Of a stretch of 64,000 nucleotides of DNA, positions 1-64,000 are shown in pieces (the first letter of the stretch is position 1; the number at the start of each line of letters is the position of its first letter). Position numbers and translations under genes: made by a program. A model generated the notes under the pieces. It was not told where the DNA came from, ran no database searches, and saw only the letters and a program-made list of their open reading frames with translations. The DNA is from Nioella sediminis (GTDB lineage: Bacteria > Pseudomonadota > Alphaproteobacteria > Rhodobacterales > Rhodobacteraceae), in contig NZ_MNBL01000041.1 of the NCBI RefSeq assembly GCF_001879695.1, positions 62,001-126,000 of the forward strand, in the 5' to 3' direction.

Positions 1-1945
1 CCGGATGCCACCAGCCATCGCCATCGCGCAGGATCTGCACCTTGGCAGGCGCGCCCATGGCGGCCAGCACTGCCTCTACATCTGCCTTCACGTCGAAGAG
101 ATCGACAGCGCGGCGGGACCCGTGCGGATCGCGCGGGCCGCTCTGGCCGATCAGCAGGCCCGCGACCTGCAGATGCTGTTCCGTGGGTTCGCCACCATGG
201 AAGGCCGCGCCGACCTCGAACAGCGCCAGGTCCATGAACCCGCGCGCCTGGTTGCGGGCGGCGGCTTGCAACAGGCCCGGCAGCAACGCAGGGCGCATAT
301 GGCTCATCTCGCTGGAAATCGGGTTCTCCAGCATCACGTCATCCGTGCCGCCGCCAAACAGTGCCGCCGAGGCCTTGTCGATGAAACTGTAGGTCACGCA
401 TTCGTTGTAGCCAAGCGCCGCCACGGTTCGCCGCGCCGCACGTTCCCGCTGCTGCATCGGCGTCAGCACGGCCTTCGGTACGCCGGGCTTGGGGCGGCGC
501 AGCGGCTGCGGTTCCAGCTTGGTCAGCGAGGCTATCCGCGCGACCTCTTCCACAAGGTCCGCCTCGCCCTGCACATCCCGCCGCCAGGACGGCACCCAGA
601 CCTCCAGCACATCGCCCGCGCCGGTGGCCGAAAAGCCGAGCGCAGTCAGGATGCGCGCCTGTTCCTCTTTCGGGATCTCCATGCCCACAAGGCTGATCAC
701 CCGCGCGGTGTCCAGGGAATAGGCTCTTGCGGTCCGGAGGGCCGCCCCCGCCTCCACGACCTCGGAGGCTTCGCCGCCGCACAGATCGAGGATCATCTTG
801 GTCGCCGCTTCCAGCCCCGGCAGGGTGTAGTCCGGGTCCACGCCGCGTTCGAAACGGTAGCGCGCGTCGGAATGGATCTTCAGGTCGCGGCCCGTATAGG
901 CGGTGCGGATCGGGTCCCAATATGCGCTTTCGAGGAAGACATTGACCGTTTCTTCGGTACAGCCGGTCGGATCGCCGCCCATGATGCCCGCGATACTTTC
1001 CACAGCTTCATCATCGGAAATGGCAATCTGGCCAGCGGCGAAGGTGTATTCCTTGTCGTCCAGAGCGACCAGCGTCTCACCGCCCGCAGCCTTGTGCACC
1101 CGCAGGTTGCCCTTGACCTTGTCTGCATCGAAGACATGCAGCGGGCGGTTCTGATCGTAGGTGAAGAAGTTCGTCACATCGACCAGGGCCGAGATCGGGC
1201 GCAGCCCGATGGCGCGCAACCGGTCCTGCAACCATTGGGGCGAGGGGCCGTTCTTGACGCCCTTGATCAGGCGGCCGGTGAAATGCGGGCAGTCGTCCAG
1301 CGTATCGGTGTCGATGCTGACCCCAATCGGGCAAGGAAACTGGCCCGGTACGGTCACGTCATCAAGCGGCTTCAGCGTGCCAAGGCCGCGCGCGGCCAGG
1401 TCGCGGGCCACGCCGCGCACGCCAAGCGCGTCCTGCCGGTTGGGGGTGATGGCGATCTCGATCACCGGGTCGACCTTGGCCGGGTCATTGGCGGCCAGCC
1501 AGTCGACGAAACGGTCACCCACCTCGCCCGAGGGCAGCTCGATGATGCCGTCATGCTCGTCCGACAGTTCCAGCTCGCGCTCTGACGCCATCATGCCGTA
1601 GCTCTCGATCCCACGGATCTTGCCAACGCCGATGGTGATGTCGAGACCGGGGATATAGCTGCCCGGCTTGGCCAGAACCACGGTGATCCCGGCGCGCGCA
1701 TTGGGGGCGCCGCAGATGATCTGCATCTCGCCTTCGTCGGTCTCCACCTTGCACACGCGCAGCCGGTCGGCCTCCGGGTGTTTTTCCGCATGGGTGACCT
1801 TGGCGAGGGTAAATTCCTTGAGACGCGAGGCGCGATCCTCGACCCCTTCGACCTCCAGCCCGATATCGTTCAGCACCTCGCAGATCTCATCGAGCGAGGC
1901 GGTGGTGTCCAGGTGGTCCTTCAACCAGGAGAGGGTGAATTTCAT
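1..1945 (-). CDS. pheT: Phenylalanyl-tRNA synthetase beta subunit (3' end beyond window)
   Basis: Beta chain of the alpha2-beta2 enzyme that charges tRNA-Phe in the cytoplasm. The reading frame starts MKFTLSWLKDHLD, the typical PheT amino terminus, followed by an EMAP/OB-type tRNA-binding domain at about residues 40-150 (LAKVTHAEKHPEADRLRVC, ICGAPN, then KIRGIESYGMMASERELELS). The B3/B4 editing region and B5 domain follow (ITPNRQDALGVRGVARDL; SDARYRFERGVDP; YNECVTYSFID). About 648 codons are visible; the family is near 800, so the C-terminal anticodon-binding domain lies outside the window. The start is set by ATG at 1945. Unusually, pheS is not directly upstream but begins about 3.5 kb away, and an opposite-strand gene lies between them, so pheT probably has its own promoter. 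Confidence 0.97.
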   Translation of the reverse strand, partial: MKFTLSWLKDHLDTTASLDEICEVLNDIGLEVEGVEDRASRLKEFTLAKVTHAEKHPEADRLRVCKVETDEGEMQIICGAPNARAGITVVLAKPGSYIPGLDITIGVGKIRGIESYGMMASERELELSDEHDGIIELPSGEVGDRFVDWLAANDPAKVDPVIEIAITPNRQDALGVRGVARDLAARGLGTLKPLDDVTVPGQFPCPIGVSIDTDTLDDCPHFTGRLIKGVKNGPSPQWLQDRLRAIGLRPISALVDVTNFFTYDQNRPLHVFDADKVKGNLRVHKAAGGETLVALDDKEYTFAAGQIAISDDEAVESIAGIMGGDPTGCTEETVNVFLESAYWDPIRTAYTGRDLKIHSDARYRFERGVDPDYTLPGLEAATKMILDLCGGEASEVVEAGAALRTARAYSLDTARVISLVGMEIPKEEQARILTALGFSATGAGDVLEVWVPSWRRDVQGEADLVEEVARIASLTKLEPQPLRRPKPGVPKAVLTPMQQRERAARRTVAALGYNECVTYSFIDKASAALFGGGTDDVMLENPISSEMSHMRPALLPGLLQAAARNQARGFMDLALFEVGAAFHGGEPTEQHLQVAGLLIGQSGPRDPHGSRRAVDLFDVKADVEAVLAAMGAPAKVQILRDGDGWWHP

Positions 1946-2092
1946 CGTTTTCGTCCCTTGCGTCTGTCCCGCCCGCGCTTAGCGCAGTTGCGGGCGGAAT
2001 GGAAGCGGCGGGCGCAGATTGAACCCTGAGCCATTCGGAACCGACCCACAAGCGATGATGCGGGGGTTGCACCCCAACTGAAAGGAGAATTC

Positions 2093-2722
2093 ATGCGCCC
2101 CCTTACGTTCCGTGCCGCCGCTTTGGCGGCCCTTCTCGCCGCGCCCGCTGCCCATGCGGACATGGTGATCATCCAGCAGGGTCATTTCCCCGGCCCCTCC
2201 GCCTTTGCGCATCCCATGCCGCAAGGGTCCGCCTTCGGCATGGCCGAGGCCTTCATCCGTGAGATGGCGGCAGAGCGGTTTCCGCAGGCTGCCCTGCTTG
2301 ACCGCCCCGCCCCCGATCTGCCGCTGGAACCGCCGGTTCTGGTGGAAGAGGCCGAGCCCATCCCCTTTGCAGGCGACTGGACCCTGGCCGAGATCATGGA
2401 TGACGAAGCCAACCCGCTGGTGTTTGACCCGGAACTTCTGGCCGTGACCGAGTTCAACGTCGATATCGACGGCTCGTTCAGCGCCTATGCCGGCTGCAAC
2501 CGCATCTTTGGCGAGCTGACCATGCATGACGGCACGATCTCCTCGGCGGAATACGGCATGACCCAGATGGGCTGCCTTGGTCCCCTGGGCGATCTGGAAA
2601 ACGCCTTCATGCGGGTTCTGGACAGCGCCTCGCTCGTGGCCATGGGGCCCGAGATGCTGGTGCTGCTGGATGGAGAAGGCGACAAGCTGGCCGAGTTCGC
2701 TCTGCGCGTTGACGCGCCCTAA
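2093..2722 (+). CDS. Exported META/HslJ-domain protein
   Basis: A 209-residue protein with a clear Sec signal peptide (MRPLTFRAAALAALLAAPAAHA). The C-terminal half, about residues 95-205, looks like a META (HslJ-like) domain: FAGDWTLAEI, then YAGCNRIFGELTMHDG and a MTQMGCLGPLGDLENAF stretch, the usual G-C-N-R plus later M-A/G-C pattern of that fold. Family members are periplasmic or membrane-attached; HslJ is linked to heat and novobiocin resistance, but no enzymatic role is known. An AAAGGAG ribosome-binding site lies 8 bases before ATG 2093. It is the only plus-strand gene between pheS and pheT, and its stop codon overlaps that of the convergent amidotransferase gene by 4 bases. Residues 25-90 have no recognised domain. 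Confidence 0.82.
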   Translation: MRPLTFRAAALAALLAAPAAHADMVIIQQGHFPGPSAFAHPMPQGSAFGMAEAFIREMAAERFPQAALLDRPAPDLPLEPPVLVEEAEPIPFAGDWTLAEIMDDEANPLVFDPELLAVTEFNVDIDGSFSAYAGCNRIFGELTMHDGTISSAEYGMTQMGCLGPLGDLENAFMRVLDSASLVAMGPEMLVLLDGEGDKLAEFALRVDAP

Positions 2723-3471
2723 GCAGACAGGCTGGCCAGCCAGTTCCGGATCTCGGTAACCCGTTGATTCGGCTGCAAATCACCGGGCGCGGCCCCCAGT
2801 TGGCGGGCCGCGCCCGCATCTGTTTCGGCCCGTCGGAACGCCTCGCACATCGCCTCCGGGTAGTCCCCTACATGCGGCAGGATCGTGGCCATCAAGCGCG
2901 GCGATATCTCGGGGTGATACTGCACCCCCCAGAACCGCTGCCCGTCCTGTTCATAGGCAAAGGCCTGCACCGGAGAATGGGCATTGCCCGCCAGCAAAAC
3001 CGCGCCCTGTGGCAGGCGCGTGACCTCGTCGCGATGCACGCACGGCACCGCATAGCCATCCTGACGCCCCGCCAGAAAGGGATGGTCGCGGCCCGCGTCG
3101 GTCAGCCGGATATCCCGCGCAAGCCCGTCTTCGCGGCCATTGGGCGAGGTGCCGACCGCACCGCCGAACATATACGCGCCCAGTTGCATGCCATTGCAGG
3201 AACCGTAGGCGGGGCGTTTGGCATCAAACACCGCGCGGGCCACGGCGCGCAGCGGCTCGGCGCGGGGGTCATCCACGCCCCAATCCACGCCCGATCCGGT
3301 GAAGATCACACCGTCCACGCCCTCAAGATCCGGGCGCACTGCGGGATCGGCATAGGGGTTGATCACCGTGATTTCCATCGCAGGATCAACGGCTTGCAAA
3401 ACCTCCTGAAAGGTTTGCACATCATCTATGGGCAGATCGGGCGGATTGGAATCGACGATCAGGATCTTCAT
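2719..3471 (-). CDS. Class I glutamine amidotransferase (GMP-synthase-like) protein
   Basis: A 250-residue stand-alone class I glutamine amidotransferase. The nucleophile motif is GSCNGMQLG (about residue 93, with CNG rather than the more usual CLG), and the catalytic His-Glu pair is in WGVQYHPEIS near residue 190. The N-terminus MKILIVDSNPPD is typical of the family. Such proteins hydrolyse glutamine or gamma-glutamyl compounds (gamma-glutamyl-GABA or polyamine hydrolases are relatives); the substrate cannot be read from sequence. ATG 3471 overlaps the TGA of the upstream small exported-protein gene (ATGA), so the two are translationally coupled. The frame is open further upstream, but the family start and the overlap favour 3471. 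Its stop overlaps the META gene stop. Confidence 0.88.
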   Translation of the reverse strand: MKILIVDSNPPDLPIDDVQTFQEVLQAVDPAMEITVINPYADPAVRPDLEGVDGVIFTGSGVDWGVDDPRAEPLRAVARAVFDAKRPAYGSCNGMQLGAYMFGGAVGTSPNGREDGLARDIRLTDAGRDHPFLAGRQDGYAVPCVHRDEVTRLPQGAVLLAGNAHSPVQAFAYEQDGQRFWGVQYHPEISPRLMATILPHVGDYPEAMCEAFRRAETDAGAARQLGAAPGDLQPNQRVTEIRNWLASLSA

Positions 3472-3881
3472 TGGCCACCGACAATGGGCTCGGCCCGGAG
3501 CGACCGCGTCAGGTCTTCGTCGCAATCGCCCAGAAGCACCGTGAAGGCGGACGGAAAGCCCATTTCATCAAAGGCAATGACGGCGCGGCCCCAGGTCAGG
3601 CTGGTCATGCCACCGGGGCGGCCAAGGGCTGCGGCGCATTGCATGTCGCTTTGGCCGACCCAGTAGCCGTGATGCACGCCGCGATCGGTGAAATTGCCTG
3701 CAAGACCGGGGAAAACCAGCTCTCCCGGCAGGCCGCCATAGTCGGAAAAGCTGAGGATCGCGGCCCCGTATTCATCGGCGAGATAGACGATTTCCCCGGT
3801 CTCGGAGGACCAGACCTCATCGGCCAGCGCAGGGGTGGCGAGGGTCAGGGAGAGGGCGGCGGCGGTGAGGGATTTCAGCAT
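3468..3881 (-). CDS. Small exported protein of unknown function
   Basis: A 137-residue protein with a signal peptide (MLKSLTAAALSLTLATPALA, cleavage after ALA-D). The mature part holds two cysteines (SDMQCAAAL and LGDCDED), which could form a disulfide in the periplasm, and a glycine/aromatic-rich centre (GVHHGYWVGQ). No enzyme motif was recognised. It is first in a two-gene unit, with its TGA overlapping the ATG of the amidotransferase gene. The 526-bp gap in front of it carries the 54-bp repeat and palindromes described separately, so its promoter lies somewhere in that gap. The call as a real gene rests on the signal peptide, the coupling and normal codon use. Confidence 0.75.
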   Translation of the reverse strand: MLKSLTAAALSLTLATPALADEVWSSETGEIVYLADEYGAAILSFSDYGGLPGELVFPGLAGNFTDRGVHHGYWVGQSDMQCAAALGRPGGMTSLTWGRAVIAFDEMGFPSAFTVLLGDCDEDLTRSLRAEPIVGGQ

Positions 3882-3958
3882 GGTCAGGCTCCGGGTTGGG
3901 GACGGGGAAGCCTAGCGCGGGATGCGGGTTTGGCAAAGCGCGGAATGCCCGAAAAGAG

Positions 3959-4012
3959 GGGGGTGCCATGCGTACACCCCCCGTGCACCCCCCGTACACC
4001 CCCTGTGCAGAC
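3959..4012. repeat. 54-bp dispersed repeat, copy 1 (11-bp GTACACCCCC units)
   Basis: Begins GGGGGTGCC and then runs in 11-base units: CGTACACCCCC, CGTGCACCCCC, CGTACACCCCC, then TGTGCAGAC. The second copy at 14018-14071 matches at 49 of 54 positions. Both copies sit in the gap in front of a small exported-protein gene and behind a housekeeping gene (pheS here, gltD there). The 11-base period is about one helical turn, so it could be a protein-binding array, or just a dispersed intergenic element. Confidence 0.85.
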
Positions 4013-4072
4013 GAAACGGCGATTTGGGGACGGGTTCGGATTTGGGGCGCGCCCTGTCCGCTGGCGCGGGGA

Positions 4073-4114
4073 AGAGGTTTCGAAACCTCTTTGAAAGGGC
4101 CTTCGAAGGCCCTT
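4073..4114. repeat. Two back-to-back perfect palindromes (18 and 20 bp)
   Basis: 4073-4090 is an 18-base perfect palindrome centred on TTTCGAAA (arm AGAGGTTTC). 4095-4114 is a 20-base perfect palindrome centred on TTCGAA (arm AAGGGCCTTC). Only four bases separate them. The AAGGGCCTT arm recurs in the palindrome cluster at 51871-51890. They could act as a bidirectional transcription stop behind pheS, though there is no T run, or be a mobile palindromic repeat. Confidence 0.8.
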
Positions 4115-4408
4115 CCTCCGCGCGGGGTGAGAGGTGGGTGCGATGGATCGGAGGGAGTGCGGGTGTCAGGGGTCGAAACCGCGCATTGGCGGGCCGCGGT
4201 GCGGCGATCCCCGCGGTGGTGCGGGGCGGTTTATGTTGGCCAGTTCCGCGTGAGATCGGAGCGTCGCGGAGGTGGCAGTCAAATCGCCGTGCCGGGGGGC
4301 GGCCCGGCGATGCGCGGCGGCCTGACGGCCTTGATTCCGCGCGGTTGAGTTATTCACGGCAGTATCGGGTGAACACCCATCCAACCGAACCACTTGACGG
4401 AATGGACC

Positions 4409-5473
4409 TCACACCCCCGAATGCACCGCCGGCACGTCGAGCGCGGCAAAGCCGTAATGCCTCAGCCACCGCAGATCTGAATCGAAGAACGCGCGCAGAT
4501 CCGGGATGCCGTATTTCAGCATGGCAATCCGGTCGATGCCCATGCCGAAGGCAAAGCCCTGCCACTGGTCCGGATCAACCCCGGCGGAGCGCAGCACATG
4601 GGGGTGGACCATGCCCGACCCCAGCACCTCCAGCCAGTCGTCGCCCTCGCCCACCTTCACGGTGCCGCCTTCCCAGGAACACTGGATATCGACCTCTGCC
4701 GAGGGTTCGGTGAAGGGGAAGTGGGACGCGCGGAAGCGGGTTTTGACCTTGGCACCGAAATAGGCCGAGAAGAATTCCTCCAGCACCCATTTCAGGTTCG
4801 CCATGGAGATGTCCTTGTCGATGGCCAGCCCCTCGACCTGATGGAACATCGGCGTGTGGGTCTGGTCATAATCGGCGCGGTAGACGCGGCCCGGCGCGAT
4901 CACGCGGCAGGGGGTGCCGTGCTGTTCCATGTAGCGGATCTGCACCGGGGAAGTGTGGGTGCGCAGCACGTGGGGCGGGCGATTGTCGCCCTCTTTGCGG
5001 TGCGTATAGAACGTGTCCATCTCGGCCCGCGCGGGGTGGTGGCCGGGGATGTTCAGCGCGTCGAAATTATACCAGTCGGTTTCGATCTGCGGGCCTTCGG
5101 CGACGGCGAAGCCCATATCGGCGAAGATCGCGGTGACCTCTTCGGTGACCTGGCTGACCGGGTGGATGGTGCCCTGACGGCGGTGGCGGGCGGGCAGCGT
5201 CACGTCGAGCCATTCGCCGCGCAGCCGTTCGTTCAGGGCAGCATCGCCAAGGGCGGCCTTGCGTGCGGCGATGGCGGAATTGACCTCGTTCTTCAGCGCA
5301 TTCAGCGCCGGACCCGCGACCTGGCGTTCCTCGGGCGTCATCTTGCCCAACTCGCGCATCTGCAGGCTGATCTCACCCTTCTTGCCAAGGGCCTGCACGC
5401 GCAGATCCTCCAGCCCCGCCTCATCGGCCACATCGGCAATGGCTTTGAGGTACTTTTCGCGCAAATCGTCCAT
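4409..5473 (-). CDS. pheS: Phenylalanyl-tRNA synthetase alpha subunit
   Basis: A 354-residue catalytic alpha subunit of the enzyme charging tRNA-Phe. An N-terminal coiled-coil region (about residues 1-90, [20 protein letters not shown] ... KKGEIS) is followed by the class II synthetase core: motif 2-like [10 protein letters not shown] / [50 protein letters not shown] and the motif 3 [18 protein letters not shown], which binds ATP. ATG 5473 is chosen because MDDLREKYL matches the family start; the open frame extends 19 codons further upstream without family likeness. It is separated from pheT by 2.5 kb holding three genes, one on the other strand, so the usual pheST operon is broken. Confidence 0.97.
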
Positions 5474-5544
5474 GGTCTCGCCCTTCGTCGCTTCGGCAAG
5501 ACTGCTAGCCAGAGGGGGCGCGGAATGCAAGCGGGGAACGCCTG

Positions 5545-6819
5545 TCAGGGGGTTTCGGGGGGGTCTTCGGAGGGCAGCGGCTCGGCCTCATCCTCACCAT
5601 CCTGCAGCACGGCGGTTTCGGGTGTGGTGATGCGGGCCGGGACCGAGGGCTGGAAATCGCCCTTGTCTTCCTCGGCCACGGCGGCGCGGCGGCTGATCCG
5701 CCAGAGCGTGAAGGCAATCATCACCACATGCGCGGCAATGGTAGTCATGAACAGCCCGCGCGGCCCGAGCGGCCCCATGACCCAGCCCGCCAGTAGCGGT
5801 CCGGCGATGGCCCCGAGACCATAGACCATCAACAGACCGCCCGAGACCTGGATCGAGGTGCCCGGCGGCGCGTGGTCATTCGCATGGGCCACGATGATCG
5901 GGTACATGGCGAAGATCGCCGCGCCGAAGACACTGGCGAGGATCAGGTTCAGCATCTGGTCGGTCGGCTGCAACAGGGCGAAGGTGCCGTCGGCGGCAAG
6001 CGCCAGAAGGCCCGTCAGCACCAGAACTTTACGCCGGTCCATCCGGTCCGAGAGGATGCCGAACGGGATCTGCGCCACCGCGCCCGCCAACACCGGCAGG
6101 CTGGCAAAGAGCGCGATTGAGGACAGGTCGAGCCCGACCCGGTCGGCATAAACCGCCGAGAGCGTGCCAAACGCCCCGTTCGAGATGCCCACAAGAAAGA
6201 CCGCCATCACAGCGACGGGCGAGTTGCGCCACAGCGCGCGCAGGTCAAGCCGCACGGTTGTCAGCGGCGCAGGCGTCTGCGAGGTGGAAATGGCCGTGGG
6301 GATCAGCGCGAGACTGTAGAAGATCGCGCCAAGCGCGAAGAACAGAAAGCCCGACGCGTCGCCAAGCGCGATCACCATCTGGCCCGCCGTGCTGGCCGCG
6401 AGGTTGACCATGGAATAGATCGCGAAGATGCGGCCCCGCGTGGTCGGCTCGGCCCGGTCATTGAGCCAGCTTTCCACGATCATCGCCGCGCCCGCGAAGC
6501 TGAAGCCCGAAACCGCGCGCACCGGGATCCAGGCCCAGGCCTCGACCACAAGAGCCTGGCTGAGAATGGCGATGGAGGCGACGGCGCACATCACCCCGAA
6601 GGTGCGGATATGGCCGACCGAGGCCACGAGGCGCGGGATGTAGAGGCAACCCAGGACATAACCGATGGCCCATCCGGTGCCCAGAAAGCCGAGCGCGGCG
6701 GTGGAAAACCCCTCGGCCGATCCGCGCACGGGCAGGATCAGGCTGTTGATGCCACCCGCGAACAGCAGAAGGGCCGAACCGAGGAGGAGGGCACTGATGG
6801 GAACGAGCTGGCGATACAT
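5545..6819 (-). CDS. MFS transporter, YcaD-like
   Basis: A 424-residue inner-membrane protein with about 12 hydrophobic segments up to residue 385 and a charged, proline-rich cytoplasmic tail. The loop between helices 2 and 3 and the [20 protein letters not shown] segment resemble the YcaD branch of the major facilitator superfamily (proton-driven transport, substrate unknown); [14 protein letters not shown] is the MFS loop motif (G-x-x-x-D-R-x-x-R-R) of the second half. It lies 71 bp in front of pheS on the same strand, which allows but does not prove cotranscription. ATG 6819 starts [14 protein letters not shown], directly at helix 1. The acidic tail ([16 protein letters not shown]) is longer than usual. 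Confidence 0.87.
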
Positions 6820-7072
6820 GGGGTCAGACTAGGGCCATTCACGGTTTGGGGAAAGAAGAGCCGTCACGGTTTTGTGTCGGTCAGCCTTCCAAGTTGAAGA
6901 GCGGATCTCTGAACACCACTGCATGAGAAAGCCCGACTTGCAGCACGAGGGTCTTGACCCTTTTCAGGATCTTCATGTGCGTGGTGCCCCCCCTGTGTTG
7001 CTCTTGCCACGTGTCACCCGGAGTGTTCGGGCAGCGCGTGAACGGCACGCACTGCCGTGTTGAGAATGCGCA
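6820..7072. other. Intergenic region with no gene recognised
   Basis: About 250 bp between the MFS gene and the DUF1772 gene. It is slightly less GC-rich than the coding DNA. A small inverted repeat (AGGGT-CTTG-ACCCT followed by TTTT, 6948-6964) points along the plus strand, where there is no gene upstream to end, so I do not call it a terminator. The MFS promoter should lie near 6820-6900 but no clear boxes are visible. Confidence 0.5.
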
Positions 7073-7582
7073 TCACGCGGTCGTTGACTGCGATTGGGTC
7101 ATCCAGAGAAGCCCCAGAAGAAGCAGCGCGGCGGACACAACGCAGGCAACCGTCCGAACGGAGTTCCAGAAGGTCCAGCACGGCACGTAGGTCTGCATCC
7201 AGTACTCGCGTGCGGTGCCCGAGGTCGTCTCCATCCCGGCAAGGGCTTCGTTCATGGGAACGTTGAAGAAAACCGTGACGCCGAAACATCCGATCAGGTA
7301 GACCAGCCCGGCCGCCATGATCAGCGCCCCCGCCGGGCCCGTGAGCCCAAAGCCACCATAAGCCGCGACGGCGACCGAAACGGCAGCCATGCCAAGAAAC
7401 AGCGTCATGAAGACCCAGCGAAACACTTCGCGATTGATGACTTGCATGGCCTCGACGCCGCCATGGCCGCCGGTCTGCGCGAGCGACCGCATGATGAAAT
7501 CGGAAAAGGCCAGGAACACGCCGCCCACGAGGGCATAGGCGAGGATTGAGAATTGCATGAGAAAGTAGAAAGCAGTCGACAT
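7073..7582 (-). CDS. DUF1772 / anthrone-oxygenase-like membrane protein
   Basis: A 169-residue protein with four hydrophobic segments (about residues 8-28, 52-75, 80-102 and 140-162). The sequence VFFNVPMNEALAGM, with a conserved N-x-P-x-N-x-x-L pattern between helices 3 and 4, and the later EYWMQTYVPCWTFWNSVRT segment (W...W.x.NxxRT) are typical of DUF1772, whose fungal relatives are anthrone oxygenases. The bacterial role is unknown. It follows the NmrA-like gene by 65 bp on the same strand and is probably cotranscribed with it under the AraC-controlled leader at 8473-8580. Confidence 0.82.
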   Translation of the reverse strand: MSTAFYFLMQFSILAYALVGGVFLAFSDFIMRSLAQTGGHGGVEAMQVINREVFRWVFMTLFLGMAAVSVAVAAYGGFGLTGPAGALIMAAGLVYLIGCFGVTVFFNVPMNEALAGMETTSGTAREYWMQTYVPCWTFWNSVRTVACVVSAALLLLGLLWMTQSQSTTA

Positions 7583-7647
7583 TGTCGGAACTCCTGATTG
7601 GGGTGGCGCGGCAGGACAGCGATGCCTCCAGCCGCGAATTGTGAGGG

Positions 7648-8475
7648 TCAGGCGGCGGCAGACCAGGCGCCTGCGGTCATTGCGGTCTGCGCAAATTCGG
7701 TGAAGTCGCGAGGCTTGCGTCCCAGGGCGCGCTCGACACCATCTGCCGTGTGGGCGTTACGTCCATCCAGCGTTTCGCGGGCGATCTGCGTAAAGACCTC
7801 GGCCACGAAGTCGCCACCGGCGGCCGCGACATTGGCGTGAAAGTCTTCAAACGTAATCGGGATATGCTGGATGTGACGATCCAGCGTCGTGGACAGCACC
7901 TCGGCCATCTCTGCAAATGTCATCAGGCGCGGGCCGGTGACTTCGTAGCGCGCGCCGATATGCCCGTCTTCCGTCAGGGCCGCGACCACCACGTCGGCGA
8001 TGTCGTCAATGTCGATGATTGGCTCTTTGATGTCACCGCCGGGCATTGGCAGAACGCCGCCCAGGATCGGGTCACGCAGATATCCTTCGCTGAAATTCTG
8101 CGCGAACCAGGCCGCCCGCACGATGGTATAGGGCAGGCCCGAATTGCGGACGATCTCTTCGCCCAGGGTGGCGAAATGCTCGCCGCGGCCGGACAGCAGG
8201 ACGATGTGTTGAAGCCCGCTTTCGCGTGCAACTTTGGTAAAGGCCTCCAGCTTCTCGACAGCACCCGGGAAGGCCAGGTCGGGGAAATAGGTGACATAGG
8301 CTTTGGAAACGCCAGCCAGAACGGGTGCCCATGTGGCTGGGTCTTCCCAATCGAAGGGGGTCTCGGACCGCCGGGCACCGCGCCGCACGGCGACGCCTTT
8401 TGCTTCGAGCTTGCTGGCAACGCGGGAGCCGGTTTTTCCGGTGGCACCGATAACGAGAATGGGTTGGTCAGTCAT
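7648..8475 (-). CDS. NmrA-like NAD(P)-binding protein (atypical SDR)
   Basis: A 275-residue Rossmann protein. The dinucleotide-binding motif GATGKTGSRVASKL is at residues 9-22 (G-x-x-G-x-x-G), and HIVLLSGRGEHF plus YTIVRAAWFAQNFSE match the NmrA/QOR2-like atypical short-chain dehydrogenase branch, which senses or reduces with NAD(P)H (for example quinone reductase QorB). ATG 8475 is preceded by CCAAGGAGACAGAAC, a good ribosome-binding site. The frame is open for 57 more codons upstream, but those cover the duplicated leader and are not coding. It lies two genes downstream of the AraC-type regulator, and the leader operator suggests control by it. Confidence 0.86.
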   Translation of the reverse strand: MTDQPILVIGATGKTGSRVASKLEAKGVAVRRGARRSETPFDWEDPATWAPVLAGVSKAYVTYFPDLAFPGAVEKLEAFTKVARESGLQHIVLLSGRGEHFATLGEEIVRNSGLPYTIVRAAWFAQNFSEGYLRDPILGGVLPMPGGDIKEPIIDIDDIADVVVAALTEDGHIGARYEVTGPRLMTFAEMAEVLSTTLDRHIQHIPITFEDFHANVAAAGGDFVAEVFTQIARETLDGRNAHTADGVERALGRKPRDFTEFAQTAMTAGAWSAAA

Positions 8476-8580
8476 GTTCTGTCTCCTTGGGTCTGGTTGA
8501 TGACCAAGGTTTAGAAAGACCGGGGGCTGCGGGTATTGACTGCGCCTGCCATGGTTTTGACATCCGCTGCCAATCGGATC
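8473..8580 (-). promoter_or_regulatory. Duplicated leader, copy 1, with putative AraC operator
   Basis: The roughly 105 bases in front of the NmrA-like gene are clearly repeated in front of the DUF1330 gene (8947-9055). The best conserved part, read on the minus strand, is a direct repeat TTGGCAG...ATGGCAG (plus-strand CTGCCA at 8546 and 8567), spaced exactly 21 bases (two helical turns) with GCGGATGTCAAAACC between. That is the layout expected for an AraC-family dimer site. The AGGAGACAGAAC Shine-Dalgarno region is also shared. The operator lies about 71 bases before the start codon. Confidence 0.75.
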
Positions 8581-8661
8581 GCGGGCAGGATGTTGCCACA
8601 AAAGAAAAACGGCGCTGGAATGCCCAACGCCGTCCTTCTCGGTCACTCTGACCTGATGTGT

Positions 8662-8949
8662 TCATTCGGTTTCATACAGCGTGAATTGCATGTCCGCGGC
8701 TTCTTCACGCAGAGGCTTGCAGGCGGTGTATTCAGGCGAGGCAAACCATGTCTTGGCCGCGGCGGCGTCGGGAAAGCTGACAATGGCGATGGAGTGCTTT
8801 TTTTCGTCCCCGACCAGCGCGCTGACCTTGTCACCAATGGCAACAAACTCACCCCCATGGGCAAGCACGGTCGGACCCGCCGCAGTGGCATAGGCATCCA
8901 TCTTGTCGGCATTCTTTACGTCGAAACGTGCAACGATAAGTGCGGTCAT
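8662..8949 (-). CDS. DUF1330 family protein
   Basis: A 95-residue protein of the ferredoxin-like dimeric alpha/beta-barrel type. MTALIVARFDVKNADKMDAYATAAGPTV, then GGEFVAIG and the HSIAIVSFPDAAAAKTWFASPEY segment are classic for DUF1330, a family with no proven reaction. ATG 8949 is supported by CCAAGGAGACAGAAC; longer open sequence upstream is the repeated leader, not protein. It sits between the AraC gene and the NmrA-like gene, each with its own copy of the same leader, so the two are likely expressed in parallel rather than as one message. Confidence 0.85.
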   Translation of the reverse strand: MTALIVARFDVKNADKMDAYATAAGPTVLAHGGEFVAIGDKVSALVGDEKKHSIAIVSFPDAAAAKTWFASPEYTACKPLREEAADMQFTLYETE

Positions 8950-9055
8950 GTTCTGTCTCCTTGGATCAAGCTGATGATGACCAGGAATTAGACCGCCCGA
9001 GGGGCACCGGTATTCACCGCGGCTGCCAAGGTTTTGACATCCGCCGCCAATGGGG
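8947..9055 (-). promoter_or_regulatory. Duplicated leader, copy 2, with putative AraC operator
   Basis: This second copy precedes the DUF1330 gene. The core direct repeat on the minus strand is TTGGCGG...TTGGCAG (plus-strand CTGCCA at 9023 and CCGCCA at 9044), again 21 bases apart with the identical inner sequence GCGGATGTCAAAACC. It begins only about 20 bases after the araC-type gene stop, 74 bases before the DUF1330 start. Conservation of the operator above that of the surrounding leader suggests selection on binding. Confidence 0.75.
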
Positions 9056-9070
9056 CGTGTCGCAAGGCCC

Positions 9071-10069
9071 TTATCCAAGAGATTTCCGATAGGCCGCCGG
9101 TGTCACGCCCATCCATCGCTTGAAGGCGCGGTTGAAGGCGCTTTGCTCGGAATACCCGGTGAGGAACGCGATCTCGGACAGCGAATAGCGTTCTTCCTGC
9201 AGCATGGCCGTGGCGATCTCGCGCCGGGTTTCTTCGGTCAGGGTCTGAAAGCTGAGACCATGTTCGGCAAGGCGTCGGTGAAAGGATCGGGCGCTCAGGC
9301 CCAGCCTGCGCGCGATGTCTCCCATCTTGGGCAGGCCTTCACTCAGCGCGCGGGCGATTTCGCCCTTGGTCTGTGTATGCAAGGCGGGCGTATCGTCGAT
9401 CTGCGCCAGTTCCTGATCAAGGTGAGAAACGAGAAACGCCGTGATGCCTTCATCCCCAAGGATATTCGGCTCGGAAAGGGACTGATGGGACAGAAGCATC
9501 GCATCCCTGTCCGCACCGAAATGCACGGGACAACCAAAATAGGCTTCGTGATGTTCGATTGTCCTTGGCGCCGGATGCCGGAAATAGACTTCGATCGGTG
9601 AAAACGGGCGCGGTGATACTTGCCGGCCGAGCGAGACGGCGCTCGCCATTGTCGCCTCAACCGAAATGCGCAGGCCGAGTCGGCGGACGCCTTCCCGACG
9701 CTGCACAAACAGCATTCCCCGAGGGGTCTGCATCAACTCGTATTGCGTGACGCTGGTCCAAAGGCGCCAATACCGTGCCACACGAGAGAAAGAGCCAAGC
9801 AAATTGGGCGCAGCCTTCCACGCAAGGCCAAGCGCGCCGTACTCGTCGGTTCGCATCGCCTCGCCAACAATCAATGGCAAAGGCGTTATATCCATTTGCT
9901 CAGCCATCAGCTCGATCATGCCGTAATAATCATCGTCATCGAGCATCCGTTTAGGGTCTAGCGGGCCATCGACATCCAGACCGACGGAGTCTAGCACCGT
10001 CCGGGCATCGACGGCATTACCCGCGACGCCCACAACCTTTCTGGCAAAAAGAGACGTTACCTGACCCAT
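9071..10069 (-). CDS. AraC-family transcriptional regulator (OruR/arabinose-binding-arm type)
   Basis: A 332-residue one-component regulator. Residues about 20-205 match the N-terminal ligand domain seen in OruR/VirS/ArgR-like AraC proteins (LPLIVGEAMRTDEYGALGLAWKAAPNLLGSF, then VEVYFRH-like IEVYFRHPAPRTIEHHEAYFGCPV). Residues about 235-330 are the two helix-turn-helix DNA-binding domain: MGDIARRLGLSARSFHRRLAEHG and YSLSEIAFLTGYSEQSAFNRAFKRWMG-TPAAYR. ATG 10069. Two 21-base-spaced direct repeats immediately downstream (8546, 9023) are the likely targets, so it probably activates the DUF1330 and NmrA/DUF1772 genes. The inducer is unknown. Confidence 0.92.
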   Translation of the reverse strand: MGQVTSLFARKVVGVAGNAVDARTVLDSVGLDVDGPLDPKRMLDDDDYYGMIELMAEQMDITPLPLIVGEAMRTDEYGALGLAWKAAPNLLGSFSRVARYWRLWTSVTQYELMQTPRGMLFVQRREGVRRLGLRISVEATMASAVSLGRQVSPRPFSPIEVYFRHPAPRTIEHHEAYFGCPVHFGADRDAMLLSHQSLSEPNILGDEGITAFLVSHLDQELAQIDDTPALHTQTKGEIARALSEGLPKMGDIARRLGLSARSFHRRLAEHGLSFQTLTEETRREIATAMLQEERYSLSEIAFLTGYSEQSAFNRAFKRWMGVTPAAYRKSLG

Positions 10070-10288
10070 GGTGCAAGACTAATCCGGTCTGAAGCGCGAT
10101 CCAAGCCTAGCGAAAGCGCGGCACGCTTCACCCGGGTTCCAAGTGCCGGCGGCGGCAAACGGAAGTGCTTGCGCATCCGGCGGGTAGGATTCTAGCGCAC
10201 GACGTGCGTGAGAAGGCGGATGCAAGCGAGGGACAGATAAGCCACACCTAACACCACGCATCTAATGCAATAATTTGTCGGGGGACTT

Positions 10289-10375
<87 letters not shown>

Positions 10376-10554
10376 AGGTGTCGTGACGGGGCAGATATCG
10401 CCACTGCCGGGGACTGTCAACGGGCCTCGATGCAAAAAAATGATTTCTTGCCGGGCGGGCGGTTCTGCCGCCCCCTGCCGGGACGATTTGCGCCTTGTCC
10501 TGCAAGGTTTGGCCGCGTATCACGGGCGCGAACTCGAGACCGGAGGGACTAGGC

Positions 10555-11541
10555 ATGTCGAAACTCGTGACCATCTTTGGCGGGTCTGGATTCGCGGGCC
10601 GCTACATCGCGCGCCGCATGGCCAAGGAAGGCTGGCGCGTGCGCGTCGCCGTGCGCCGCCCGAACGAAGCGATTTTCGTGCGCCCCTATGGTGCCGTCGG
10701 GCAGGTCGAACCGATTCTGGCCAATATCCGCGATGATGCCTCTGTCGCCGCCGCGATTGCCGGGGCCGATGCGGTGGTGAACTGCGTGGGCGTCCTGACC
10801 GAGCGGGGCAAGAACAGCTTCGAGGCCGTTCAGACCGAGGGCGCGGCGCGTATTGCGCGTTTGGCGGCTGAGGCCGGTGTTTGCCAGCTTGTTCATTTGT
10901 CCGCCATCGGGGCCGATGCCGAGTCCGACAGCGACTATGCCCGCAGCAAGGCCGAGGGTGAGGCCGCCGTGCAGACGCATTTCCCCGGTGCCGTGATCCT
11001 GCGCCCCTCCGTGATCTTCGGGACCGAGGACGAGTTCTTCAACCGCTTCGCCAAGATGACGAAATTTGGTCCTGTCCTGCCGCTGGTCGGTGGCAATTCG
11101 CGGTTCCAGCCTGTCTATGTCGATGACGTGGCCAAGGCCGCTGTTGCGGGTGTGCTGGGTCAGGCCGAGGCCGGTGTCTACGAACTGGGTGGCCCCGATG
11201 TGGAAACCCTGCATGACCTGATGGTCAAAATGCTGGGTGTGATCCGCCGCCGCCGGTTGATCGTGAACCTGCCGTTCTGGGTCGGCTCGGTCATGGCCTT
11301 CGGCTTTGGCGCGGTGCAGGCGCTGACCGTGGGGCTGATCCATAATGGTATTCTGACCCGCGACCAGCTGCGCCAGCTGCGCCGGGACAACGTGGTGTCG
11401 GACGGGGCCAGGGGCTTTGCCGATCTGGGGATCGATCCCACCGATATGGACGCGGTTCTGGCAGAATACCTCTGGGTCTATCGCCCCGGTGGCCAGTATT
11501 CCGCCCTTCAGGACAGCGCCCGTAACCTGCGCAACACCTAA
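10555..11541 (+). CDS. NDUFA9-like NAD(P)-binding protein (complex I-associated SDR type)
   Basis: A 328-residue atypical short-chain dehydrogenase. The NAD(P) motif FGGSGFAGRYIARRMAKEG lies at residues 7-25, followed by AVVNCVGVLTERGKNSFEAVQ, VHLSAIGADAES and the YARSKAEGE segment (Y-x-x-x-K). This resembles the bacterial homologue of the complex I accessory subunit NDUFA9/39 kDa, whose exact role in bacteria is not settled. ATG 10555 follows GGAGGGACTAGGC. A longer frame exists upstream but has no family likeness. Its TAA and the TAG of convergent uppP overlap in the four bases CTAA at 11538-11541. Confidence 0.85.
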   Translation: MSKLVTIFGGSGFAGRYIARRMAKEGWRVRVAVRRPNEAIFVRPYGAVGQVEPILANIRDDASVAAAIAGADAVVNCVGVLTERGKNSFEAVQTEGAARIARLAAEAGVCQLVHLSAIGADAESDSDYARSKAEGEAAVQTHFPGAVILRPSVIFGTEDEFFNRFAKMTKFGPVLPLVGGNSRFQPVYVDDVAKAAVAGVLGQAEAGVYELGGPDVETLHDLMVKMLGVIRRRRLIVNLPFWVGSVMAFGFGAVQALTVGLIHNGILTRDQLRQLRRDNVVSDGARGFADLGIDPTDMDAVLAEYLWVYRPGGQYSALQDSARNLRNT

Positions 11542-12341
11542 GTGTAGGCGATCACCAGCAGGATCACGCCAAGGATCACCCTGTAGATCACATATGGGGT
11601 GAAGCTGACGCTGCGCAGCAGCCGCATCATGAAGGTCAGCGCCGCCAGTGCCGCAACGAAGGCCATGGCGGCGGCAATCGCGCCGTTTCTTGCGGCCTCT
11701 GCGTCTGCCGTGGCAATGACTTCCGCCCCGAGCAGCACGCCAGAGGCAAGGATCGTCGGGATCGACATCAGCATCGACAGGCGCGCGGCGTCGTGGCGTT
11801 CATATCCCAGATACCGGGCCGCGGTGATGGTGATGCCAGACCGGGAGGTGCCGGGGATCAGGGCAATCGCCTGCCACAGACCCATGATCAGGGCATGACG
11901 CGGGGTCCAGTTTTGGGCCTCCAGCCCTTCAGCCCCCTTTTGGTCGGCCCAATACAGGACCAGCCCGAAGACCAGCATGGTCCAGCCGATTACGGTCATC
12001 GACCGCAGCGAGTCGTCCAGACCGGTGAGTTTCAGGGCCAGCCCGAAGAGGATGACGGGGATTGTCGCGAGGATCAGGCCCATTGCCAACCGGGCCTCGC
12101 CAGTGTTGCGCCGCACGGTAGCAAGGTGACCCAACCCGATTACCGCAGCCCTTACATCGCGCCAGAAATAGAGCACCACGGCCCCGAGCGTTCCGACGTG
12201 AACGGCGACGTCGATCACCTGACCCTGGTCCGCCATGCCCGTCAGTTCGGGCAGGAGAATCAGGTGCCCGGAGGAAGAAACCGGCAAGAATTCTGTCAGG
12301 CCCTGGATCACGGCAACGATAAATAAATGAAACAGTGTCAT
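11538..12341 (-). CDS. uppP: Undecaprenyl-diphosphatase (bacitracin resistance)
   Basis: A 267-residue inner-membrane enzyme that removes a phosphate from undecaprenyl pyrophosphate, recycling the lipid carrier for peptidoglycan synthesis. Both signature motifs are present: GLTEFLPVSSSGHL near residue 14 and IPGTSRSGITITAARYLG near residue 162. The length and eight hydrophobic segments fit the BacA/UppP family. ATG 12341. It diverges from gltD, with an AT-rich 232-bp gap between them holding an inverted repeat. The stop codon overlaps that of the convergent NDUFA9-like gene. Confidence 0.96.
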   Translation of the reverse strand: MTLFHLFIVAVIQGLTEFLPVSSSGHLILLPELTGMADQGQVIDVAVHVGTLGAVVLYFWRDVRAAVIGLGHLATVRRNTGEARLAMGLILATIPVILFGLALKLTGLDDSLRSMTVIGWTMLVFGLVLYWADQKGAEGLEAQNWTPRHALIMGLWQAIALIPGTSRSGITITAARYLGYERHDAARLSMLMSIPTILASGVLLGAEVIATADAEAARNGAIAAAMAFVAALAALTFMMRLLRSVSFTPYVIYRVILGVILLVIAYT

Positions 12342-12408
12342 AGTCGCGATCCGTGCGTTGGATGAGAGATGAGCATGTAGCTACTTGAAAAAACGCTGTT
12401 TTTTAGCT

Positions 12409-12433
12409 TATATGTCAGTATTTGTGACATATA
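12409..12433. promoter_or_regulatory. Inverted repeat in the uppP-gltD divergent promoter region
   Basis: A perfect 9-base inverted repeat, TATATGTCA and TGACATATA, with a 7-base spacer lies in a clearly AT-rich stretch (about 12360-12540) between the divergent uppP and gltD genes. A second symmetric site, TGCCCA-T-TGGGCA, is at 12447-12459. Either could be an operator. I cannot name the regulator; nitrogen or glutamate control of gltD is a plausible guess only. Confidence 0.5.
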
Positions 12434-12573
12434 TTCACAGGCTAGGTGCCCATTGGGCATGTGAGCAGCACTGTTTTCTGAATAATAGGTCAGCATTGCT
12501 GTCTTTTCATGTCCTGAGAGCTTGGTTATAGGGGCCTTCCTAGCTGATCCCAAAGGAACCGGAAAGGCACGCC

Positions 12574-14007
12574 ATGGCTGCTGAGAAGATGCTGAAATTC
12601 GTGACCGTGGGCAAGTCCATGCCCGAGAAGCGCTCTGCCGCGGAGCGCGCGCATGATTTCAACGAGATCTACGGCGAATACGCTGCCGCCAAGGCCGAGG
12701 AACAGGCCAGCCGCTGCAGCCAGTGCGGCGTGCCCTATTGCCAGTCCCATTGCCCCCTGCACAACAACATCCCCGACTGGTTGCGCCTGACCGCGACGGG
12801 ACGGTTGCAGGAAGCCTATGAGATCAGCCAGGCGACCAACACTTTCCCGGAAATCTGCGGCCGCATCTGCCCGCAGGATCGCCTGTGCGAAGGCAATTGC
12901 GTGATCGAGCAATCGGGCCACGGCACCGTGACCATCGGCTCGGTCGAGAAATACATCACCGACACCGCGTGGGAACAGGGCTGGGTCAAGCCGATCAGCC
13001 CCGCGCAGGAACGCGCCGAGAGCGTGGGCATCATCGGCGCGGGCCCCGGCGGGCTGGCGGCGGTCGACATGCTGCGCCGCGCCGGGCTGCAGGTCACGGT
13101 CTATGACCGCTACGACCGCGCGGGCGGGCTGCTGACCTATGGCATCCCCGGTTTCAAGCTGGAAAAGGACGTGGTCATGCGCCGCAATCAGCAGCTGGAA
13201 GCGGGCGGCATCACCTTCGTGATGAACTGCACCGTGGGGCAGGACATCAGCTTTACCGAGATCCGCGAGAAGCATGATTTTGTGGTCATCGCCACCGGCG
13301 TCTACAAGACCCGCGATCTGGCTGGCCCCGGTTCGGGTGCCACGGGCATTGTACGGGCAATCGACTACCTGACCGCATCGAACCGCCTGTCCTTCGGTGA
13401 CAGCGTGCCGGAATTCGAGTCGGGCGAGCTGAACGCAGAGGGCAAGAAGGTCGTCGTGATCGGCGGTGGCGATACCGCGATGGACTGTGTGCGCACCGCG
13501 ATCCGGCAGGGCGCGGAAAGCGTGAAGTGCCTCTATCGCCGCGACCGCGCCAATATGCCCGGCTCTCAGCGAGAAGTGCAGAACGCGGAGGAAGAGGGCG
13601 TCGAGTTTGTCTGGCTGACCGCACCCAAGGGCTTTGCCGGCGACCCGGTGTCGGGCGTCATGGTGCAGCAGATGCGCCTTGGACAGCCCGATGCCTCGGG
13701 CCGCCGCAGCCCCGAAGTGGTGGACGGCGCCGACTATGTGGAAGAGGCTGATCTGGTGATCAAGGCGCTCGGGTTCGAGCCCGAAGACCTGCCTGCCCTG
13801 TGGAACACGCCCGAGCTGGAGGTGACCCGTTGGGGCACCGTCAAGGCCGACTTCCGCACCCATGAAACCAACCTGCCGGGCGTCTATGCCGTGGGTGATA
13901 TCCAGCGCGGGGCAAGCCTTGTGGTCTGGGCCATTCGGGACGGGCGCGAGGCGGCAGAGGACATCCTGTCGAAACTCGCCGTAAGCGCGGGTGTGGCGGC
14001 GGAATAG
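12574..14007 (+). CDS. gltD: Glutamate synthase (NADPH) small subunit
   Basis: A 477-residue beta subunit of glutamate synthase. It takes electrons from NADPH through FAD to the large subunit, which makes glutamate from glutamine and 2-oxoglutarate. N-terminal cysteines CSQCGVPYCQSHCPLHN and CGRICPQDRLCEGNC bind the two [4Fe-4S] clusters. IIGAGPGGLAAVDMLRRAG (near residue 150) binds FAD and VIGGGDTAMDCVRTAIRQG binds NADPH; the closing GDIQRGASLVVWAIRDGREAA is typical. ATG 12574 follows CCCAAAGGAACCGGAAAGGC. Here gltD precedes gltB and a secreted-protein gene separates them, the reverse of the E. coli gltBD order. Confidence 0.96.
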   Translation: MAAEKMLKFVTVGKSMPEKRSAAERAHDFNEIYGEYAAAKAEEQASRCSQCGVPYCQSHCPLHNNIPDWLRLTATGRLQEAYEISQATNTFPEICGRICPQDRLCEGNCVIEQSGHGTVTIGSVEKYITDTAWEQGWVKPISPAQERAESVGIIGAGPGGLAAVDMLRRAGLQVTVYDRYDRAGGLLTYGIPGFKLEKDVVMRRNQQLEAGGITFVMNCTVGQDISFTEIREKHDFVVIATGVYKTRDLAGPGSGATGIVRAIDYLTASNRLSFGDSVPEFESGELNAEGKKVVVIGGGDTAMDCVRTAIRQGAESVKCLYRRDRANMPGSQREVQNAEEEGVEFVWLTAPKGFAGDPVSGVMVQQMRLGQPDASGRRSPEVVDGADYVEEADLVIKALGFEPEDLPALWNTPELEVTRWGTVKADFRTHETNLPGVYAVGDIQRGASLVVWAIRDGREAAEDILSKLAVSAGVAAE

Positions 14008-14017
14008 GCCAAAAACT

Positions 14018-14071
14018 GGGGGTGCCACCCGTACACCCCCTGTACACCCCCCGTACACGCCCTGTGCAGAC
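14018..14071. repeat. 54-bp dispersed repeat, copy 2
   Basis: Matches 3959-4012 at 49 of 54 positions: GGGGGTGCC, then CGTACACCCCC, TGTACACCCCC, CGTACACGCCC, TGTGCAGAC. It starts 10 bases behind the gltD stop and ends 62 bases before the next gene. Three of the five differences fall inside the 11-base units, so the array register is kept. Confidence 0.85.
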
Positions 14072-14133
14072 AGGATAAGGAATTTGAAGACATACGGCTC
14101 GGGGCCGAACGGAATTAGGGAAGGACTGCTGAC

Positions 14134-14853
14134 ATGGTATGCTTGATCAATCGTTACCTCCTCACCACCGCGTTTACCGTTTCGGTCGCGGCGGGCTCTG
14201 TCGTTCCGGTTCAGGCTCAGGCTCAGCAAGGCCCGACGGTGACCCCGCCGCCCGGATGCACCGCCTTTCTGACGACGCAATCTCGCGGCTGCGTGGTGTC
14301 CCATAACTGGACCTGCGAGGGTGACCCCGAAGGCACGCATTGGCGGTTGTCGATGGATGAGGACGGGCCCTTCTACCTGTCCTTCACCGATGCCGAATTC
14401 CGCTGGCTGCTGTCCTATGAATTGCGCAGCGGTGCGCAGAACACGCTGATCCAGCCAGAGGATGATCCCGCTTCGATCACCGATCTTTTTGCGACCGGCA
14501 CCGATTCCATGTCTTTCTCGACCATCCATGAAAATGGTGCGGGTCAGCGCATTCAGCGCGACTATACCGGATTCGACCGGCTGACCGGCGAGACGGTGGA
14601 AATCGACGGGCGCATTCTGAACCGCACCCAGTTTTCCTATGAATACGACCTGGGCGAAGGCCCGCGCCGCGTCGAGGGCGGCCAGTTCGTCAGCGAAGAC
14701 TGGCGGATGTTCTTCGGCGGAGTCGAAGTGACGACCCTGCCCAATGGCGAAACGCGCGAAAGTGACAACTCCCCCATGGAGTTCGCCGAACCGGGCGAGC
14801 CCGGATTCCTGAGCGCGACGCCGCTTTATGACTGCGGGGACATGATGTCATGA
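14134..14853 (+). CDS. Exported protein of unknown function between gltD and gltB
   Basis: A 239-residue protein with a signal peptide (hydrophobic LLTTAFTVSVAAGSVVPVQAQA, cleavage near residue 29). The mature domain has four cysteines (GCTAFL, RGCVVSHNWTCEGD and YDCGDMM near the end), suggesting periplasmic disulfides, and many acidic and aromatic residues in beta-like stretches (THWRLSMDEDGPFYLSFTD; DYTGFDRLTGETVEIDGR). No known domain was recognised. ATG 14134 follows GGGAAGGACTGCTGAC. It lies 126 bp after gltD and 64 bp before gltB on the same strand, so it is probably cotranscribed with glutamate synthase, although nothing in it points to nitrogen metabolism. Confidence 0.8.
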   Translation: MVCLINRYLLTTAFTVSVAAGSVVPVQAQAQQGPTVTPPPGCTAFLTTQSRGCVVSHNWTCEGDPEGTHWRLSMDEDGPFYLSFTDAEFRWLLSYELRSGAQNTLIQPEDDPASITDLFATGTDSMSFSTIHENGAGQRIQRDYTGFDRLTGETVEIDGRILNRTQFSYEYDLGEGPRRVEGGQFVSEDWRMFFGGVEVTTLPNGETRESDNSPMEFAEPGEPGFLSATPLYDCGDMMS

Positions 14854-14917
14854 GGTTCCCCGCCAACCTGAATTCCGGACGGGCCGCGGCCCGATCCCCC
14901 GTAGAAGGAAAGCCCAA

Positions 14918-17900
14918 ATGACCAAATTCGATCAAGACTGGGTCGCCGCCGAAGAGGCCAAGCGCAAGTGGATGGCCGAGAACGGCATGTATATCGAGGA
15001 GGAAGAGCATTCCTCCTGCGGGGTCGGCCTTGTCGTGTCGCTGGATGGGAAACCGACCCGTCAGGTTGTTGAAGCGGGGATCACCGCGCTGAAGGCGATC
15101 TGGCACCGGGGCGCGGTCGATGCCGATGGCAAGACCGGTGACGGCGCGGGCATCCATGTGCAGATCCCGGCCTCGTTCTTCTATGACCAGATCCGTCGTA
15201 CGGGCCATGAGCCGGATATGGATGCGCTGATGGCGGTCGGTCAGGTCTTCCTGCCGCGCAGCGATTTCGGGGCGCAGGAGACCTGCCGGACCATCGTGGA
15301 AAGCGAAGTTCTGCGGATGGGCTACTACATCTATGGCTGGCGTCATGTGCCGGTGGATGTGACCTGTCTGGGCGAGAAAGCCAACGCGACGCGGCCCGAG
15401 ATCGAGCAGATCCTGATTTCGAACTCCAAGGGCGTGGATGAGGAAACGTTTGAGCGCGAGCTTTACGTCATCCGCCGCCGGATCGAAAAGGCGGCTGCCG
15501 CCGCCGGGATCAGCGGGTTGTACCTCTGTTCGCTGTCCTGCCGGTCGATCATCTACAAGGGCATGATGCTGGCCGAGCAGGTCAGCGAGTTCTACCCCGA
15601 TCTTCAGGACGAGCGGTTCGAAAGCGCCTTTGCGATCTATCACCAGCGCTATTCCACCAACACCTTCCCGCAGTGGTGGCTGGCGCAGCCCTTCCGCATG
15701 CTGGCCCATAACGGCGAGATCAACACGCTGAAGGGCAACCTGAACTGGATGAAGAGCCATGAAATCCGCATGGCGTCGTCCTATTTCGGGGAGCTTGCCG
15801 AGGATATCAAACCCATCGTTGCGGGCGGGTCGTCGGACTCGGCGGCGCTCGATTCCGTGTTCGAAGTGCTGGTCCGCGCGGGCCGCAATGCGCCCATGGC
15901 CAAGACGATGCTGGTGCCAGAGGCCTGGTCCAAGACCTCGACCGAACTGCCCGAGGCGTGGCGCGATATGTATGCCTATTGCAACAGCGTGATGGAGCCG
16001 TGGGACGGCCCCGCCGCGCTGGCCATGACCGATGGCCGTTGGGTCTGTGCCGGGCTGGACCGGAACGGGCTGCGCCCGATGCGTTACGTGGTAACCGGTG
16101 AAGGGCTGCTGATTGCGGGGTCCGAGGCCGGGATGGTGCCGGTGAACGAGGCCGGTCTGGTCGAGAAAGGCGCGCTTGGGCCGGGGCAGATGATTGCCGT
16201 CGATATGGCCGAGGCGAAGCTTTACCACGACACCGAGATGAAAGATGCGCTCGCCGCAAGCCGCCCCTTCGGCGATTGGGTGGAAAAGGTCGTGGACCTT
16301 GGCGAGCAGACCGAAGGCCTGACGGAATCGGCGGCGTTCAGCGGGCACGAGCTGCGCCAGCGCCAGATCGCGGCGGGCTACAGCATCGAAGAGCTTGAAC
16401 AGATCCTTGCGCCGATGGCCGAGGATGGGAAGGAAACGCTGGCCTCGATGGGGGATGACACGCCCTCCGCCGTGCTGTCGAAACAATACCGGCCGCTCAG
16501 CCACTTCTTCCGCCAGAACTTCAGCCAGGTGACCAACCCGCCGATTGACAGCTTGCGCGAATACCGGGTGATGAGCCTGAAGACCCGCTTCGGCAACCTC
16601 AAGAACGTGCTGGACGAAGACAGCAGCCAGACCGAAATCCTCGTGCTGGAAAGCCCCTTCGTGACCAACGCCCAGTTCGAGGAACTGCTGACCCAGTTCG
16701 GCGACAGCGTGGTGAATATCGACTGCACCTTCCCCGCCGGTGGCGGGCAGGGCCTGCTGCGCGAAGAACTGGCGCGTATCCGGCTTGAGGCGGAAGATGC
16801 CGTGCGCTCTGGCGCGGGCCATCTGGTGCTGACCGACCGGGGCCAGAACGAAGACCGCATCGCGATGCCGATGATTCTGGCAACCTCCGCCGTGCATAGC
16901 TGGCTGACCAAACAGGGGCTGCGGACCTTCTGTTCGATCAACGTGCGGTCTGCCGAGTGTATCGACCCGCATTACTTCGCCGTTCTGATCGGTGCGGGCG
17001 CGACCACGGTGAACGCCTATCTGGCGCAGGACAGCCTTGCCGACCGGATCGACCGGGGGTTGCTGGACTGCAACCTGACCGAAGCCATGGCGCGCTATCG
17101 CAATGCGATTGATCAGGGGCTGCTGAAGATCATGGCGAAGATGGGGATCTCGGTGATCTCCTCCTATCGCGGTGGTCTGAACTTCGAGGCCGTGGGCCTT
17201 TCCCGTGCGATGGTGGCGGAATACTTCCCCGGCATGATTTCCCGCATCTCGGGGATCGGGGTCAGCGGCTTGCAGAAGAAGGCCGAGGAAGTGCACGCCA
17301 AGGGCTGGCTGTCCCAGACTGACATTCTGCCCATCGGTGGCTTCTACAAGGCGCGCCGGTCGGGCGAGAAACACGCCTGGGAAGCGCAGACGATGCACAT
17401 GATGCAGATGGCCTGCAACACCGCGTCCTACGAGATGTGGAAGCAGTATTCGGCCAAGATGAAGGCGAACCCGCCGATTCATCTGCGCGACCTTCTGGAC
17501 ATCAAGCCGCTTGGCAAGGCGATCCCGATCGAAGAGGTGGAAAGCATCACCTCGATCCGCAAGCGCTTCGTGACGCCGGGCATGTCCCTGGGCGCGCTGT
17601 CGCCCGAGGCGCACAAGACGCTGAACGTCGCCATGAACCGCATCGGTGCCAAGTCCGACAGCGGTGAAGGCGGGGAAGACCCGGCGCATTTCGTGCCGGA
17701 GCCCAATGGCGATAACCCATCGGCCAAGATCAAGCAGGTGGCGTCGGGCCGGTTCGGCGTGACCGCAGAGTACCTCAACCACTGCGAAGAGCTGGAAATC
17801 AAGGTCGCGCAGGGTGCCAAGCCCGGCGAGGGCGGCCAGCTGCCCGGCATGAAGGTCACCGACCTGATTGCCCGGCTGCGTCATTCCACCAAGGGCGTGA

Positions 17901-19456
17901 CCCTGATTTCGCCGCCGCCGCACCACGACATCTATTCCATCGAGGACCTGGCGCAGCTGATCTATGATCTCAAGCAGATCAACCCGCGCTGCAAGGTAAC
18001 GGTGAAGCTGGTGGCGTCCTCGGGCGTTGGCACCATTGCCGCCGGCGTGGCCAAGGCCAAGGCCGATGTGATCCTGATCTCGGGCCACAATGGCGGCACC
18101 GGGGCCAGCCCTGCAACCTCGATCAAGTTCGCCGGTCTGCCCTGGGAAATGGGCCTGACCGAGGCGCATCAGGTGCTGGCGATGAACAACCTTCGGGGCC
18201 GCGTGACGCTGCGCACCGATGGGGGGCTTCGCACGGGGCGCGATATCGTCATGGCCGCGATGATGGGGGCCGAGGAATACGGCATCGGCACCGCCGCGCT
18301 GATCGCCATGGGCTGCATCATGGTGCGCCAGTGCCAGTCGAACACCTGCCCGGTGGGCGTCTGCACCCAGGATGAAAGCCTGCGCGCCAAATTCACCGGC
18401 AATGCCGACAAGGTGGTGAACCTGATCACCTTCTACGCGCAGGAAGTGCGGGAACTGCTGGCCAGCATCGGCGCGCGGTCGCTGGATGAGGTTATTGGCC
18501 GGGCCGATCTGCTGAGCCAGGTCAGCCGTGGCTCTGCCCATCTGGACGATCTCGACCTCAACCCGCTGCTGATCACCGTCGATGGGTCGCAGAACATCGT
18601 CTACGACCGCTACCGTGAACGGAATGCAGTGCCGGACACGCTGGACGCGCAGATCGTCAAGGATGCGCACCGCTTCCTTGAGGATGGCGAGAAAATGCAG
18701 CTGTCTTACGCCGTGCAGAACACCCTGCGCACCATCGGCACGCGGACCAGTAGCCACATCGTCAAGAATTTCGGGATGCGCAACGCGTTGCAGCCCGACC
18801 ACCTGACGGTGAAGCTGGAAGGCTCTGCCGGGCAGTCGCTCGGGGCCTTTGCGGCGCCAGGGCTGAAGCTGGAAGTGTCGGGCGATGCCAATGACTATGT
18901 GGGCAAGGGCCTGTCGGGGGGCACCATTGTTGTGCGGCCCGCTCAGGTCAGCCCGCTGAAGGCAGAGGATAACGTGATCATCGGCAATACCGTTCTGTAC
19001 GGCGCAACCGATGGCTACCTCTTCGCCGCTGGCCGCGCCGGGGAGCGGTTCGGGGTGCGGAACTCTGGCGCCAAGGTGGTGATAGAGGGCTGCGGGTCCA
19101 ACGGTTGTGAATACATGACCGGTGGGGTTGCGGTGATCCTTGGATCCATCGGGGCCAATTTCGGGGCCGGTATGACAGGCGGCATGGCCTATCTCTATGA
19201 CCCCGAGGGCACGGCGCTGGAGAACATGAACCTTGAGACACTGGTGACCTGCCCGGTCACGGTCGATCACTGGGAAGACCAGCTGCACGGCCTCGTGGCG
19301 CGCCACGCCGCCGAGACCGGATCGCGCAAGGCGTCGGATATCCTGCAGCACTGGGAGGAGGAGAAGGCGAACTTCCTTCAGGTCTGCCCGAAAGAGATGC
19401 TGAACAAGATTTCCCATCCCCTCGGGATCGAGGAAAAGGCCGTTCCGGCGGAGTGA
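14918..19456 (+). CDS. gltB: Glutamate synthase (NADPH) large subunit
   Basis: A 1512-residue alpha subunit of glutamate synthase. After a propeptide of about 33 residues comes the Ntn amidotransferase cysteine (SSCGVGLVVS, Cys34), which is exposed by processing and hydrolyses glutamine. Domain signs follow: SKFYPD-like YHQRYSTNTFPQWWLAQPFR and HNGEINTLKGN; the central domain; the FMN/2-oxoglutarate barrel (SPEAHKTLNVAMNRIG, GEGGEDPAHF, ISGHNGGTGASP); the [3Fe-4S] cysteines CIMVRQCQSNTCPVGV; and the C-terminal beta-helix with repeated G-x-G (YVGKGLSGGTIVVRP). ATG 14918 follows GAAGGAAAGCCCAA. A strong terminator follows at 19506. Confidence 0.98.
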   Translation: MTKFDQDWVAAEEAKRKWMAENGMYIEEEEHSSCGVGLVVSLDGKPTRQVVEAGITALKAIWHRGAVDADGKTGDGAGIHVQIPASFFYDQIRRTGHEPDMDALMAVGQVFLPRSDFGAQETCRTIVESEVLRMGYYIYGWRHVPVDVTCLGEKANATRPEIEQILISNSKGVDEETFERELYVIRRRIEKAAAAAGISGLYLCSLSCRSIIYKGMMLAEQVSEFYPDLQDERFESAFAIYHQRYSTNTFPQWWLAQPFRMLAHNGEINTLKGNLNWMKSHEIRMASSYFGELAEDIKPIVAGGSSDSAALDSVFEVLVRAGRNAPMAKTMLVPEAWSKTSTELPEAWRDMYAYCNSVMEPWDGPAALAMTDGRWVCAGLDRNGLRPMRYVVTGEGLLIAGSEAGMVPVNEAGLVEKGALGPGQMIAVDMAEAKLYHDTEMKDALAASRPFGDWVEKVVDLGEQTEGLTESAAFSGHELRQRQIAAGYSIEELEQILAPMAEDGKETLASMGDDTPSAVLSKQYRPLSHFFRQNFSQVTNPPIDSLREYRVMSLKTRFGNLKNVLDEDSSQTEILVLESPFVTNAQFEELLTQFGDSVVNIDCTFPAGGGQGLLREELARIRLEAEDAVRSGAGHLVLTDRGQNEDRIAMPMILATSAVHSWLTKQGLRTFCSINVRSAECIDPHYFAVLIGAGATTVNAYLAQDSLADRIDRGLLDCNLTEAMARYRNAIDQGLLKIMAKMGISVISSYRGGLNFEAVGLSRAMVAEYFPGMISRISGIGVSGLQKKAEEVHAKGWLSQTDILPIGGFYKARRSGEKHAWEAQTMHMMQMACNTASYEMWKQYSAKMKANPPIHLRDLLDIKPLGKAIPIEEVESITSIRKRFVTPGMSLGALSPEAHKTLNVAMNRIGAKSDSGEGGEDPAHFVPEPNGDNPSAKIKQVASGRFGVTAEYLNHCEELEIKVAQGAKPGEGGQLPGMKVTDLIARLRHSTKGVTLISPPPHHDIYSIEDLAQLIYDLKQINPRCKVTVKLVASSGVGTIAAGVAKAKADVILISGHNGGTGASPATSIKFAGLPWEMGLTEAHQVLAMNNLRGRVTLRTDGGLRTGRDIVMAAMMGAEEYGIGTAALIAMGCIMVRQCQSNTCPVGVCTQDESLRAKFTGNADKVVNLITFYAQEVRELLASIGARSLDEVIGRADLLSQVSRGSAHLDDLDLNPLLITVDGSQNIVYDRYRERNAVPDTLDAQIVKDAHRFLEDGEKMQLSYAVQNTLRTIGTRTSSHIVKNFGMRNALQPDHLTVKLEGSAGQSLGAFAAPGLKLEVSGDANDYVGKGLSGGTIVVRPAQVSPLKAEDNVIIGNTVLYGATDGYLFAAGRAGERFGVRNSGAKVVIEGCGSNGCEYMTGGVAVILGSIGANFGAGMTGGMAYLYDPEGTALENMNLETLVTCPVTVDHWEDQLHGLVARHAAETGSRKASDILQHWEEEKANFLQVCPKEMLNKISHPLGIEEKAVPAE

Positions 19457-19505
19457 CCAGACGTCCGGCAATGGCCGGGCAGTCCCCAATCTTGACCGGC
19501 GTTTT

Positions 19506-19540
19506 CCGCCCGGCCCCCACTCGGGGGCCGGGCGGCATTT
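19506..19540 (+). terminator. Intrinsic terminator behind gltB
   Basis: A perfect 13-base-pair stem, CCGCCCGGCCCCC (19506-19518) with GGGGGCCGGGCGG (19523-19535), closes an ACTC loop and is followed by CATTTAT. It is 50 bases behind the gltB stop and marks the end of the glutamate synthase unit. Confidence 0.85.
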
Positions 19541-19566
19541 ATCGCGTGCTGCATGCGCAGGCGCGA

Positions 19567-19587
19567 TTTGTCCAATCTGGAATTTCC
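19567..19587. promoter_or_regulatory. TCCAAT-CTG motif, site A (regulator 1 promoter)
   Basis: TTTGTCCAATCTGGAATTTCC lies about 80 bases before the regulator 1 start. It shares TCCAATCTGG with site B at 26028 and resembles sites C, D and E. The core TCCA-ATC-TGGA is symmetric here. Confidence 0.6.
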
Positions 19588-19661
19588 ACCTCGTGACCGG
19601 CGTTGATCCGACCTGTACTGTACCATGATCGCACAGGGTCCGGCACGGGAGGGCCGACAAA

Positions 19662-21419
19662 GTGACGAAAATGGAACTCACGGAACGGCACGGGGTCCGC
19701 GCGGGCGGGTTCTTCAGCGACATGTCGGGCCACGAGCTGGACCGCTTTCTCGATTTCGTCAGCCGTTTTCTGGATGAAACGCAAGATTGCCTCGGGCTCG
19801 ACATGCCCGCCCGCGAGGTGCCGATCATGGTGCAGCTTGTCCGGTCGCATCTGCGGGGGCGCATGGAAACGCCCTCGTCGCTGATCGACAGTTCCGGGCT
19901 GGCGCGCGGAACCGCGCATCGCCTGATCGAGGACATGGTTGACCGTGGCCTGATCGCGAAACGTCCGCGCACGAAAAGCGGCAAGACCTTTTCGCTGCAT
20001 CCCACGCCCATGCTTATCGACGCTTGGCTGAACTATGTGCGCCGGATGAAGGCCCTGCTTGGCACCGTGTTTGGGCTGGAAGAGGATACCGACTACTTCT
20101 TCGGTGCCTCCTACCTGTCCTCTGCCGCTGTTGCCCCGTTGCCGGTTCTGTCGGAAAAGCTGGACCTGCCCGGCGGGTTGCGGGTGCTGCTGCATGCGGA
20201 CGCCACCTTCATGGCGATGCAAAAGCTCAAACGTCAGTTCGAGCTGCATTTCGGGGTAGAGCTTTCGGTGCGGGCCTTGTCCATCGACCGGCTGCACGAG
20301 GAAATCCTCGAAGACATGACCCGGCCGGTGTCGCGCTATGACATCATCACCTGCGACCTGTGCTGGATGGAAGAGCTGATCCGCGCCGGGGCAATCCGGC
20401 CGATAGACCAGATGGGGCCGGGAAGTTCCCTTGAGTACATGGATTTCCACCCCGAGGCGCTGTCTACCGCGCTGCGCGGGGAAACGCTCTACGGTCTTCC
20501 GGTGCAGACCACGCCAGAGCTGTTCATCTATCGCAGCGACCTGTTCGCAGAGGCCGGCCTGGCCCCACCCGCGACGCTGGCTGAAATGCTCGATTGTGCC
20601 CGCGCCCTTCACCGCCCCGAGATTGACCGCAGCGGCATTTGCTGGAACGGCGCGCGCGGCACGCCAGTGGGGACGACCTTCATGATGCTGATGGCCGATT
20701 TCGGCCAGCCGGTGCTGAACCTGCCGCCAATGGGGGACGGGTTTCGCGGGCAGGATCTGGGGCCTGAACACCTCGTCCCAATGCTGACCGCGCCCAAGGC
20801 GCTGGAGGCCGCGGAGTTTCTGGTGGAACTTTTGACCTATTCGCCTCCGAATGTGTTGCAGATGTCATGGTATGAACGTGCCAAATGCTATGCGCAGGGA
20901 CAGGCGGCCATGGGCTATTGCTACACCCAGATCCTGCCGATCATCGAGAACGACCCGACCTCGCCCGCCTGTGGGCGGACCGGGTATCTGCCGCATCCCT
21001 CTGGACCCGGCCAGCGCCCGATCGCGCCGCTTGGGGGGTGGAATATCTGCCTGCCCGCGAACCTCAAGGACAGCCGGTTCGCGGCGGTCAAGCAGGCGGC
21101 GCAGACCCTGACATCCGCCGCTGCGACCAAGCTGTATATCGAGAATGGCAGCCTTGTCAGTTCCCGCTTCAGCGTCTGCAACGATCCCGCCGTCGCCCAT
21201 GATCGCCCGGTCATTGCCACGGTGGACAAGCTGGCCCGTGCGGGCCAGTTGCAGACATGGCCGCGGCCTGCGGTGCCCCAACTGAACACGTTGGTGCGAA
21301 TTCTAGGCGAAGAGATTCACACGATGCTGCTGCGCAACAAGAAGCCGGGTGCCGCGTTGCGCGATGCGCAGGCCAGATGTGAAAGGACGATGGTGCGGGA
21401 TCAGGCTGTCAGAGACTGA
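19662..21419 (+). CDS. Winged-HTH regulator fused to a sugar solute-binding domain (regulator 1)
   Basis: A 585-residue protein without signal peptide or membrane segment. Residues about 55-115 form a winged helix-turn-helix (PSSLIDSSGLARGTAHRLIE, wing KRPRTKSGKTFSLHPT). Residues about 172-560 read as a whole family-1 (maltose-type) ABC solute-binding protein: LRVLLHADATFMAMQKLKRQ, YDIITCDLCWMEELIRAGAI, YGLPVQTTPELFIYRSDLF, GQAAMGYCYTQILP and APLGGWNICLPANL. It is therefore probably a cytoplasmic transcription factor that senses a sugar with a binding-protein fold. A paralogue with the same layout is at 27296. GTG 19662 follows GGGAGGGCCGACAAA. Site A lies upstream. The 3' end overlaps the convergent Gfo/Idh/MocA gene by 11 bases. 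Automatic annotation would likely mislabel it as an extracellular binding protein. Confidence 0.82.
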   Translation: MTKMELTERHGVRAGGFFSDMSGHELDRFLDFVSRFLDETQDCLGLDMPAREVPIMVQLVRSHLRGRMETPSSLIDSSGLARGTAHRLIEDMVDRGLIAKRPRTKSGKTFSLHPTPMLIDAWLNYVRRMKALLGTVFGLEEDTDYFFGASYLSSAAVAPLPVLSEKLDLPGGLRVLLHADATFMAMQKLKRQFELHFGVELSVRALSIDRLHEEILEDMTRPVSRYDIITCDLCWMEELIRAGAIRPIDQMGPGSSLEYMDFHPEALSTALRGETLYGLPVQTTPELFIYRSDLFAEAGLAPPATLAEMLDCARALHRPEIDRSGICWNGARGTPVGTTFMMLMADFGQPVLNLPPMGDGFRGQDLGPEHLVPMLTAPKALEAAEFLVELLTYSPPNVLQMSWYERAKCYAQGQAAMGYCYTQILPIIENDPTSPACGRTGYLPHPSGPGQRPIAPLGGWNICLPANLKDSRFAAVKQAAQTLTSAAATKLYIENGSLVSSRFSVCNDPAVAHDRPVIATVDKLARAGQLQTWPRPAVPQLNTLVRILGEEIHTMLLRNKKPGAALRDAQARCERTMVRDQAVRD

Positions 21420-22524
21420 CCCAACCCCGCGTCCGATCGCTTTCCTGCATCGCTTCGATGGTGCGCTGCACCTCGTACGCCTCGCGGAAATCGGGGCCGC
21501 AGCTGCCTTGCCCGGCATGGGCGGCAATCAGCTCCGCCACTTCGATCACCTTGAGATCGTTGAAGCCGAGGTGATGGCCCGGTGCGGGACAGAACGCGCC
21601 ATAGGGCGGGTGCGCGGGACCGGATTCGATGCGGGTGTAACCGCTGCGCCCCGCCGCACCGGACCACAGCAGCAGTTCGTTCATGTTCTCCTGGCTGAAG
21701 GCCAGCGCGCCCTTGGTTCCAGTGATTTCCCAAGACAGATCCATGGTGCGGGCGGTCGCGGCCCAGTTCGCCTCGATGCTGCCCGCCGCGCCGTTTTCAA
21801 AGCGGAGAAGGGCGTGGGTCATGTCGTCGACCTCCACGGGCGCACGCTCGGCGCTACCCGGGGAGACGGGCCGCGTGGGGAAGATCGTGCGGCAATCGGC
21901 CTGCACCTCGCTGATCGGGCCAATGAGGAACCGCGCCATGGAGGTGATATGGCTGCCGATATCGGCCAGCGCCCCGCCCCCTGCCGGATCCGTGCGGAAG
22001 GAATGGGGCGCGTCGGGGCTCGCCATGTAGTTCTCCGCGTGCCGCCCGCGAAAACCCGTGACCTCGCCGATCTCTCCGCCCGCGATGATGTCGCGTGCCA
22101 GCCGGATCATCGGGTTGCGCAGGAAGTTGAAGCCAACCAGCGTCGTGACACCTGCGGCCTCGGCGGCCTCGGTCATCTCCAGTGCCGAGGCAGCGGTGGT
22201 CGACAGCGGCTTTTCGCAATAGACGGTCTTGCCCGCTGCGATGGCCGCCAGCGCAATCGGCGCGTGCAGGACATTGGGGGCGGTGATCGCCACGATGCCA
22301 ACCTCGGGGTCATCGACAAGGGCCTGCCAGTCGGCGGTAGAGCGCGCAAAGCCAAGCGCCGCCGCGCCCCTCTGCGCGAGGTCTTCGGTCGCGTCCGCCA
22401 GAATGCTCAGCTTCGGCTCCAGCGGCAGGTCGAACAGCCCGCCCACGGCCCGAAAGGCATTGGCGTGGCACCGACCCATGAAGCCGGACCCGACCAAACC
22501 GACCCCAATCTCCTGCTTGCCCAT
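21409..22524 (-). CDS. Gfo/Idh/MocA family dehydrogenase
   Basis: A 371-residue NAD(P)-dependent sugar or cyclitol dehydrogenase. The N-terminal Rossmann motif is VGLVGSGFMGRCHANAF (residues 8-24), the conserved catalytic lysine is in YCEKPLS, and VGFNFLRNPMIRLARDII starts the C-terminal substrate domain, with GGGALADIGSHITSMARFL near residue 180 (D-x-G-x-H pattern of the family). The substrate is not readable. It is last in the minus-strand unit permease-permease-ATPase-dehydrogenase, 9 bases behind the ATPase stop, with GGAG ahead of ATG 22524. It therefore very likely oxidises the sugar brought in by this transporter. Confidence 0.9.
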   Translation of the reverse strand: MGKQEIGVGLVGSGFMGRCHANAFRAVGGLFDLPLEPKLSILADATEDLAQRGAAALGFARSTADWQALVDDPEVGIVAITAPNVLHAPIALAAIAAGKTVYCEKPLSTTAASALEMTEAAEAAGVTTLVGFNFLRNPMIRLARDIIAGGEIGEVTGFRGRHAENYMASPDAPHSFRTDPAGGGALADIGSHITSMARFLIGPISEVQADCRTIFPTRPVSPGSAERAPVEVDDMTHALLRFENGAAGSIEANWAATARTMDLSWEITGTKGALAFSQENMNELLLWSGAAGRSGYTRIESGPAHPPYGAFCPAPGHHLGFNDLKVIEVAELIAAHAGQGSCGPDFREAYEVQRTIEAMQESDRTRGWVSL

Positions 22525-22533
22525 ATTGCTCTC

Positions 22534-24042
22534 CTACTCCGCCGCTGGCCGTGCCAGGTGATGTGACACCGCGTCGATCAGGTTTTCCTCTGTCATCGCC
22601 TCGCCCTCGAATTCGCCCACGAGCCGCCCCTCGGCCATTGCCAGCACCCGGTGGCTGACGCCCAGAACCTCGGGCATTTCCGAGGAGATCACGATCACGG
22701 CAAGCCCCCGTTCCGCGAGGTTCGCGATCAGCGTGTGGATGGCCGATTTCGACCCCACGTCGATCCCCCGCGTGGGTTCATCGAGGATGATCAGCTTCGG
22801 CCCGGCACATAGCCATTTGGCCAGCACGAATTTCTGCTGGTTTCCGCCAGAAAGCGTGGCGACCGCCTGTTCCGGCCCCGTTGTCTTGATCGACAGCGCA
22901 TCCTTGTATTCATCGAACGTCGCGCGTTCCTTGCCCCGGTCCATGACGGTGTTCCTGGCATAGCTCGCCAGATGCGGCAGGGTGGTGTTTTCCATCCCCC
23001 CCATCATCAGCACCAGCCCCTGTTCCTTGCGGCTTTCAGGCACAAGCGCCATGCCAAGGTCGATGGCCTGCCGGGGTGACGGCAGCGGGATTTCCTCGCC
23101 GTGCCATTGCAGCGTGCCCCGGTCGGCCTTGCGGATGCCGAAGAGCGTTTCGACCACCTCGGAGCGTCCCGCGCCGACGAGCCCGTAAAAGCCAAGCACT
23201 TCGCCCTGCCGGACCGAGAAACTTACATCCTCGAACTGGCCCTTCAGGCTCAACCCGTCAACGCGAAGAACCTCGTCCCCGAAACTGCTGTCGGCCTTGT
23301 GGAAATAGGCTTCCAGCGTGCGGCCGATCATCATTCGTGTGACGGCGGTGGCGTCGGTCTCCCGCGTGGTCACCGTGCCCTGCACCTGGCCGTCGCGCAG
23401 TACGGTGATGCGGTCGGTCAGCTCGAAGATTTCATCCATCTTATGAGAGATATAGACGATCCCCACCCCCTGTGCCTGAAGCCCCCGGATGGTGGTGAAA
23501 AGCTGGTCCTTCTCGGTATCGGTCAGCGAGGCCGTGGGTTCATCGAAGATCACCACGTTGGCACTGAACGCCTGCGACCGGGCGATTTCCACCATCTGCT
23601 GCATGGCAACCGACAGCGTGCCGACCCGGTCATCGGGGCCGAAGCTGCATCCCATTGCGTCCAGCGCCGCCTGTGCATCGCGGCGCAGCTTGCGTTTGTT
23701 CAGCACGCCAAGCGCATTGGTGGGCCACGCGCCCAGATAGATGTTCTCGGCCACCGACAGTTCCGGCGAGAGCGACAGTTCCTGGTGAATCAGCAGGATG
23801 CCCTTTTCGCGCGCGGCCAAAGGATTGTCGATCTGGACGGGCTGGCCCTGGTAGATGATTTCACCCGCATCGGGATGATAGAGCCCTGCCAGCACCTTCA
23901 TAAGCGTTGACTTGCCCGCGCCGTTTTCCCCCACAAGCGCATGGACTTCACCGGGGCGCACATCGAAGCTGACCTTGTCCAGCGCGACGACGCCGGGGAA
24001 GGTCTTGGTGATACCGGATAGCGTCAGGATCGGGTTTGCCAT
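22534..24042 (-). CDS. Sugar ABC transporter ATP-binding protein (CUT2, RbsA-like)
   Basis: A 502-residue double ATPase energising sugar uptake at the inner membrane. The first half carries Walker A GENGAGKSTLMKVLAG, a degenerate signature TLSVAMQQMVEIARSQA and Walker B VVIFDEPTASLT. The second carries GFYGLVGAGRSEVVETLFG (the atypical Walker A of the second RbsA half), the signature LSGGNQQKFVLAKWL and Walker B LIILDEPTRGIDVGS. This asymmetry is standard for CUT2 (ribose/galactose-type) systems. Two ATGs compete: 24048 overlaps the permease stop (ATGA) but sits one base behind AGGAGG; 24042 has that site at 7 bases, so I choose 24042. Confidence 0.94.
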   Translation of the reverse strand: MANPILTLSGITKTFPGVVALDKVSFDVRPGEVHALVGENGAGKSTLMKVLAGLYHPDAGEIIYQGQPVQIDNPLAAREKGILLIHQELSLSPELSVAENIYLGAWPTNALGVLNKRKLRRDAQAALDAMGCSFGPDDRVGTLSVAMQQMVEIARSQAFSANVVIFDEPTASLTDTEKDQLFTTIRGLQAQGVGIVYISHKMDEIFELTDRITVLRDGQVQGTVTTRETDATAVTRMMIGRTLEAYFHKADSSFGDEVLRVDGLSLKGQFEDVSFSVRQGEVLGFYGLVGAGRSEVVETLFGIRKADRGTLQWHGEEIPLPSPRQAIDLGMALVPESRKEQGLVLMMGGMENTTLPHLASYARNTVMDRGKERATFDEYKDALSIKTTGPEQAVATLSGGNQQKFVLAKWLCAGPKLIILDEPTRGIDVGSKSAIHTLIANLAERGLAVIVISSEMPEVLGVSHRVLAMAEGRLVGEFEGEAMTEENLIDAVSHHLARPAAE

Positions 24043-24044
24043 GG

Positions 24045-25016
24045 TCATGCCTCCTGCCGGCTGAGAAGCTTGTCGATCAGCAGCGCGAGGACAAGGACCG
24101 TACCCATTACCATAAGCTCCACATAGTTCGGGGTGTTGAGCAGCCGCAGCCCGTTGCGCAGAACGGCCAGCGTCAACACGCCGCCGATGGTCATCCACAT
24201 GCTGCCGTATCCGCCCTGCAACCGGGTGCCACCAAGCACCACGGCGATGATCGTCCAAAGCTCCCACACCTTGCCGGCATTGGGTTCAGCGGTGCCAAGG
24301 CGCATCGACAGAAGAATACCCGCAACCGCAGCCAGCGCGCCGCAGAGGGTGAAGTTGATGATCTTGTGACGCTTGATATTGATGCCTGCGTCATGGGCCG
24401 CGTCGATATTGTCGCCGATGGCGTAGGTTTCACGCCCGTGGCGGGTACTGGACAGAACCCACTGGAAGAACAGGGCCAGTGCGATGAAGATCATCGCAGT
24501 CAGAGACACCGGGCCAAGGTAGATCTCGGGGTAGTCCGTATAGCTGAAATCGCTGACCATCAGGGCGTCTTCGCCGGTATAGATGAAGACCAGCCCCCGA
24601 ATCCCGATCAGCCCGCCAAGCGTGACGATGAAGGAATGCATCCCCGACAGCGCCACCAGAGTCCCGTTGAGAAAGCCAAGCGCGGCCCCCGACAGCAAGC
24701 CCACGAAGACCGCGGGCCAGATGCCGATATGATCCTGCAACCCGATGGCCAGCGCCGAAGCGAGCGCAAGGATCGCGCCGACCGACAGGTCGATTTCCCC
24801 GTCGATCATCACCATGGTCATGCCGATGGCAAGGATGCCAATGAAGGCCGCCTGCGTCAGCACGTTGCCAAGGTTGTTGACCGTCAGGAAATAGGGGCTG
24901 GAGGCGGAAAACACCACGACGGTCAGCGCCAGGAACACCCAGATGTGGTTGCGCATCAACAGGCGTGTGACGCTGCTGTGACCGCCTGCCTTGGTGATGG
25001 ATGTGGTCGCGCTCAT
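24045..25016 (-). CDS. Sugar ABC transporter permease (CUT2, RbsC-like)
   Basis: A 323-residue membrane protein with about 8-10 hydrophobic segments. AIGMTMVMIDGEIDLSVGAILALASALA is the hallmark loop of BPD_transp_2 (RbsC-type) permeases (G-x-x-D-L-S-V-G), and the later GALAAVAGILLSMRLGTAEPNAGKVWELWTIIAVVLGGTRLQGG carries the conserved G-G region that contacts the ATPase. ATG 25016 overlaps the TGA of the preceding permease gene (ATGA). It pairs with the adjacent, related permease, so the channel is probably a heterodimer. Confidence 0.93.
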   Translation of the reverse strand: MSATTSITKAGGHSSVTRLLMRNHIWVFLALTVVVFSASSPYFLTVNNLGNVLTQAAFIGILAIGMTMVMIDGEIDLSVGAILALASALAIGLQDHIGIWPAVFVGLLSGAALGFLNGTLVALSGMHSFIVTLGGLIGIRGLVFIYTGEDALMVSDFSYTDYPEIYLGPVSLTAMIFIALALFFQWVLSSTRHGRETYAIGDNIDAAHDAGINIKRHKIINFTLCGALAAVAGILLSMRLGTAEPNAGKVWELWTIIAVVLGGTRLQGGYGSMWMTIGGVLTLAVLRNGLRLLNTPNYVELMVMGTVLVLALLIDKLLSRQEA

Positions 25017-25966
25017 GCCAAGATCCTCCCGCGTTTGGCACCCAGGTCGATCCAGACAGCCAGGATGATGACCGCCCAGGTGACGAGCCACTGAATGTAA
25101 TAGGGAAAGCCAAGCAGAAGCAGTCCGTTCTGGATAAATCCGAGCATGGTGATGCCCAGAACCGTGCGCCAGATACTGCCTGACCCGCCAAGCAGGGATG
25201 TGCCGCCAAGGATCACGCCCGCCAGAACGGTCAGTTCGTAGCCCTGACCGATGGTGTTCTGCGCGCCCATCACGCGGCTGCCCATGATGACTGCGGCAAT
25301 GGCCGTGGTCAGCCCGGAAAGCGCGTAGGCCCAGAACACCGTCCAGCGCGATGCGATGCCGGAAAAGCGACTGGCGGTTTCATTGCCGCCCACCGCAAAG
25401 ACCTGGCGGCCGAAAACCGTGCGGTTCAGGACGAAGGCCGCGATCACTGCCGTGACAAGGAAGATCAGCGCAGGCACCGGGACGCCAAGCAGGTCGTGCC
25501 GCCCGAATACCGCGAACCACGTGGTCTGTGCATTCTGGACATTCACGTTCGAGCCGCCGGAATAGAACAGCACCAGCCCCTGCAGGAAGGACAGCATCGC
25601 CAGCGTCACGATCAGGGCGTTCAGCCCGACAAGGCCGACAAGAACGCCGTTGAACATGCCAACCCCGATCCCCGCCGCAAGCGTGATCAGGATGGCCATG
25701 GCCGGGCCGGACGTGTTGTGTTGGTCGACCACGATCACCGTCAGCAGGGTCAGAAGCGATCCGACCGACAGATCCAGCCGCCCGGTGATCACCACGAAGG
25801 TGACGCCGACCGCCATGACGCCCGTGATCGACACCTGTCTCAGGACGTCGAAAATATTGCCCGGCGTCAGGAACGCATCGGCGCTGAGGGCGACCGAGAT
25901 CAGGAACAGCCCGAACCCCGCCAAAAGCCCATGCCGACGCAGGAACGCCTTCACCTCTGTCTGCAT
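25013..25966 (-). CDS. Sugar ABC transporter permease (CUT2, RbsC-like)
   Basis: A 317-residue permease, first gene of the minus-strand transport unit. GVTFVVITGRLDLSVGSLLTLLTVIV is the BPD_transp_2 signature; SGLTTAIAAVIMGSRVMGAQNTIGQGYELTVLAGVILGGTSLLGG is the ATPase-contact half. Two starts are possible: GTG 25972 (four bases behind GGGAGGAAT) or ATG 25966 (about ten bases). I give the ATG; the difference is two residues. The promoter gap upstream (25967-26239) carries site B, site C and a tandem 11-base repeat and is shared with the divergent binding-protein gene. Confidence 0.92.
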   Translation of the reverse strand: MQTEVKAFLRRHGLLAGFGLFLISVALSADAFLTPGNIFDVLRQVSITGVMAVGVTFVVITGRLDLSVGSLLTLLTVIVVDQHNTSGPAMAILITLAAGIGVGMFNGVLVGLVGLNALIVTLAMLSFLQGLVLFYSGGSNVNVQNAQTTWFAVFGRHDLLGVPVPALIFLVTAVIAAFVLNRTVFGRQVFAVGGNETASRFSGIASRWTVFWAYALSGLTTAIAAVIMGSRVMGAQNTIGQGYELTVLAGVILGGTSLLGGSGSIWRTVLGITMLGFIQNGLLLLGFPYYIQWLVTWAVIILAVWIDLGAKRGRILA

Positions 25967-26027
25967 TGTCACGATTCCTCCCTGTTTCGAACGGTAGGCG
26001 AAGGGCTCGGCCCGCAGACAGCGCCAA

Positions 26028-26048
26028 TAAATCCAATCTGGTTATTCG
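26028..26048. promoter_or_regulatory. TCCAAT-CTG motif, site B (transporter promoter)
   Basis: TAAATCCAATCTGGTTATTC lies about 65 bases before the first permease gene, in the divergent gap with the binding-protein gene. It shares the ten bases TCCAATCTGG exactly with site A in front of regulator 1, which suggests regulator 1 controls the permease unit. Confidence 0.6.
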
Positions 26049-26068
26049 GCCCCGATCTGCCGCGCGAC

Positions 26069-26090
26069 GAAGTCCCCGTGAAGTCCCCGT
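26069..26090. repeat. Tandem 11-bp direct repeat in the divergent promoter gap
   Basis: GAAGTCCCCGT is present twice in immediate succession between sites B and C. A third partial inverted match (AGGGGCGGTC) follows. One helical turn apart, it may help regulator or polymerase binding; it could also be a chance duplication. Confidence 0.55.
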
Positions 26091-26102
26091 AGGGGCGGTC
26101 AA

Positions 26103-26123
26103 GAAAATCAGATTTGGACATGT
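26103..26123. promoter_or_regulatory. TCCAA-CTG motif, site C (binding-protein promoter)
   Basis: On the minus strand this reads ACATGTCCAAATCTGATTTT, the TCCAA(N)YCTGA form also found at sites D and E near regulator 2. It lies about 117 bases before the binding-protein start, in the opposite orientation to site B. Confidence 0.55.
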
Positions 26124-26239
26124 CGCGCGTTGAACGCTTGTGCCCTCGGCTCATGATCAGGGGTGTTGAAAGGGCGCAGGCCGCGACGCCCCGTTGCCAA
26201 AGGGCAAACCGAGATGCGGCGCGAAAAGGGAGGAAAGAA

Positions 26240-27232
26240 ATGACGAAACTGATGACAAGGGGCTTTGGCCTTGCGGTGGCAGCGGCGATGACCGCGGGCA
26301 TGGCAATGGCTCAGGATGCACCGGACTGGCTGGGAGGAGACCTTCAGCAGCCGCTTTCGGAAACGCGGATCGGCATCACCGTTCTGTATCCGGGGTCCAA
26401 CGCCTATCAGGCGATGTATGCACAGGCAGCCGAGGAATACGCGGCAGAGCTTGGCATTCAGGCCACCGTGATGGACCCGCAGGGCGATCCGGCCGTGCAG
26501 TTCGACCAGATCCAGGACATGATTTCCCAGAACCCCGACGCGATCGTGGTCTGGCCCACCTCGCAGAACGCGTTGATTCCGGCGATCCGCTCGGCCTATC
26601 GCGCGGGTATTCCGGTGGTCACCTCGAACTCGCCCATTGGCGAGGCGGGGCGGCGCTACATCGTCGGTCACACCGGCCCCGATGACTGCCTGCAAGCCGA
26701 ACAGTCCGCAGACATGCTGGCCGAAGCGCTTGGCGGCGAAGGCAATATCGTGGTCGTCGAAGGCACTCCGGGTTACACGGTGTCGATCCTGCGCGGCAAC
26801 TGCTTCCTCGACCGGATCGCCGATGAATACCCGGGAATCACCATTCTGGACAGCCAGACAGCGGAATGGAACCGTGAACGCGCCCAGACCGTGATGGAAA
26901 CCTTCCTGACCCAGTATGGCGACCAGATCGACGGCGTGTATGCCTTCGATGACGGCATGGGCCTTGGCGTGATCAGCGCGCTGCAAGGCGCGGGCCTGGA
27001 GCCGGGCGAAGTCGCGGTCGTGACCTGTAATCAGTTCGGCGAAGGCTGGGACGCGATGCAGGAAGGCTGGCATCAGGGATCGAACAAGCAGTCGCCGATT
27101 GACGATGCAATCCTTGCCATTCAGACGGCGATCCGCGTGGCCAATGGCATCGAGGTTCCGGCGCTGCAGGGGATCGAGACCCCGATGGTGACGCCCGAAA
27201 ACGTGACCGAGTTCGAACGCCCGACCTGGTAA
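26240..27232 (+). CDS. Sugar ABC transporter substrate-binding protein (type I, RbsB-like)
   Basis: A 330-residue periplasmic protein that delivers the sugar to the CUT2 permeases. It has a signal peptide (MTKLMTRGFGLAVAAAMTAGMAMA, cut before QDAPDW). The mature part is a Peripla_BP_4 fold: IGITVLYPGSNAYQAMYAQAAEEYA, NPDAIVVWPTSQNALIPAI, AGIPVVTSNSP, then ILRGNCFLDRIADEYPGI and VYAFDDGMGLGVISALQGAG. ATG 26240 follows AAGGGAGGAAAGAA; the open frame upstream is leader. It is transcribed away from the permease-ATPase unit and ends at a bidirectional terminator shared with regulator 2. The ligand is unknown. Confidence 0.93.
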   Translation: MTKLMTRGFGLAVAAAMTAGMAMAQDAPDWLGGDLQQPLSETRIGITVLYPGSNAYQAMYAQAAEEYAAELGIQATVMDPQGDPAVQFDQIQDMISQNPDAIVVWPTSQNALIPAIRSAYRAGIPVVTSNSPIGEAGRRYIVGHTGPDDCLQAEQSADMLAEALGGEGNIVVVEGTPGYTVSILRGNCFLDRIADEYPGITILDSQTAEWNRERAQTVMETFLTQYGDQIDGVYAFDDGMGLGVISALQGAGLEPGEVAVVTCNQFGEGWDAMQEGWHQGSNKQSPIDDAILAIQTAIRVANGIEVPALQGIETPMVTPENVTEFERPTW

Positions 27233-27247
27233 TCGAACCTGACACAT

Positions 27248-27288
27248 AAAAAAGGGGCGCGCGGCGGAAACGCTGCGCGCCCTTTTCT
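27248..27288. terminator. Bidirectional intrinsic terminator
   Basis: The stem GGGCGCGC...GCGCGCCC with an inner GCG/CGC pair and GAAA-type loop is flanked by an A run (AAAAAA) on the left and TTTTCTT on the right. It can therefore stop the binding-protein message from one side and the regulator 2 message from the other. The two convergent stops are 63 bases apart. Confidence 0.88.
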
Positions 27289-27295
27289 TGTGCTC

Positions 27296-28999
27296 TCAAT
27301 AGCGCCCGTTTTCCCGCATGATCGCGTCCACCCGGTTCTGCGCGCGGGTCAGCGTTTCCTCTACGCTGCTGTCTCCGTGCAGCATCCGATAGATCTCGTC
27401 CCCCAGAACGCTCAGCATGTCACTGAATTCCGGGATCGGCGGGCGCGGCCATGTCTGCAACTCACCGCGCCGCTCCATCGCGTCCACCCGGCCCAGAAGG
27501 CTGCTTTTCGCCTGCACCTCGGGGTCGGCGCTGGTGGAAAACCGCGGGCTGCTGAGGTTGCCGTGCTGGACATACCATTTCAACACCTCGGGCCGGGTCA
27601 GGTATTCCATGACCCGCCATGCTGCCCGTTCCCGTGCGGGCGAAAGCCCCTGCGGCAACGCCAGCGAAAAGCCCCCGATCGGTGACACGGTGCGCGCGCC
27701 CGGCCCATGCGGATGCGGTGCGAAGGCCACGTTCTGATGCGCGGGCGAGGTTTCGTCCAGTTCAAAGGCGCGGGCCCGGACGCTCCAGCCATAGCACATG
27801 GCGGCGTGGCCTTCGGTAAAGATTCGAATCCGTCGGTCCCAATCGCATTTCAGGCTGTCGGGATGGGCATAACTGCGCAGTTCCAGCAGGAACTCGGCTG
27901 TTGCACGCGCCGCATCGCTGTTCAGAAGCGGGCGATAGTTTTCGCCCGACAGCGCGCCGAAATCGAAATCCTCCCCCACCCGTGGCAAGTCAATCACGGG
28001 CTGGCCGTAGCTGGCCAGGGTCTGAATGAAGGTATGCGCGACCGGCGTGCCGCGTTTGAAATTCATCACGATGCCCGACAGGTTCATCCGCGACCGGTGC
28101 AGAAGTTTCGCGGCGAACAGAACCTCTTCCGTCGTCTCGGGGATCGACAGGCCGGCATCGGCAAACAGATCGGACCGGCAGAACAATAGCTCTGCCGTGG
28201 GCTGGATCGGCAAGGCATATTGGCTGCCCGCCCAGGACGATCCCTTGTAAGCCGCAGGATGGAAATCGGACGGGTTGAACCGGTTGCGGGCGATGATCTC
28301 GTCCAGCGGCTGAATCACGCGTTCTTCCGCGAGTTGCCCGATCCACGGAAGATCCACGGCCACCACGTCATAATCCGAGGTCTCGCGACCCGCATTTGCC
28401 ATGATCTCGGTGTGGAGATCGTCCAGCGTGAGATTCACCACCTCCAGCTTGGTGCCCAGAAAGCCGCCAAGTTCCTGTGCGCGTTGGCGGATGGTCTCGA
28501 ATGTGGGATCGACGGGCACCGCCAGCCGGATCGTGCGGTCATAGCCCACCCCTTCGCGCATCGCGTTCGGATAGGGCAGGATGCGAGAGGCCATGTAGTA
28601 GCCGCCGAAATAGAAATCCTCCATCGCGCCATCGCCATTGGCAAAGCCGAAGGTGTTGCCCACCATTGCCTTGAGCTGCATGGCGAAGCTTTCGAACTCC
28701 TCGATCAGCTTGCGGGTGGGGTGAAGCGAGAAGGATTTGCCGGTCTTCGACCGTGGCCGCTTGAGCAGAAAGCCGGTCTCCAGCAACTCGTTCACCCGAC
28801 GCATCGCCGTACCATAGGGCACATCGGCAGCCATCGCGGCCGAGGTGATGGTCAGCAGCTTGCCCTCCAGATGCCGCCGCATGGCATAGGCGATGATGTT
28901 CCAGCGCGCGTCCGTCGCCGAAAGCTCTGTCCGTTTTTCCGTGATCGCGCGGGTTTCGTCCATGAAGGACAGAATGCGCAGCATCTCCTGCCGGGTCAC
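27296..28999 (-). CDS. Winged-HTH regulator fused to a sugar solute-binding domain (regulator 2)
   Basis: A 567-residue paralogue of regulator 1, again without signal peptide. The winged HTH is at residues about 48-97 (ITSAAMAADVPYGTAMRRVN, wing KRPRSKTGKSFSLHPT, nearly identical to regulator 1). A family-1 binding-protein domain follows (RTIRLAVPVDPTFETIRQRA, YDVVAVDLPWIGQLAEERVI, YALPIQPTAELLFCRSDLF, GHAAMCYGWSVRARAF, SPIGGFSLALPQGL). Both proteins end with a GxLQTWPRP segment and a helical tail. GTG 28999 lies 8 bases behind AAGGAGG. The frame remains open upstream to 29131, but that part overlaps promoter motifs D and E. It diverges from the GMC oxidoreductase gene and probably senses the same or a related sugar. 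Confidence 0.82.
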   Translation of the reverse strand: MTRQEMLRILSFMDETRAITEKRTELSATDARWNIIAYAMRRHLEGKLLTITSAAMAADVPYGTAMRRVNELLETGFLLKRPRSKTGKSFSLHPTRKLIEEFESFAMQLKAMVGNTFGFANGDGAMEDFYFGGYYMASRILPYPNAMREGVGYDRTIRLAVPVDPTFETIRQRAQELGGFLGTKLEVVNLTLDDLHTEIMANAGRETSDYDVVAVDLPWIGQLAEERVIQPLDEIIARNRFNPSDFHPAAYKGSSWAGSQYALPIQPTAELLFCRSDLFADAGLSIPETTEEVLFAAKLLHRSRMNLSGIVMNFKRGTPVAHTFIQTLASYGQPVIDLPRVGEDFDFGALSGENYRPLLNSDAARATAEFLLELRSYAHPDSLKCDWDRRIRIFTEGHAAMCYGWSVRARAFELDETSPAHQNVAFAPHPHGPGARTVSPIGGFSLALPQGLSPARERAAWRVMEYLTRPEVLKWYVQHGNLSSPRFSTSADPEVQAKSSLLGRVDAMERRGELQTWPRPPIPEFSDMLSVLGDEIYRMLHGDSSVEETLTRAQNRVDAIMRENGRY

Positions 29000-29017
29000 G
29001 CCAGGCCCCTCCTTGCG

Positions 29018-29040
29018 AAATATCCAATTCTGACAAAACA
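29018..29040. promoter_or_regulatory. TCCAAT-CTGACA motif, site D (regulator 2 / GMC promoter)
   Basis: AAATATCCAATTCTGACAAAA lies about 20-40 bases before the regulator 2 start, where binding could block its own transcription. It shares TCCAATYCTGACA with site E, 49 bases away. Confidence 0.65.
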
Positions 29041-29066
29041 CACTCCGCCCTCTCGCGGCACAGGAG

Positions 29067-29088
29067 TTTTGTCCAATCCTGACATTTG
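29067..29088. promoter_or_regulatory. TCCAAT-CTGACA motif, site E (regulator 2 / GMC promoter)
   Basis: TTTTGTCCAATCCTGACATT is in the same orientation as site D and about 80 bases before the GMC oxidoreductase start. The TGTC-N7-GACA ends are symmetric. Two sites in the divergent gap suggest joint control of regulator 2 and the GMC/dehydrogenase pair. Confidence 0.65.
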
Positions 29089-29163
29089 TGACGTTCCGGC
29101 CAGACCGGCCCCTGTGACACAGTTGGGCCAAGGGCCGTCAAATGCGCGGTCGGGGAGGACCGA

Positions 29164-30765
29164 ATGACCGCTGAGAGCTATGATTTCATCGTTGTGGGCG
29201 CTGGCTCTGCCGGGTGTGCCGTGGCCGGGCGACTGGCAGAGGCGGGGCATAGCGTGTTGCTGCTGGAAGCGGGCGGCAAGGATCGCAATCCCTTCATTCA
29301 CATCCCGCTTGGCTATTCTTTGCTTTATGCGAACCCGTCCGTGAACTGGTGCTACACAAGCGCGCCGGAGCCGCATTTGAACGGGCGGCAACTCTTCCAG
29401 CCGCGCGGCAAAGTTCTGGGCGGCACGGGCGCGATCAACGGCATGATCTACATGCGCGGCCAGCCTCAGGATTTCGACGGATGGGAAGCGGCGGGCTGCA
29501 CCGGTTGGGGCTGGGACGGGGTGCTGCCCTATTTCAAATCCTGCGAGGATCAGGAACGGGGCGCCGACGATTTCCACGGCGCTGGCGGGCCGGTCTCCGT
29601 TTCGGACATCCGTACCGAACATGCGCTTGGCGAGGCGTTCCACGCGGCGTCAGAGGCTTTGGGCGTGCCCCGCAACGATGATTTCAACGGCGCGCAACAG
29701 GAAGGCACCGGCTACGTCCAAACCACGACACGGAACGGCAGACGCTGGAGCACGGCAGCGGGCTACCTGCGCGGCCCCGCCAAACGCAATATCGACCTGC
29801 GCCTGCATGCGATGGTTGAGCGGGTGGATCTGGACGGCAAGCGCGCGACCGGCGTGACGTGGACGGACAGGTCCGGCACCCATTCGGCCAAAGCGCGGCA
29901 TGAGATCATCCTGTCGGGCGGCACCTTCAACTCCCCGCAACTCCTGCAACTCTCGGGCATCGGACCCGGTGCTCTGTTGCAGGCGCATGGCGTTGAGACG
30001 CAGCACGACCTGCAAGGCGTGGGCGAGAACCTGCAGGACCATTTCGGCATCGGGGCGGAGTATCGGTCTACCGTGCGGATGACGGTTAACGACCTTTACA
30101 ACAACAAGCTGAAGGGCGGGCTGCAACTGCTGCGCTGGCTGTTGTTCCGCACCGGACCGTTCGCCGATAATGGCAATTATTCCAATACCTTCATCTGTTC
30201 AGGGTCGGAGATTGACCGCCCCGACATGATGGTGACTTTCATGGCCTGGTGCACGGATGAGCAGTTGAAGCCGCACCCGTTCCCCGGCTTCACGATCCTG
30301 GCCGAACATATGCGCCCCAATTCGCGCGGGCATGTGCGGCTGACCGCGCCGGACCCCGCGAAAGCACCGGAAATCCAGTTCAATTTCTTCGCGGACGAGG
30401 CCGACCACCGCGCGGCGCTGGCGGGGCTGAAGTTCGGGCGCAGGATTGCGCAGACCGCGCCGATGTCGGATTGCGTGGAAAATGAGCTGTCCCCCGGCAA
30501 GGATGTGCAGTCGGACGAAGACCTGCTTGCCTATTGCCGTCAGAACGGCCTGTCCCTGCTGCACCCCGTGGGCACCTGCAAGATGGGGGTGGATGATAGC
30601 GCCGTGGTCGATCCGCGCCTCAAGGTGCATGGTATCGAAGGGCTGCGCGTGGCCGATGCCTCGATCATGCCGCGCATCGTGACCGGCAACACCAACGCGG
30701 CCTCGATCATGATCGGGGAGAAGGCGGCGGCGATTATTCTGGAAGACCTCAGGGGGCGCGCATGA
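29164..30765 (+). CDS. GMC family FAD-dependent oxidoreductase (choline dehydrogenase-like)
   Basis: A 533-residue glucose-methanol-choline oxidoreductase. The ADP-binding motif DFIVVGAGSAGCAVAGRLAE is at residues 7-26, followed by LLEAGG, the GMC signature 1 region GKVLGGTGAINGMIYMRG and signature 2 GTFNSPQLLQLSGIGP. The catalytic histidine region is LLHPVGTCKMG and the end is NTNAASIMIGEKAA. It oxidises an alcohol (sugar, polyol or choline-like); the context of sugar uptake and cyclitol-type dehydrogenases favours a sugar or polyol. The start overlaps GGGGAGGACCGAATG. The stop overlaps the next gene (ATGA), so the two are coupled. Confidence 0.92.
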   Translation: MTAESYDFIVVGAGSAGCAVAGRLAEAGHSVLLLEAGGKDRNPFIHIPLGYSLLYANPSVNWCYTSAPEPHLNGRQLFQPRGKVLGGTGAINGMIYMRGQPQDFDGWEAAGCTGWGWDGVLPYFKSCEDQERGADDFHGAGGPVSVSDIRTEHALGEAFHAASEALGVPRNDDFNGAQQEGTGYVQTTTRNGRRWSTAAGYLRGPAKRNIDLRLHAMVERVDLDGKRATGVTWTDRSGTHSAKARHEIILSGGTFNSPQLLQLSGIGPGALLQAHGVETQHDLQGVGENLQDHFGIGAEYRSTVRMTVNDLYNNKLKGGLQLLRWLLFRTGPFADNGNYSNTFICSGSEIDRPDMMVTFMAWCTDEQLKPHPFPGFTILAEHMRPNSRGHVRLTAPDPAKAPEIQFNFFADEADHRAALAGLKFGRRIAQTAPMSDCVENELSPGKDVQSDEDLLAYCRQNGLSLLHPVGTCKMGVDDSAVVDPRLKVHGIEGLRVADASIMPRIVTGNTNAASIMIGEKAAAIILEDLRGRA

Positions 30766-31775
30766 CACGGGAACTTGGCATCGCCCTGATGGGCACGGGT
30801 CGCATGGCCCATGTCTACGGTCCCAAGATCAATGCCCATCCCGGCCTGCGGCTGGAGGTGATCTATAACCCGCGCATGTCATCCGCCCAAAAGACCGCTG
30901 CGCTTTATGGCGGGCGACCGATGGACGATCTCGACGCGGTGCTGGCCGATCCGGACGTCGATGCGGTGGTGATCGCGACCCCGACCGATACCCATGTGGA
31001 CTATATCGAGCGTGTCGCGGCGGCGGGCAAACCGATCTATTGCGAGAAACCGCTCGACCAATCGCTGGAACGGGTGGACCGCGCCATGCAAGCGCTGAGA
31101 TCGCACCCTGTGCCCTTCATGCTCGGCTTCAACCGCCGGTTCGACCCCGACAACGCGATGCTGCAACAGGCGGTGCGCGCGGGCGAAGTCGGCCCGCTCA
31201 ACATGCTGATGAGCTGGAGCCGCGAGCCAAGCCCCCCGCCGATCGACTACGTGCGTGCCTCGGGCGGCTATTTCGTCGATGCCACGATCCACGATATCGA
31301 CCTTCTGTGCTGGATCGCGGGCGAGAGGCCCGTTCAGGTCTATGCCGCCGGCAGCTGCAAATTCGACCCCCGGATCGGGGCGGAGGGTGATTTCGACCTG
31401 ACCATGACGACCATGACCATGCCCTCTGGTGCATTGGTCCATATCAACAACTCGCGCGCCTGTTCCTACGGGTTCGATCAGCGGCTGGAGGCGTTTGGCG
31501 AAAAGGGCATGGTGCAGACCCGCAATCACCGCGACGACACGCTTGTCCGGTGGAACGGCACCGCGACCGAAGCGAGGAAGCCGCTGAAACACTTCTTCCT
31601 CGAACGCTATGACCAGTCCTTCTACAACGCGCTGGACGAGTTCCATGCGGCAGTAACCGAGGGGCGCGAACCCTCCAGCACTGCCGAGGACGGGCGCGCC
31701 GCGCTTGCCATCGCGCTGGCCTGTGCGCAGTCGGCGCGGGACGGTGTTGCGGTTCAGCCAATTTACGGCGGCTAA
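30762..31775 (+). CDS. Gfo/Idh/MocA dehydrogenase, inositol 2-dehydrogenase-like
   Basis: A 337-residue NAD-dependent dehydrogenase. Rossmann motif IALMGTGRMAHVYGPKI (residues 7-23), YCEKPLDQS with the conserved lysine, FMLGFNRRFDPDNAMLQQA, then SREPSPPPIDYVRASGGYF and DATIHDIDLLCWIAGE. The last two blocks are the pattern of IolG/IdhA myo-inositol 2-dehydrogenases (PPPIDY-x-x-x-SGG-x-F-x-D-x-TIHD-x-D). The start overlaps the GMC gene stop. Together they may oxidise an inositol or related cyclitol in two steps, but no iolB, iolD or iolE gene is visible here, so a different polyol remains possible. Confidence 0.9.
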   Translation: MTRELGIALMGTGRMAHVYGPKINAHPGLRLEVIYNPRMSSAQKTAALYGGRPMDDLDAVLADPDVDAVVIATPTDTHVDYIERVAAAGKPIYCEKPLDQSLERVDRAMQALRSHPVPFMLGFNRRFDPDNAMLQQAVRAGEVGPLNMLMSWSREPSPPPIDYVRASGGYFVDATIHDIDLLCWIAGERPVQVYAAGSCKFDPRIGAEGDFDLTMTTMTMPSGALVHINNSRACSYGFDQRLEAFGEKGMVQTRNHRDDTLVRWNGTATEARKPLKHFFLERYDQSFYNALDEFHAAVTEGREPSSTAEDGRAALAIALACAQSARDGVAVQPIYGG

Positions 31776-31879
31776 CATCTGGCTGGCCCGGTGCAGTGAT
31801 TGCCCGTCAAATGCCGCAGAGCGCGACGCCATTTTCCGGAAGTGCAGGATCATCCCGCAAGGCGGCCCTCAATCGGCGC

Positions 31880-32527
31880 CTACTTGGGCAGCCGCCTTGC
31901 ACCGGCGTTCATGCGGGCGGAGAAGACCTCCGCTTCCCCTGACGAGATCAGGCGGATGGCTGCACCGTCGTCAATGGCATATCCCTCGGGCAGATCGCCC
32001 CGCGCGATGGCCTCGGGAAACGCGGTTTGTCGAAGGGGTTCCGTGGAATAGTGCGGACAGCAGGAACCCGGCACGATCCCCAAACCGTCCATCGGACGCA
32101 ATCCGTTTCCGAGCGAGTCCGTCAGCACCTTGTCGAACCAGCAGGCCGCCCCTGCGCTGACCCCGGCCAGCACAGTGCCTTTCGCAGTAGCCTCCGCCAG
32201 CACGTCAGCAATGCCCGTTTCCCGAAAATGGCTGACAAGTCGGGCGGTATTGCCGCCGCCGACATAGATCAGATCCAGAGAAGCGACCCATACCGAAGCC
32301 TCGGCAGAACTGGCGCCTAAGGGCAGATGCGACAATGACCCCGCCAGATCCGCAAACCGCATGTGGAACCGGGCAATCTTGACCGGGTCATCCTGTGATG
32401 CGGCCCCGATGAAGCCGAGGCGTGGCCGGTCCGGCAGGCCCTTCAGGCAGAACAGATCAAGCTCTGGATCCTCGCCATGGGTGAAGCCTCCACCGCCTAT
32501 TGCTATGACATGATAGCTGCCGTGCAT
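31880..32527 (-). CDS. Peptidase E family (S51) dipeptidase
   Basis: A 215-residue serine peptidase of the S51/PepE family, a cytoplasmic enzyme that cleaves aspartyl dipeptides in characterised members. The nucleophile elbow is LAGVSAGAACWF (G-x-SAGA, about residue 125); IAIGGGGFTHG opens the protein, IYVGGGNTARLV supplies the oxyanion region, and GSCCPHYSTEP near residue 155 holds a conserved His. ATG 32527; the frame is open for 113 more codons upstream but that part has no family features and crosses the operator-like repeat. It diverges from a dipeptide ABC transporter, an apt pair of uptake and hydrolysis. Confidence 0.87.
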   Translation of the reverse strand: MHGSYHVIAIGGGGFTHGEDPELDLFCLKGLPDRPRLGFIGAASQDDPVKIARFHMRFADLAGSLSHLPLGASSAEASVWVASLDLIYVGGGNTARLVSHFRETGIADVLAEATAKGTVLAGVSAGAACWFDKVLTDSLGNGLRPMDGLGIVPGSCCPHYSTEPLRQTAFPEAIARGDLPEGYAIDDGAAIRLISSGEAEVFSARMNAGARRLPK

Positions 32528-32573
32528 GTTGCCTCTTTTCGTTTGCCAGCGTCGGTTTAGCACGGCTTGGTCT

Positions 32574-32600
32574 ACGTATGTATTCGTTTGACACATACGT
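32574..32600. promoter_or_regulatory. Inverted repeat between dipeptidase and dipeptide transporter genes
   Basis: A perfect 8-base inverted repeat ACGTATGT and ACATACGT with an 11-base spacer lies 47 bases before the dipeptidase start and about 208 bases before the binding-protein start. The surrounding 280-bp gap has no gene and is AT-richer than its neighbours. It is a likely operator for the divergent pair, regulator unknown. Confidence 0.6.
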
Positions 32601-32807
32601 TCCCGAGAAAAACGAATTTGTCTGATCCCGCCCGGCCTTTGACACTTTCGGTCGGGACCACCGGCGATGATTTCGACTATAGATGAAGTTTTCTGTATCC
32701 ATGACCGCCTTTCTTTCGGTTTGACGGAAAACGGCACTGACAAGAACAATCGCTTATTCGGCCTGGCGGCGCCGGACCCGATCAAATGCCGCACAAGGGA
32801 GGAAGAC

Positions 32808-34289
32808 ATGAAACGAATAATTGCACTAGCGACGGCGGCCGTGCTGCTGGCCAGCCCCATGGCCATGGCGCAAAGCGGAACCTTCCGTCAGGCGCATGAA
32901 TATGGCTTTGGCGCACAATCCAGCCTCGACCCGATCTCGAACGGGCGGATTTTCCAGATCACCGAAAAGATCATGAGCCGTCTGGTGCGCCCCGGCCTTG
33001 ATGGCCGCCCAAGCCCCGATCTGGCAACTGAATGGTCGGCGAACGAGGACGCCACGGTCTGGACGCTCAGCCTGCGCGACGGCGTGACGTTCCATGACGG
33101 CTCCACCTTTGAAGCTGCCGATGTTCTCTATTCGCTGAACCGCGTGCTCGACCCCGAGATGGACAGCCCTGCCCGGTCCGCCATCGCCATGATCGAAGCG
33201 GTCGAGGCGCTGGACGACATGACCGTTCAGATCACGCTGGACACGCCCTTCGCGGACCTGCCCTTGCAGCTGATGGATTACCGGCTGCGGATGATCCCCG
33301 AAGGTTCAGGCGATACGATCGCCACCACCGGCATCGGCACCGGCCCCTTCATGGTTGAAACCTTCGACGCGGAAGGCACAACCGTTCTGGTCGCCAACCC
33401 CGACTATTGGGAAGGTGCGCCCGGCGTCGCCCGGATGGAGATCATCGGCATTCCCGATGGTCAGGCCCGCCTGCAGGCGCTGCTTGGCGGTCAGATCGAC
33501 ATGGAACGCGGGATCACCGCACAGCAAAGCGTGATGTTCCAGAACTCTGACCGGTTCACCATTCAGGAAATCCCGACCGGCAACTGGCGCGGTCTGGTGT
33601 TCCGCACCGATGTGGAACCCTTCAACGACCTGCGCGTGCGTCAGGCGGTGCGGATGGTTGCGGATCGTCAGGAACTGGTGGATCTGGTGCTTGGCGGCGG
33701 CGGCATCGTCGCCTGTGACACGCCGGTAGAGCCCAACGACCAGTATCGTGCCGACCTGTCGTGCCCGCAGGACATCGAGGGCGCCCGTGCGTTGCTGGCC
33801 GAGGCGGGCTACCCCGACGGCATCGACATCGACGTGCATGTCGCCACGCTGGAGCCGACATGGCCGACATTGGCCGTCGCCTATCAGCAGCAGGCCGCCG
33901 CTGCCGGTATTCGCGTGAACGTGGTTCAGGCCCCGACCGATGGCTACTGGTCCGAGGTCTGGATGCATGAAGATGTGTCGGCCACCCGCTGGAACGAACG
34001 GCCCGCGGATCAGGCCCTGCATGAAATCTACCTGTCCACGGCGCGCTGGAACGAATCCTTCTATCAGGACGAAGCTTTCGACGCCCTGCTGGCCGCCGCC
34101 CGCCGCGAGCTGGATTTCGAAGCCCGTCGCGCGCTCTATGTTCAGGCGCAGGAACATCTTCAGGAAACCGCCGGCACGCTGATCCCCTATCACGTGACCC
34201 GTCTGGTCGGCGTGTCCTCGCGCGTGCACAATCTTGACGAGGTCAAGAACGACGCCGTGCGGTGGCATCTGATCACCGTCGACGAGTGA
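32808..34289 (+). CDS. Peptide ABC transporter substrate-binding protein (SBP_bac_5)
   Basis: A 493-residue periplasmic binding protein of the DppA/OppA type. The signal peptide is MKRIIALATAAVLLASPMAMA. Then come LVRPGLDGRPSPDLATEWSA, VWTLSLRDGVTFHDGSTFEAADVLYSLNRVLDP (the family's signature block), FMVETFDAEGTTVLVANPDYWEG, and VEPFNDLRVRQAVRMVADRQELV. ATG 32808 follows AAGGGAGGAAGAC. It is followed by a strong hairpin (34306-34333) before the permease genes, which fits higher expression of the binding protein than of the membrane parts. Opposite to the dipeptidase gene, so dipeptides are the first guess, but family members also carry glutathione, nickel or opines. Confidence 0.93.
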   Translation: MKRIIALATAAVLLASPMAMAQSGTFRQAHEYGFGAQSSLDPISNGRIFQITEKIMSRLVRPGLDGRPSPDLATEWSANEDATVWTLSLRDGVTFHDGSTFEAADVLYSLNRVLDPEMDSPARSAIAMIEAVEALDDMTVQITLDTPFADLPLQLMDYRLRMIPEGSGDTIATTGIGTGPFMVETFDAEGTTVLVANPDYWEGAPGVARMEIIGIPDGQARLQALLGGQIDMERGITAQQSVMFQNSDRFTIQEIPTGNWRGLVFRTDVEPFNDLRVRQAVRMVADRQELVDLVLGGGGIVACDTPVEPNDQYRADLSCPQDIEGARALLAEAGYPDGIDIDVHVATLEPTWPTLAVAYQQQAAAAGIRVNVVQAPTDGYWSEVWMHEDVSATRWNERPADQALHEIYLSTARWNESFYQDEAFDALLAAARRELDFEARRALYVQAQEHLQETAGTLIPYHVTRLVGVSSRVHNLDEVKNDAVRWHLITVDE

Positions 34290-34305
34290 TCGGCTGAAAC
34301 CATGC

Positions 34306-34348
34306 CCTCCGCCCCGCTAGACCGGGGCGGAGGAGCTTCTTTCTTTAA
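34306..34348 (+). terminator. Intra-operon terminator/attenuator behind the binding-protein gene
   Basis: An 11-base-pair stem, CCTCCGCCCCG (34306-34316) with CGGGGCGGAGG (34323-34333), is followed by AGCTTCTTTCTTT. It stands between the binding-protein and permease genes and probably reduces read-through or protects the upstream message from 3' decay. Confidence 0.8.
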
Positions 34349-34366
34349 AGGGCGGGTGGCACAACG

Positions 34367-35323
34367 ATGCTGCAGATGTTTCTTCGGCGCCTGTTTCTGG
34401 GTGCGATCACGGTGGCCATCGTCTCCATGATCATCTTTGCGGGCGTAGAGATCCTGCCCGGCGACGCCTGCACCGCCTTCCTCGAACGCGAAGCGCAGGG
34501 GCGCGTGCTTGAAAACTGCCGCGAGGAACTGGACCTCAACCGGCCCGCCGTCGTGCGATACCTCGATTGGGCGTCAGATGCGCTGCGTGGCGATCTGGGC
34601 GTGTCCGCCAATGGCCAGCGGTCCATCGCCGAAATGGTTGGCGCGCGGCTACAGAATTCGCTGCTGCTGGCCGCCTGCGCGCTGATCGTGGGCGTGCCGA
34701 CCGCCATCTTCCTTGGTGTCGTGTCGGGCCTCTGGCGCGACCGGCCCGTCGACCTTGTGCTGTCGACTGGCGCGATCTTTGCCATGACCATCCCCGAATT
34801 CGTCTCTGCCACGGTGCTGATCCTCGTCTTTTCGGTCTGGCTTGGATGGCTGCCGGGCATCGTGCTGACCTCGGCCAATGCGCCCGCATCCGAGTTTTTC
34901 CCCGAGATCATCCTGCCCGTGGTGGTGCTGGCCATGGTGATGACAGCTCATATCCTGCGCACCGTCCGCTCCTCGGTCATCGAGGTGATGAACAGCGATT
35001 ACGTGCAGATGGCGACGCTGAAGGGCGTGCCCTACTGGCGCATGGTCTTCCGCCACGCGCTGCCCAATGCGCTGCTGCCCGCGATCAACGTGGTGGCGCT
35101 GACCATTGCCTGGCTACTGGGCGGCGTCGTCGTGATCGAGGTGGTGTTCAACTATCCGGGCCTTGGCCGGATGATGATCGATGCGATCTCCGACCGTGAC
35201 CTACCGGTGGTGCAGGCCATCGCGCTGATTGTGGCCACGGTCTACGTCGGCGTGAACCTGACCGCCGACTTGCTGACCATGGTCGCCAATCCGCGCCTGC
35301 GCACCCTTTACACGAGGAAATGA
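34367..35323 (+). CDS. Peptide ABC transporter permease (DppB-like)
   Basis: A 318-residue inner-membrane permease. The N-terminus MLQMFLRRLFLGAITVAIVSMIIFAGVEILPGDAC matches the DppB/OppB start, and MATLKGVPYWRMVFRHALPNALLPAINVVAL is the EAA-type loop that contacts the ATPase. Six hydrophobic segments are visible. Next is the DppC-like gene, whose ATG overlaps this TGA. The ribosome-binding site is weak (GGCGGGTGGC), in line with lower expression than the binding protein. Confidence 0.93.
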   Translation: MLQMFLRRLFLGAITVAIVSMIIFAGVEILPGDACTAFLEREAQGRVLENCREELDLNRPAVVRYLDWASDALRGDLGVSANGQRSIAEMVGARLQNSLLLAACALIVGVPTAIFLGVVSGLWRDRPVDLVLSTGAIFAMTIPEFVSATVLILVFSVWLGWLPGIVLTSANAPASEFFPEIILPVVVLAMVMTAHILRTVRSSVIEVMNSDYVQMATLKGVPYWRMVFRHALPNALLPAINVVALTIAWLLGGVVVIEVVFNYPGLGRMMIDAISDRDLPVVQAIALIVATVYVGVNLTADLLTMVANPRLRTLYTRK

Positions 35324-36213
35324 CGGACATGAGCCTTGCCTCGATCCCGCAGAATTCGCGCCTTGGCCGCACCCTGTCGGTGCTGCGCGATGTCATGTCC
35401 CGCCCCTCTGGCGCGGTCGGTCTTTGCCTGGTGGTGTTTCACCTGATCCTGGCCGTAATCAGCCCCTATATCGCGCCCTTCGACTATCGCACGATGAATG
35501 CCGCGATGATGCTGACCGGGCCGGACGGCGTGCATTTTCTGGGCACCGACCACCTGGGCCGCGATGTGTTCAGCCGCACCATCCAGGGCGGGCGCGAGGC
35601 CATTCTGGTCACCGGTATCGCCACGCCCATTGCCGTGGCCTGGGGGGGGATGGTGGGCATCTTCTTTGGCCTCATCGGCGGGCGAGTGGACGAGGTTATG
35701 ATGCGCTTCGTCGACGCTTTCCTGTCGCTGCCGTGGATCCTGAAGATGCTGGTCCTGATCGTGACCTTCGGCACCGGGATCGAGGTGCTGATCCCCACGC
35801 TTGCTTTCTTCTACGGCATCCCCGTGATCCGCATCGCCCGCGCTGCGACCCATGATGTGGTGGCGCGCGATTTCGTTGCCGCCGCCCGCGCGCGCGGGCA
35901 GAGCCGCATGACGATCATGCGCAAGGAACTACTGCCCAACGTGCTCGATGCGCTGATGGTGGAAGGCGCAATGCGCTGGTCGTGGATGCTGCTGGCATTT
36001 TCGTCGCTGTCGTTTCTCGGCTTCGGAGTGTCACCGCCGACGCCAGACTGGGGGCTGATGATCGCCGACGCGCGCGGCTTCATGTCCTTCGCGCCCTGGG
36101 GCGTGCTGGGGCCAGTCATCGCGCTGTCGACGCTGATCATCGGCATCAACCTCACGGCGGACGCGCTGGCCAAGGCGCTTGGCATCGACCGCGCACAGAA
36201 GGCCCCGGTGTGA
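35320..36213 (+). CDS. Peptide ABC transporter permease (DppC-like)
   Basis: A 297-residue partner permease. HFLGTDHLGRDVFSRTIQGGREAILV is the DppC family signature; DFVAAARARGQSRMTIMRKELLPNVLDALMV is the EAA loop, and SSLSFLGFGVSPPTPDWGLMIADAR the conserved C-terminal loop. ATG 35320 overlaps the DppB stop (ATGA). A second ATG three codons on (35329) is possible. The downstream ATPase gene starts one base after this stop. Confidence 0.94.
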   Translation: MTDMSLASIPQNSRLGRTLSVLRDVMSRPSGAVGLCLVVFHLILAVISPYIAPFDYRTMNAAMMLTGPDGVHFLGTDHLGRDVFSRTIQGGREAILVTGIATPIAVAWGGMVGIFFGLIGGRVDEVMMRFVDAFLSLPWILKMLVLIVTFGTGIEVLIPTLAFFYGIPVIRIARAATHDVVARDFVAAARARGQSRMTIMRKELLPNVLDALMVEGAMRWSWMLLAFSSLSFLGFGVSPPTPDWGLMIADARGFMSFAPWGVLGPVIALSTLIIGINLTADALAKALGIDRAQKAPV

Positions 36214-36214
36214 C

Positions 36215-38248
36215 ATGACCGATACTCCCGTGATTCAATTGTCTGACCTGTCCATCGGCTTCACCGGCCGGGCCGGGCACACCCTGCCGGTCCTGCGCAA
36301 CATCGAGCTGACCGTGCGACCCGGCGAAAGCATCGGCCTTGTCGGCGAAAGCGGATCGGGCAAGAGCACCGTGGCGCTGGCAGCCATGGGCTATCTCAAA
36401 CGCGGGCTTCGGGTGTTGGGCGGTAGCGCCACGTTCGAAGGTCACGACATGTTTGCCCTGAGTCGCAAAGAGCTGGAAAGCCTGCGTGGCGGACATCTGG
36501 CGCTGATCCCGCAGAATTCGGGCCAGTCGCTGACGCCCACCCTGCGCATCGGCGCGCAACTGACCGAGGCGCTGCGCCTGCACAGCCGGCTTGACCCGGC
36601 GCAATTTCCCGCCCGTGTGCTGGAGCTTCTGGGGCAGGTGCGCCTGCCCGATCCGCAGGCGATCACCCGCCGCTATCCGCATGAATTGTCAGGCGGGCAG
36701 CAGCAGCGTGTTGCCATCGCCATGGCGCTGGCGGGCGAGCCGCGCGCCCTTCTGCTCGATGAGCCGACAACGGGATTGGACGTCACCACGCAGGCCCATA
36801 TCCTCGAACTTCTGCGCGATCTGGCGCGCGAAACCGGCATGGCGATGGTCTATGTCAGCCACGACCTTGGCGCGATTGCGCGGGTCTGTGATCGGGTGGT
36901 GGTCATGTATGCGGGCGAGGTGGTGATGGAGGGCAGCGCCCGGCAGGTGCTGACCGCGCCGACGCACCCCTATGCACGCGGCCTTCTGGCCTCGATCCCC
37001 AAACTCAGCGATCCGCATCTGCCTATGGCCCTTGGCGGCCGTCCCCCGGCACCGGGCGGCGCGGGCGATGGCTGCGCTTTCGTGGACCGTTGCGCGCTGG
37101 CCAGCGACCTGTGCCGAACCAGTCGGCCGATGCTTGCCCCCGGACCGGGGGGCGCGCCGGTGCGCTGCCACCATGCCGACCGGGCCGACACTCTGCCGAT
37201 GAGCTCTCAGGGCGATCACGCCGCGCGGGCCGAGGCGGGAACCGCCCCCGTCCTGTCCCTTCAGGATCTGGAAATTCGCTATTCCAAGCCGGGTATTCTG
37301 GACCGCTTGCGCGGGCGCGAGGATACGCGGCCTGCCACTGTCGATGACATCACGATCAGTATCGCGAAGGGCGAGACACTGGGGCTGGTGGGCGAGTCCG
37401 GCAGTGGCAAGTCGACGATCCTGAAAACCATCGCCGGGCTGCTACCGCCCGCAGATGGCGAGATCCGCTTCGACGGCGACGCGCCGCTGCCGCGATCCGT
37501 CGAACAGCGCGGCCCCGATCACCTGCGCCGCATCCAGCTGATCTTCCAGAACCCTGACGACAGTCTCAACCCGCGCCACACCATCGCGGAAATCCTCGAA
37601 CAGCCGCTGAAGCTCTATTTCGGCCTGTCCGGCACCGCCTTGCAGGATCGTTGCGTCGAGATCCTTGAACGGGTCCGCCTTGGCGGCCACTATCTCGACC
37701 GATTGCCGAGCCAGCTGTCGGGGGGCGAGAAGCAGCGCGTCGCCGTTGCCCGCGCCTTTGCGGCAAACCCGGACCTTGTGCTCTGCGACGAGGTGACATC
37801 GGCGCTCGACGTGTCGGTTCAGGCGGCGGTGCTGGAACTTCTGAACGACCTCAAGGCGGCGCAGGGCACGACCTATGTGTTCGTGTCGCATGACCTTGCC
37901 GTGGTGCGGGCGCTGTCGGACCGGGTTGCCGTGCTTTATCAGGGGCGGCTGTGCGAGATCGGGCCGTCGGCTGAAGTCTACGCGCTGCCCTCGCATCCCT
38001 ATACCGAGGTGCTGCTTGGTGCCGTGCTGGAGCCCGACCCCGACACCGTGCCCAAGCTGACCGCCGATGACGTGATCGAGCTGTCGCCACCCGCGAAGGG
38101 CTGCCCGTTCCAGCGCCGTTGCCCGCGCAAGATCGGCGCAAAATGCGACACCGACACCCCCCCGTGGCAGACCCGCGACGATGGCCACGCAATCCGATGC
38201 CACATCCCGCTGGACGACTTGCACCGGCAGCAACATGCCGATTCATAG
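36215..38248 (+). CDS. Peptide ABC transporter fused ATP-binding protein (DppD-DppF type)
   Basis: A 677-residue protein carrying both ATPases in one chain. Half 1 (residues 1-320): Walker A GESGSGKSTVALAAMG, signature ELSGGQQQRVAIAMALAG, Walker B ALLLDEPTTGLDVT, and the oligopeptide C-terminal region with cysteines GCAFVDRCALASDLC. Half 2 (from about residue 350): GESGSGKSTILKTIAG, QLSGGEKQRVAVARAFA, LVLCDEVTSALDVS (Asp-Glu kept, although Pro is replaced by Val) and cysteines GCPFQRRCPRKIGAKC. The Cys-rich tails are typical of DppD and DppF. Fused forms are known in Rhodobacterales. ATG 36215 follows the DppC stop by one base. Confidence 0.94.
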   Translation: MTDTPVIQLSDLSIGFTGRAGHTLPVLRNIELTVRPGESIGLVGESGSGKSTVALAAMGYLKRGLRVLGGSATFEGHDMFALSRKELESLRGGHLALIPQNSGQSLTPTLRIGAQLTEALRLHSRLDPAQFPARVLELLGQVRLPDPQAITRRYPHELSGGQQQRVAIAMALAGEPRALLLDEPTTGLDVTTQAHILELLRDLARETGMAMVYVSHDLGAIARVCDRVVVMYAGEVVMEGSARQVLTAPTHPYARGLLASIPKLSDPHLPMALGGRPPAPGGAGDGCAFVDRCALASDLCRTSRPMLAPGPGGAPVRCHHADRADTLPMSSQGDHAARAEAGTAPVLSLQDLEIRYSKPGILDRLRGREDTRPATVDDITISIAKGETLGLVGESGSGKSTILKTIAGLLPPADGEIRFDGDAPLPRSVEQRGPDHLRRIQLIFQNPDDSLNPRHTIAEILEQPLKLYFGLSGTALQDRCVEILERVRLGGHYLDRLPSQLSGGEKQRVAVARAFAANPDLVLCDEVTSALDVSVQAAVLELLNDLKAAQGTTYVFVSHDLAVVRALSDRVAVLYQGRLCEIGPSAEVYALPSHPYTEVLLGAVLEPDPDTVPKLTADDVIELSPPAKGCPFQRRCPRKIGAKCDTDTPPWQTRDDGHAIRCHIPLDDLHRQQHADS

Positions 38249-38346
38249 CCTGCCTGCATAGGTGCCGGATCAATTTCGATTGGCCCGGATTTTTGCAGCC
38301 GGTCTAAGGTGTTGGCATGAAACCGCAGAGCTGACAGGGGGCCGCC

Positions 38347-39540
38347 ATCGCCCGTCCGACCGACACCGACCGATCTCGCATCTTCTGCACCGAGGATGCC
38401 CGCAGGATCGCGCAGAAACGCCTGCCGCGCGTCATCTTCGATTTCATCGAAGGCGCGGCGGGGCGCGAGGTGGCGACCGCCCGCAACCAGACCCGGTTTG
38501 ACGAGATCACCCTGCAACCGCGTGTGCTTGAAAATGTCGGCGCGCGTCGTCTGGAAACCCGGTTTCTGGGGCGGAGGCATGGCCTGCCCTTCGGGATCGC
38601 GCCCATGGGCATGTGCAACCTGACCCATCCCGACGCCGACCGGGCGCTGGCCCGCGCGGCAAGCCGCTTCGACATTCCGCTCTGCCTGTCTTCTGCGGCA
38701 TCAAGCTCTATCGAGGAGATGCGGGACTGGGCCGGGGATCATGCGTGGTTTCAGTTGTATGTCGGCGCGTCGATGGAGCAATCGCTGGATATGGTCCATC
38801 GTGCGAAGGCGGCGGGCTATGACACGTTGATCCTGACCGTGGATGTCCCGCAGGTGGCGCGCCGCACCCGCGACCTACGCAACGGCTTCCAGATGCCGTT
38901 TCGCATGACGCCCCGGCTTTTGTGGGATTTTGCCAGCCATCCGAGTTGGTCCCTCTCGATGCTGTGGAATGGCGCGCCGGAGCCGCGCAATTTCTCGACC
39001 AGCGCGACGGCCACCAGGTTTGACCGCAGCGCCAGCCGCGCCGGGGCGGATTGGGCGTTTCTGGATCGTCTGCGCGACCTGTGGCCGGGACGGCTGATCG
39101 TCAAGGGCGTCGGTTCCAACCAGGATGCGCGGCGCATCCAGGCGGCGGGGGTTGACGCGATCCAGGTTTCGAACCATGGCGGGCGGCAATTGGACAGCGT
39201 GCCTGCCGCCATCGACCTGCTGCCGCGCATTCGTGCGGCGGTTGGCCCCGATTATCCGCTGATCTTCGACAGCGGCCTGCGCAATGGCGAAGACATCGTC
39301 AAAGCCTTGGCGCTTGGGGCGGATTTCGTGATGCTGGGGCGCCCGCTGCTCTACGCGCTCGGGGCCGAGGGCGCGCACGGCCTCGACACCCTGATCCGCA
39401 TATTGGCCGAGGAAACCAGCCTGACGCTGGCGCAAGTGGGCCTGACCGGTATCAGTTCGGTCAATGCCGGGATCCTTGCCGACGCTTCAGACATGCCCAA
39501 GCCAAAACCGGCGGCGCGGACCGCCCTGACAGCCTATTGA
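38347..39540 (+). CDS. FMN-dependent 2-hydroxyacid dehydrogenase, without a canonical start codon
   Basis: FMN_dh family (lactate/glycolate/mandelate-type) enzyme oxidising a 2-hydroxyacid to the 2-ketoacid. Family sequence begins by 38386 (IFCTEDARRIAQKRLPRVIF, DFIEGAA), then GLPFGIAPMGMCNLTHPDAD, WFQLYV, LTVDVPQVARRTRDLRNGF, the active-site VSNHGGRQLD (His and Arg) and DSGLRNGEDIVKALALGADF for FMN phosphate. Upstream of this the frame has no ATG, GTG or TTG back to a TGA at 38332. An ATC at 38347, five bases behind AGGGGG, is the best-placed initiator. An in-frame ATG at 38317 is cut off by that TGA after five codons (MKPQS). Choosing the GTG at 38470 would delete about 40 conserved residues. 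So it is either a rare ATC start, read-through, or a recent loss of the start. Confidence 0.82.
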   Translation: MARPTDTDRSRIFCTEDARRIAQKRLPRVIFDFIEGAAGREVATARNQTRFDEITLQPRVLENVGARRLETRFLGRRHGLPFGIAPMGMCNLTHPDADRALARAASRFDIPLCLSSAASSSIEEMRDWAGDHAWFQLYVGASMEQSLDMVHRAKAAGYDTLILTVDVPQVARRTRDLRNGFQMPFRMTPRLLWDFASHPSWSLSMLWNGAPEPRNFSTSATATRFDRSASRAGADWAFLDRLRDLWPGRLIVKGVGSNQDARRIQAAGVDAIQVSNHGGRQLDSVPAAIDLLPRIRAAVGPDYPLIFDSGLRNGEDIVKALALGADFVMLGRPLLYALGAEGAHGLDTLIRILAEETSLTLAQVGLTGISSVNAGILADASDMPKPKPAARTALTAY

Positions 39541-39545
39541 AAGAC

Positions 39546-41288
39546 ATGGAACAGAACATGACAGCCAAGCATCAGATCAGGGGCGGCGCCTTGCTGGCCC
39601 GGGCGTTCAAGGAAAAGGGGGTGGAGCATGCCTTTACCCTTGCGGGTGGGTTCTGCAACCCGGCGCTGGAAGGCTTCATGGAATGCCAGATGCCTGTGAT
39701 CAACTGCCCGCATGAACAGATCGCCGGTCATCTTGCGGACGGGCACGCGCGGATCACCCGCAAGCCGACGCTCTGCCTTGTGGGGCCGGAAGGCTTTGCC
39801 AACGCGGTTCCGGCGATGTTGGAAGCCTGGGGCGAGCGGTCTCCGGTCATCTTCGTCACCGGGTCCTCGACCCTGAAACGACAAGGCGCTGGCGGGTTCA
39901 AGGAGATCGACGATGTGGCGATTGCTGCGCCGCTGACCAAGTATTCCGAACAGATCGTCGACGGCAACCGCATCAGTGAATTCGTCGACCGCGCCTGGAA
40001 GGCCGCAACCACAGGCTATCCCGGCCCGGTGCATCTGAGCCTGCCGGTCGATATCATGTTCTCGTCCTTCGACGAGGATGCGGGCCGGGATGAACGCCCT
40101 TTCAATCGCACCGCGCAACCGGTGCCCCGCGCCTGGCCGGACCCTGCGGCGCTTGCGCCGGTGCTGGACAGGATCAGGCGCGCCGAACGCCCGGTGATTA
40201 TCGCAGGGCACGGCGTCTGGTGGTCAAAATCCGAAAGGAACCTGGCCGCGGCGGGCAACAAGCTGCGCATTCCGGTCTACAACGTGCCCTATCACACCAA
40301 GAACCTGGGTGAGGAAACCGAGTGCTATATCGGGCTGGCCGATTTCCACCAGTTCCACCCGTCAAAGCCCGCAATCCACGAGGCGGACGTGGTGGTGATG
40401 GTCGGCTGCCGGTTGGACAACCAGATGAATTTCGGAAACCCGCCTTTCATTCCGGCGGGGACCACGCTGATCTGCGTGAATGGCAGCCATGAGGAGCTGG
40501 ACTACAACCACGGCGCCGACATGCCGCTGCTCTCCGATCCCGGCGCGTTTCTCGACGCCCTGGCGGGGATTGATCAAAGCTGGGACAGCTGGTTTGCCCT
40601 GCAACAGCAGCGTCGCGCCGAATGGGTGCAGGAATGGACCGACCATCTGGACCAGGAGCACGCCCGCGACATTACTGAGGGCCGCAAGATGCACCCTCTG
40701 CAACTGGCCGTCGATGTTCAGGCCGAAATGCAGGATGGCGATTGGCTGGTCTTCGATGGCGGCAACACGCATTTCTGGAACGAGATCGCCACCAACATCG
40801 CCGCCAAGCGTGGCCGGAAACTGGGTGGCATCCTGCATCCGGGCAATTACAGCCTGCTCGGGGTCGGCGTGTCCTTCGCGATGTCGGCCAAGAGCGTGCA
40901 TCCCGACAAAACGGTGGTTCTGGTCTCGGGCGACGGTGCGTTCCTGTCGGGCGGCCTGTCCATCGAGGCCTGTTTTCAGGAAAACCGCCCCATCGTGGTG
41001 GTGATCGACAACAATGGCGGGCTGGACTGCATTTCGCAGCAGCAAGAGCGTCTCTTTGCGAATGGCCGCCATTTCGCCACCGATTTCCGCGATATTCCGT
41101 TCCACGCGATGTTCGAGGGGTTGGGCGGGCATGGCGAACTGGTCACGCGGCGCGAAGAGCTTGCCCCGGCCCTGAGGCGCGCCATAGCCAGCGGCAAGAC
41201 GGCCTGCATAAACGTGAAATGCCGGGGCGTGATAAGCCCGATCGTGGCCGCCACATCCGACAAACGCGACAAGGCGTCAATCGAATGA
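39546..41288 (+). CDS. Thiamine-diphosphate-dependent enzyme (acetolactate synthase/decarboxylase-like)
   Basis: A 580-residue ThDP enzyme of the acetolactate synthase/benzoylformate decarboxylase superfamily. The cofactor-activating glutamate is in NCPHEQIAGHLADGHARI (about residue 61); the middle domain has VIIAGHGVWWSKSERNLAAAG; the ThDP/Mg motif is SGDGAFLSGG...VVVIDNNGG (GDG-N25-NN). ATG 39546 is six bases behind the hydroxyacid dehydrogenase stop; 39558 is an alternative. Placed directly after a 2-hydroxyacid dehydrogenase, it would suitably decarboxylate or carboligate the resulting 2-ketoacid, as MdlC follows MdlB in mandelate catabolism. The substrate is unknown, and nearby genes argue against plain branched-chain amino acid synthesis (no small subunit). 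Confidence 0.87.
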   Translation: MEQNMTAKHQIRGGALLARAFKEKGVEHAFTLAGGFCNPALEGFMECQMPVINCPHEQIAGHLADGHARITRKPTLCLVGPEGFANAVPAMLEAWGERSPVIFVTGSSTLKRQGAGGFKEIDDVAIAAPLTKYSEQIVDGNRISEFVDRAWKAATTGYPGPVHLSLPVDIMFSSFDEDAGRDERPFNRTAQPVPRAWPDPAALAPVLDRIRRAERPVIIAGHGVWWSKSERNLAAAGNKLRIPVYNVPYHTKNLGEETECYIGLADFHQFHPSKPAIHEADVVVMVGCRLDNQMNFGNPPFIPAGTTLICVNGSHEELDYNHGADMPLLSDPGAFLDALAGIDQSWDSWFALQQQRRAEWVQEWTDHLDQEHARDITEGRKMHPLQLAVDVQAEMQDGDWLVFDGGNTHFWNEIATNIAAKRGRKLGGILHPGNYSLLGVGVSFAMSAKSVHPDKTVVLVSGDGAFLSGGLSIEACFQENRPIVVVIDNNGGLDCISQQQERLFANGRHFATDFRDIPFHAMFEGLGGHGELVTRREELAPALRRAIASGKTACINVKCRGVISPIVAATSDKRDKASIE

Positions 41289-41626
41289 GCGCGACTGTGT
41301 CCACCCATACACTCAGCGGTCTCGACGGCACCCATGCCGGTGGCGTGCGGGTGACGCTGACCCGGATCACCGGCACGCCAGAGCAGCTGTTCAGCGTCGA
41401 TACCGACGAGGGCGGGCGGCTGAGCCAGCAGGTTGATCTGACCAGTGCCGATCCCGGCGATCTCTACGAGCTCAGCTTCGCAACCGGCCCCTATTGGGCC
41501 GATAGGGGCGCATCGCCGCTTGTACAACAGATTGCCCTGCGCCTTCATATGCCCGACCCGGACGGGCGCTATCACCTTCCGGTCATCCTGTCCCCCAACA
41601 GCAGCGCCCATTGGTGGTCGCGCTGA
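41285..41626 (+). CDS. Transthyretin/hydroxyisourate-hydrolase-like protein with altered active site
   Basis: A 113-residue protein with the HIUase/transthyretin fold. It opens STHTLSGLDGTHAGGVRVTL (compare STHVLDT-x-x-G-x-PA in UraH), has DEGGRLSQ at the Arg47 position, ELSFATGPYW in the middle and RYHLPVILSPNSS near the end, keeping both expected histidines. The C-terminal YRGS tetrapeptide that closes the UraH active site is missing; the protein ends AHWWSR instead. ATG 41285 overlaps the ThDP gene stop (ATGA). No other purine gene is near, so it may hydrolyse a different ring or ester in this pathway. Hence no uraH symbol is given. Confidence 0.8.
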   Translation: MSATVSTHTLSGLDGTHAGGVRVTLTRITGTPEQLFSVDTDEGGRLSQQVDLTSADPGDLYELSFATGPYWADRGASPLVQQIALRLHMPDPDGRYHLPVILSPNSSAHWWSR

Positions 41627-41643
41627 TCAATAAGGCCAATTCC

Positions 41644-42756
41644 ATGTCCGACGGTCTGAACATGTCGCGCCGCATCCGGCGCACCCCCTATACGGATCGC
41701 GTCGAAGCCGTCGGGGTTCGCGGCTTTTCCGTGGTCAACCACATGCTGTTGCCCAAGGCGTTCCAACCGAGCGTCGAGGAAGATTACTGGCACCTGCGAG
41801 AGCACGTGCAGATCTGGGACGTTTCCTGCCAGCGACAGGTGCAGATCAGCGGCCCGGATGCCGCACGGCTTGTGCAATGGATGACCCCCCGCGATATCTC
41901 GAACGCGAAGGTTGGCGATTGCCTCTATGTGCCGCTGGTCGATCACAAGGGCGGGCTGGTCAATGACCCGGTGCTGCTGAAACTGGCCGAGGACCGGTTC
42001 TGGCTGTCCATCGCCGACAGCGATGTGCTGCTTTACGCGCTCGGGCTGGCGATTGGTGCGGGGATGCAGGTGGAGATCGAGGAACCCGACGTGTCGCCGC
42101 TGGCCGTGCAGGGACCGAAGGCCGAAGACCTGATGGCCCGTATCTTCGGGGACGGCATCCGCGAGGTCGGGTTCTTCAAATTCGCCCGGTTCGACGTCGA
42201 AGGCACGTCTCAGATCATTGCCCGGTCCGGCTATTCCCGACAGGGCGGCTTCGAGATCTACCTTGAAGGCGGGCATCTCGGCCCGGCCCTGTGGGATCGG
42301 ATCTGGCAGGCGGGTCAGGCGTTCAACATCACCCCTGGCTGCCCCAACCTGATCGAGCGGATCGAGGGTGGAATGTTTTCCTACGGCAACGAGATGACAC
42401 GCCAGAATTCTCCGCTGGAACTGGGGTTGGCCAAGTTCTGCAAGCTGGACGGGTCCGTGAGTTGCCTTGGGTTGGCGGCATTGCAAGACCTTGCGCACAA
42501 GGGCGTTTCACGGGAAATCCGCGGGCTGCGCTTTGACGGCGGGCCGGTTCCCACCTGTTCCATCCCGTGGCCGGTGATGGTGGGCGACAGGCAGGTCGGT
42601 CAGATCACGTCGGGCATCTGGTCGCCGCGCTTTTGCCAGAACGTGGGCCTGTCCCTGATTGACAGAGGCTACTGGGACATCGGCCAGGTGGTGCGCGTGC
42701 TCACCCCTGACGGAATGGACCGCGAGGGCGAGATCGTTCCGCTGCCGATGGTCTAG
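41644..42756 (+). CDS. GcvT-family, DmdA-like tetrahydrofolate-dependent methyltransferase
   Basis: A 370-residue protein of the aminomethyltransferase fold. The beginning SRRIRRTPYTDRVEAVGVRG, NHMLLPKAF, DYWHLREHVQIWDVSCQRQV and the centre SPLAVQGPKAEDLMARIFGD, IARSGYSRQGGFEIYLE, PGCPNLIERIEGGMFSYGNE follow the pattern I know from DMSP demethylase DmdA rather than glycine-cleavage GcvT. DmdA moves a methyl group from dimethylsulfoniopropionate to tetrahydrofolate. DmdA-like paralogues with other substrates exist, and the 2-hydroxyacid/ThDP context is not that of known DMSP genes, so the exact methyl donor is open. ATG 41644 lies 17 bases after the previous stop. Last gene of the plus-strand run; its stop is two bases from the convergent LysR stop. 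Confidence 0.82.
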   Translation: MSDGLNMSRRIRRTPYTDRVEAVGVRGFSVVNHMLLPKAFQPSVEEDYWHLREHVQIWDVSCQRQVQISGPDAARLVQWMTPRDISNAKVGDCLYVPLVDHKGGLVNDPVLLKLAEDRFWLSIADSDVLLYALGLAIGAGMQVEIEEPDVSPLAVQGPKAEDLMARIFGDGIREVGFFKFARFDVEGTSQIIARSGYSRQGGFEIYLEGGHLGPALWDRIWQAGQAFNITPGCPNLIERIEGGMFSYGNEMTRQNSPLELGLAKFCKLDGSVSCLGLAALQDLAHKGVSREIRGLRFDGGPVPTCSIPWPVMVGDRQVGQITSGIWSPRFCQNVGLSLIDRGYWDIGQVVRVLTPDGMDREGEIVPLPMV

Positions 42757-42758
42757 GA

Positions 42759-43679
42759 TCAGCTTGCAAAGCTGTTGGCCAGCTTGACCCGCTGATCAAG
42801 CTGTTCGGCCAGAATATCGGAGAACTCGGCGGCCTGGCGGGACAGCCGCGCGCGGCCCCCGCAGACAATCGAGACATAGTAGGTCAGGTTCTGCAGGATC
42901 GGGCGGAAGGCCACCCCCCCCATGCGCACCGCCTGTTCCGCCGAAAAGGGATCGGCAATCGCCAGCACCCCGGTTTCGCGCACCAGCGCTGCCGCCACGG
43001 GCATGTTGGTCGAAGACAGTCGGGACCGGGATTGCAGCTTTTGCGACAGGCTGCTGTCCATCGACATCATGGCATCGGGGAAGGCACCGCCGAAGGTCAC
43101 GAAATCCTCCTGCTCGGCCAAGATTTCCAGGTCGACGGGACCGGCCAGACCCACCAAAGGATGATCCTCGGGCATGAGGCAAACATAGGGTGCGGCCGTC
43201 TGGAAAAGGGTTTCCACACCGTCATAGGGCGGTTGCCGCCCGACCACGCCCAGATCGAACTGATGCAGCTGCACCGCGTCCAGAATGGCCGGGGTATTGC
43301 GGGCGTGGATCATCACACGGATATCTGGATATCTCTGGATCAGACTGTTGACGGCGCGCGGCAGTTCAATCGTGGAAATCGATTGAATCGTGCCAACCGA
43401 AACGACGCCCCCGCTTGTCGTGCGGATGCTGTCGGCCAGATCCTGAAGCCGGTCGACCCCCACGAACATGCCTTCTACAGCCTGATAGAACGTCCGCGCC
43501 TCTACCGTCGGGATCAGCCCTCGTCCGTTTCTCTGGAAGAGGGCAAAGCCGACGGACCGTTCCAGATCCGCGATCAGCCGGCTGACGCTTGGTTGCGAGA
43601 CATGCATCATCTCGGCAGCTCCGGTGATGGACCCGCAACGGATGGTGGCCCGAAATGCCTCCAGTTGGCGCAGATTCAT
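42759..43679 (-). CDS. LysR-family transcriptional regulator
   Basis: A 306-residue LysR regulator. The N-terminal HTH reads MNLRQLEAFRATIRCGSITGAAEMMHVSQPSVSRLIADLE and is followed by the effector domain (VVSVGTIQSISTIELPRAVN, YPDIRVMIHARNTPAILDAVQLHQFDLGVVGRQ, AAALVRETGVLAIADPFSA). ATG 43679 is chosen as MNLRQLEAF is the usual start; 18 more codons are open upstream. It converges on the DmdA-like gene, so its own promoter region (43680-43984) is not shared with the catabolic run. It could still control that run in trans; the layout does not show this directly. Confidence 0.92.
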   Translation of the reverse strand: MNLRQLEAFRATIRCGSITGAAEMMHVSQPSVSRLIADLERSVGFALFQRNGRGLIPTVEARTFYQAVEGMFVGVDRLQDLADSIRTTSGGVVSVGTIQSISTIELPRAVNSLIQRYPDIRVMIHARNTPAILDAVQLHQFDLGVVGRQPPYDGVETLFQTAAPYVCLMPEDHPLVGLAGPVDLEILAEQEDFVTFGGAFPDAMMSMDSSLSQKLQSRSRLSSTNMPVAAALVRETGVLAIADPFSAEQAVRMGGVAFRPILQNLTYYVSIVCGGRARLSRQAAEFSDILAEQLDQRVKLANSFAS

Positions 43680-43984
43680 GTCTTGGGTCCTGTATCTTGC
43701 GACAGCGATTGCAAGGGACGCGGTCATGATCAAGTCATTTTTCGTATGCTTGCTGGATTTTCATAGAAATACCAAATGCAACTTGTCAACAAAACAGAAC
43801 AACCTTCCGGGATAAACGCCGCTACCGGGGGAGATGATGACCGTGCTCCGCGCTCTGGCTGCAAGCCATGCTGGTGTGCCCGACTGTGCCCTTTGCGCAA
43901 ATCCCAGGCGTCGTGACAGGTTTGGCGATTGCAGGGGCGCACGGAATTTCGCACCATCGGCCCCGACAGGCAGAAGGGCATGGT
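43680..43984. other. AT-richer intergenic region between lysR and a sulfotransferase-like gene
   Basis: About 305 bp. The part near lysR (43730-43815) is clearly AT-rich (TCATTTTTCGTATGC, GGATTTTCATAGAAATACC, AACTTGTCAACAAAAC) and likely holds the lysR promoter and an autoregulatory site. A possible GGGGGAGATGATGACC start region at 43826 opens a short frame that only mirrors the next gene in another frame, so I do not call it. No RNA gene recognised. Confidence 0.5.
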
Positions 43985-44623
43985 ATGGACCCCAAGATCA
44001 TCATCTGTGGCACTGGCCGCGCGGGCACGACCCTGCTGGTGCGCATTCTGACTGTGGCGGGGATGGACACCGGCTTTAAACCGCGCCGCTTCAAAGGCGT
44101 GGAAGAGAACCTCGGCCGCGCCGGGCTGGAAAAGCCTGTCAGGCGGCACAACGTGGACAAGCTGCCGTTGGTAGTGAAATCGCCGCAGATCGTGGATGTG
44201 CTGCCGCAGCTTCTGGCCGAAAGCTGGTTTCCGGTCGGACTGGCCATCATCCCGATGCGAGAGCTTGGCTCTGCCGCCAACAGCCGCCGACAGGTGCGCG
44301 AGCGGGCAATCGCGGCGGGCGAAGACCCGGACATGGCACCGGGCGGGCTTTGGAAGACCGATCAGGCCGAGAACCAGCATTGGGTTCTGGCCGAGCAGTT
44401 TTACCGCACGCTGGAACCTCTGGTTGCAGCTGAAGTGCCGGTCGTGACGCTGTCCTTCCCGCGCTTTGCCAGGGACGTGGACTATTTCGATCGGGTGCTC
44501 GGCACAGAGCTTGAAAGGCGCTACGGCGTGGATCGTGACAGGCTGCGCGCCGCCCATGCGCAGGAATGCAACCCGACACTGATCACCGCGGAAGCGACGG
44601 CCCTGAAAGACAGCCCGTCATGA
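43985..44623 (+). CDS. Sulfotransferase-like P-loop protein
   Basis: A 212-residue protein beginning MDPKIIICGTGRAGTTLLVRILT, whose CGTGRAGTTLL is the 5'-phosphosulfate-binding loop pattern of sulfotransferases. The later VVTLSFPRFARDVDYFDRVLG is a usual position for the 3'-phosphate-binding region. It is shorter than most PAPS sulfotransferases, so activity is uncertain. An alternative is a nucleotide kinase-like P-loop protein, but there is no canonical GxxxxGKS/T. ATG 43985; the stop overlaps the DUF1992 start (ATGA), so the two are coupled. Confidence 0.75.
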   Translation: MDPKIIICGTGRAGTTLLVRILTVAGMDTGFKPRRFKGVEENLGRAGLEKPVRRHNVDKLPLVVKSPQIVDVLPQLLAESWFPVGLAIIPMRELGSAANSRRQVRERAIAAGEDPDMAPGGLWKTDQAENQHWVLAEQFYRTLEPLVAAEVPVVTLSFPRFARDVDYFDRVLGTELERRYGVDRDRLRAAHAQECNPTLITAEATALKDSPS

Positions 44624-44940
44624 GATGGGACAAGCTGGCCGAGCATCAGATCCGCAAGGCCGAGGCCGAAGGGCAGCTCGATGACCTGAAAGGGGCGGGC
44701 AAGCCCCTGAAGCCGGAGACCGGCGAGAGCGCCGATGCGGCAGGGTTTCGGATCATGCATGAGGCGGGCGTTGTCCCGCGCGAGATCGAGCTGCGCAAAC
44801 AGGTGGAGACCCTGACAGCGAAGCTGAGGGAAACCCCGGAGGGCGCGGAGCGTGAAGCGATCGTCCGGGAATTGGCCGACGTTCGACTGAGGCTCGACAT
44901 TGAACAGGAAGCACGGCGCAAATACATGCGCCATGACTAG
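44620..44940 (+). CDS. DUF1992 (DnaJ homologue C28 conserved-domain) protein
   Basis: A 106-residue, highly charged helical protein. LAEHQIRKAEAEGQLDDLKGAGKPLK is the DUF1992 signature (I-x-x-A-x-x-x-G-x-x-D-x-L-x-G-x-G-K-P-L), as in E. coli YhdN-like and DNAJC28 proteins; the function is unknown. The C-terminal half is a likely coiled coil (RKQVETLTAKLRETPEGAER). ATG 44620 overlaps the preceding stop. It is followed after 20 bases by a GNAT gene on the same strand, forming a three-gene unit. Confidence 0.88.
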   Translation: MRWDKLAEHQIRKAEAEGQLDDLKGAGKPLKPETGESADAAGFRIMHEAGVVPREIELRKQVETLTAKLRETPEGAEREAIVRELADVRLRLDIEQEARRKYMRHD

Positions 44941-44960
44941 CATCAGGAGAGAGGGCTGAC

Positions 44961-45497
44961 ATGGACCTGTCGGACGGACGCGCGTTCAGCGCGGACACCA
45001 TTGTAGCGCTGTTCACAGACACTTTTGCCGCCTCTGAAGGGGCGGAGGAAGGCGCGCTGATCGGGGGGCTGGTGCAACAATTGCTGAAGACACCGGCGCA
45101 GGAATTGCGCGTCTTCACGGCCTCTGACGCGGGTCAGCTGCTCAGCTGCATCTGCTTTACCCGGCTGACCTACCCCGAAGACCCGCGCCGTGTGATGCTG
45201 TTGTCCCCGGTCGCGGTGGCGACAGCGGCGCAGGGCAAGGGCGTGGGGCAGGCATTGATCACGCATGGGCTGAACGCGCTTCGGGCCGAGGGGATTGACG
45301 TGGCCATCACCTATGGCGATCCGGCGTTTTACGGACGAGTTGGGTTTCAAGCCCTTACAGAAGAGATGGCCCCGCCGCCCCTGCCACTGAGCCACCCTGA
45401 AGGCTGGATCGGTCAGTCGCTGTCTGGGGCGGATCTCTCACCGCTGAAGGGGCCATCTTCCTGCGTGGCGGCCCTGAACAAGCCCGATTATTGGTGA
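44961..45497 (+). CDS. GNAT family N-acetyltransferase (YhbS-like)
   Basis: A 178-residue acetyltransferase. LSPVAVATAAQGKGVGQALITHGLNAL carries the acetyl-CoA loop (Q-G-x-G-x-G/A), and AITYGDPAFYGRVGFQAL is the usual closing block of the YhbS-like branch (GDP-x-Y-Y-x-R-x-GF). The acceptor is unknown. ATG 44961 follows CATCAGGAGAGAGGGCTGAC. The stop is six bases from the convergent SDR gene stop, leaving no room for a separate terminator. Confidence 0.9.
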   Translation: MDLSDGRAFSADTIVALFTDTFAASEGAEEGALIGGLVQQLLKTPAQELRVFTASDAGQLLSCICFTRLTYPEDPRRVMLLSPVAVATAAQGKGVGQALITHGLNALRAEGIDVAITYGDPAFYGRVGFQALTEEMAPPPLPLSHPEGWIGQSLSGADLSPLKGPSSCVAALNKPDYW

Positions 45498-45503
45498 CAG
45501 ATC

Positions 45504-46523
45504 TCAGAGCCGCCCGATGCGCCGGAGTTCCTCTATCGTATCGCGGATGCTGGTGTCGGTGCTGACGCTCGGCTGCCAGCCGAGCACATCCTTCGCCCGC
45601 TGGTTGGACGAGGCAAAATAGCGGCCCCGGTTCAGCGCCACGAACTCTGGCGTAATCAATGGCGGCGCCCCGATCAGGCGGCTGGTCATGCGGTTCATCA
45701 GCGGGGCGATCGGGTACATGAACAGGGGCACCGTCATCAGCGGACGGCCAACGCGCATTCCCTGGGCGCGCAGGATGTCGATGATCTCATCAAAGCTCGG
45801 GAACCGGTCATTGCAGAGGATGAACCGGCCCGACACATCCTGTTCCGCCGCCCGGATATGCCCGTCCACCACGTCACGCACATCGACAAAGGGCATGACG
45901 CCCTTGAACGAGCCCATACGCAGCGCCCCCTTTGCAATGGCCTCGATGAAATCGGTGGATTGCGTCGGTTTGTGGAAGGTGCCGCCGAAGATGCCCGCAG
46001 GCAGGACGGCGACCATGTTCACGCCAAGCTCCGCCGCCAGGTCCCAGGCCCGTTTCTCGGCCAGGGTCTTGGCGCGGATGTAAGGGACGCTCAGATCTTC
46101 GGTCCAGTCGGCTTCGGTCTTCTTGTCGTCGGGCGAGGTGCCGAGCGGCAGGGTGACGGTGGATGAGGTCAGCACAACCTTGCGCACGCCGCTGGCAGCC
46201 GCCGCCCGGATCGCGGCTGTTGCCCCTTCGACCGCGTCGCGGACCATTTGCGCATCCGCGTCCGCGCCGGAGGTGACATAGCGATAGGTCGCGGCGACAT
46301 GGTAGAGCAGGTCGATCCCTTCGGTGGCAGCGCGGAACCCGTCGGCATCCTGCACGTCGAGCGACACGACATCCTGTACCCCGAGCGCCCGGAGCGGGTC
46401 TGACTTCGCGGGATCATCCGCATCGCGGACCGAGACCCGCAAATCCGCCCCGCGCCGCACAAGCTCTGCCGTCAGATTGTAGCCGACATGACCATTCGCC
46501 CCCGTCACCAGAACCTTGCCCAT
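45504..46523 (-). CDS. Extended SDR / NAD-dependent epimerase-like protein
   Basis: A 339-residue extended short-chain dehydrogenase. The Rossmann motif VTGANGHVGYNLTAELVRRG is at residues 6-25, the downstream VVLTSSTVTLPLG holds the catalytic Ser region and PYIRAKTLAEKRAW the Y-x-x-x-K pair. It resembles dihydroflavonol 4-reductase-like proteins (VLPAGIFGG, FVDVRDVVDGHIRAAE). The substrate is unknown. ATG 46523 follows GGAAAGGGGGGCGTC. It stands alone, with its 3' end six bases from the GNAT gene. Confidence 0.88.
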   Translation of the reverse strand: MGKVLVTGANGHVGYNLTAELVRRGADLRVSVRDADDPAKSDPLRALGVQDVVSLDVQDADGFRAATEGIDLLYHVAATYRYVTSGADADAQMVRDAVEGATAAIRAAAASGVRKVVLTSSTVTLPLGTSPDDKKTEADWTEDLSVPYIRAKTLAEKRAWDLAAELGVNMVAVLPAGIFGGTFHKPTQSTDFIEAIAKGALRMGSFKGVMPFVDVRDVVDGHIRAAEQDVSGRFILCNDRFPSFDEIIDILRAQGMRVGRPLMTVPLFMYPIAPLMNRMTSRLIGAPPLITPEFVALNRGRYFASSNQRAKDVLGWQPSVSTDTSIRDTIEELRRIGRL

Positions 46524-46583
46524 GACGCCCCCCTTTCCGTGCAACCCTAAGTGGCAAGTCTAGGCGCGGGATAGCGTATCTGG

Positions 46584-46620
46584 CAAAGAAAAACCCCGGC
46601 GGGATCGAACCTGCCGGGGC
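46584..46620 (-). terminator. Intrinsic terminator behind rplT
   Basis: On the minus strand, CCCCGGC...GCCGGGG (plus 46594-46600 and 46613-46619) closes a loop containing GGTTCGATCC and is followed by TTTTTCTTTG. It stops the rpmI-rplT message about 30 bases after rplT. The loop looks like a tRNA T-arm, discussed elsewhere. Confidence 0.85.
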
Positions 46621-46646
46621 TTTCTGTTTCTCAGCTGCGGGCCAGC

Positions 46647-47009
46647 TTAGGCCAGCGCGCCTTTCGCCTGATCGACGATGGCACCGAAGGCTTCGGGCTC
46701 GTGCACGGCGAGATCGGCCAGAACCTTGCGGTCCACCTCGATACCGGCCAGCGCCAGACCGTTGATGAAGCGCGAATAGGTCAGCGATTCGTCATGGGCG
46801 CGGACGGCGGCGTTGATCCGCTGGATCCACAGGGCGCGGAACTGACGCTTGCGGGCCTTGCGGTCGCGGGTCGCGTACTGGTTGGCCTTGTCGACGGCCT
46901 GGGTCGCGGTGCGGAAGTTGCGGCTGCGGGCACCGTAATAGCCCTTGGCGGCCTTGACGATCTTGCGGTGACGGGCGTGGGTGGTGGTGCCGCCTTTAAC
47001 TCGGGACAT
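46647..47009 (-). CDS. rplT: 50S ribosomal protein L20
   Basis: A 120-residue large-subunit protein that binds 23S rRNA early in assembly. [30 protein letters not shown] and [24 protein letters not shown] are unmistakable. ATG 47009 is 12 bases behind the rpmI stop with GGAGG in between (GCCTCCTT on the plus strand). Second of the rpmI-rplT pair. infC, which precedes them in many bacteria, is not next to them here. Confidence 0.98.
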
Positions 47010-47021
47010 TGTCAGGCCTCC

Positions 47022-47222
47022 TTAGCGTGCGTAGGGCATGTAACCCTTGACGATCTTCTCGTCAGGGGCGGACAGGATCGTGGTTCCCCGCGCGGTGCGG
47101 ATGAACTTGGTGGTCCGTTTGATCATGCCGTGGCGCTTACCTGCCTGGCCTGCTTTGACACGGCCGGAAGCCGTGACCTTGAAGCGCTTCTTGGCGCTCG
47201 ACTTGGTCTTCATCTTGGGCAT
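47022..47222 (-). CDS. rpmI: 50S ribosomal protein L35
   Basis: A 66-residue ribosomal protein. [20 protein letters not shown] and [14 protein letters not shown] fit the L35 family over its whole length. ATG 47222; the frame is open for 30 codons upstream, which have no likeness to L35. It is cotranscribed with rplT. The 111-bp gap upstream (47223-47333) should hold the promoter; in it a GC-rich stretch is visible but no clear autoregulatory fold was recognised. Confidence 0.97.
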
Positions 47223-47333
47223 TTTCGTCTCCAGTTCATTGGCTACGTTCTGGCGCGACTCGGCATGCCTCTCGGCCGGCCGCACCGGTTGGAGCGCGTC
47301 TGTTACCGGCAATCCGGGGACAAGGCAAGGGGG

Positions 47334-47564
47334 TCAGTTCATCACACGTGACAGGACCGAGATGAAGGCATCGGGCACTTCGCGCCAGCCCTGCGGGTCG
47401 TCGAGCGACCAGTAGGCATAGACGAACACGCCAACACCCGCCGCCAACGCGCCAAGGGCTACGGTCGGAAACTCCCCATCCGACCAGACCGACAGGGCCG
47501 AGGCGATCGAAAAGAGGATCACCAAGGTCGAGAGGGTCAGCAGGATGTCGGGGCTCAGGATCAT
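47334..47564 (-). CDS. Small membrane protein of unknown function, coupled to pyk
   Basis: A 76-residue protein with two hydrophobic segments (LLTLSTLVILFSIASALSVW and VALGALAAGVGVFVYAYWS) and a short polar tail (DDPQGWREVPDAFISVLSRV). ATG 47564 overlaps the pyk stop (ATGA), so its translation is tied to pyruvate kinase. Such a small two-helix protein behind pyk suggests a membrane link or just a passenger; no function is claimed. Confidence 0.75.
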   Translation of the reverse strand: MILSPDILLTLSTLVILFSIASALSVWSDGEFPTVALGALAAGVGVFVYAYWSLDDPQGWREVPDAFISVLSRVMN

Positions 47565-49006
47565 TCCATATCGGTCGACATGATCAACCGCTCGTCACAG
47601 GGGGCGACGCGGATGATATTCGTTGTGCCCTGCACGTTAAAGGGCACACCGGCTGTAACGACGATAAAATCTGTCTCGTTGGCAAAACCGGCATCGCGCG
47701 CGGCCCGCGCCGCAGAAGTCACGGCCATCTTGAAGCGCGTGAGTTCGCCCGTCAGATAGCAGTTCATACCCCAAGTGAGGCACATGCGGCGGGCCACATC
47801 TACAATCGGGGTCATGGCGATGATCGGAACGCGCGGGCGTTCGCGGGCCACCAGCGCGGCGGTGCCGCCGGACTGGGTGAAGCAGCAGATTGCCTTGATA
47901 TCGGTTGTTTCCGCAATTTCACGGGCCGAGGAAACGATGCCATCGGCCACGGTGGACCGCGCCACCTTGCGGCTGGATTCGATAATGTCGCGATAGGTCG
48001 GGTCGGCCTCGACCTCGATGGCGACATTGGTCATGGTGGTGACCGCCTCGATCGGGAAGCCCCCGGCGGCGCTTTCTGCGGACAGCATCACCGCATCGGC
48101 GCCTTCATAGATGGCGTTGGCCACGTCGGTGACTTCGGCGCGGGTGGGGACCGGGCTTTCGATCATCGATTCGAGCATCTGGGTCGCCACGATCACCGGT
48201 TTGGCGGCGGCACGACAGGCCCGGACCAGACGTTTCTGGATCGGCGGCACCGCCTGCACGGGCAGTTCCACCCCCAGGTCGCCCCGCGCGACCATGATCC
48301 CGTCAGAAGCGGCGAGGATCTCGTCAAAGGCCTTCACCGCCGCTGGTTTCTCGATCTTGGACAGGATCGCGGCGCGGCCTTTGGCCAACCCGCGGGCCTC
48401 CTCGACATCGGCTGCGCGCTGTACGAAGCTGAGCGCCAGCCAGTCGACGCCAAGCTGGCAGACAAACTCCAGATCCTTGCGATCCTTTTCGGACAGGGCC
48501 GCCAGCGGTAGCACCACATCCGGCACGTTCACGCCCTTGCGGTTGGAGATGGACCCGCCCGCGATGACCTTGCAATTGGCGAAATCCGCGCCGCAATCTT
48601 CCACCTGCAGCTTGATCTTGCCGTCATTGACCAGAAGGGTCGAGCCCGGTTCCAACGCCGCGAAGATCTCGGGGTGGGGCAGTTGTACGCGGGTATGGTC
48701 GCCCTCGGCCTCGTTCAGATCGAAGCGGAACGGGGCACCGTCTTCCAGTTCGTAGGGGCCATTTGCGAAGACGCCGCAGCGCAGTTTCGGGCCCTGAAGG
48801 TCGGCCAGGATGGCAATCGGGCGACCGGTGTCTTTCTCCACCTGACGGATGATCGTGTGGCGCGCTCGGATCTCCTCGTGGTCGCCATGGCTCATGTTCA
48901 GGCGAAACACATTGGCCCCGGCCTCGAACAGGGCGCGGATCATCTCATAATCGTTCGATGCGGGCCCGAGGGTCGCCACGATCTTGACGTTACGCTGGCT
49001 TTTCAT
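47561..49006 (-). CDS. pyk: Pyruvate kinase
   Basis: A 481-residue glycolytic enzyme making pyruvate and ATP from phosphoenolpyruvate and ADP. VKIVATLGPAS and VFRLNMSHGDHEE open it; ILADLQGPKLRCGVF, SKIEKPAAVKAFDEI (the active-site lysine/glutamate signature), IMVARGDLGVELP and TQMLESMIESPVPTRAEVTDVANAIYEGADAVMLSAESAAGG (Mg/K and substrate loop) follow. The C-terminal allosteric domain ends near residue 475. ATG 49006. A LacI-type operator-like palindrome at 49034-49049, only 28 bases in front, suggests sugar-responsive control. Confidence 0.97.
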   Translation of the reverse strand: MKSQRNVKIVATLGPASNDYEMIRALFEAGANVFRLNMSHGDHEEIRARHTIIRQVEKDTGRPIAILADLQGPKLRCGVFANGPYELEDGAPFRFDLNEAEGDHTRVQLPHPEIFAALEPGSTLLVNDGKIKLQVEDCGADFANCKVIAGGSISNRKGVNVPDVVLPLAALSEKDRKDLEFVCQLGVDWLALSFVQRAADVEEARGLAKGRAAILSKIEKPAAVKAFDEILAASDGIMVARGDLGVELPVQAVPPIQKRLVRACRAAAKPVIVATQMLESMIESPVPTRAEVTDVANAIYEGADAVMLSAESAAGGFPIEAVTTMTNVAIEVEADPTYRDIIESSRKVARSTVADGIVSSAREIAETTDIKAICCFTQSGGTAALVARERPRVPIIAMTPIVDVARRMCLTWGMNCYLTGELTRFKMAVTSAARAARDAGFANETDFIVVTAGVPFNVQGTTNIIRVAPCDERLIMSTDME

Positions 49007-49033
49007 GGTCTGACCCTCGTTTCTCTACGGCTT

Positions 49034-49049
49034 ATGTTAGCGCTAGCAT
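49034..49049. promoter_or_regulatory. LacI-type operator-like palindrome at the pyk promoter
   Basis: ATGTTAGCGCTAGCAT is symmetric at 14 of 16 positions about a central CG, the layout typical of LacI-family operators. It lies between divergent pyk and the N-formylglutamate amidohydrolase gene, 28 bases from the pyk start. No LacI gene is in the window, so the regulator would be encoded elsewhere. Confidence 0.6.
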
Positions 49050-49149
49050 TCGTGTTGCGGCCCTTATGTCCCAATTCGTGGAACATGACAACTGGCACTC
49101 GCGTCTAACCTGTCATATGTCCCTTTTGTCTATGAAGGATAACACGGAA

Positions 49150-49887
49150 ATGACAGCCCCTTTCCACATCGAAGGGCATGACCGCGCCTCTCGTTGGCTG
49201 ATCACCTGCGACCATGCCTCGAACCGGGTGCCCGACTGTGTGAACGGCGGCGTTCTGGGTCTGCCGGATGAGGATATGAACCGTCATATCGCCTATGATA
49301 TCGGCGCGGCGGGGCTGTCCCGGGCCTTGGCGCGGGAAATGGGCGCGCCGGTGATCCTGTCGGATTTCTCGCGTCTGGTGATCGACCCCAACCGCGGGGA
49401 ACATGACCCGACGGTGCTGATGAAGCTCTATGACGGGTCGATCATCCCCGCGAACCGGGGGGCCGATGCGGCAGAGCAGGAACGGCGGCTAGCGGCCTTT
49501 CACCGGCCCTATCACGATGCGCTGGCCGGACTGGCGGCGCGGCGCGGTGATACGGTTGTCTGCGCCGTCCACAGCTTCACCCCCCAGTTCAAGGGGCGCG
49601 AGATGCGGCCATGGCATGTGGGTGTGCTCTATGCCGAGGATGACCGGTTGGCGGCACCGCTGCTGGACCGCCTGCGGGCTGAGGCCGACATCTATGTGGG
49701 CGACAACGAGCCCTATTCCGGCCACCTGCCCGGCGACAGCATGGACCGCCACGGGACCGTGCCCGGCCGCCCCCATGTGCTGATCGAGCTGCGGAATGAT
49801 CTGATTGCCACGCCGGAACAGCAGGAACACTGGGGCCAGCGTCTGGCCCCGATTCTGGACGGCGCGTTAACCGATGCCGGTTGCTGA
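49150..49887 (+). CDS. N-formylglutamate amidohydrolase family protein
   Basis: A 245-residue FGase-family hydrolase (PF05013-type), related to HutG, which frees formate and glutamate from N-formylglutamate. WLITCDHASNRVP holds a conserved D-H metal pair; YDIGAAGLSRALAREMGAPVILSDFSRLVIDPNR and VVCAVHSFTPQFKGR are family blocks; PYSGHLPGDSMDRHG and HVLIELRNDLI follow. No other hut gene is nearby, so the substrate may differ. ATG 49150 is close to GGATAACACGGAA; 49132 is an alternative. Diverges from pyk; followed after 12 bases by the isomerase-like gene. Confidence 0.88.
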   Translation: MTAPFHIEGHDRASRWLITCDHASNRVPDCVNGGVLGLPDEDMNRHIAYDIGAAGLSRALAREMGAPVILSDFSRLVIDPNRGEHDPTVLMKLYDGSIIPANRGADAAEQERRLAAFHRPYHDALAGLAARRGDTVVCAVHSFTPQFKGREMRPWHVGVLYAEDDRLAAPLLDRLRAEADIYVGDNEPYSGHLPGDSMDRHGTVPGRPHVLIELRNDLIATPEQQEHWGQRLAPILDGALTDAGC

Positions 49888-49899
49888 GAGGACCCCGAG

Positions 49900-50232
49900 T
49901 TGCCCCATCTGACCCTTCAACATTCTGCCAATGTCGCGGTGGATCAGGCGCTGTGTGAGGCCCTGTTTCAGGCATTGGCCGCCCATGAGGCCATTCCGCA
50001 TCCTGAAAGCCTGAAAATCCGCACCCTGCCCTGCCCCCATTGGCGCATCGGGACCGAGCCGCAGAGCTTCGCCCATGCGGACCTGTCGCTGCTGCCGGGC
50101 CGGGATGAGCCGACCAAGGCCGCCCTTGCACGATGCGTGCTGACCGTGCTGGAATCGCACCTGCCCGAGGTCGGTTCTCTGTCGGTCGACGTGAAGGACC
50201 TGAGCGCCGCCTATACCAAGCGCGTCTTGTGA
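49900..50232 (+). CDS. 5-carboxymethyl-2-hydroxymuconate isomerase-like tautomerase (TTG start)
   Basis: A 110-residue protein starting MPHLTLQHSANV, the CHMI/HpaF pattern in which Pro becomes the N-terminal catalytic base after Met removal. The family block VDQALCEALFQALAAHEAI and a late SLSVDVKDLSAAYTKR segment fit (HpaF: V-x-x-x-D-x-x-x-x-Y-x-K). No homoprotocatechuate genes are near. The initiator must be TTG 49900, 12 bases behind the amidohydrolase stop with GAGAGGA upstream, because the essential Pro directly follows it. Confidence 0.8.
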   Translation: MPHLTLQHSANVAVDQALCEALFQALAAHEAIPHPESLKIRTLPCPHWRIGTEPQSFAHADLSLLPGRDEPTKAALARCVLTVLESHLPEVGSLSVDVKDLSAAYTKRVL

Positions 50233-50246
50233 GAAGGAGACCAGAG

Positions 50247-50561
50247 ATGGACGACCAGACCCGTATCGAGATCGAGGCCGCCGCCTTCCGCCGCCTGCGC
50301 CAGCACCTGATGGACGACCGCCCGGACGTGCAGAATATCGACCTGATGAACCTGGCCGGGTTCTGCCGCAACTGCCTGGCGCGCTGGTATCAGGAAGCCG
50401 CCAATGAGCGTGGCATCGAGATGACCAAGGACGAGGGGCGCGAGGCCTATTACGGGATACCCTATGACGACTGGAAGGCGCAGAACCAGTCTGAGGCCAG
50501 CCCCGAAAAGCAGGCAGCATTCGAGAAGGCCTTTGCCGAGAATGTGCTGAAGAAGGGCTGA
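50247..50561 (+). CDS. DUF1244 family protein
   Basis: A 104-residue protein of a compact helical family found in proteobacteria. DLMNLAGFCRNCLARWYQEAANERG carries the two family cysteines (C-x-x-C), and YYGIPYDDWKAQNQSEASPEK is the C-terminal signature (G-M/I-P-Y-x-x-W-x-x-x-x-Q). The function is unknown. ATG 50247 follows GAGAAGGAGACCAGAG. It is last in the unit with the amidohydrolase and tautomerase genes, and its stop is six bases from a convergent gene. Confidence 0.9.
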   Translation: MDDQTRIEIEAAAFRRLRQHLMDDRPDVQNIDLMNLAGFCRNCLARWYQEAANERGIEMTKDEGREAYYGIPYDDWKAQNQSEASPEKQAAFEKAFAENVLKKG

Positions 50562-50567
50562 GGCCCT

Positions 50568-51257
50568 CTAGCCAAGCCAGGAAAAGGCGCGGGACAGGAA
50601 CGTATCGGCCTTGTCCGTGACGGGCGTGCCATGGGCCATGACGACCTGTTTCGGCTGCCACGTGCTGATCTGATCGAGAGCGACGCGGGCGGCCGCCTTG
50701 TCCCGCGTGGCCATCCGGAACTTGCGGGGCACCTGTGGCTCGACCCCGGTCATCAGGTCCAGCCACGCCACCAGCCGCCGCCAGCCACGATACCAGCCCT
50801 TCGGCATCTGTTGCAGCAGGTCGGTGAAGAGAACCGTGCCGCTGTCACGGTGGAAGAACACGACCTCATCGGCGATGGCATTTGGAAAGATCACCTGATC
50901 AATTTGCCCGGCCCAGTCGGGATTCGGGGTGTCGCCCAGATCGCTGGAGAAGTGCAGATCCCCCCGCTTGGCCCGCAACCCCGGTGCCGCATGCAGCCGG
51001 ACCCCGGGACAGAAATGCACCCAATCCGAAAGCGCCATGTGATGCAGCCGGTTGGGCGCGACGATGTGCCGGACAGGGCCGAGCTGTTCCAGCGCCTCCA
51101 GCAGAGCGGGGGTCAGACGCACAGGCGACCAGAGCCAGAGACCGCCATCCGAAAGCCGCGCGACGGCCATGCGCGTGGGATAGTGAAATCCCGCCGCCGC
51201 CCGGATATCCGCTCCGTCGACCAGCCAGAGGCCAGGGCCAAATGGGATCAATGTCAT
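50568..51257 (-). CDS. DUF4336 family protein (metallo-beta-lactamase-like)
   Basis: A 229-residue protein beginning MTLIPFGPGLWLVDG, with IVAPNRLHHMALSDWVHFCPGV, DEVVFFHRDSGTVLFTDLLQQM and QVVMAHGTPV near the end. This is the DUF4336 pattern, a metallo-beta-lactamase-like fold in which N-x-x-H and later A-H-G replace the usual zinc ligands; function unknown. ATG 51257. It converges with the DUF1244 gene and diverges from the rhodanese gene. Confidence 0.85.
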   Translation of the reverse strand: MTLIPFGPGLWLVDGADIRAAAGFHYPTRMAVARLSDGGLWLWSPVRLTPALLEALEQLGPVRHIVAPNRLHHMALSDWVHFCPGVRLHAAPGLRAKRGDLHFSSDLGDTPNPDWAGQIDQVIFPNAIADEVVFFHRDSGTVLFTDLLQQMPKGWYRGWRRLVAWLDLMTGVEPQVPRKFRMATRDKAAARVALDQISTWQPKQVVMAHGTPVTDKADTFLSRAFSWLG

Positions 51258-51396
51258 CGCGTTCCTCTCGCTGGTCTCATGGGTGCAGAGCAGATCACAG
51301 GCGCTGCGACAATGCCACCTGATCCGTGCGGTTGAAGGCGCCGCCCCGCAGGACTAAATGCGCCGCATTGATAGTCCTCATTGCATGAGATCAGAC

Positions 51397-51843
51397 ATGG
51401 ACAGACGCCTTTTCCTCGCTTTCGGGTCCGCCGCCGCTTTGGCCATAGCCGCCGCGGGCTTTCTCTTCGGACGAGGGCGAGAGCCGGAGAACCTGACCCT
51501 TGCGGCCCTGTCGGGCGATGCGCTGGCCCAGGACGACTCGGTTCTGCTGGTCGATATCCGCCGCCCCGAGGAATGGCAGCAGACCGGCGTGATCGACGGC
51601 GCGCTTCTGATCACCTATGCCGATCGCGACAGCTTTCTTGCCGCCCTGCGTCCGCATTTGCAGGACGGTCAGAGCCTGGCGCTCATCTGCCGGACGGGGA
51701 ACCGCACGTCGCGCGCCACGCGGCAGATTGCGGAGGCGGTTGACGCGCCGGTCATCGACGTGGCGGGCGGCATGGTACGAGTGCTGCGCGAGGGCTACAG
51801 CCCCGTGGCACCAACGCGGGACATGGGCTGTACGGTCTGTTAA
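51397..51843 (+). CDS. Exported rhodanese-domain protein
   Basis: A 148-residue protein with a hydrophobic N-terminus (MDRRLFLAFGSAAALAIAAAGFLFG) bearing an RRLFLAF twin-arginine-like motif, so it may be anchored in or exported across the inner membrane. The rhodanese domain covers residues about 45-140: LLVDIRRPEEWQQTGVIDGA, then the active-site loop ALICRTGNRTSRATRQIA with cysteine in CRTGNR, and VIDVAGGMVRVLREG. Rhodaneses move sulfane sulfur. A C-terminal CTVC pair is an extra feature. ATG 51397. The gene is followed directly by the palindrome cluster at 51842. Confidence 0.86.
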   Translation: MDRRLFLAFGSAAALAIAAAGFLFGRGREPENLTLAALSGDALAQDDSVLLVDIRRPEEWQQTGVIDGALLITYADRDSFLAALRPHLQDGQSLALICRTGNRTSRATRQIAEAVDAPVIDVAGGMVRVLREGYSPVAPTRDMGCTVC

Positions 51844-51912
51844 GCGCGCCAACGCGCTTGAAGCGCGTTAAAGGGCCTTGCAAGGCCCTTGCAAGCGGTT
51901 TGCAAACCGCTT
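51842..51912. repeat. Cluster of perfect palindromes between rhodanese and yaaA genes
   Basis: Three successive symmetric units fill this gap. 51851-51869 is AACGCGCTT-G-AAGCGCGTT. 51871-51890 is a perfect 20-base palindrome with arm AAGGGCCTTG. 51893-51912 is a perfect 20-base palindrome with arm AAGCGGTTTG. An AAGCGCG at 51842 could also pair with the first unit. The AAGGGCCTT arm is shared with 4095-4114. As the flanking genes converge, the cluster may act as a two-way terminator, although the T run is short. Confidence 0.8.
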
Positions 51913-51919
51913 TCTCGCC

Positions 51920-52687
51920 CTACACTTCCGCCATCGCGGGCCGGTAGAAGGCAGGCTTGTCCGACGTGCTCAGATCCGGTGCGTACCGATAGCCACCGTT
52001 GTCGAAATCAAGAATGCCTTCGGGATCGCGCAGCCGGTTCTGGATGATGAACCGGGCCATCGCGCCGCGCGCTTTCTTGGCAAAGAAACTGACCACCTTG
52101 GGGCCGCCGGGCTTTTCCTCCAGGAACTGGGGCGTGATCACGCGGGGGCGCAAAACATCCGGCTTCACGGCGGTGAAATACTCGACCGAGGCGCAGTTGA
52201 TCAACGTGTCAGTCCCCAGCCGGTCCGCCTCGGCATTCAGCGCCTCGGCGATCTGGACACCCCAATAGTCATAGAGTGATCGACCCCGGTCTGTCTTCAA
52301 CCGGCTACCCATTTCCAGCCGGTATTCCTGCATCGCATCGAGAGGGCGCAACAGCCCATAAAGGCCCGAAAGAATCCGCAGATGATCCTGAGCAAACGCC
52401 AGTTCCTCGGCGTCGAGGCTGCCCGCCTCCAGCCCCGTATAGGTGTCGCCTGCAAAGGCCAGAACGGCGGGCCGCTTTTCGGCATGATCATGGAACCGGG
52501 CAAAGCGGTCGCGGTTCAGTTTGCCAAGGCTTTCGCTGATATGCATCAGCTTTTGCAACTCGGCCACGGACAGGCCCTGTGCGACCTCGGCCAACCGGTC
52601 GGCATCCTGCTGGAACATCGGCGCGGTCATGTCCACATCGCGCTCGGACCAGTCGAGTTTCTTGGCCGGTGAAAGAACGATCAGCAT
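51920..52687 (-). CDS. yaaA: Peroxide stress protein YaaA (DUF328)
   Basis: A 255-residue protein. MLIVLSPAKKLDW opens the family; LYGLLRPLDAMQEYRLEMGSRL and TLINCASVEYFTAV are its strongest blocks, and VVSFFAKKARGAMARFII follows. In E. coli YaaA lowers free iron and limits DNA damage under hydrogen peroxide; it binds DNA. ATG 52687 overlaps the recQ stop by seven bases, so repair helicase and YaaA are coexpressed, in keeping with a shared stress role. Confidence 0.94.
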   Translation of the reverse strand: MLIVLSPAKKLDWSERDVDMTAPMFQQDADRLAEVAQGLSVAELQKLMHISESLGKLNRDRFARFHDHAEKRPAVLAFAGDTYTGLEAGSLDAEELAFAQDHLRILSGLYGLLRPLDAMQEYRLEMGSRLKTDRGRSLYDYWGVQIAEALNAEADRLGTDTLINCASVEYFTAVKPDVLRPRVITPQFLEEKPGGPKVVSFFAKKARGAMARFIIQNRLRDPEGILDFDNGGYRYAPDLSTSDKPAFYRPAMAEV

Positions 52688-54735
52688 TCCTGCCCCCTTA
52701 TCACATCGAGGAACGCCGTCCCGAAGCGTTCCACCTTTAGGTCTCCCATGCCCGGAATGCGCGCCAGATCTTCCAGCGTATCCGGGCGGCGTTCGGCGAT
52801 CTGGCGGATCGTGGAATGGGTGCAGGAGAGGTACTTCTCGGTCCCCATTTCACCGCGCGCCAGGCCCACCTGCGCCTGCATCAGTTGGTCAAATATAGGG
52901 CCCGCGTCGCGCCCGGCCAGCTTGCGGCGCTGCGGATGGGCCTCCTGCGGCGTTTCGCCGGTGATGACCTCCAGAAATATCGCGCCGTAGCGGTCGAGCT
53001 TGGTCGCGCCGACCCCGCCCACTTTGGCCATCTGGTCGAGCGTGGCAGGCCGGGTTTCGGCCATCTCGATCAGGGTCTTGTCGGTGAAGATCACATAGGC
53101 GGGCACCCCGGCCTCCTCCGCCAGCGCCCGACGCTTGGCCTTGAGGGCCGACAGCAGGGGTGCGTCCTCCTCGCTGACCAGCATCTTGACGGCAGGGCGG
53201 CGGGCTGCCTTGCGGATCGTGTCACGGCGCAGGGTGATCCCTTCCTCACCCCGCAGGATGGGACGTGCCCGGTCGGTCATGAACAGCGCGCCGTGCCGGT
53301 CGGGATCGGGGCGCACGAGGTCATGGGCCGCCATCTGCCGAAACACCGCCTGCCAGCCACGCCGGTCAAACTCCGTGCCGACACCATAGGTGGGCAGGGC
53401 GTCATGCCCGCGCTGGCGGACCTTGTCGGTATCCGCCCCGATCAGGATGTCGATCAGGTGCCCCGCGCCGAAGCTCTCCCCGGTGCGCAACATGGCCGAT
53501 AGCGCCTTTTGCACGGCGACCCCACCCTCGAACAGCTCCGGCGGGTCGTTGCAGAGATCGCAGTTGCCGCAGGGCTCCGGGTCTTCTCCGAAATAGCCAA
53601 GCAGAACCTGACGGCGGCAGCCGGTGGCCTCGGCCAGCCCCAGCAACGCGTTCAGACGCCCATGATCGGCGGATTTGCGGTCCGGCGGGGCCAGCCCTTC
53701 GTCGATCTGCTGGCGGCGGAAGCGGATGTCGTCGGGACCGAAGAGGGTCAGTGTGTCGGCAGGCGCCCCGTCGCGGCCCGCGCGGCCGATTTCCTGGTAG
53801 TACGCCTCGATGGATTTGGGCAGGTCCGCATGGGCCACCCACCGGATATCGGGCTTGTCCACGCCCATGCCGAAGGCAATCGTCGCCACCACGATCAGCC
53901 CGTCCTCCTGCGCGAAGCGGGTTTCCACGTGGCGTCGGTCCCCGGCCTCCATCCCGCCATGGTATTGGCAGGCATTGTGCCCCGCCTCGCGCAGCGCCTG
54001 CGCCAGCGTTTCGGTCTTGGCCCGCGTACCGCAATAGACAATGCCGGATTGCCCCTTGCGGGCGGCGGCAAAGGCAAGGATCTGCTGGCGCGGCTGGTTC
54101 TTGACGTCGAAGGCGAGGCTCAGGTTGGGCCGATCAAAACCGCGCAGGAAGGTTTCGGGCGGGTTTGCCTCACTGAAAAGCCGCGTGACGATCTCGGCCC
54201 GCGTTTCGGCGTCTGCTGTCGCCGTGAAGGCCGCCAGCGGCACGTCCAGCGCCCGGCGCAGGTCGCCGATGCGCAGGTAATCGGGGCGGAAATCGTGGCC
54301 CCACTGGCTGACGCAATGCGCCTCATCCACGGCAATGAGGCTGACGCCTGCGCGTGACAGCATCCGTTCGGTGCCACCTGAAGCCAGCCGTTCGGGCGCG
54401 AGGTAGAGCAGTTTCAGCGTGCCCTCCTCCAGCCTGCGCCAGACCGCATCGGTTTCGTCCTCGGTATTGCCAGAGGTCAGCGCCCCGGCCTCAACCCCCG
54501 CCTCGCGCAACCCGCGCACCTGATCGCGCATCAGCGCTATGAGGGGAGAGATGACAACGGTCAGCCCCTCGCGGCAGAGCGCAGGCAGCTGGAAACACAG
54601 CGACTTGCCGCCGCCCGTCGGCATGATCGCCAGCACGTCGCGGCCAGCGGTCACGGCATCCACGATCTCCTCCTGCCCGGGGCGGAAGGCGGAAAAACCG
54701 AAGACGGAAGATAGCAAATCGGAAGGGGCCGGCAT
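52681..54735 (-). CDS. recQ: ATP-dependent DNA helicase RecQ
   Basis: A 684-residue 3'-5' helicase. FGFSAFRPGQEEIVDAV (motif 0), Walker A IMPTGGGKSLCFQLPA, DEAHCVSQWGHDFRPDYLRI, then VATIAFGMGVDKPDIRWVAHADLPKSIEAYYQEIGRAGRDG (motifs V and VI). The RQC domain holds the zinc cysteines in GCRRQV...CGNCDLCND, followed by an HRDC domain (LLSALKAKRRALAEEAGVPAYVIF). A second HRDC-like helical repeat (RPDTLEDLARIPGMGDLKVERFG) makes it about 75 residues longer than E. coli RecQ. ATG 54735 starts MPAPSDLLSSVFGF; the frame is open 17 codons upstream. Coupled to yaaA. Confidence 0.96.
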   Translation of the reverse strand: MPAPSDLLSSVFGFSAFRPGQEEIVDAVTAGRDVLAIMPTGGGKSLCFQLPALCREGLTVVISPLIALMRDQVRGLREAGVEAGALTSGNTEDETDAVWRRLEEGTLKLLYLAPERLASGGTERMLSRAGVSLIAVDEAHCVSQWGHDFRPDYLRIGDLRRALDVPLAAFTATADAETRAEIVTRLFSEANPPETFLRGFDRPNLSLAFDVKNQPRQQILAFAAARKGQSGIVYCGTRAKTETLAQALREAGHNACQYHGGMEAGDRRHVETRFAQEDGLIVVATIAFGMGVDKPDIRWVAHADLPKSIEAYYQEIGRAGRDGAPADTLTLFGPDDIRFRRQQIDEGLAPPDRKSADHGRLNALLGLAEATGCRRQVLLGYFGEDPEPCGNCDLCNDPPELFEGGVAVQKALSAMLRTGESFGAGHLIDILIGADTDKVRQRGHDALPTYGVGTEFDRRGWQAVFRQMAAHDLVRPDPDRHGALFMTDRARPILRGEEGITLRRDTIRKAARRPAVKMLVSEEDAPLLSALKAKRRALAEEAGVPAYVIFTDKTLIEMAETRPATLDQMAKVGGVGATKLDRYGAIFLEVITGETPQEAHPQRRKLAGRDAGPIFDQLMQAQVGLARGEMGTEKYLSCTHSTIRQIAERRPDTLEDLARIPGMGDLKVERFGTAFLDVIRGQEC

Positions 54736-54824
54736 GGGGTCGGTCGGGCTGCTCTGCTGTGTTCTGATTGCGCCGGACGGTCGCATATTGTGGCCCGGGG
54801 GACAAGGACCGCTAGGGGTTGTTC

Positions 54825-55154
54825 CTATGCTTTGCGCAGGTCAACCAACCCGTGCAGATGGGGCAGCGGCAATTCCGGCACGGGTTCGGCCACTACGCCG
54901 CCAAACCGTGCCTCGTGCACCAGAACCGGGCGGTCATGGATCAGGCAGAGAACGCGGGTTGCATCGTGCCACGCCTCCTGCCCCTTGATGCGCCAGACCA
55001 GCCCCCCGCTGAGGGACGCATTGGCAAATTCGAGCGGCCGTCCGTGGCCATCGCGGGCAAGCCCGAGACAGTCGGCGCAGAAATGCCATGGGTATCGGGG
55101 AAAGGCCTTTTGGGCTGCGCCGCAGCCGGGGCAGTGATGCTCGGGCAGGATCAT
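54825..55154 (-). CDS. Zinc-ribbon-like protein of unknown function
   Basis: A 109-residue protein beginning MILPEHHCPGCGAAQKAFPRYPWHFCADCLGL, a C-x-x-C...C-x-x-C zinc ribbon. The remainder (VWRIKGQEAWHDATRVLCLIHDRPVLVHEARFGGVV) looks like a small beta domain. No family was recognised with confidence. ATG 55154 overlaps the HAD gene stop (ATGA), so it is the last gene of the flavoprotein-rsmD-HAD unit. Confidence 0.78.
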   Translation of the reverse strand: MILPEHHCPGCGAAQKAFPRYPWHFCADCLGLARDGHGRPLEFANASLSGGLVWRIKGQEAWHDATRVLCLIHDRPVLVHEARFGGVVAEPVPELPLPHLHGLVDLRKA

Positions 55155-55813
55155 TCTGCGGCCTCTTGCAAGCCAATCAGCGCCGGCACGGAGTACATGC
55201 TGTCGATGATCTCCGCCCCCTTGGCCTTCAGCGCAGCCCCGTCGCCATGGGGCGCATAGCCGAGGCAGCGCATACCGGCGCGGGCGGCGGCGGTCGCCCC
55301 GGTGGCGCTGTCTTCCAACACCACCGCGCGGTCGGGGGCCACGCTGAAATGGGCGGCGGCGGCGAGGTAGAGGTCGGGGTCAGGCTTGGCGGTTTTCAGC
55401 GTGTGCGCAGAGAAGATCGCCCCGTTGAACCGGTCCAGAAGGCCGTTCTGGCCAAGCGTGATCTGCATCTTCGCCTCGCTGCCGTTCGATCCGACGGCAT
55501 AGGGGATTCGCGCGGCGTCGAGATGGTCCAGCAATTCCGGGATGCCCGCGATCACGTCGACCCCTGCACGCAAGGCCGCATAGGTCTCGGCATAGATTTC
55601 ATCGACCCAATCGGCGGGCAGATCCGCCCCCATCCCGCGCGCCTGTTCCCCCACCCCGCGCATGGTGCCGCCGACGAAGAGCTCCATGCAGCGTTCCAGC
55701 GTCATCGGCAGGCCGTGGCGGGTCAGGTTCTCGGCCAAGACCCGGTTCGACACGGTCTCGCTGTCCACAAGCACCCCGTCGCAGTCGAAGATCACCAATT
55801 CGGGGCGGGTCAT
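55151..55813 (-). CDS. HAD-IA family hydrolase (phosphoglycolate phosphatase-like)
   Basis: A 220-residue haloacid dehalogenase-type phosphatase. Motif 1 VIFDCDGVLVDSETV carries the catalytic D-x-D, motif 2 is the YAVGSNGSEAKMQ serine, motif 3 the lysine of TLKTAKPDPDLYLAAA and motif 4 VVLEDSATGATAAARAGM with the acidic pair E-D. A helical cap (about residues 15-85) fits subclass IA; the usual substrate would be a small phosphate ester such as phosphoglycolate or a sugar phosphate. ATG 55813 overlaps the rsmD stop (ATGA). Confidence 0.92.
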   Translation of the reverse strand: MTRPELVIFDCDGVLVDSETVSNRVLAENLTRHGLPMTLERCMELFVGGTMRGVGEQARGMGADLPADWVDEIYAETYAALRAGVDVIAGIPELLDHLDAARIPYAVGSNGSEAKMQITLGQNGLLDRFNGAIFSAHTLKTAKPDPDLYLAAAAHFSVAPDRAVVLEDSATGATAAARAGMRCLGYAPHGDGAALKAKGAEIIDSMYSVPALIGLQEAAE

Positions 55814-56382
55814 TCGGGGGCTCCTTCATGGCGCAGGATGGTGATCAGCGTGTCGCCATAGCGGCGCTGGTCCAGCTGCTCACACCCTTCGGGTGGGATG
55901 GGGGCGGTGTTCTCCTCCCACACGATCAGGGCTTCAGGGGCCAGCCAGCCGCCCGCGATCGCTGCCGCCAGCGCCTTTTCCCCGAGACCTTTGCCATAGG
56001 GGGGGTCTAGGAAAATCAAATCGAAGGGCGGTTGCTGCGCATCCCCCAGTTTCGTTGCATTCCGGCGAAAGACTTTCGACGTGCCCTGCGCGGAACACAG
56101 TCTGATGTTTTCCCGCAGAAGCGCCCGTGCCGTGGCGCCGTCATCGACGAAACAGGCGAACGACGCCCCGCGAGACAGCGCCTCCAGCCCGAGCGCGCCG
56201 GTCCCTGCGAAAAGATCCAGCACGCGGGCGCCGGTCAGCGGGTCGCCGTAGCCGCCATTCACCAGCAGGTTGAACAGGCTCTCCCGCACCCGGTCGGATG
56301 TGGGCCGCAGATGCGCGCCCGCATCACCCTTGCCGACCGAGGCAAGCCGCTTACCCCGATGGTTCCCCGCGATGATCCTCAC
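55810..56382 (-). CDS. rsmD: 16S rRNA (guanine(966)-N2)-methyltransferase
   Basis: A 190-residue S-adenosylmethionine enzyme that methylates G966 (E. coli numbering) of 16S rRNA in the 30S subunit. MRIIAGNHRGKRLASVGKGD, LRPTSDRVRESLFNLL, the SAM loop VLDLFAGTGALGLEALSRGA and the catalytic motif DLIFLDPPYGKGLG are all as expected. The start is GTG 56382, overlapping the flavoprotein gene stop (GTGA). Second of a four-gene overlapping unit. Confidence 0.95.
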   Translation of the reverse strand: MRIIAGNHRGKRLASVGKGDAGAHLRPTSDRVRESLFNLLVNGGYGDPLTGARVLDLFAGTGALGLEALSRGASFACFVDDGATARALLRENIRLCSAQGTSKVFRRNATKLGDAQQPPFDLIFLDPPYGKGLGEKALAAAIAGGWLAPEALIVWEENTAPIPPEGCEQLDQRRYGDTLITILRHEGAPE

Positions 56383-57584
56383 GCTTTCAGCAATGCCTTC
56401 AACTCGGTCGCAGGGTCGGCCACTGCAGCCTTGTCGGGCGACTTGTCCATGGACAGCAGCCGCTTGCCCACCATGTAGCCGCGCGGATCGTTGATGGCAT
56501 CGACGGCAAGGAACTGGCCGCCCTTGTAGTACCAGAAGGACAGGGTGTCGTCGGTTTGCCGCGTCACGATTTCATCGTAGCCGGTGTTCAGCCCCGCGAT
56601 CTGCAGCTTGGTGTCGTACTGGTCGGACCAGAACCAAGGCTCCGGCACGTAGTCCTTATCCGCGCCCATGATATTCGCCGCCACGCATTCGGCCTGATCA
56701 ATGGCGTTCTGCACGCTTTCCAGCCGGATGCGCGCGCCCTTGTAGGGGAAGGACGCACAGTCGCCCGCCGCCCAGATCGACGGGTCGGAGGTGCGGCCAT
56801 GGGAATCGGTCCTGATGCCGTTTTCCAGCTCCACCCCGGCCATTTCGGCGGGGCCGGTGGCGGGGACGATGCCCACGCCCACTATCACCATGTCCAGCGC
56901 AAGGTCGGAGCCATCGGACAGCACTGCCCCCGACACGCGCCCCTCGCCGGTCAGGTGCGAAAGCCCCACGCCCTCGCGGATATCGACGCCGTGCGATTTG
57001 TGCAGGTCGCGGAAGTAATCCGAGGTCTGGGGCGAGGCCACACGTTGCAGGATGCGGTCAGCCATTTCGACAAGCGTCACCTGCATGCCCTTCTTGGAAC
57101 AGACGGCAGCGGCCTCCAGCCCGATATAGCCGCCGCCCACAATCAGGACCCGGCGGCCCTCGGTCACTTCGGGGGCCATGGCGTCCACATCCTTCAGGTC
57201 GCGGACGGTAAAGACGCCCTCCAGATCGCCGCCGATATTGGCGGGCAGGCGGCGCGGGATGGAGCCGGTGGTCAGGGCCAGCTGATCATAGGACAGCGTT
57301 TCGCCCCCCACGGCCACGGTCTTGGCTGCCGCATCGATTGCCGTCACCGGCTGACCGAGTTTCAGGGTAATGCCATTGTCGGCATAATAGGCCTCTGGCC
57401 GCAGGAACAGACGCTCCTTCTCCATTTCGCCCAGAAGGTAGGCCTTGGACAGCGGCGGGCGCTGATAGGGGGGGGCGTTTTCCGCGCCGATCAGGGTGAT
57501 TTGACCCTCGAACCCCGAGGACCGCAGCTTCGCCACCAGCGACGATCCGGCCTGACCGGCCCCGATCACGACGACATGTGACAT
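56379..57584 (-). CDS. FAD-dependent ferredoxin/rubredoxin reductase-like oxidoreductase
   Basis: A 401-residue pyridine-nucleotide-disulfide-family flavoprotein without redox cysteines. FAD motif VVIGAGQAGSSLVAKLRSSG (residues 5-24), PYQRPPLSKAYLLGEM, NAD motif LIVGGGYIGLEAAAVCSKKG and IWAAGDCASFPY, then the C-terminal reductase domain (PWFWSDQYDTKLQIAG). This is the putidaredoxin reductase/ferredoxin reductase layout, passing electrons from NAD(P)H to a ferredoxin, often for a P450 or dioxygenase; no such partner is nearby. ATG 57584 follows GGGAGGAATTTC. First of the unit with rsmD. Confidence 0.92.
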   Translation of the reverse strand: MSHVVVIGAGQAGSSLVAKLRSSGFEGQITLIGAENAPPYQRPPLSKAYLLGEMEKERLFLRPEAYYADNGITLKLGQPVTAIDAAAKTVAVGGETLSYDQLALTTGSIPRRLPANIGGDLEGVFTVRDLKDVDAMAPEVTEGRRVLIVGGGYIGLEAAAVCSKKGMQVTLVEMADRILQRVASPQTSDYFRDLHKSHGVDIREGVGLSHLTGEGRVSGAVLSDGSDLALDMVIVGVGIVPATGPAEMAGVELENGIRTDSHGRTSDPSIWAAGDCASFPYKGARIRLESVQNAIDQAECVAANIMGADKDYVPEPWFWSDQYDTKLQIAGLNTGYDEIVTRQTDDTLSFWYYKGGQFLAVDAINDPRGYMVGKRLLSMDKSPDKAAVADPATELKALLKA

Positions 57585-57664
57585 GAAATTCCTCCCGCGC
57601 TCTGGCACCTGCCAGCCATTGATCTATATCGCTTGCGTAAACCAATCAGTCCACGAGGAAAACC

Positions 57665-58153
57665 ATGGCGATTAGTGTCGGTGACAAACTGCCGGAAACC
57701 ACCTTTCTGATCTTTGATGAGAACGGCCCGCAAGAGGTGCCCCTAGGCCCCAAGCTGAAGGGCCGCAAGGTGGTGATCTTCGGTCTGCCGGGCGCGTTTA
57801 CTCGTGGCTGTTCCGCCACCCACCTGCCCAGCTTCATGCGCACCCGCGAAGCGTTCGCGGAGAAAGGCGTGGACGAGGTCATCTGCATCGCCGTCAACGA
57901 CCCCTTCGCCATGACCGCCTGGGGCCAGCACACCGGCGCGACTGAAGCCGGGATCACTATGCTGGCCGATTCTGCCGGTGATTTCACCAAGGCCATCGGG
58001 CTGGAGTTCTCCGCCCCCGTGGTGGGGCTCTACAACCGCTGCCAACGCTTCGCCTTGTTGGCCGAGGATGGGGTGGTCAAGGTGTTGAACCTCGAAGAGG
58101 AAGCGGGCGCCTGCAAGCTGACCGTGGGCGAGGAATTGCTGGAAAAGATCTGA
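57665..58153 (+). CDS. Peroxiredoxin (Prx5 / type II family)
   Basis: A 162-residue thiol peroxidase. MAISVGDKLPETTF opens the Prx5 fold and VVIFGLPGAFTRGCSATHLPSF contains the peroxidatic cysteine (P-x-x-x-T-x-x-C, residue about 50). QRFALLAEDGVVKVLNLEE is the usual C-terminal strand. A second cysteine in GLYNRCQRF and one in EAGACKLT could resolve the disulfide. It reduces hydrogen peroxide and organic peroxides with glutathione/glutaredoxin or thioredoxin. It diverges from the flavoprotein gene, with an 80-bp promoter gap between. ATG 57665 follows CACGAGGAAAACC. Confidence 0.93.
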   Translation: MAISVGDKLPETTFLIFDENGPQEVPLGPKLKGRKVVIFGLPGAFTRGCSATHLPSFMRTREAFAEKGVDEVICIAVNDPFAMTAWGQHTGATEAGITMLADSAGDFTKAIGLEFSAPVVGLYNRCQRFALLAEDGVVKVLNLEEEAGACKLTVGEELLEKI

Positions 58154-58197
58154 TTGCATTGGGGTTGCCTTATGGCGCCCCGGTGTTCCAGACCCGG

Positions 58198-58224
58198 GTC
58201 CGGCCGTCCTGACACAGGCCGGAC
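58198..58224. terminator. Possible hairpin behind the peroxiredoxin gene
   Basis: An 8-base perfect stem, GTCCGGCC (58198-58205) with GGCCGGAC (58217-58224), lies 45 bases behind the peroxiredoxin stop. There is no T run after it, so it may be a weak or protein-dependent terminator or only a 3' stabilising structure. A TTGACA box at 58264, with a weak TTCAAG 17 bases later, may be the promoter of the DUF1127 gene. Confidence 0.45.
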
Positions 58225-58376
58225 TCACCCTGCTCTGCATGGCGCCTCTTCCACCTGTTAGCGTTGACATTGCTGCATAGCGGCAATTCAAGCTTGTCGA
58301 TTGTGCATGTGCAGCATTGGCCTATCTTTCCCTGTGTCGACGCAATCCGGTGTCGGCATTTGAAAGGAGGCTTTAC

Positions 58377-58598
58377 ATGGCCTATGCACTCAGCAACTCC
58401 ACGCTTCTTGACCGTATCGGCCTGACAGCGCGCATTCAGGACCTTCGTGACACGCTGGCGAAACGCGCCGCGCGCCGCGCCGTCTACAACAGAACGATGG
58501 CCGAACTTCAGGTCCTCAACGACCGCGATCTGGCGGATCTCGGCTTTCACCGCAGCGAGATCCCGCATATTGCACAACAGGCCGCCGACATGGCCTGA
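58377..58598 (+). CDS. DUF1127 small protein
   Basis: A 73-residue arginine-rich protein. The C-terminal ELQVLNDRDLADLGFHRSEIPHIA is the DUF1127 signature (L-x-x-L-x-D-x-x-L-x-D-x-G-x-x-R-x-x-I). Small proteins of this group act in phosphate and carbon metabolism and RNA binding in some alphaproteobacteria. ATG 58377 is 8 bases behind a near-perfect AAAGGAGG, so translation should be strong; 20 further open codons upstream lack family features. It is monocistronic between peroxiredoxin and the convergent phhB. Confidence 0.88.
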   Translation: MAYALSNSTLLDRIGLTARIQDLRDTLAKRAARRAVYNRTMAELQVLNDRDLADLGFHRSEIPHIAQQAADMA

Positions 58599-58685
58599 TG
58601 ACCAGACATGAGGGGCGGAGATCATGCCCCGATGTCCTGAAACCTGCGGCGCGCCGAAGTCTTGATCGGTGCCGCCGCAGTTTGC

Positions 58686-58982
58686 CTACCCCGCCAAAGC
58701 ATCCATCTTCTCGGCCAGTTTCACATCGCGCTCGCTCAGCCCCTCCACGTCATGGCTGGTGAGCGTGACCTCCACCGTCTTGTAGACATTGGACCATTCC
58801 GGGTGGTGGTTCCATTTCTCGGCCCAAAGCGCGGCGCGTGTCATGAAGCCGAAGGCCTCTATGAAATTGCGGAAGGTGTAGGTCTTGGCGATGGCATCGC
58901 GGCCCTCGACCATGTGCCAGCCGCTGTCCAGCAGCGGCGCAAGGGCAGCGTCCCGGTGCTCTTCGCTCAGTTTGTCGGTCAT
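58686..58982 (-). CDS. phhB: 4a-hydroxytetrahydrobiopterin dehydratase (pterin carbinolamine dehydratase)
   Basis: A 98-residue enzyme that recycles the pterin cofactor after aromatic amino acid hydroxylation, also known as DCoH-like PCD. The signature block [32 protein letters not shown] contains the three active-site histidines and the downstream acidic pair. Length is normal. ATG 58982 overlaps the stop of the FemAB-like gene (ATGA), so it is the last gene of that minus-strand unit. No phenylalanine hydroxylase is in the window. Confidence 0.94.
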
Positions 58983-60169
58983 TCCTGTTCCTCCACCCGC
59001 GCTTTGCGGAACGGGCCATAGGCGGTGAGGATCTCTATATCCTCCTCCACCGCGGCGCGTTCCGCCTCCAGATAGTTCTCGACCGCCTCGGAAAAGCCGG
59101 GATCGGCGATCCAGTGCAGGGAATGGGTGGGCACCGGCAGATAGCCGCGCGCCAGCTTGTGTTCGCCCTGCGCGCCTGCCTCGACACGGGCAAGACCCCG
59201 CGCGATGGCAGCATCTATGGCCTGATAATAGCACAGTTCGAAATGCAGGCAGGGGTGGTGTTCGGTGCAACCCCAGTAGCGGCCAAAAAGCACGTCCCGC
59301 CCGATGAAATTCAGCGCGCCTGCTACCGGTACGCCCTCCCGAACCGCCAGAACCAACAGAACATCATCGCGCATGGTTTCCTGCACGAGGTCGAAGAAGC
59401 TGCGCGTCAGATAGGGGCTGCCCCATTTGCGCGCGCCGGTATCCTGATAGAAGCGCCAGAACGCATCCCAATGTTCGGGCCGCAGATCATCCCCGGTCAG
59501 AGAGACAATATCCCCCCCGAACCCCTGCGCCTGCGCGCGTTCCTTGCGGATCGTCTTGCGCTTGCGTGACGAAAGCGAGCCAAGGAAATCATCGAAGCTG
59601 CCATAGCCCGCGTTTTCCCAGTGGAACTGCTGCGTAGTCCGCCGAAGCAGACCGATCCGCGCACCCGCCGCTGCCTCCTCCTCCGTGCAAAAGGTGATGT
59701 GCAACGAGGACAACCCGCTATCCTCGGCCACCTGCACTGCCCCCTGCACCAGCGCGGTACGGCCCACATCCTCCCACCCCGGTCGGGTCAGGAAGCGCCG
59801 CCCGGTGGCGGGGGTAAACGGCACCGCCATTTGCAGCTTGGGGTAATAGCGCCCGCCCGCCCGTTCATAGGCATGGGCCCAGTTGTGATCGAAGATGTAT
59901 TCGCCCTGGCTGTGCCCCTTGGCGTAAAGCGGCGCGGCGGCAATCACCTGCCCCGCTGCCCGCGCCATCAGATATCGCGGCTGCCACCCCGTGCCGGGTC
60001 CGACAGACCCGCTGTCCTCCAGTGCCTTCAGGAACCGGTGCGTCGTGAACGGGTCCACTGGCGGGCCACCATCGGCAGCTTCAGGGCAGGCGCAGGAATC
60101 CCACTCCCCTGCCGGAATATCCGACAGGCTGGCAAAGGCCGTGATCTCGATTGCGGTATCGCCGTCCAT
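58979..60169 (-). CDS. FemAB-like GNAT family protein (PF04339 type)
   Basis: A 396-residue protein of the peptidogalycan/FemAB-like acyltransferase family. [75 protein letters not shown] and [24 protein letters not shown] are typical of this group, and [35 protein letters not shown] closes the fold. The acyl acceptor is unknown. ATG 60169 follows the small membrane gene by 49 bp; it is coupled to phhB. Confidence 0.9.
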
Positions 60170-60218
60170 GATTGCCCCGCCTGCGTCCCTTCAGAAGATG
60201 GGCCTGGGCGCGCGAAGA

Positions 60219-60554
60219 TCAATCATCAAGGTCGGGCGACAGCCGGATCAGGCCAAGGCACAGCCCTGCCATGATCACCAGACCAACGGCCCCGGCCAGT
60301 GGCAGGGCATCCATACCATCCTCCGCCATGTAAAGGCCAAGCAGAATCAACGCCGCCATATCCAGCGTCAGGGCGGTCGCCGCAGAAGTCAGCGCCGTGA
60401 CAAGCGCCGCGAAGGCCAGAACCGGGACCACCAGCGCGAGGGACGGCCCGTCCACGGCATTCAGGGCAACCCGCAACTCCCCCCGGAACGCCGATAGCAG
60501 CAGCACAAAGGTCAGCACCGCAACAAGGCTGTGGGTCGTGCGCAGGATGGTCAT
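60219..60554 (-). CDS. Small membrane protein of unknown function
   Basis: A 111-residue protein with three to four hydrophobic stretches (TTHSLVAVLTFVLLLSAF, LALVVPVLAFAALVTALTSA, MAALILLGLYMAEDG and AGAVGLVIMAGLCLGLI). ATG 60554 overlaps the ugpQ stop (ATGA). Nothing identifies its task; it travels with ridA and ugpQ in one unit. Confidence 0.75.
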   Translation of the reverse strand: MTILRTTHSLVAVLTFVLLLSAFRGELRVALNAVDGPSLALVVPVLAFAALVTALTSAATALTLDMAALILLGLYMAEDGMDALPLAGAVGLVIMAGLCLGLIRLSPDLDD

Positions 60555-61303
60555 GGAAGATACCCCTCAAATGTCACATTATCTGCGATCCGCCGCGCCT
60601 CGGCCTCCGCCTCTGGCGAGCGGATGGTCCAGCACAGAACCGGAATGCCACGCGCTTTCAGCGCTGTCACCGCCGGGTCGGACAAGTCCTTGTGATAATG
60701 GCTTATGAAAGAACAGCCTGTCGCGTCAAATCCGTCCAGGGCGCGAAACCGGTCCAGAATCGCAGGCCCCAGGGGGGCCCATTCCGGGTCGCCATAGCTG
60801 CCGCTGGTCAAGCCACGCGGGACATCGGGGGCGGCTTTCGCCAAGACCGCGACGGAGGCGGGGTTGAAGCTCATGACCGCAACCGGGCCAACATAGCCTG
60901 CCAGATCGGCAGCCACGGCCCGCTCCAGCGCACCATCCACCGGCCCCATGATCCGCGATTGCTCCTTGATCTCCAGCAGGATCGGCACGCGGCCTGAAAC
61001 CAATGCCAGCACCTCGGACAGGCGCGGGATGCAGTCCCTACTGCCAGTCAGAGCAATCCGCCCCAGCTCCTCCGCGCTGCGCCGCTTCACCTGTCCGGTC
61101 TCGCCAGTGACGCGGTCCAGTTCATAGTCGTGAAAGACCATGGCCACGCCGTCCGACGAAATCTGCAGGTCAAGCTCCAGCCCATAGCCCGCATCGAGCG
61201 CCGCCCGCACCGCGGATAGCCCGTTTTCAGGGCGCCCCTTGGTCACGTCATGCAGCCCCCGATGCGCGATCGGCGCAGCCAGGAAGGCAGGGTGCAAGCT
61301 CAT
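60551..61303 (-). CDS. ugpQ: Glycerophosphodiester phosphodiesterase
   Basis: A 250-residue GDPD enzyme splitting glycerophosphodiesters (from phospholipid turnover) into glycerol 3-phosphate and an alcohol. PIAHRGLHDVTKGRPENGLSA contains the catalytic H-R and the first metal glutamate, GLELDLQISSDGVAMVFHD the second (E-x-D and H-D), and ILLEIKEQ the later acidic residue. No signal peptide, so cytoplasmic like UgpQ. ATG 61303 overlaps the ridA stop (ATGA). First assigned as UgpQ by length and lack of export signal; no Ugp transporter is nearby. Confidence 0.92.
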   Translation of the reverse strand: MSLHPAFLAAPIAHRGLHDVTKGRPENGLSAVRAALDAGYGLELDLQISSDGVAMVFHDYELDRVTGETGQVKRRSAEELGRIALTGSRDCIPRLSEVLALVSGRVPILLEIKEQSRIMGPVDGALERAVAADLAGYVGPVAVMSFNPASVAVLAKAAPDVPRGLTSGSYGDPEWAPLGPAILDRFRALDGFDATGCSFISHYHKDLSDPAVTALKARGIPVLCWTIRSPEAEAEARRIADNVTFEGYLP

Positions 61304-61761
61304 GCGATCTGGAAGATCCCCTCGATCTCCACCGCCACGCCAAGCGGCAGGGACGCGGCGGAAACGGCGGATCGACTATGACGACCGGCATCCCCCAAGG
61401 CCTCCACGAGGAAGTCAGAGGCCCCGTTCACCACCTTGGGCTGGTCGGTGTAATCGGCGGTGGAATTGACGAAGCCGGTCAGCTTGATCACGCGCACCAA
61501 CCGGTCCAGATCGCCGCCACAGGCCGCCTTGACCTGCGCAAGAAGGCTGATCGCGCAACGCCGCGCGGCGGCAGCCCCTTCTTCGGTTGCCATGTCATCA
61601 CCGACTTTGCCAGTGATCAAACCGTTCTCGTCGGTGGAAATCTGCCCCGAAACATAGACGATGTCGCCCACCACCACGAAGGGCACGTAATTGGCCGCCG
61701 GGGCCGGGGCATCGGGCAGGGTGATCCCCATCTCGGCCAGTCTGGCCTCAAAATTGCTCAT
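61300..61761 (-). CDS. RidA family (YjgF) protein
   Basis: A 153-residue RidA-type protein. FVVVGDIVYVSGQISTDENG and the C-terminal GRHSRSAVSAASLPLGVAVEIEGIFQIA carry the conserved arginine and glutamate that in RidA hydrolyse reactive enamines from pyridoxal-phosphate enzymes. It belongs to the longer 150-residue subgroup, not the 128-residue canonical RidA, so the exact substrate is less sure. ATG 61761. First gene of the unit with ugpQ, the membrane protein, FemAB-like and phhB genes. Confidence 0.9.
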   Translation of the reverse strand: MSNFEARLAEMGITLPDAPAPAANYVPFVVVGDIVYVSGQISTDENGLITGKVGDDMATEEGAAAARRCAISLLAQVKAACGGDLDRLVRVIKLTGFVNSTADYTDQPKVVNGASDFLVEALGDAGRHSRSAVSAASLPLGVAVEIEGIFQIA

Positions 61762-61886
61762 CTCGCACCTCTTCGCGCTGAGTTTCCGTCGCGCCGCACC
61801 CTAGGGGTCTCCCGCAGCCCCGGCAAGCATCCGAACACGCCGCAAAGGGCCTGAATGCGACCTTCTCTTTCATCTTGGACCAAATA

Positions 61887-62000
61887 CCTCCGCCGGAGGC
61901 GTCCAGCCTCAACCACGCCGAACAGCCCCCCGCACCGGTGGACCGCCCGGTCCACGCCTCCGCGGCAGCACGCGCCGAGGAGGTCCCCGCGCAAGCGGGG
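61887..62000. other. Intergenic hairpin-rich region behind the HlyD gene
   Basis: This 288-bp gap (61762-62049) has no gene. It contains CCTCCG-C-CGGAGG (61887-61899), GTGGACCG-CC-CGGTCCAC (61938-61955) and CCCCGC-GCAA-GCGGGG (61985-62000), three stable hairpins without T runs. One or more may end the type I secretion transcript. From memory, AAATACCTCCGCCGGAGG-like sequences recur behind genes in Rhodobacterales, but I cannot verify this here. Confidence 0.55.
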
Positions 62001-62049
62001 GGTGACGAGGCGCGTTCGCGGGTCGACGCGCGATGCGCGGCGAAACCCC

Positions 62050-63360
62050 TTACCCCTCGCGGAAGGCCCGATTGAAGTAATCCGAGAGCGGTCGCAGGAG
62101 GTAGGCCATTGGCGTGCGGTCCTCGGTGCGAATGAAGGCCTCGACCGGCATCCCCGGCAGCAGCGTCTCGTCCTCAAGCCGCGTGGCCTCACCCTCGTTC
62201 AGAACGATCTCGGCCGCGTAGTAGCTGACGCCCGTATTCTCATCCACGAAGGCATCCGCAGACACCTGCCGCACCTGACCGAACAGTTCGGGCGTGGTGC
62301 GCGCATTGAAGGCGGGGAACCGCAGGACAACCTCCTGCCCGACAAAGACCTCGTCGACATTCGTCGGCGCGATCCGGGTCGAAATGATCAGTGGCCGGTC
62401 CTGCGGCACGAGGAAGAGCACCGGCTGTGCCGCCTGCACCACTGACCGGGCACCGAACACGGCCAGCCCGTAGACCACCCCGTCAACCGGAGCGCGGATC
62501 TCCGTCTGTGCCAGTTGCCGGCTCAGGGCGCGTGCCCGCTCGGCCAGTTCCGCCTGTTCCACCCGCACTTCGCGCAGTTGCGCGATGGCTTCCTCCCGGC
62601 GTTCGGTTTCGAGTTGCAGGATCTGCAGGTCGATCTCTGTGATCCGGCCCGCCGCTTCCGCCGCGCTGGCCTCCAGCTCCCCGATCGTGCCAAGCAGGCG
62701 CGCGCTTTCCCGGCGCAGGGCCAACCCGCGAGAGGCCTCGGCCAGCCCCCGGTCGATCAGGTCCTGCACGCTGACCAGTTCCAGCTCGACCAGCTCGCGC
62801 TGATCGGTCAGGGCGGCCCTCTGGGCCGCGATGCCGTCCAGCTGCGCACCGATCTGCTCGGCGCGCCGGTTCAGCTGGTCGGTGGACTGGGTCAGGGTTT
62901 CAACGCGCGCGGCAAAGAGGTTGCGCTGGCCTTCCAGAAGCTCCGCCAGATCCGCGTTCTCGGCAGCGGCCTCCAGCAGGTCGGGCGGAAAGGTGATCTC
63001 GGTCGCGAGATCGCGCTCCGCTTCCAGCCGGGCCTGCCTGGCACGCCATTCGTTCAGTTGCGCATTGGCCACGGACAGGCCCGATTGCAGATCGGACGGA
63101 TCGAGACGCAACAACACATCGCCTTCCGCCACGCGTTGCCCCTCGATCACGTCGAGTGTCAGAACCACGCCGCCGTCGGGATGCTGCACCGCCTGCCGGT
63201 TTCGATCGACCTCGATCTGGCCCGAGGCAACGACAGCCCCCGCGATGTTCGACAGGGCCGCCCAGGCCCCGAAGCCACCGACCAGGGCGACAAGCGCCAG
63301 CATACCCAAGGCGATCGGCCCCCTGACGGACCAAGCCTTGCTTGCCGTATCGTCGGACAT
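62050..63360 (-). CDS. Type I secretion membrane-fusion protein (HlyD family)
   Basis: A 436-residue periplasmic adaptor linking an ABC exporter to an outer-membrane channel. One N-terminal membrane segment ([20 protein letters not shown], residues 14-33) is followed by a lipoyl-like hairpin ([37 protein letters not shown]), then a long coiled coil rich in Glu/Ala/Leu (about residues 95-285) and the second lipoyl half with [21 protein letters not shown] and a beta-barrel. The layout is that of PrtE/LapC-type adaptors. ATG 63360 shares its A with the exporter gene stop (TGATG). Confidence 0.93.
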
Positions 63361-64000
63361 CAGCTGATCCCCCCCTGCACAACCGGCATTTTCGCGGCCC
63401 CAAGCACCTGATCGGCGTTGCGCAGCACCTTCTGAAGGATCTCGTCGCGCGGACCGAAGGCCCGTGCGCCGCCATTGTCCAGAACCAGCAACATGTCGCA
63501 TTCGCGGATGGCGGCCGGGCGGTGCGCCATGATCAGAACGCCGTTTCCTGCCGCCTTCATCGCCTTGATCGCCCGGTTCAGCGCCTCTGCCCCGTCATTG
63601 TCGAGGTTGGAATTGGGTTCATCCAGCACCATCAGCACCGGGTCGCCATAGAGCGCCCGCGCCAGCCCGATCCGCTGGATCTGTCCGCCCGACAACCGGT
63701 TGGCACCGCTGATCATCCGCGTGTCGTAGCCTTCGCTCTGGCGTCGGATCAGCGCATCGGCATCCGCGCGCCTGGCCGCCTCCACCACCTTGGCGGGGTC
63801 CGGCTCCGCCTCCAGCCTTGCGATGTTTTCCGCCAGCGTGCCGTCAAACAGTGTCACCGTTTGCGGCAGGTAGCCGATCAGCTGGCCGAGCGTGTCAGGG
63901 TCGTACTGGTCTAGCGTCGCGCCATCCAGGCGGATCTGTCCGCCCGCCGGTTTCCAGACACCGGTCAGGGCCTTTGCGAGCGTTGATTTTCCTGCCCCCG
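63360..64000 (-). CDS. Type I secretion ABC exporter, ATPase part (5' end beyond window)
   Basis: The visible 213 codons are the C-terminal nucleotide-binding domain. Walker [14 protein letters not shown] begins at the very window edge, the Q-loop region is [23 protein letters not shown], the signature reads [18 protein letters not shown], Walker [17 protein letters not shown] and the H-loop LIMAHRPAA. This is the PrtD/LapB-type exporter ATPase. The membrane domain should lie just upstream outside the window. No RTX or other exported substrate gene is seen in the part available. The gene ends in TGATG with the HlyD gene. Confidence 0.93.

Follow-up and report, generated by a model that had tools for sequence, protein, structure and literature searches.

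In the araBAD promoter, araI1 and araI2 constitute two direct-repeat half-sites, 21 bp apart, that adjoin a weak -35 element, and in AraC class II activation the half-sites extend from roughly -71 and -50. SphR of Pseudomonas aeruginosa is likewise an AraC-family activator, with a small regulon, and its operator is described as a pair of direct repeats, TGNCCSNNRNNSNCC, with 6-8 bp between them (PMC3900636). Hairpins at the ribosome binding site have been described for gene e and I-TevI of phage T4, in which a promoter lies in the 5' strand of the structure, long transcripts are silent and short ones are translated; for gene e, the inhibitory structure is missing its 5' portion in transcripts from late promoters (PMC3014915).

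The window, a 64,000 nt stretch of the Nioella sediminis genome, contains a locus comparable in part to each of these systems. The minus-strand order is an AraC-type regulator gene, a leader, a DUF1330 gene, a second leader, an NmrA-like gene and a DUF1772/anthrone oxygenase-like gene (Table 1), the last of which probably follows NmrA within one operon, as the adjacency is conserved in relatives. By its domains, the regulator belongs to the AraC/XylS family with a PF12625 N-terminal domain, the matches to HTH_18 (73.1 bits) and Arabinose_bd (124 bits) both exceeding their gathering scores (33.6 and 27.6 bits, respectively), and close homologues (E <= 1e-70) are found in 42 of 295 genomes of the family. 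Among proteins of solved structure, VirS (8rcx) is the closest to it in sequence. The best NCBIfam model is QhpR (NF049968), and identification as QhpR was rejected because the score of 209.1 bits falls below the curated cut-off of 250; nothing relevant appeared among the listed matches in the literature on QhpR, and a search restricted to open-licence literature found no paper on the AraC module. A tRNA gene (10292-10375, minus strand) lies directly upstream of the regulator gene and is the only Rfam match at gathering score in 7000-10500, the leaders matching no known Rfam RNA.

The sequence-only reading had proposed that about 105 bases in front of the NmrA-like and DUF1330 genes are copies of each other, and this is borne out: the leaders at 8471-8574 and 8945-9051 (minus strand) are together spanned by two families of direct repeat, D1 (8498-8577 and 8975-9054; 80 nt, 79%) and D2 (8471-8503 and 8945-8977; 33 nt, 88%). 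The identity runs through operator, predicted promoter and Shine-Dalgarno (SD) sequence as far as ATGAC and ends abruptly on either side, each gene beginning where its own leader ends. As that reading also stated, an AraC gene lies next door, each leader contains a pair of TGGCRG motifs with 21 bp spacing, and the centre of the repeat, GCGGATGTCAAAACC, is identical in both. The first operator is 21 bases beyond the AraC stop codon and a scan of 8400-9200 found no terminator-like site, which together make read-through from the AraC gene likely.

Table 1. Features of the locus; idx, position counted from the first T of the operator.
Feature	Position	Strand	Basis
AraC-family regulator gene (PF12625 N-terminal domain + HTH_18)	9071-10069	minus	domain matches
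Operator of DUF1330 promoter	9009-9049 (half-sites 9030-9049, 9009-9028)	minus	TGGC-N7-GTCAA/GTGAA
Predicted -10, DUF1330 promoter	8985-8990	minus	conserved TA at idx 59-60
Imperfect hairpin, DUF1330 leader	8959-8986	minus	left arm just 5' of predicted start
Predicted transcription start A, DUF1330 promoter	8978	minus	predicted from A71, in 64% of 92 leaders
Right arm CCAAGG = Shine-Dalgarno, DUF1330 leader	8959-8964	minus	
DUF1330 gene (PF07045)	8662-8949	minus	domain match
Operator of NmrA promoter	8532-8572 (half-sites 8553-8572, 8532-8551)	minus	TGGC-N7-GTCAA
Predicted -10, NmrA promoter	8508-8513	minus	conserved TA at idx 59-60
Left arm CCTTGG, NmrA leader hairpin	8504-8509	minus	covariation with Shine-Dalgarno
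Predicted transcription start A, NmrA promoter	8501	minus	predicted from conserved A71
Right arm CCAAGG, part of Shine-Dalgarno CCAAGGAG, NmrA leader	8485-8490	minus	covariation
NmrA-like NAD(P)-binding protein gene	7648-8475	minus	domain match
DUF1772/anthrone oxygenase-like gene (PF08592)	7073-7582	minus	domain match, conserved adjacency

Within the window, the pattern TGGCRG-N15-TGGCRG is found at two positions only, 8546-8572 and 9023-9049 (minus strand); 100 shuffles averaged 0.16 sites, and two of them reached two sites. Alignment of 42 leaders, consisting of 40 from other loci and the two of the window, reveals that the operator is longer than this motif: it comprises two 21-bp half-sites of the form TGGC-N7-GTCAAnAC, in which each TGGC is followed after 7 nt by a further conserved box, GTCAAnAC. 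Across 92 leaders, every base of TGGC and GTCAA is 95-100% conserved in both halves, a level that is partly by construction as the leaders were picked by a matrix built on such sites. TGGCRG alone was rejected as the operator, the GTCAA box being equally conserved. A scan of the 3.96 Mb assembly, the check suggested at the outset, found sites with 0-2 mismatches only at the two positions in the window; the total was 25 sites, against 14 for a reversed-pattern control, and the other 23, a number close to the control level, have three mismatches. Within the family, the exact operator is present in 28 of the 295 genomes. Of these, 27 belong to the 42 that encode a close homologue of the regulator, and the remaining genome (G091) harbours a 37% identical AraC homologue that ends at the site. 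Relaxing the family scan to one mismatch gave 58 sites as opposed to 31 for the control, so noisy a result that single-mismatch sites count for little by themselves.

A correspondence between residue 270 of the HTH and TGAC in the first half-site, initially seen by eye in seven of seven loci, later weakened to seven of nine TGAC loci against 8 of 97 TGGC loci, and was dropped as evidence. Separately, a related group of AraC genes (L156, L157, L158, L159 and L162) is directly followed by a 21-bp repeat with a second box that, by eye, reads GCCAA or GCAAA, and SDQS replaces SEQS in the second HTH of four of these five, the fifth failing to align; a code linking the second HTH to the second box is possible on this basis. 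Another 21-bp direct repeat, TGGCAGGGTTCGCAACCGGATTGGCAGGATTTGCAA, with TGGC first boxes and a GCAA second box, is found beside a different AraC-like gene on the minus strand of contig C51 of the same genome (L018) and in two loci of the same genus (L017 and L019).

Around AraC relatives, the operator lies 40-260 nt ahead of a module gene, defined as NmrA, MBL-fold, DUF1330, DUF4345 or DUF1772, in 74 of 80 named loci, using a site matrix trained on family sites, some of them from species that are also represented among the named loci. Over all 80 loci, the reversed-sequence control gave 11 sites scoring at least 12, the highest scoring 24. The six loci without an operator in this position are two cut by contig ends (L187 and L226) and four that are distant (L242, L245, L252 and L260). 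Gene content was taken from tblastn matches, simple longest-ORF calling being unreliable. The position of the operator is fixed relative to the NmrA operon and variable relative to the AraC gene: the site remains with NmrA when the regulator gene is divergent (L196, L198, L204, L208 and L214) and when it is downstream (L238, L239, L257 and L259). In seven loci (L124, L143, L145, L146, L148, L160 and L165), an MBL-fold gene is found in place of NmrA. Because the site tracks both AraC and the NmrA operon across many genera, and the assembly has no third copy at 0-2 mismatches, comparison gives good support to a two-promoter regulon and to an AraC operator, to which the regulator is predicted to bind. 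The ancestral unit would have been AraC - operator - NmrA (or MBL-fold gene) - (DUF4345) - DUF1772.

Other arrangements are also found. One locus (L160, 5923-7700, genome G166) has two operators, the first preceding an unnamed 223 aa gene and an SBF-family transporter, and the second an MBL-fold gene. Genome G087 encodes a 66% identical AraC homologue (L123) with no operator beside it, and has a good site on another contig (L165, 4725), ahead of an MBL-fold - DUF1772 pair, which suggests that this regulator acts in trans. The operator also occurs in loci labelled as other phyla, among them Acidobacteriota, Planctomycetota and Myxococcota; most of these come from metagenome bins and may be mislabelled.

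Between the operator and the predicted promoter, idx 41-57 is unconserved and nearly free of indels. Beyond it, the T and A at idx 59-60 are conserved in 76% and 83% of 92 leaders, and C70, A71, T72 and C73 in 56, 64, 55 and 70%, respectively. The TA is predicted to be the beginning of the -10 and A71 the start of the transcript. With A71 as the start, the half-sites would begin near -71 and -50, in keeping with class II activation by AraC; the spacing from half-site to -10 is constant in the aligned leaders, the -10 itself being predicted, and the fixed distance of the operator from the TA fits the site of a class II activator.

An inverted repeat absent from the sequence-only reading pairs idx 62-70 with the SD, the left arm of the hairpin falling in the interval from the -10 to the predicted start A and the right arm being the SD itself. 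In 92 of 95 distinct leaders, three having been left out for want of a recognisable start, the mean minimum free energy was -10.09, compared with -7.88 (sd 0.22) when halves were swapped between leaders, none of 200 swaps being as low. In a sliding test on 84 non-redundant leaders, the effect was limited to left windows that begin at idx 56-66, peaking at 62 (z -10.7). Ungapped stems paired in 537 of 672 cells, against 506 (sd 5.2; best of 300 swaps 519); double changes in these stems (147 against 132, highest swap 152) were not beyond chance. The right arm contained an SD-like stretch in 65 of 70 stems with at least six of eight pairs. A further set was reduced from the 72 leaders of NmrA or MBL genes to 57 by setting aside outliers and the loci of other phyla. 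Given the helix, 80.0% of positions in this set were paired against 74.3% when shuffled, and changes on both sides numbered 38 against 19.2, neither value being reached in any of 500 shuffles, which leave the relatedness of leaders in place; shifting the partner arm reduced pairing. Covariation supports the predicted pairing of the SD with the upstream arm; against it, RNAalifold predicted no consensus structure on the 57-leader alignment. The leaders of the window are represented in these sets by those of genome G005 (L117), 98-99% identical to them; the one near-identical to the window's DUF1330 leader (L117_4035) folds at -8.3 kcal/mol, with the SD unpaired at 0.29.

Each inverted repeat would sequester the SD of its own leader. 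Since the predicted start comes after the left arm, the arm would be absent from mRNA begun at A71 by the regulated promoter, and this mRNA would be translated; mRNA entering from upstream, from AraC or, for the second copy, from DUF1330, would be silenced. It is no more than tentatively proposed that the hairpin silences messages not begun at the AraC promoter. The broader scheme, in which AraC gates transcription, the hairpin silences upstream mRNA and the leader is a portable cassette used by NmrA, MBL-fold, DUF1330 and DUF1772 genes, is advanced with the same reserve. The step involving read-through is uncertain because the start is predicted and because the hairpin is on average retained (-10.55, compared with -8.42 when swapped) in six divergent loci, which receive no read-through from AraC, although these represent one clade, of which one member, L198, has lost it. 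Predicted openness of the SD was 0.15 from an upstream start, 0.40 from a start at idx 71 and 0.35 with the left arm shuffled, and the value of only 0.40 for the idx 71 start counts against this role, as does the imperfect pairing of the hairpin in the window's DUF1330 leader.

The start might instead lie upstream of the left arm, such that every mRNA carries the hairpin as ordinary 5'-UTR translational control, in the form of basal repression, a thermosensor or an mRNA stabiliser. This is unlikely, if less so than the alternatives considered below: covariation is consistent with the hairpin forming in the main transcript, as is its retention in divergent loci with this type of control, but the TA at idx 59-60 is the sole conserved -10-like element, with nothing conserved from idx 41 to 57, and YAYC at idx 69-74 stays when the hairpin does not. 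Among 16 leaders with weak hairpins, 11 retain YAYC near idx 71 (chance 0.04) and three retain the arm's GG, indicating that the putative start element is separable from the hairpin; the TA is kept in only eight of the 16.

Taken as a whole, the preferred explanation, that both leaders are AraC-dependent class II promoters, that the leader was copied to DUF1330 and that the hairpin acts on read-through, is considered probable, the part given to the hairpin being by itself only tentative. A dimer of the regulator, probably triggered by a small-molecule ligand, would bind the two 21-bp half-sites at about -71 to -31, where there is no good -35, and would switch on both DUF1330 and the NmrA-DUF1772 operon. 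That the protein represses both promoters rather than activating them is improbable given half-sites at about -71 to -31 without a good -35, which fit activation, and given that a scan of 8400-9200 found no sigma-70-like promoter match.

The original suggestion of a regulon created by promoter duplication stands in part: copying of the leader is upheld, but loci with two operators are recurrent, and a single creating event is not supported. Relatives have either one operator (L119, L186 and L190) or two (L184, L185, L188, L205 and L207), and loci that keep the leader without the operator, named beforehand as evidence against the idea, were mostly not seen among them. The two leaders of a genome share an identity of 0.80-0.83 for the window, G005, L185 and L188; the value drops to 0.59-0.65 for L184, L205 and L207, in which the DUF1330 leader has only the operator in common with the NmrA leader and the remainder is unrelated. 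In L188, the 3' parts of the leaders are nearly identical and the operators differ more, a pattern that suggests conversion, with only three genera suitable for such a comparison. On the AraC tree, a quick tree with labels that included L183, the second site of which would fall past a contig end, and omitted L117 (G005), the two-operator state takes three changes for seven rows, at least two of them forced by well-supported branches. Relatives of the DUF1330 protein outside the genus are at most 47% identical in the search of 295 genomes, and the sole other match at the cut-off in a search of 390 genomes is 48% identical. These searches suggested that DUF1330 and its leader were a novelty of the genus, an idea rejected by the scan of named loci, which found DUF1330 at the equivalent place in L183, L184, L185, L188, L205 and L207.

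In the lineage of the window, then, copying or conversion took in the entire leader: everything from the operator to the start codon would have been placed ahead of DUF1330, or would have overwritten an older, operator-bearing DUF1330 leader, leaving two transcripts under one switch. It is very improbable that the second leader is a neutral by-product of tandem duplication, of no regulatory meaning for DUF1330; the copy is clean, from operator through ATGAC, but DUF1330 loci with two operators recur (in all five listed above), and in three of them the operator is kept where the rest is unrelated. Just as improbable is that the inverted repeat is a DNA-level element bound by a second regulator, for although the left arm is fixed in place relative to the promoter, the arms change together and the loop varies in length, whereas in a site for a protein both sequence and spacing would stay constant.

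The leader shows existing control extended to another gene by the copying of a whole promoter-to-start unit, and a previously unstudied AraC group can be assigned a target operon and an exactly specified operator of two boxes, both open to direct test. As in the class II arrangement of araBAD, direct-repeat half-sites 21 bp apart adjoin a weak -35; the box sequences, the gene module and the hairpin across the start site are different. The likeness to SphR lies in a repeat period of 21-23 and a TGNC start, and the differences in the second box, GTCAA, and the genes at the present locus (PMC3900636). Of the cases described, T4 gene e comes nearest to the hairpin leader: there too a hairpin covers the SD, and a promoter overlaps its left arm, as is predicted for the present locus from a putative start, whereas the leader described here is chromosomal, adjoins an AraC operator and is kept, with compensatory changes, over many genera (PMC3014915). 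If it works as read, the hairpin would provide compact, terminator-free insulation of a gene from read-through, which in the literature examined here has so far been found only for phage T4.
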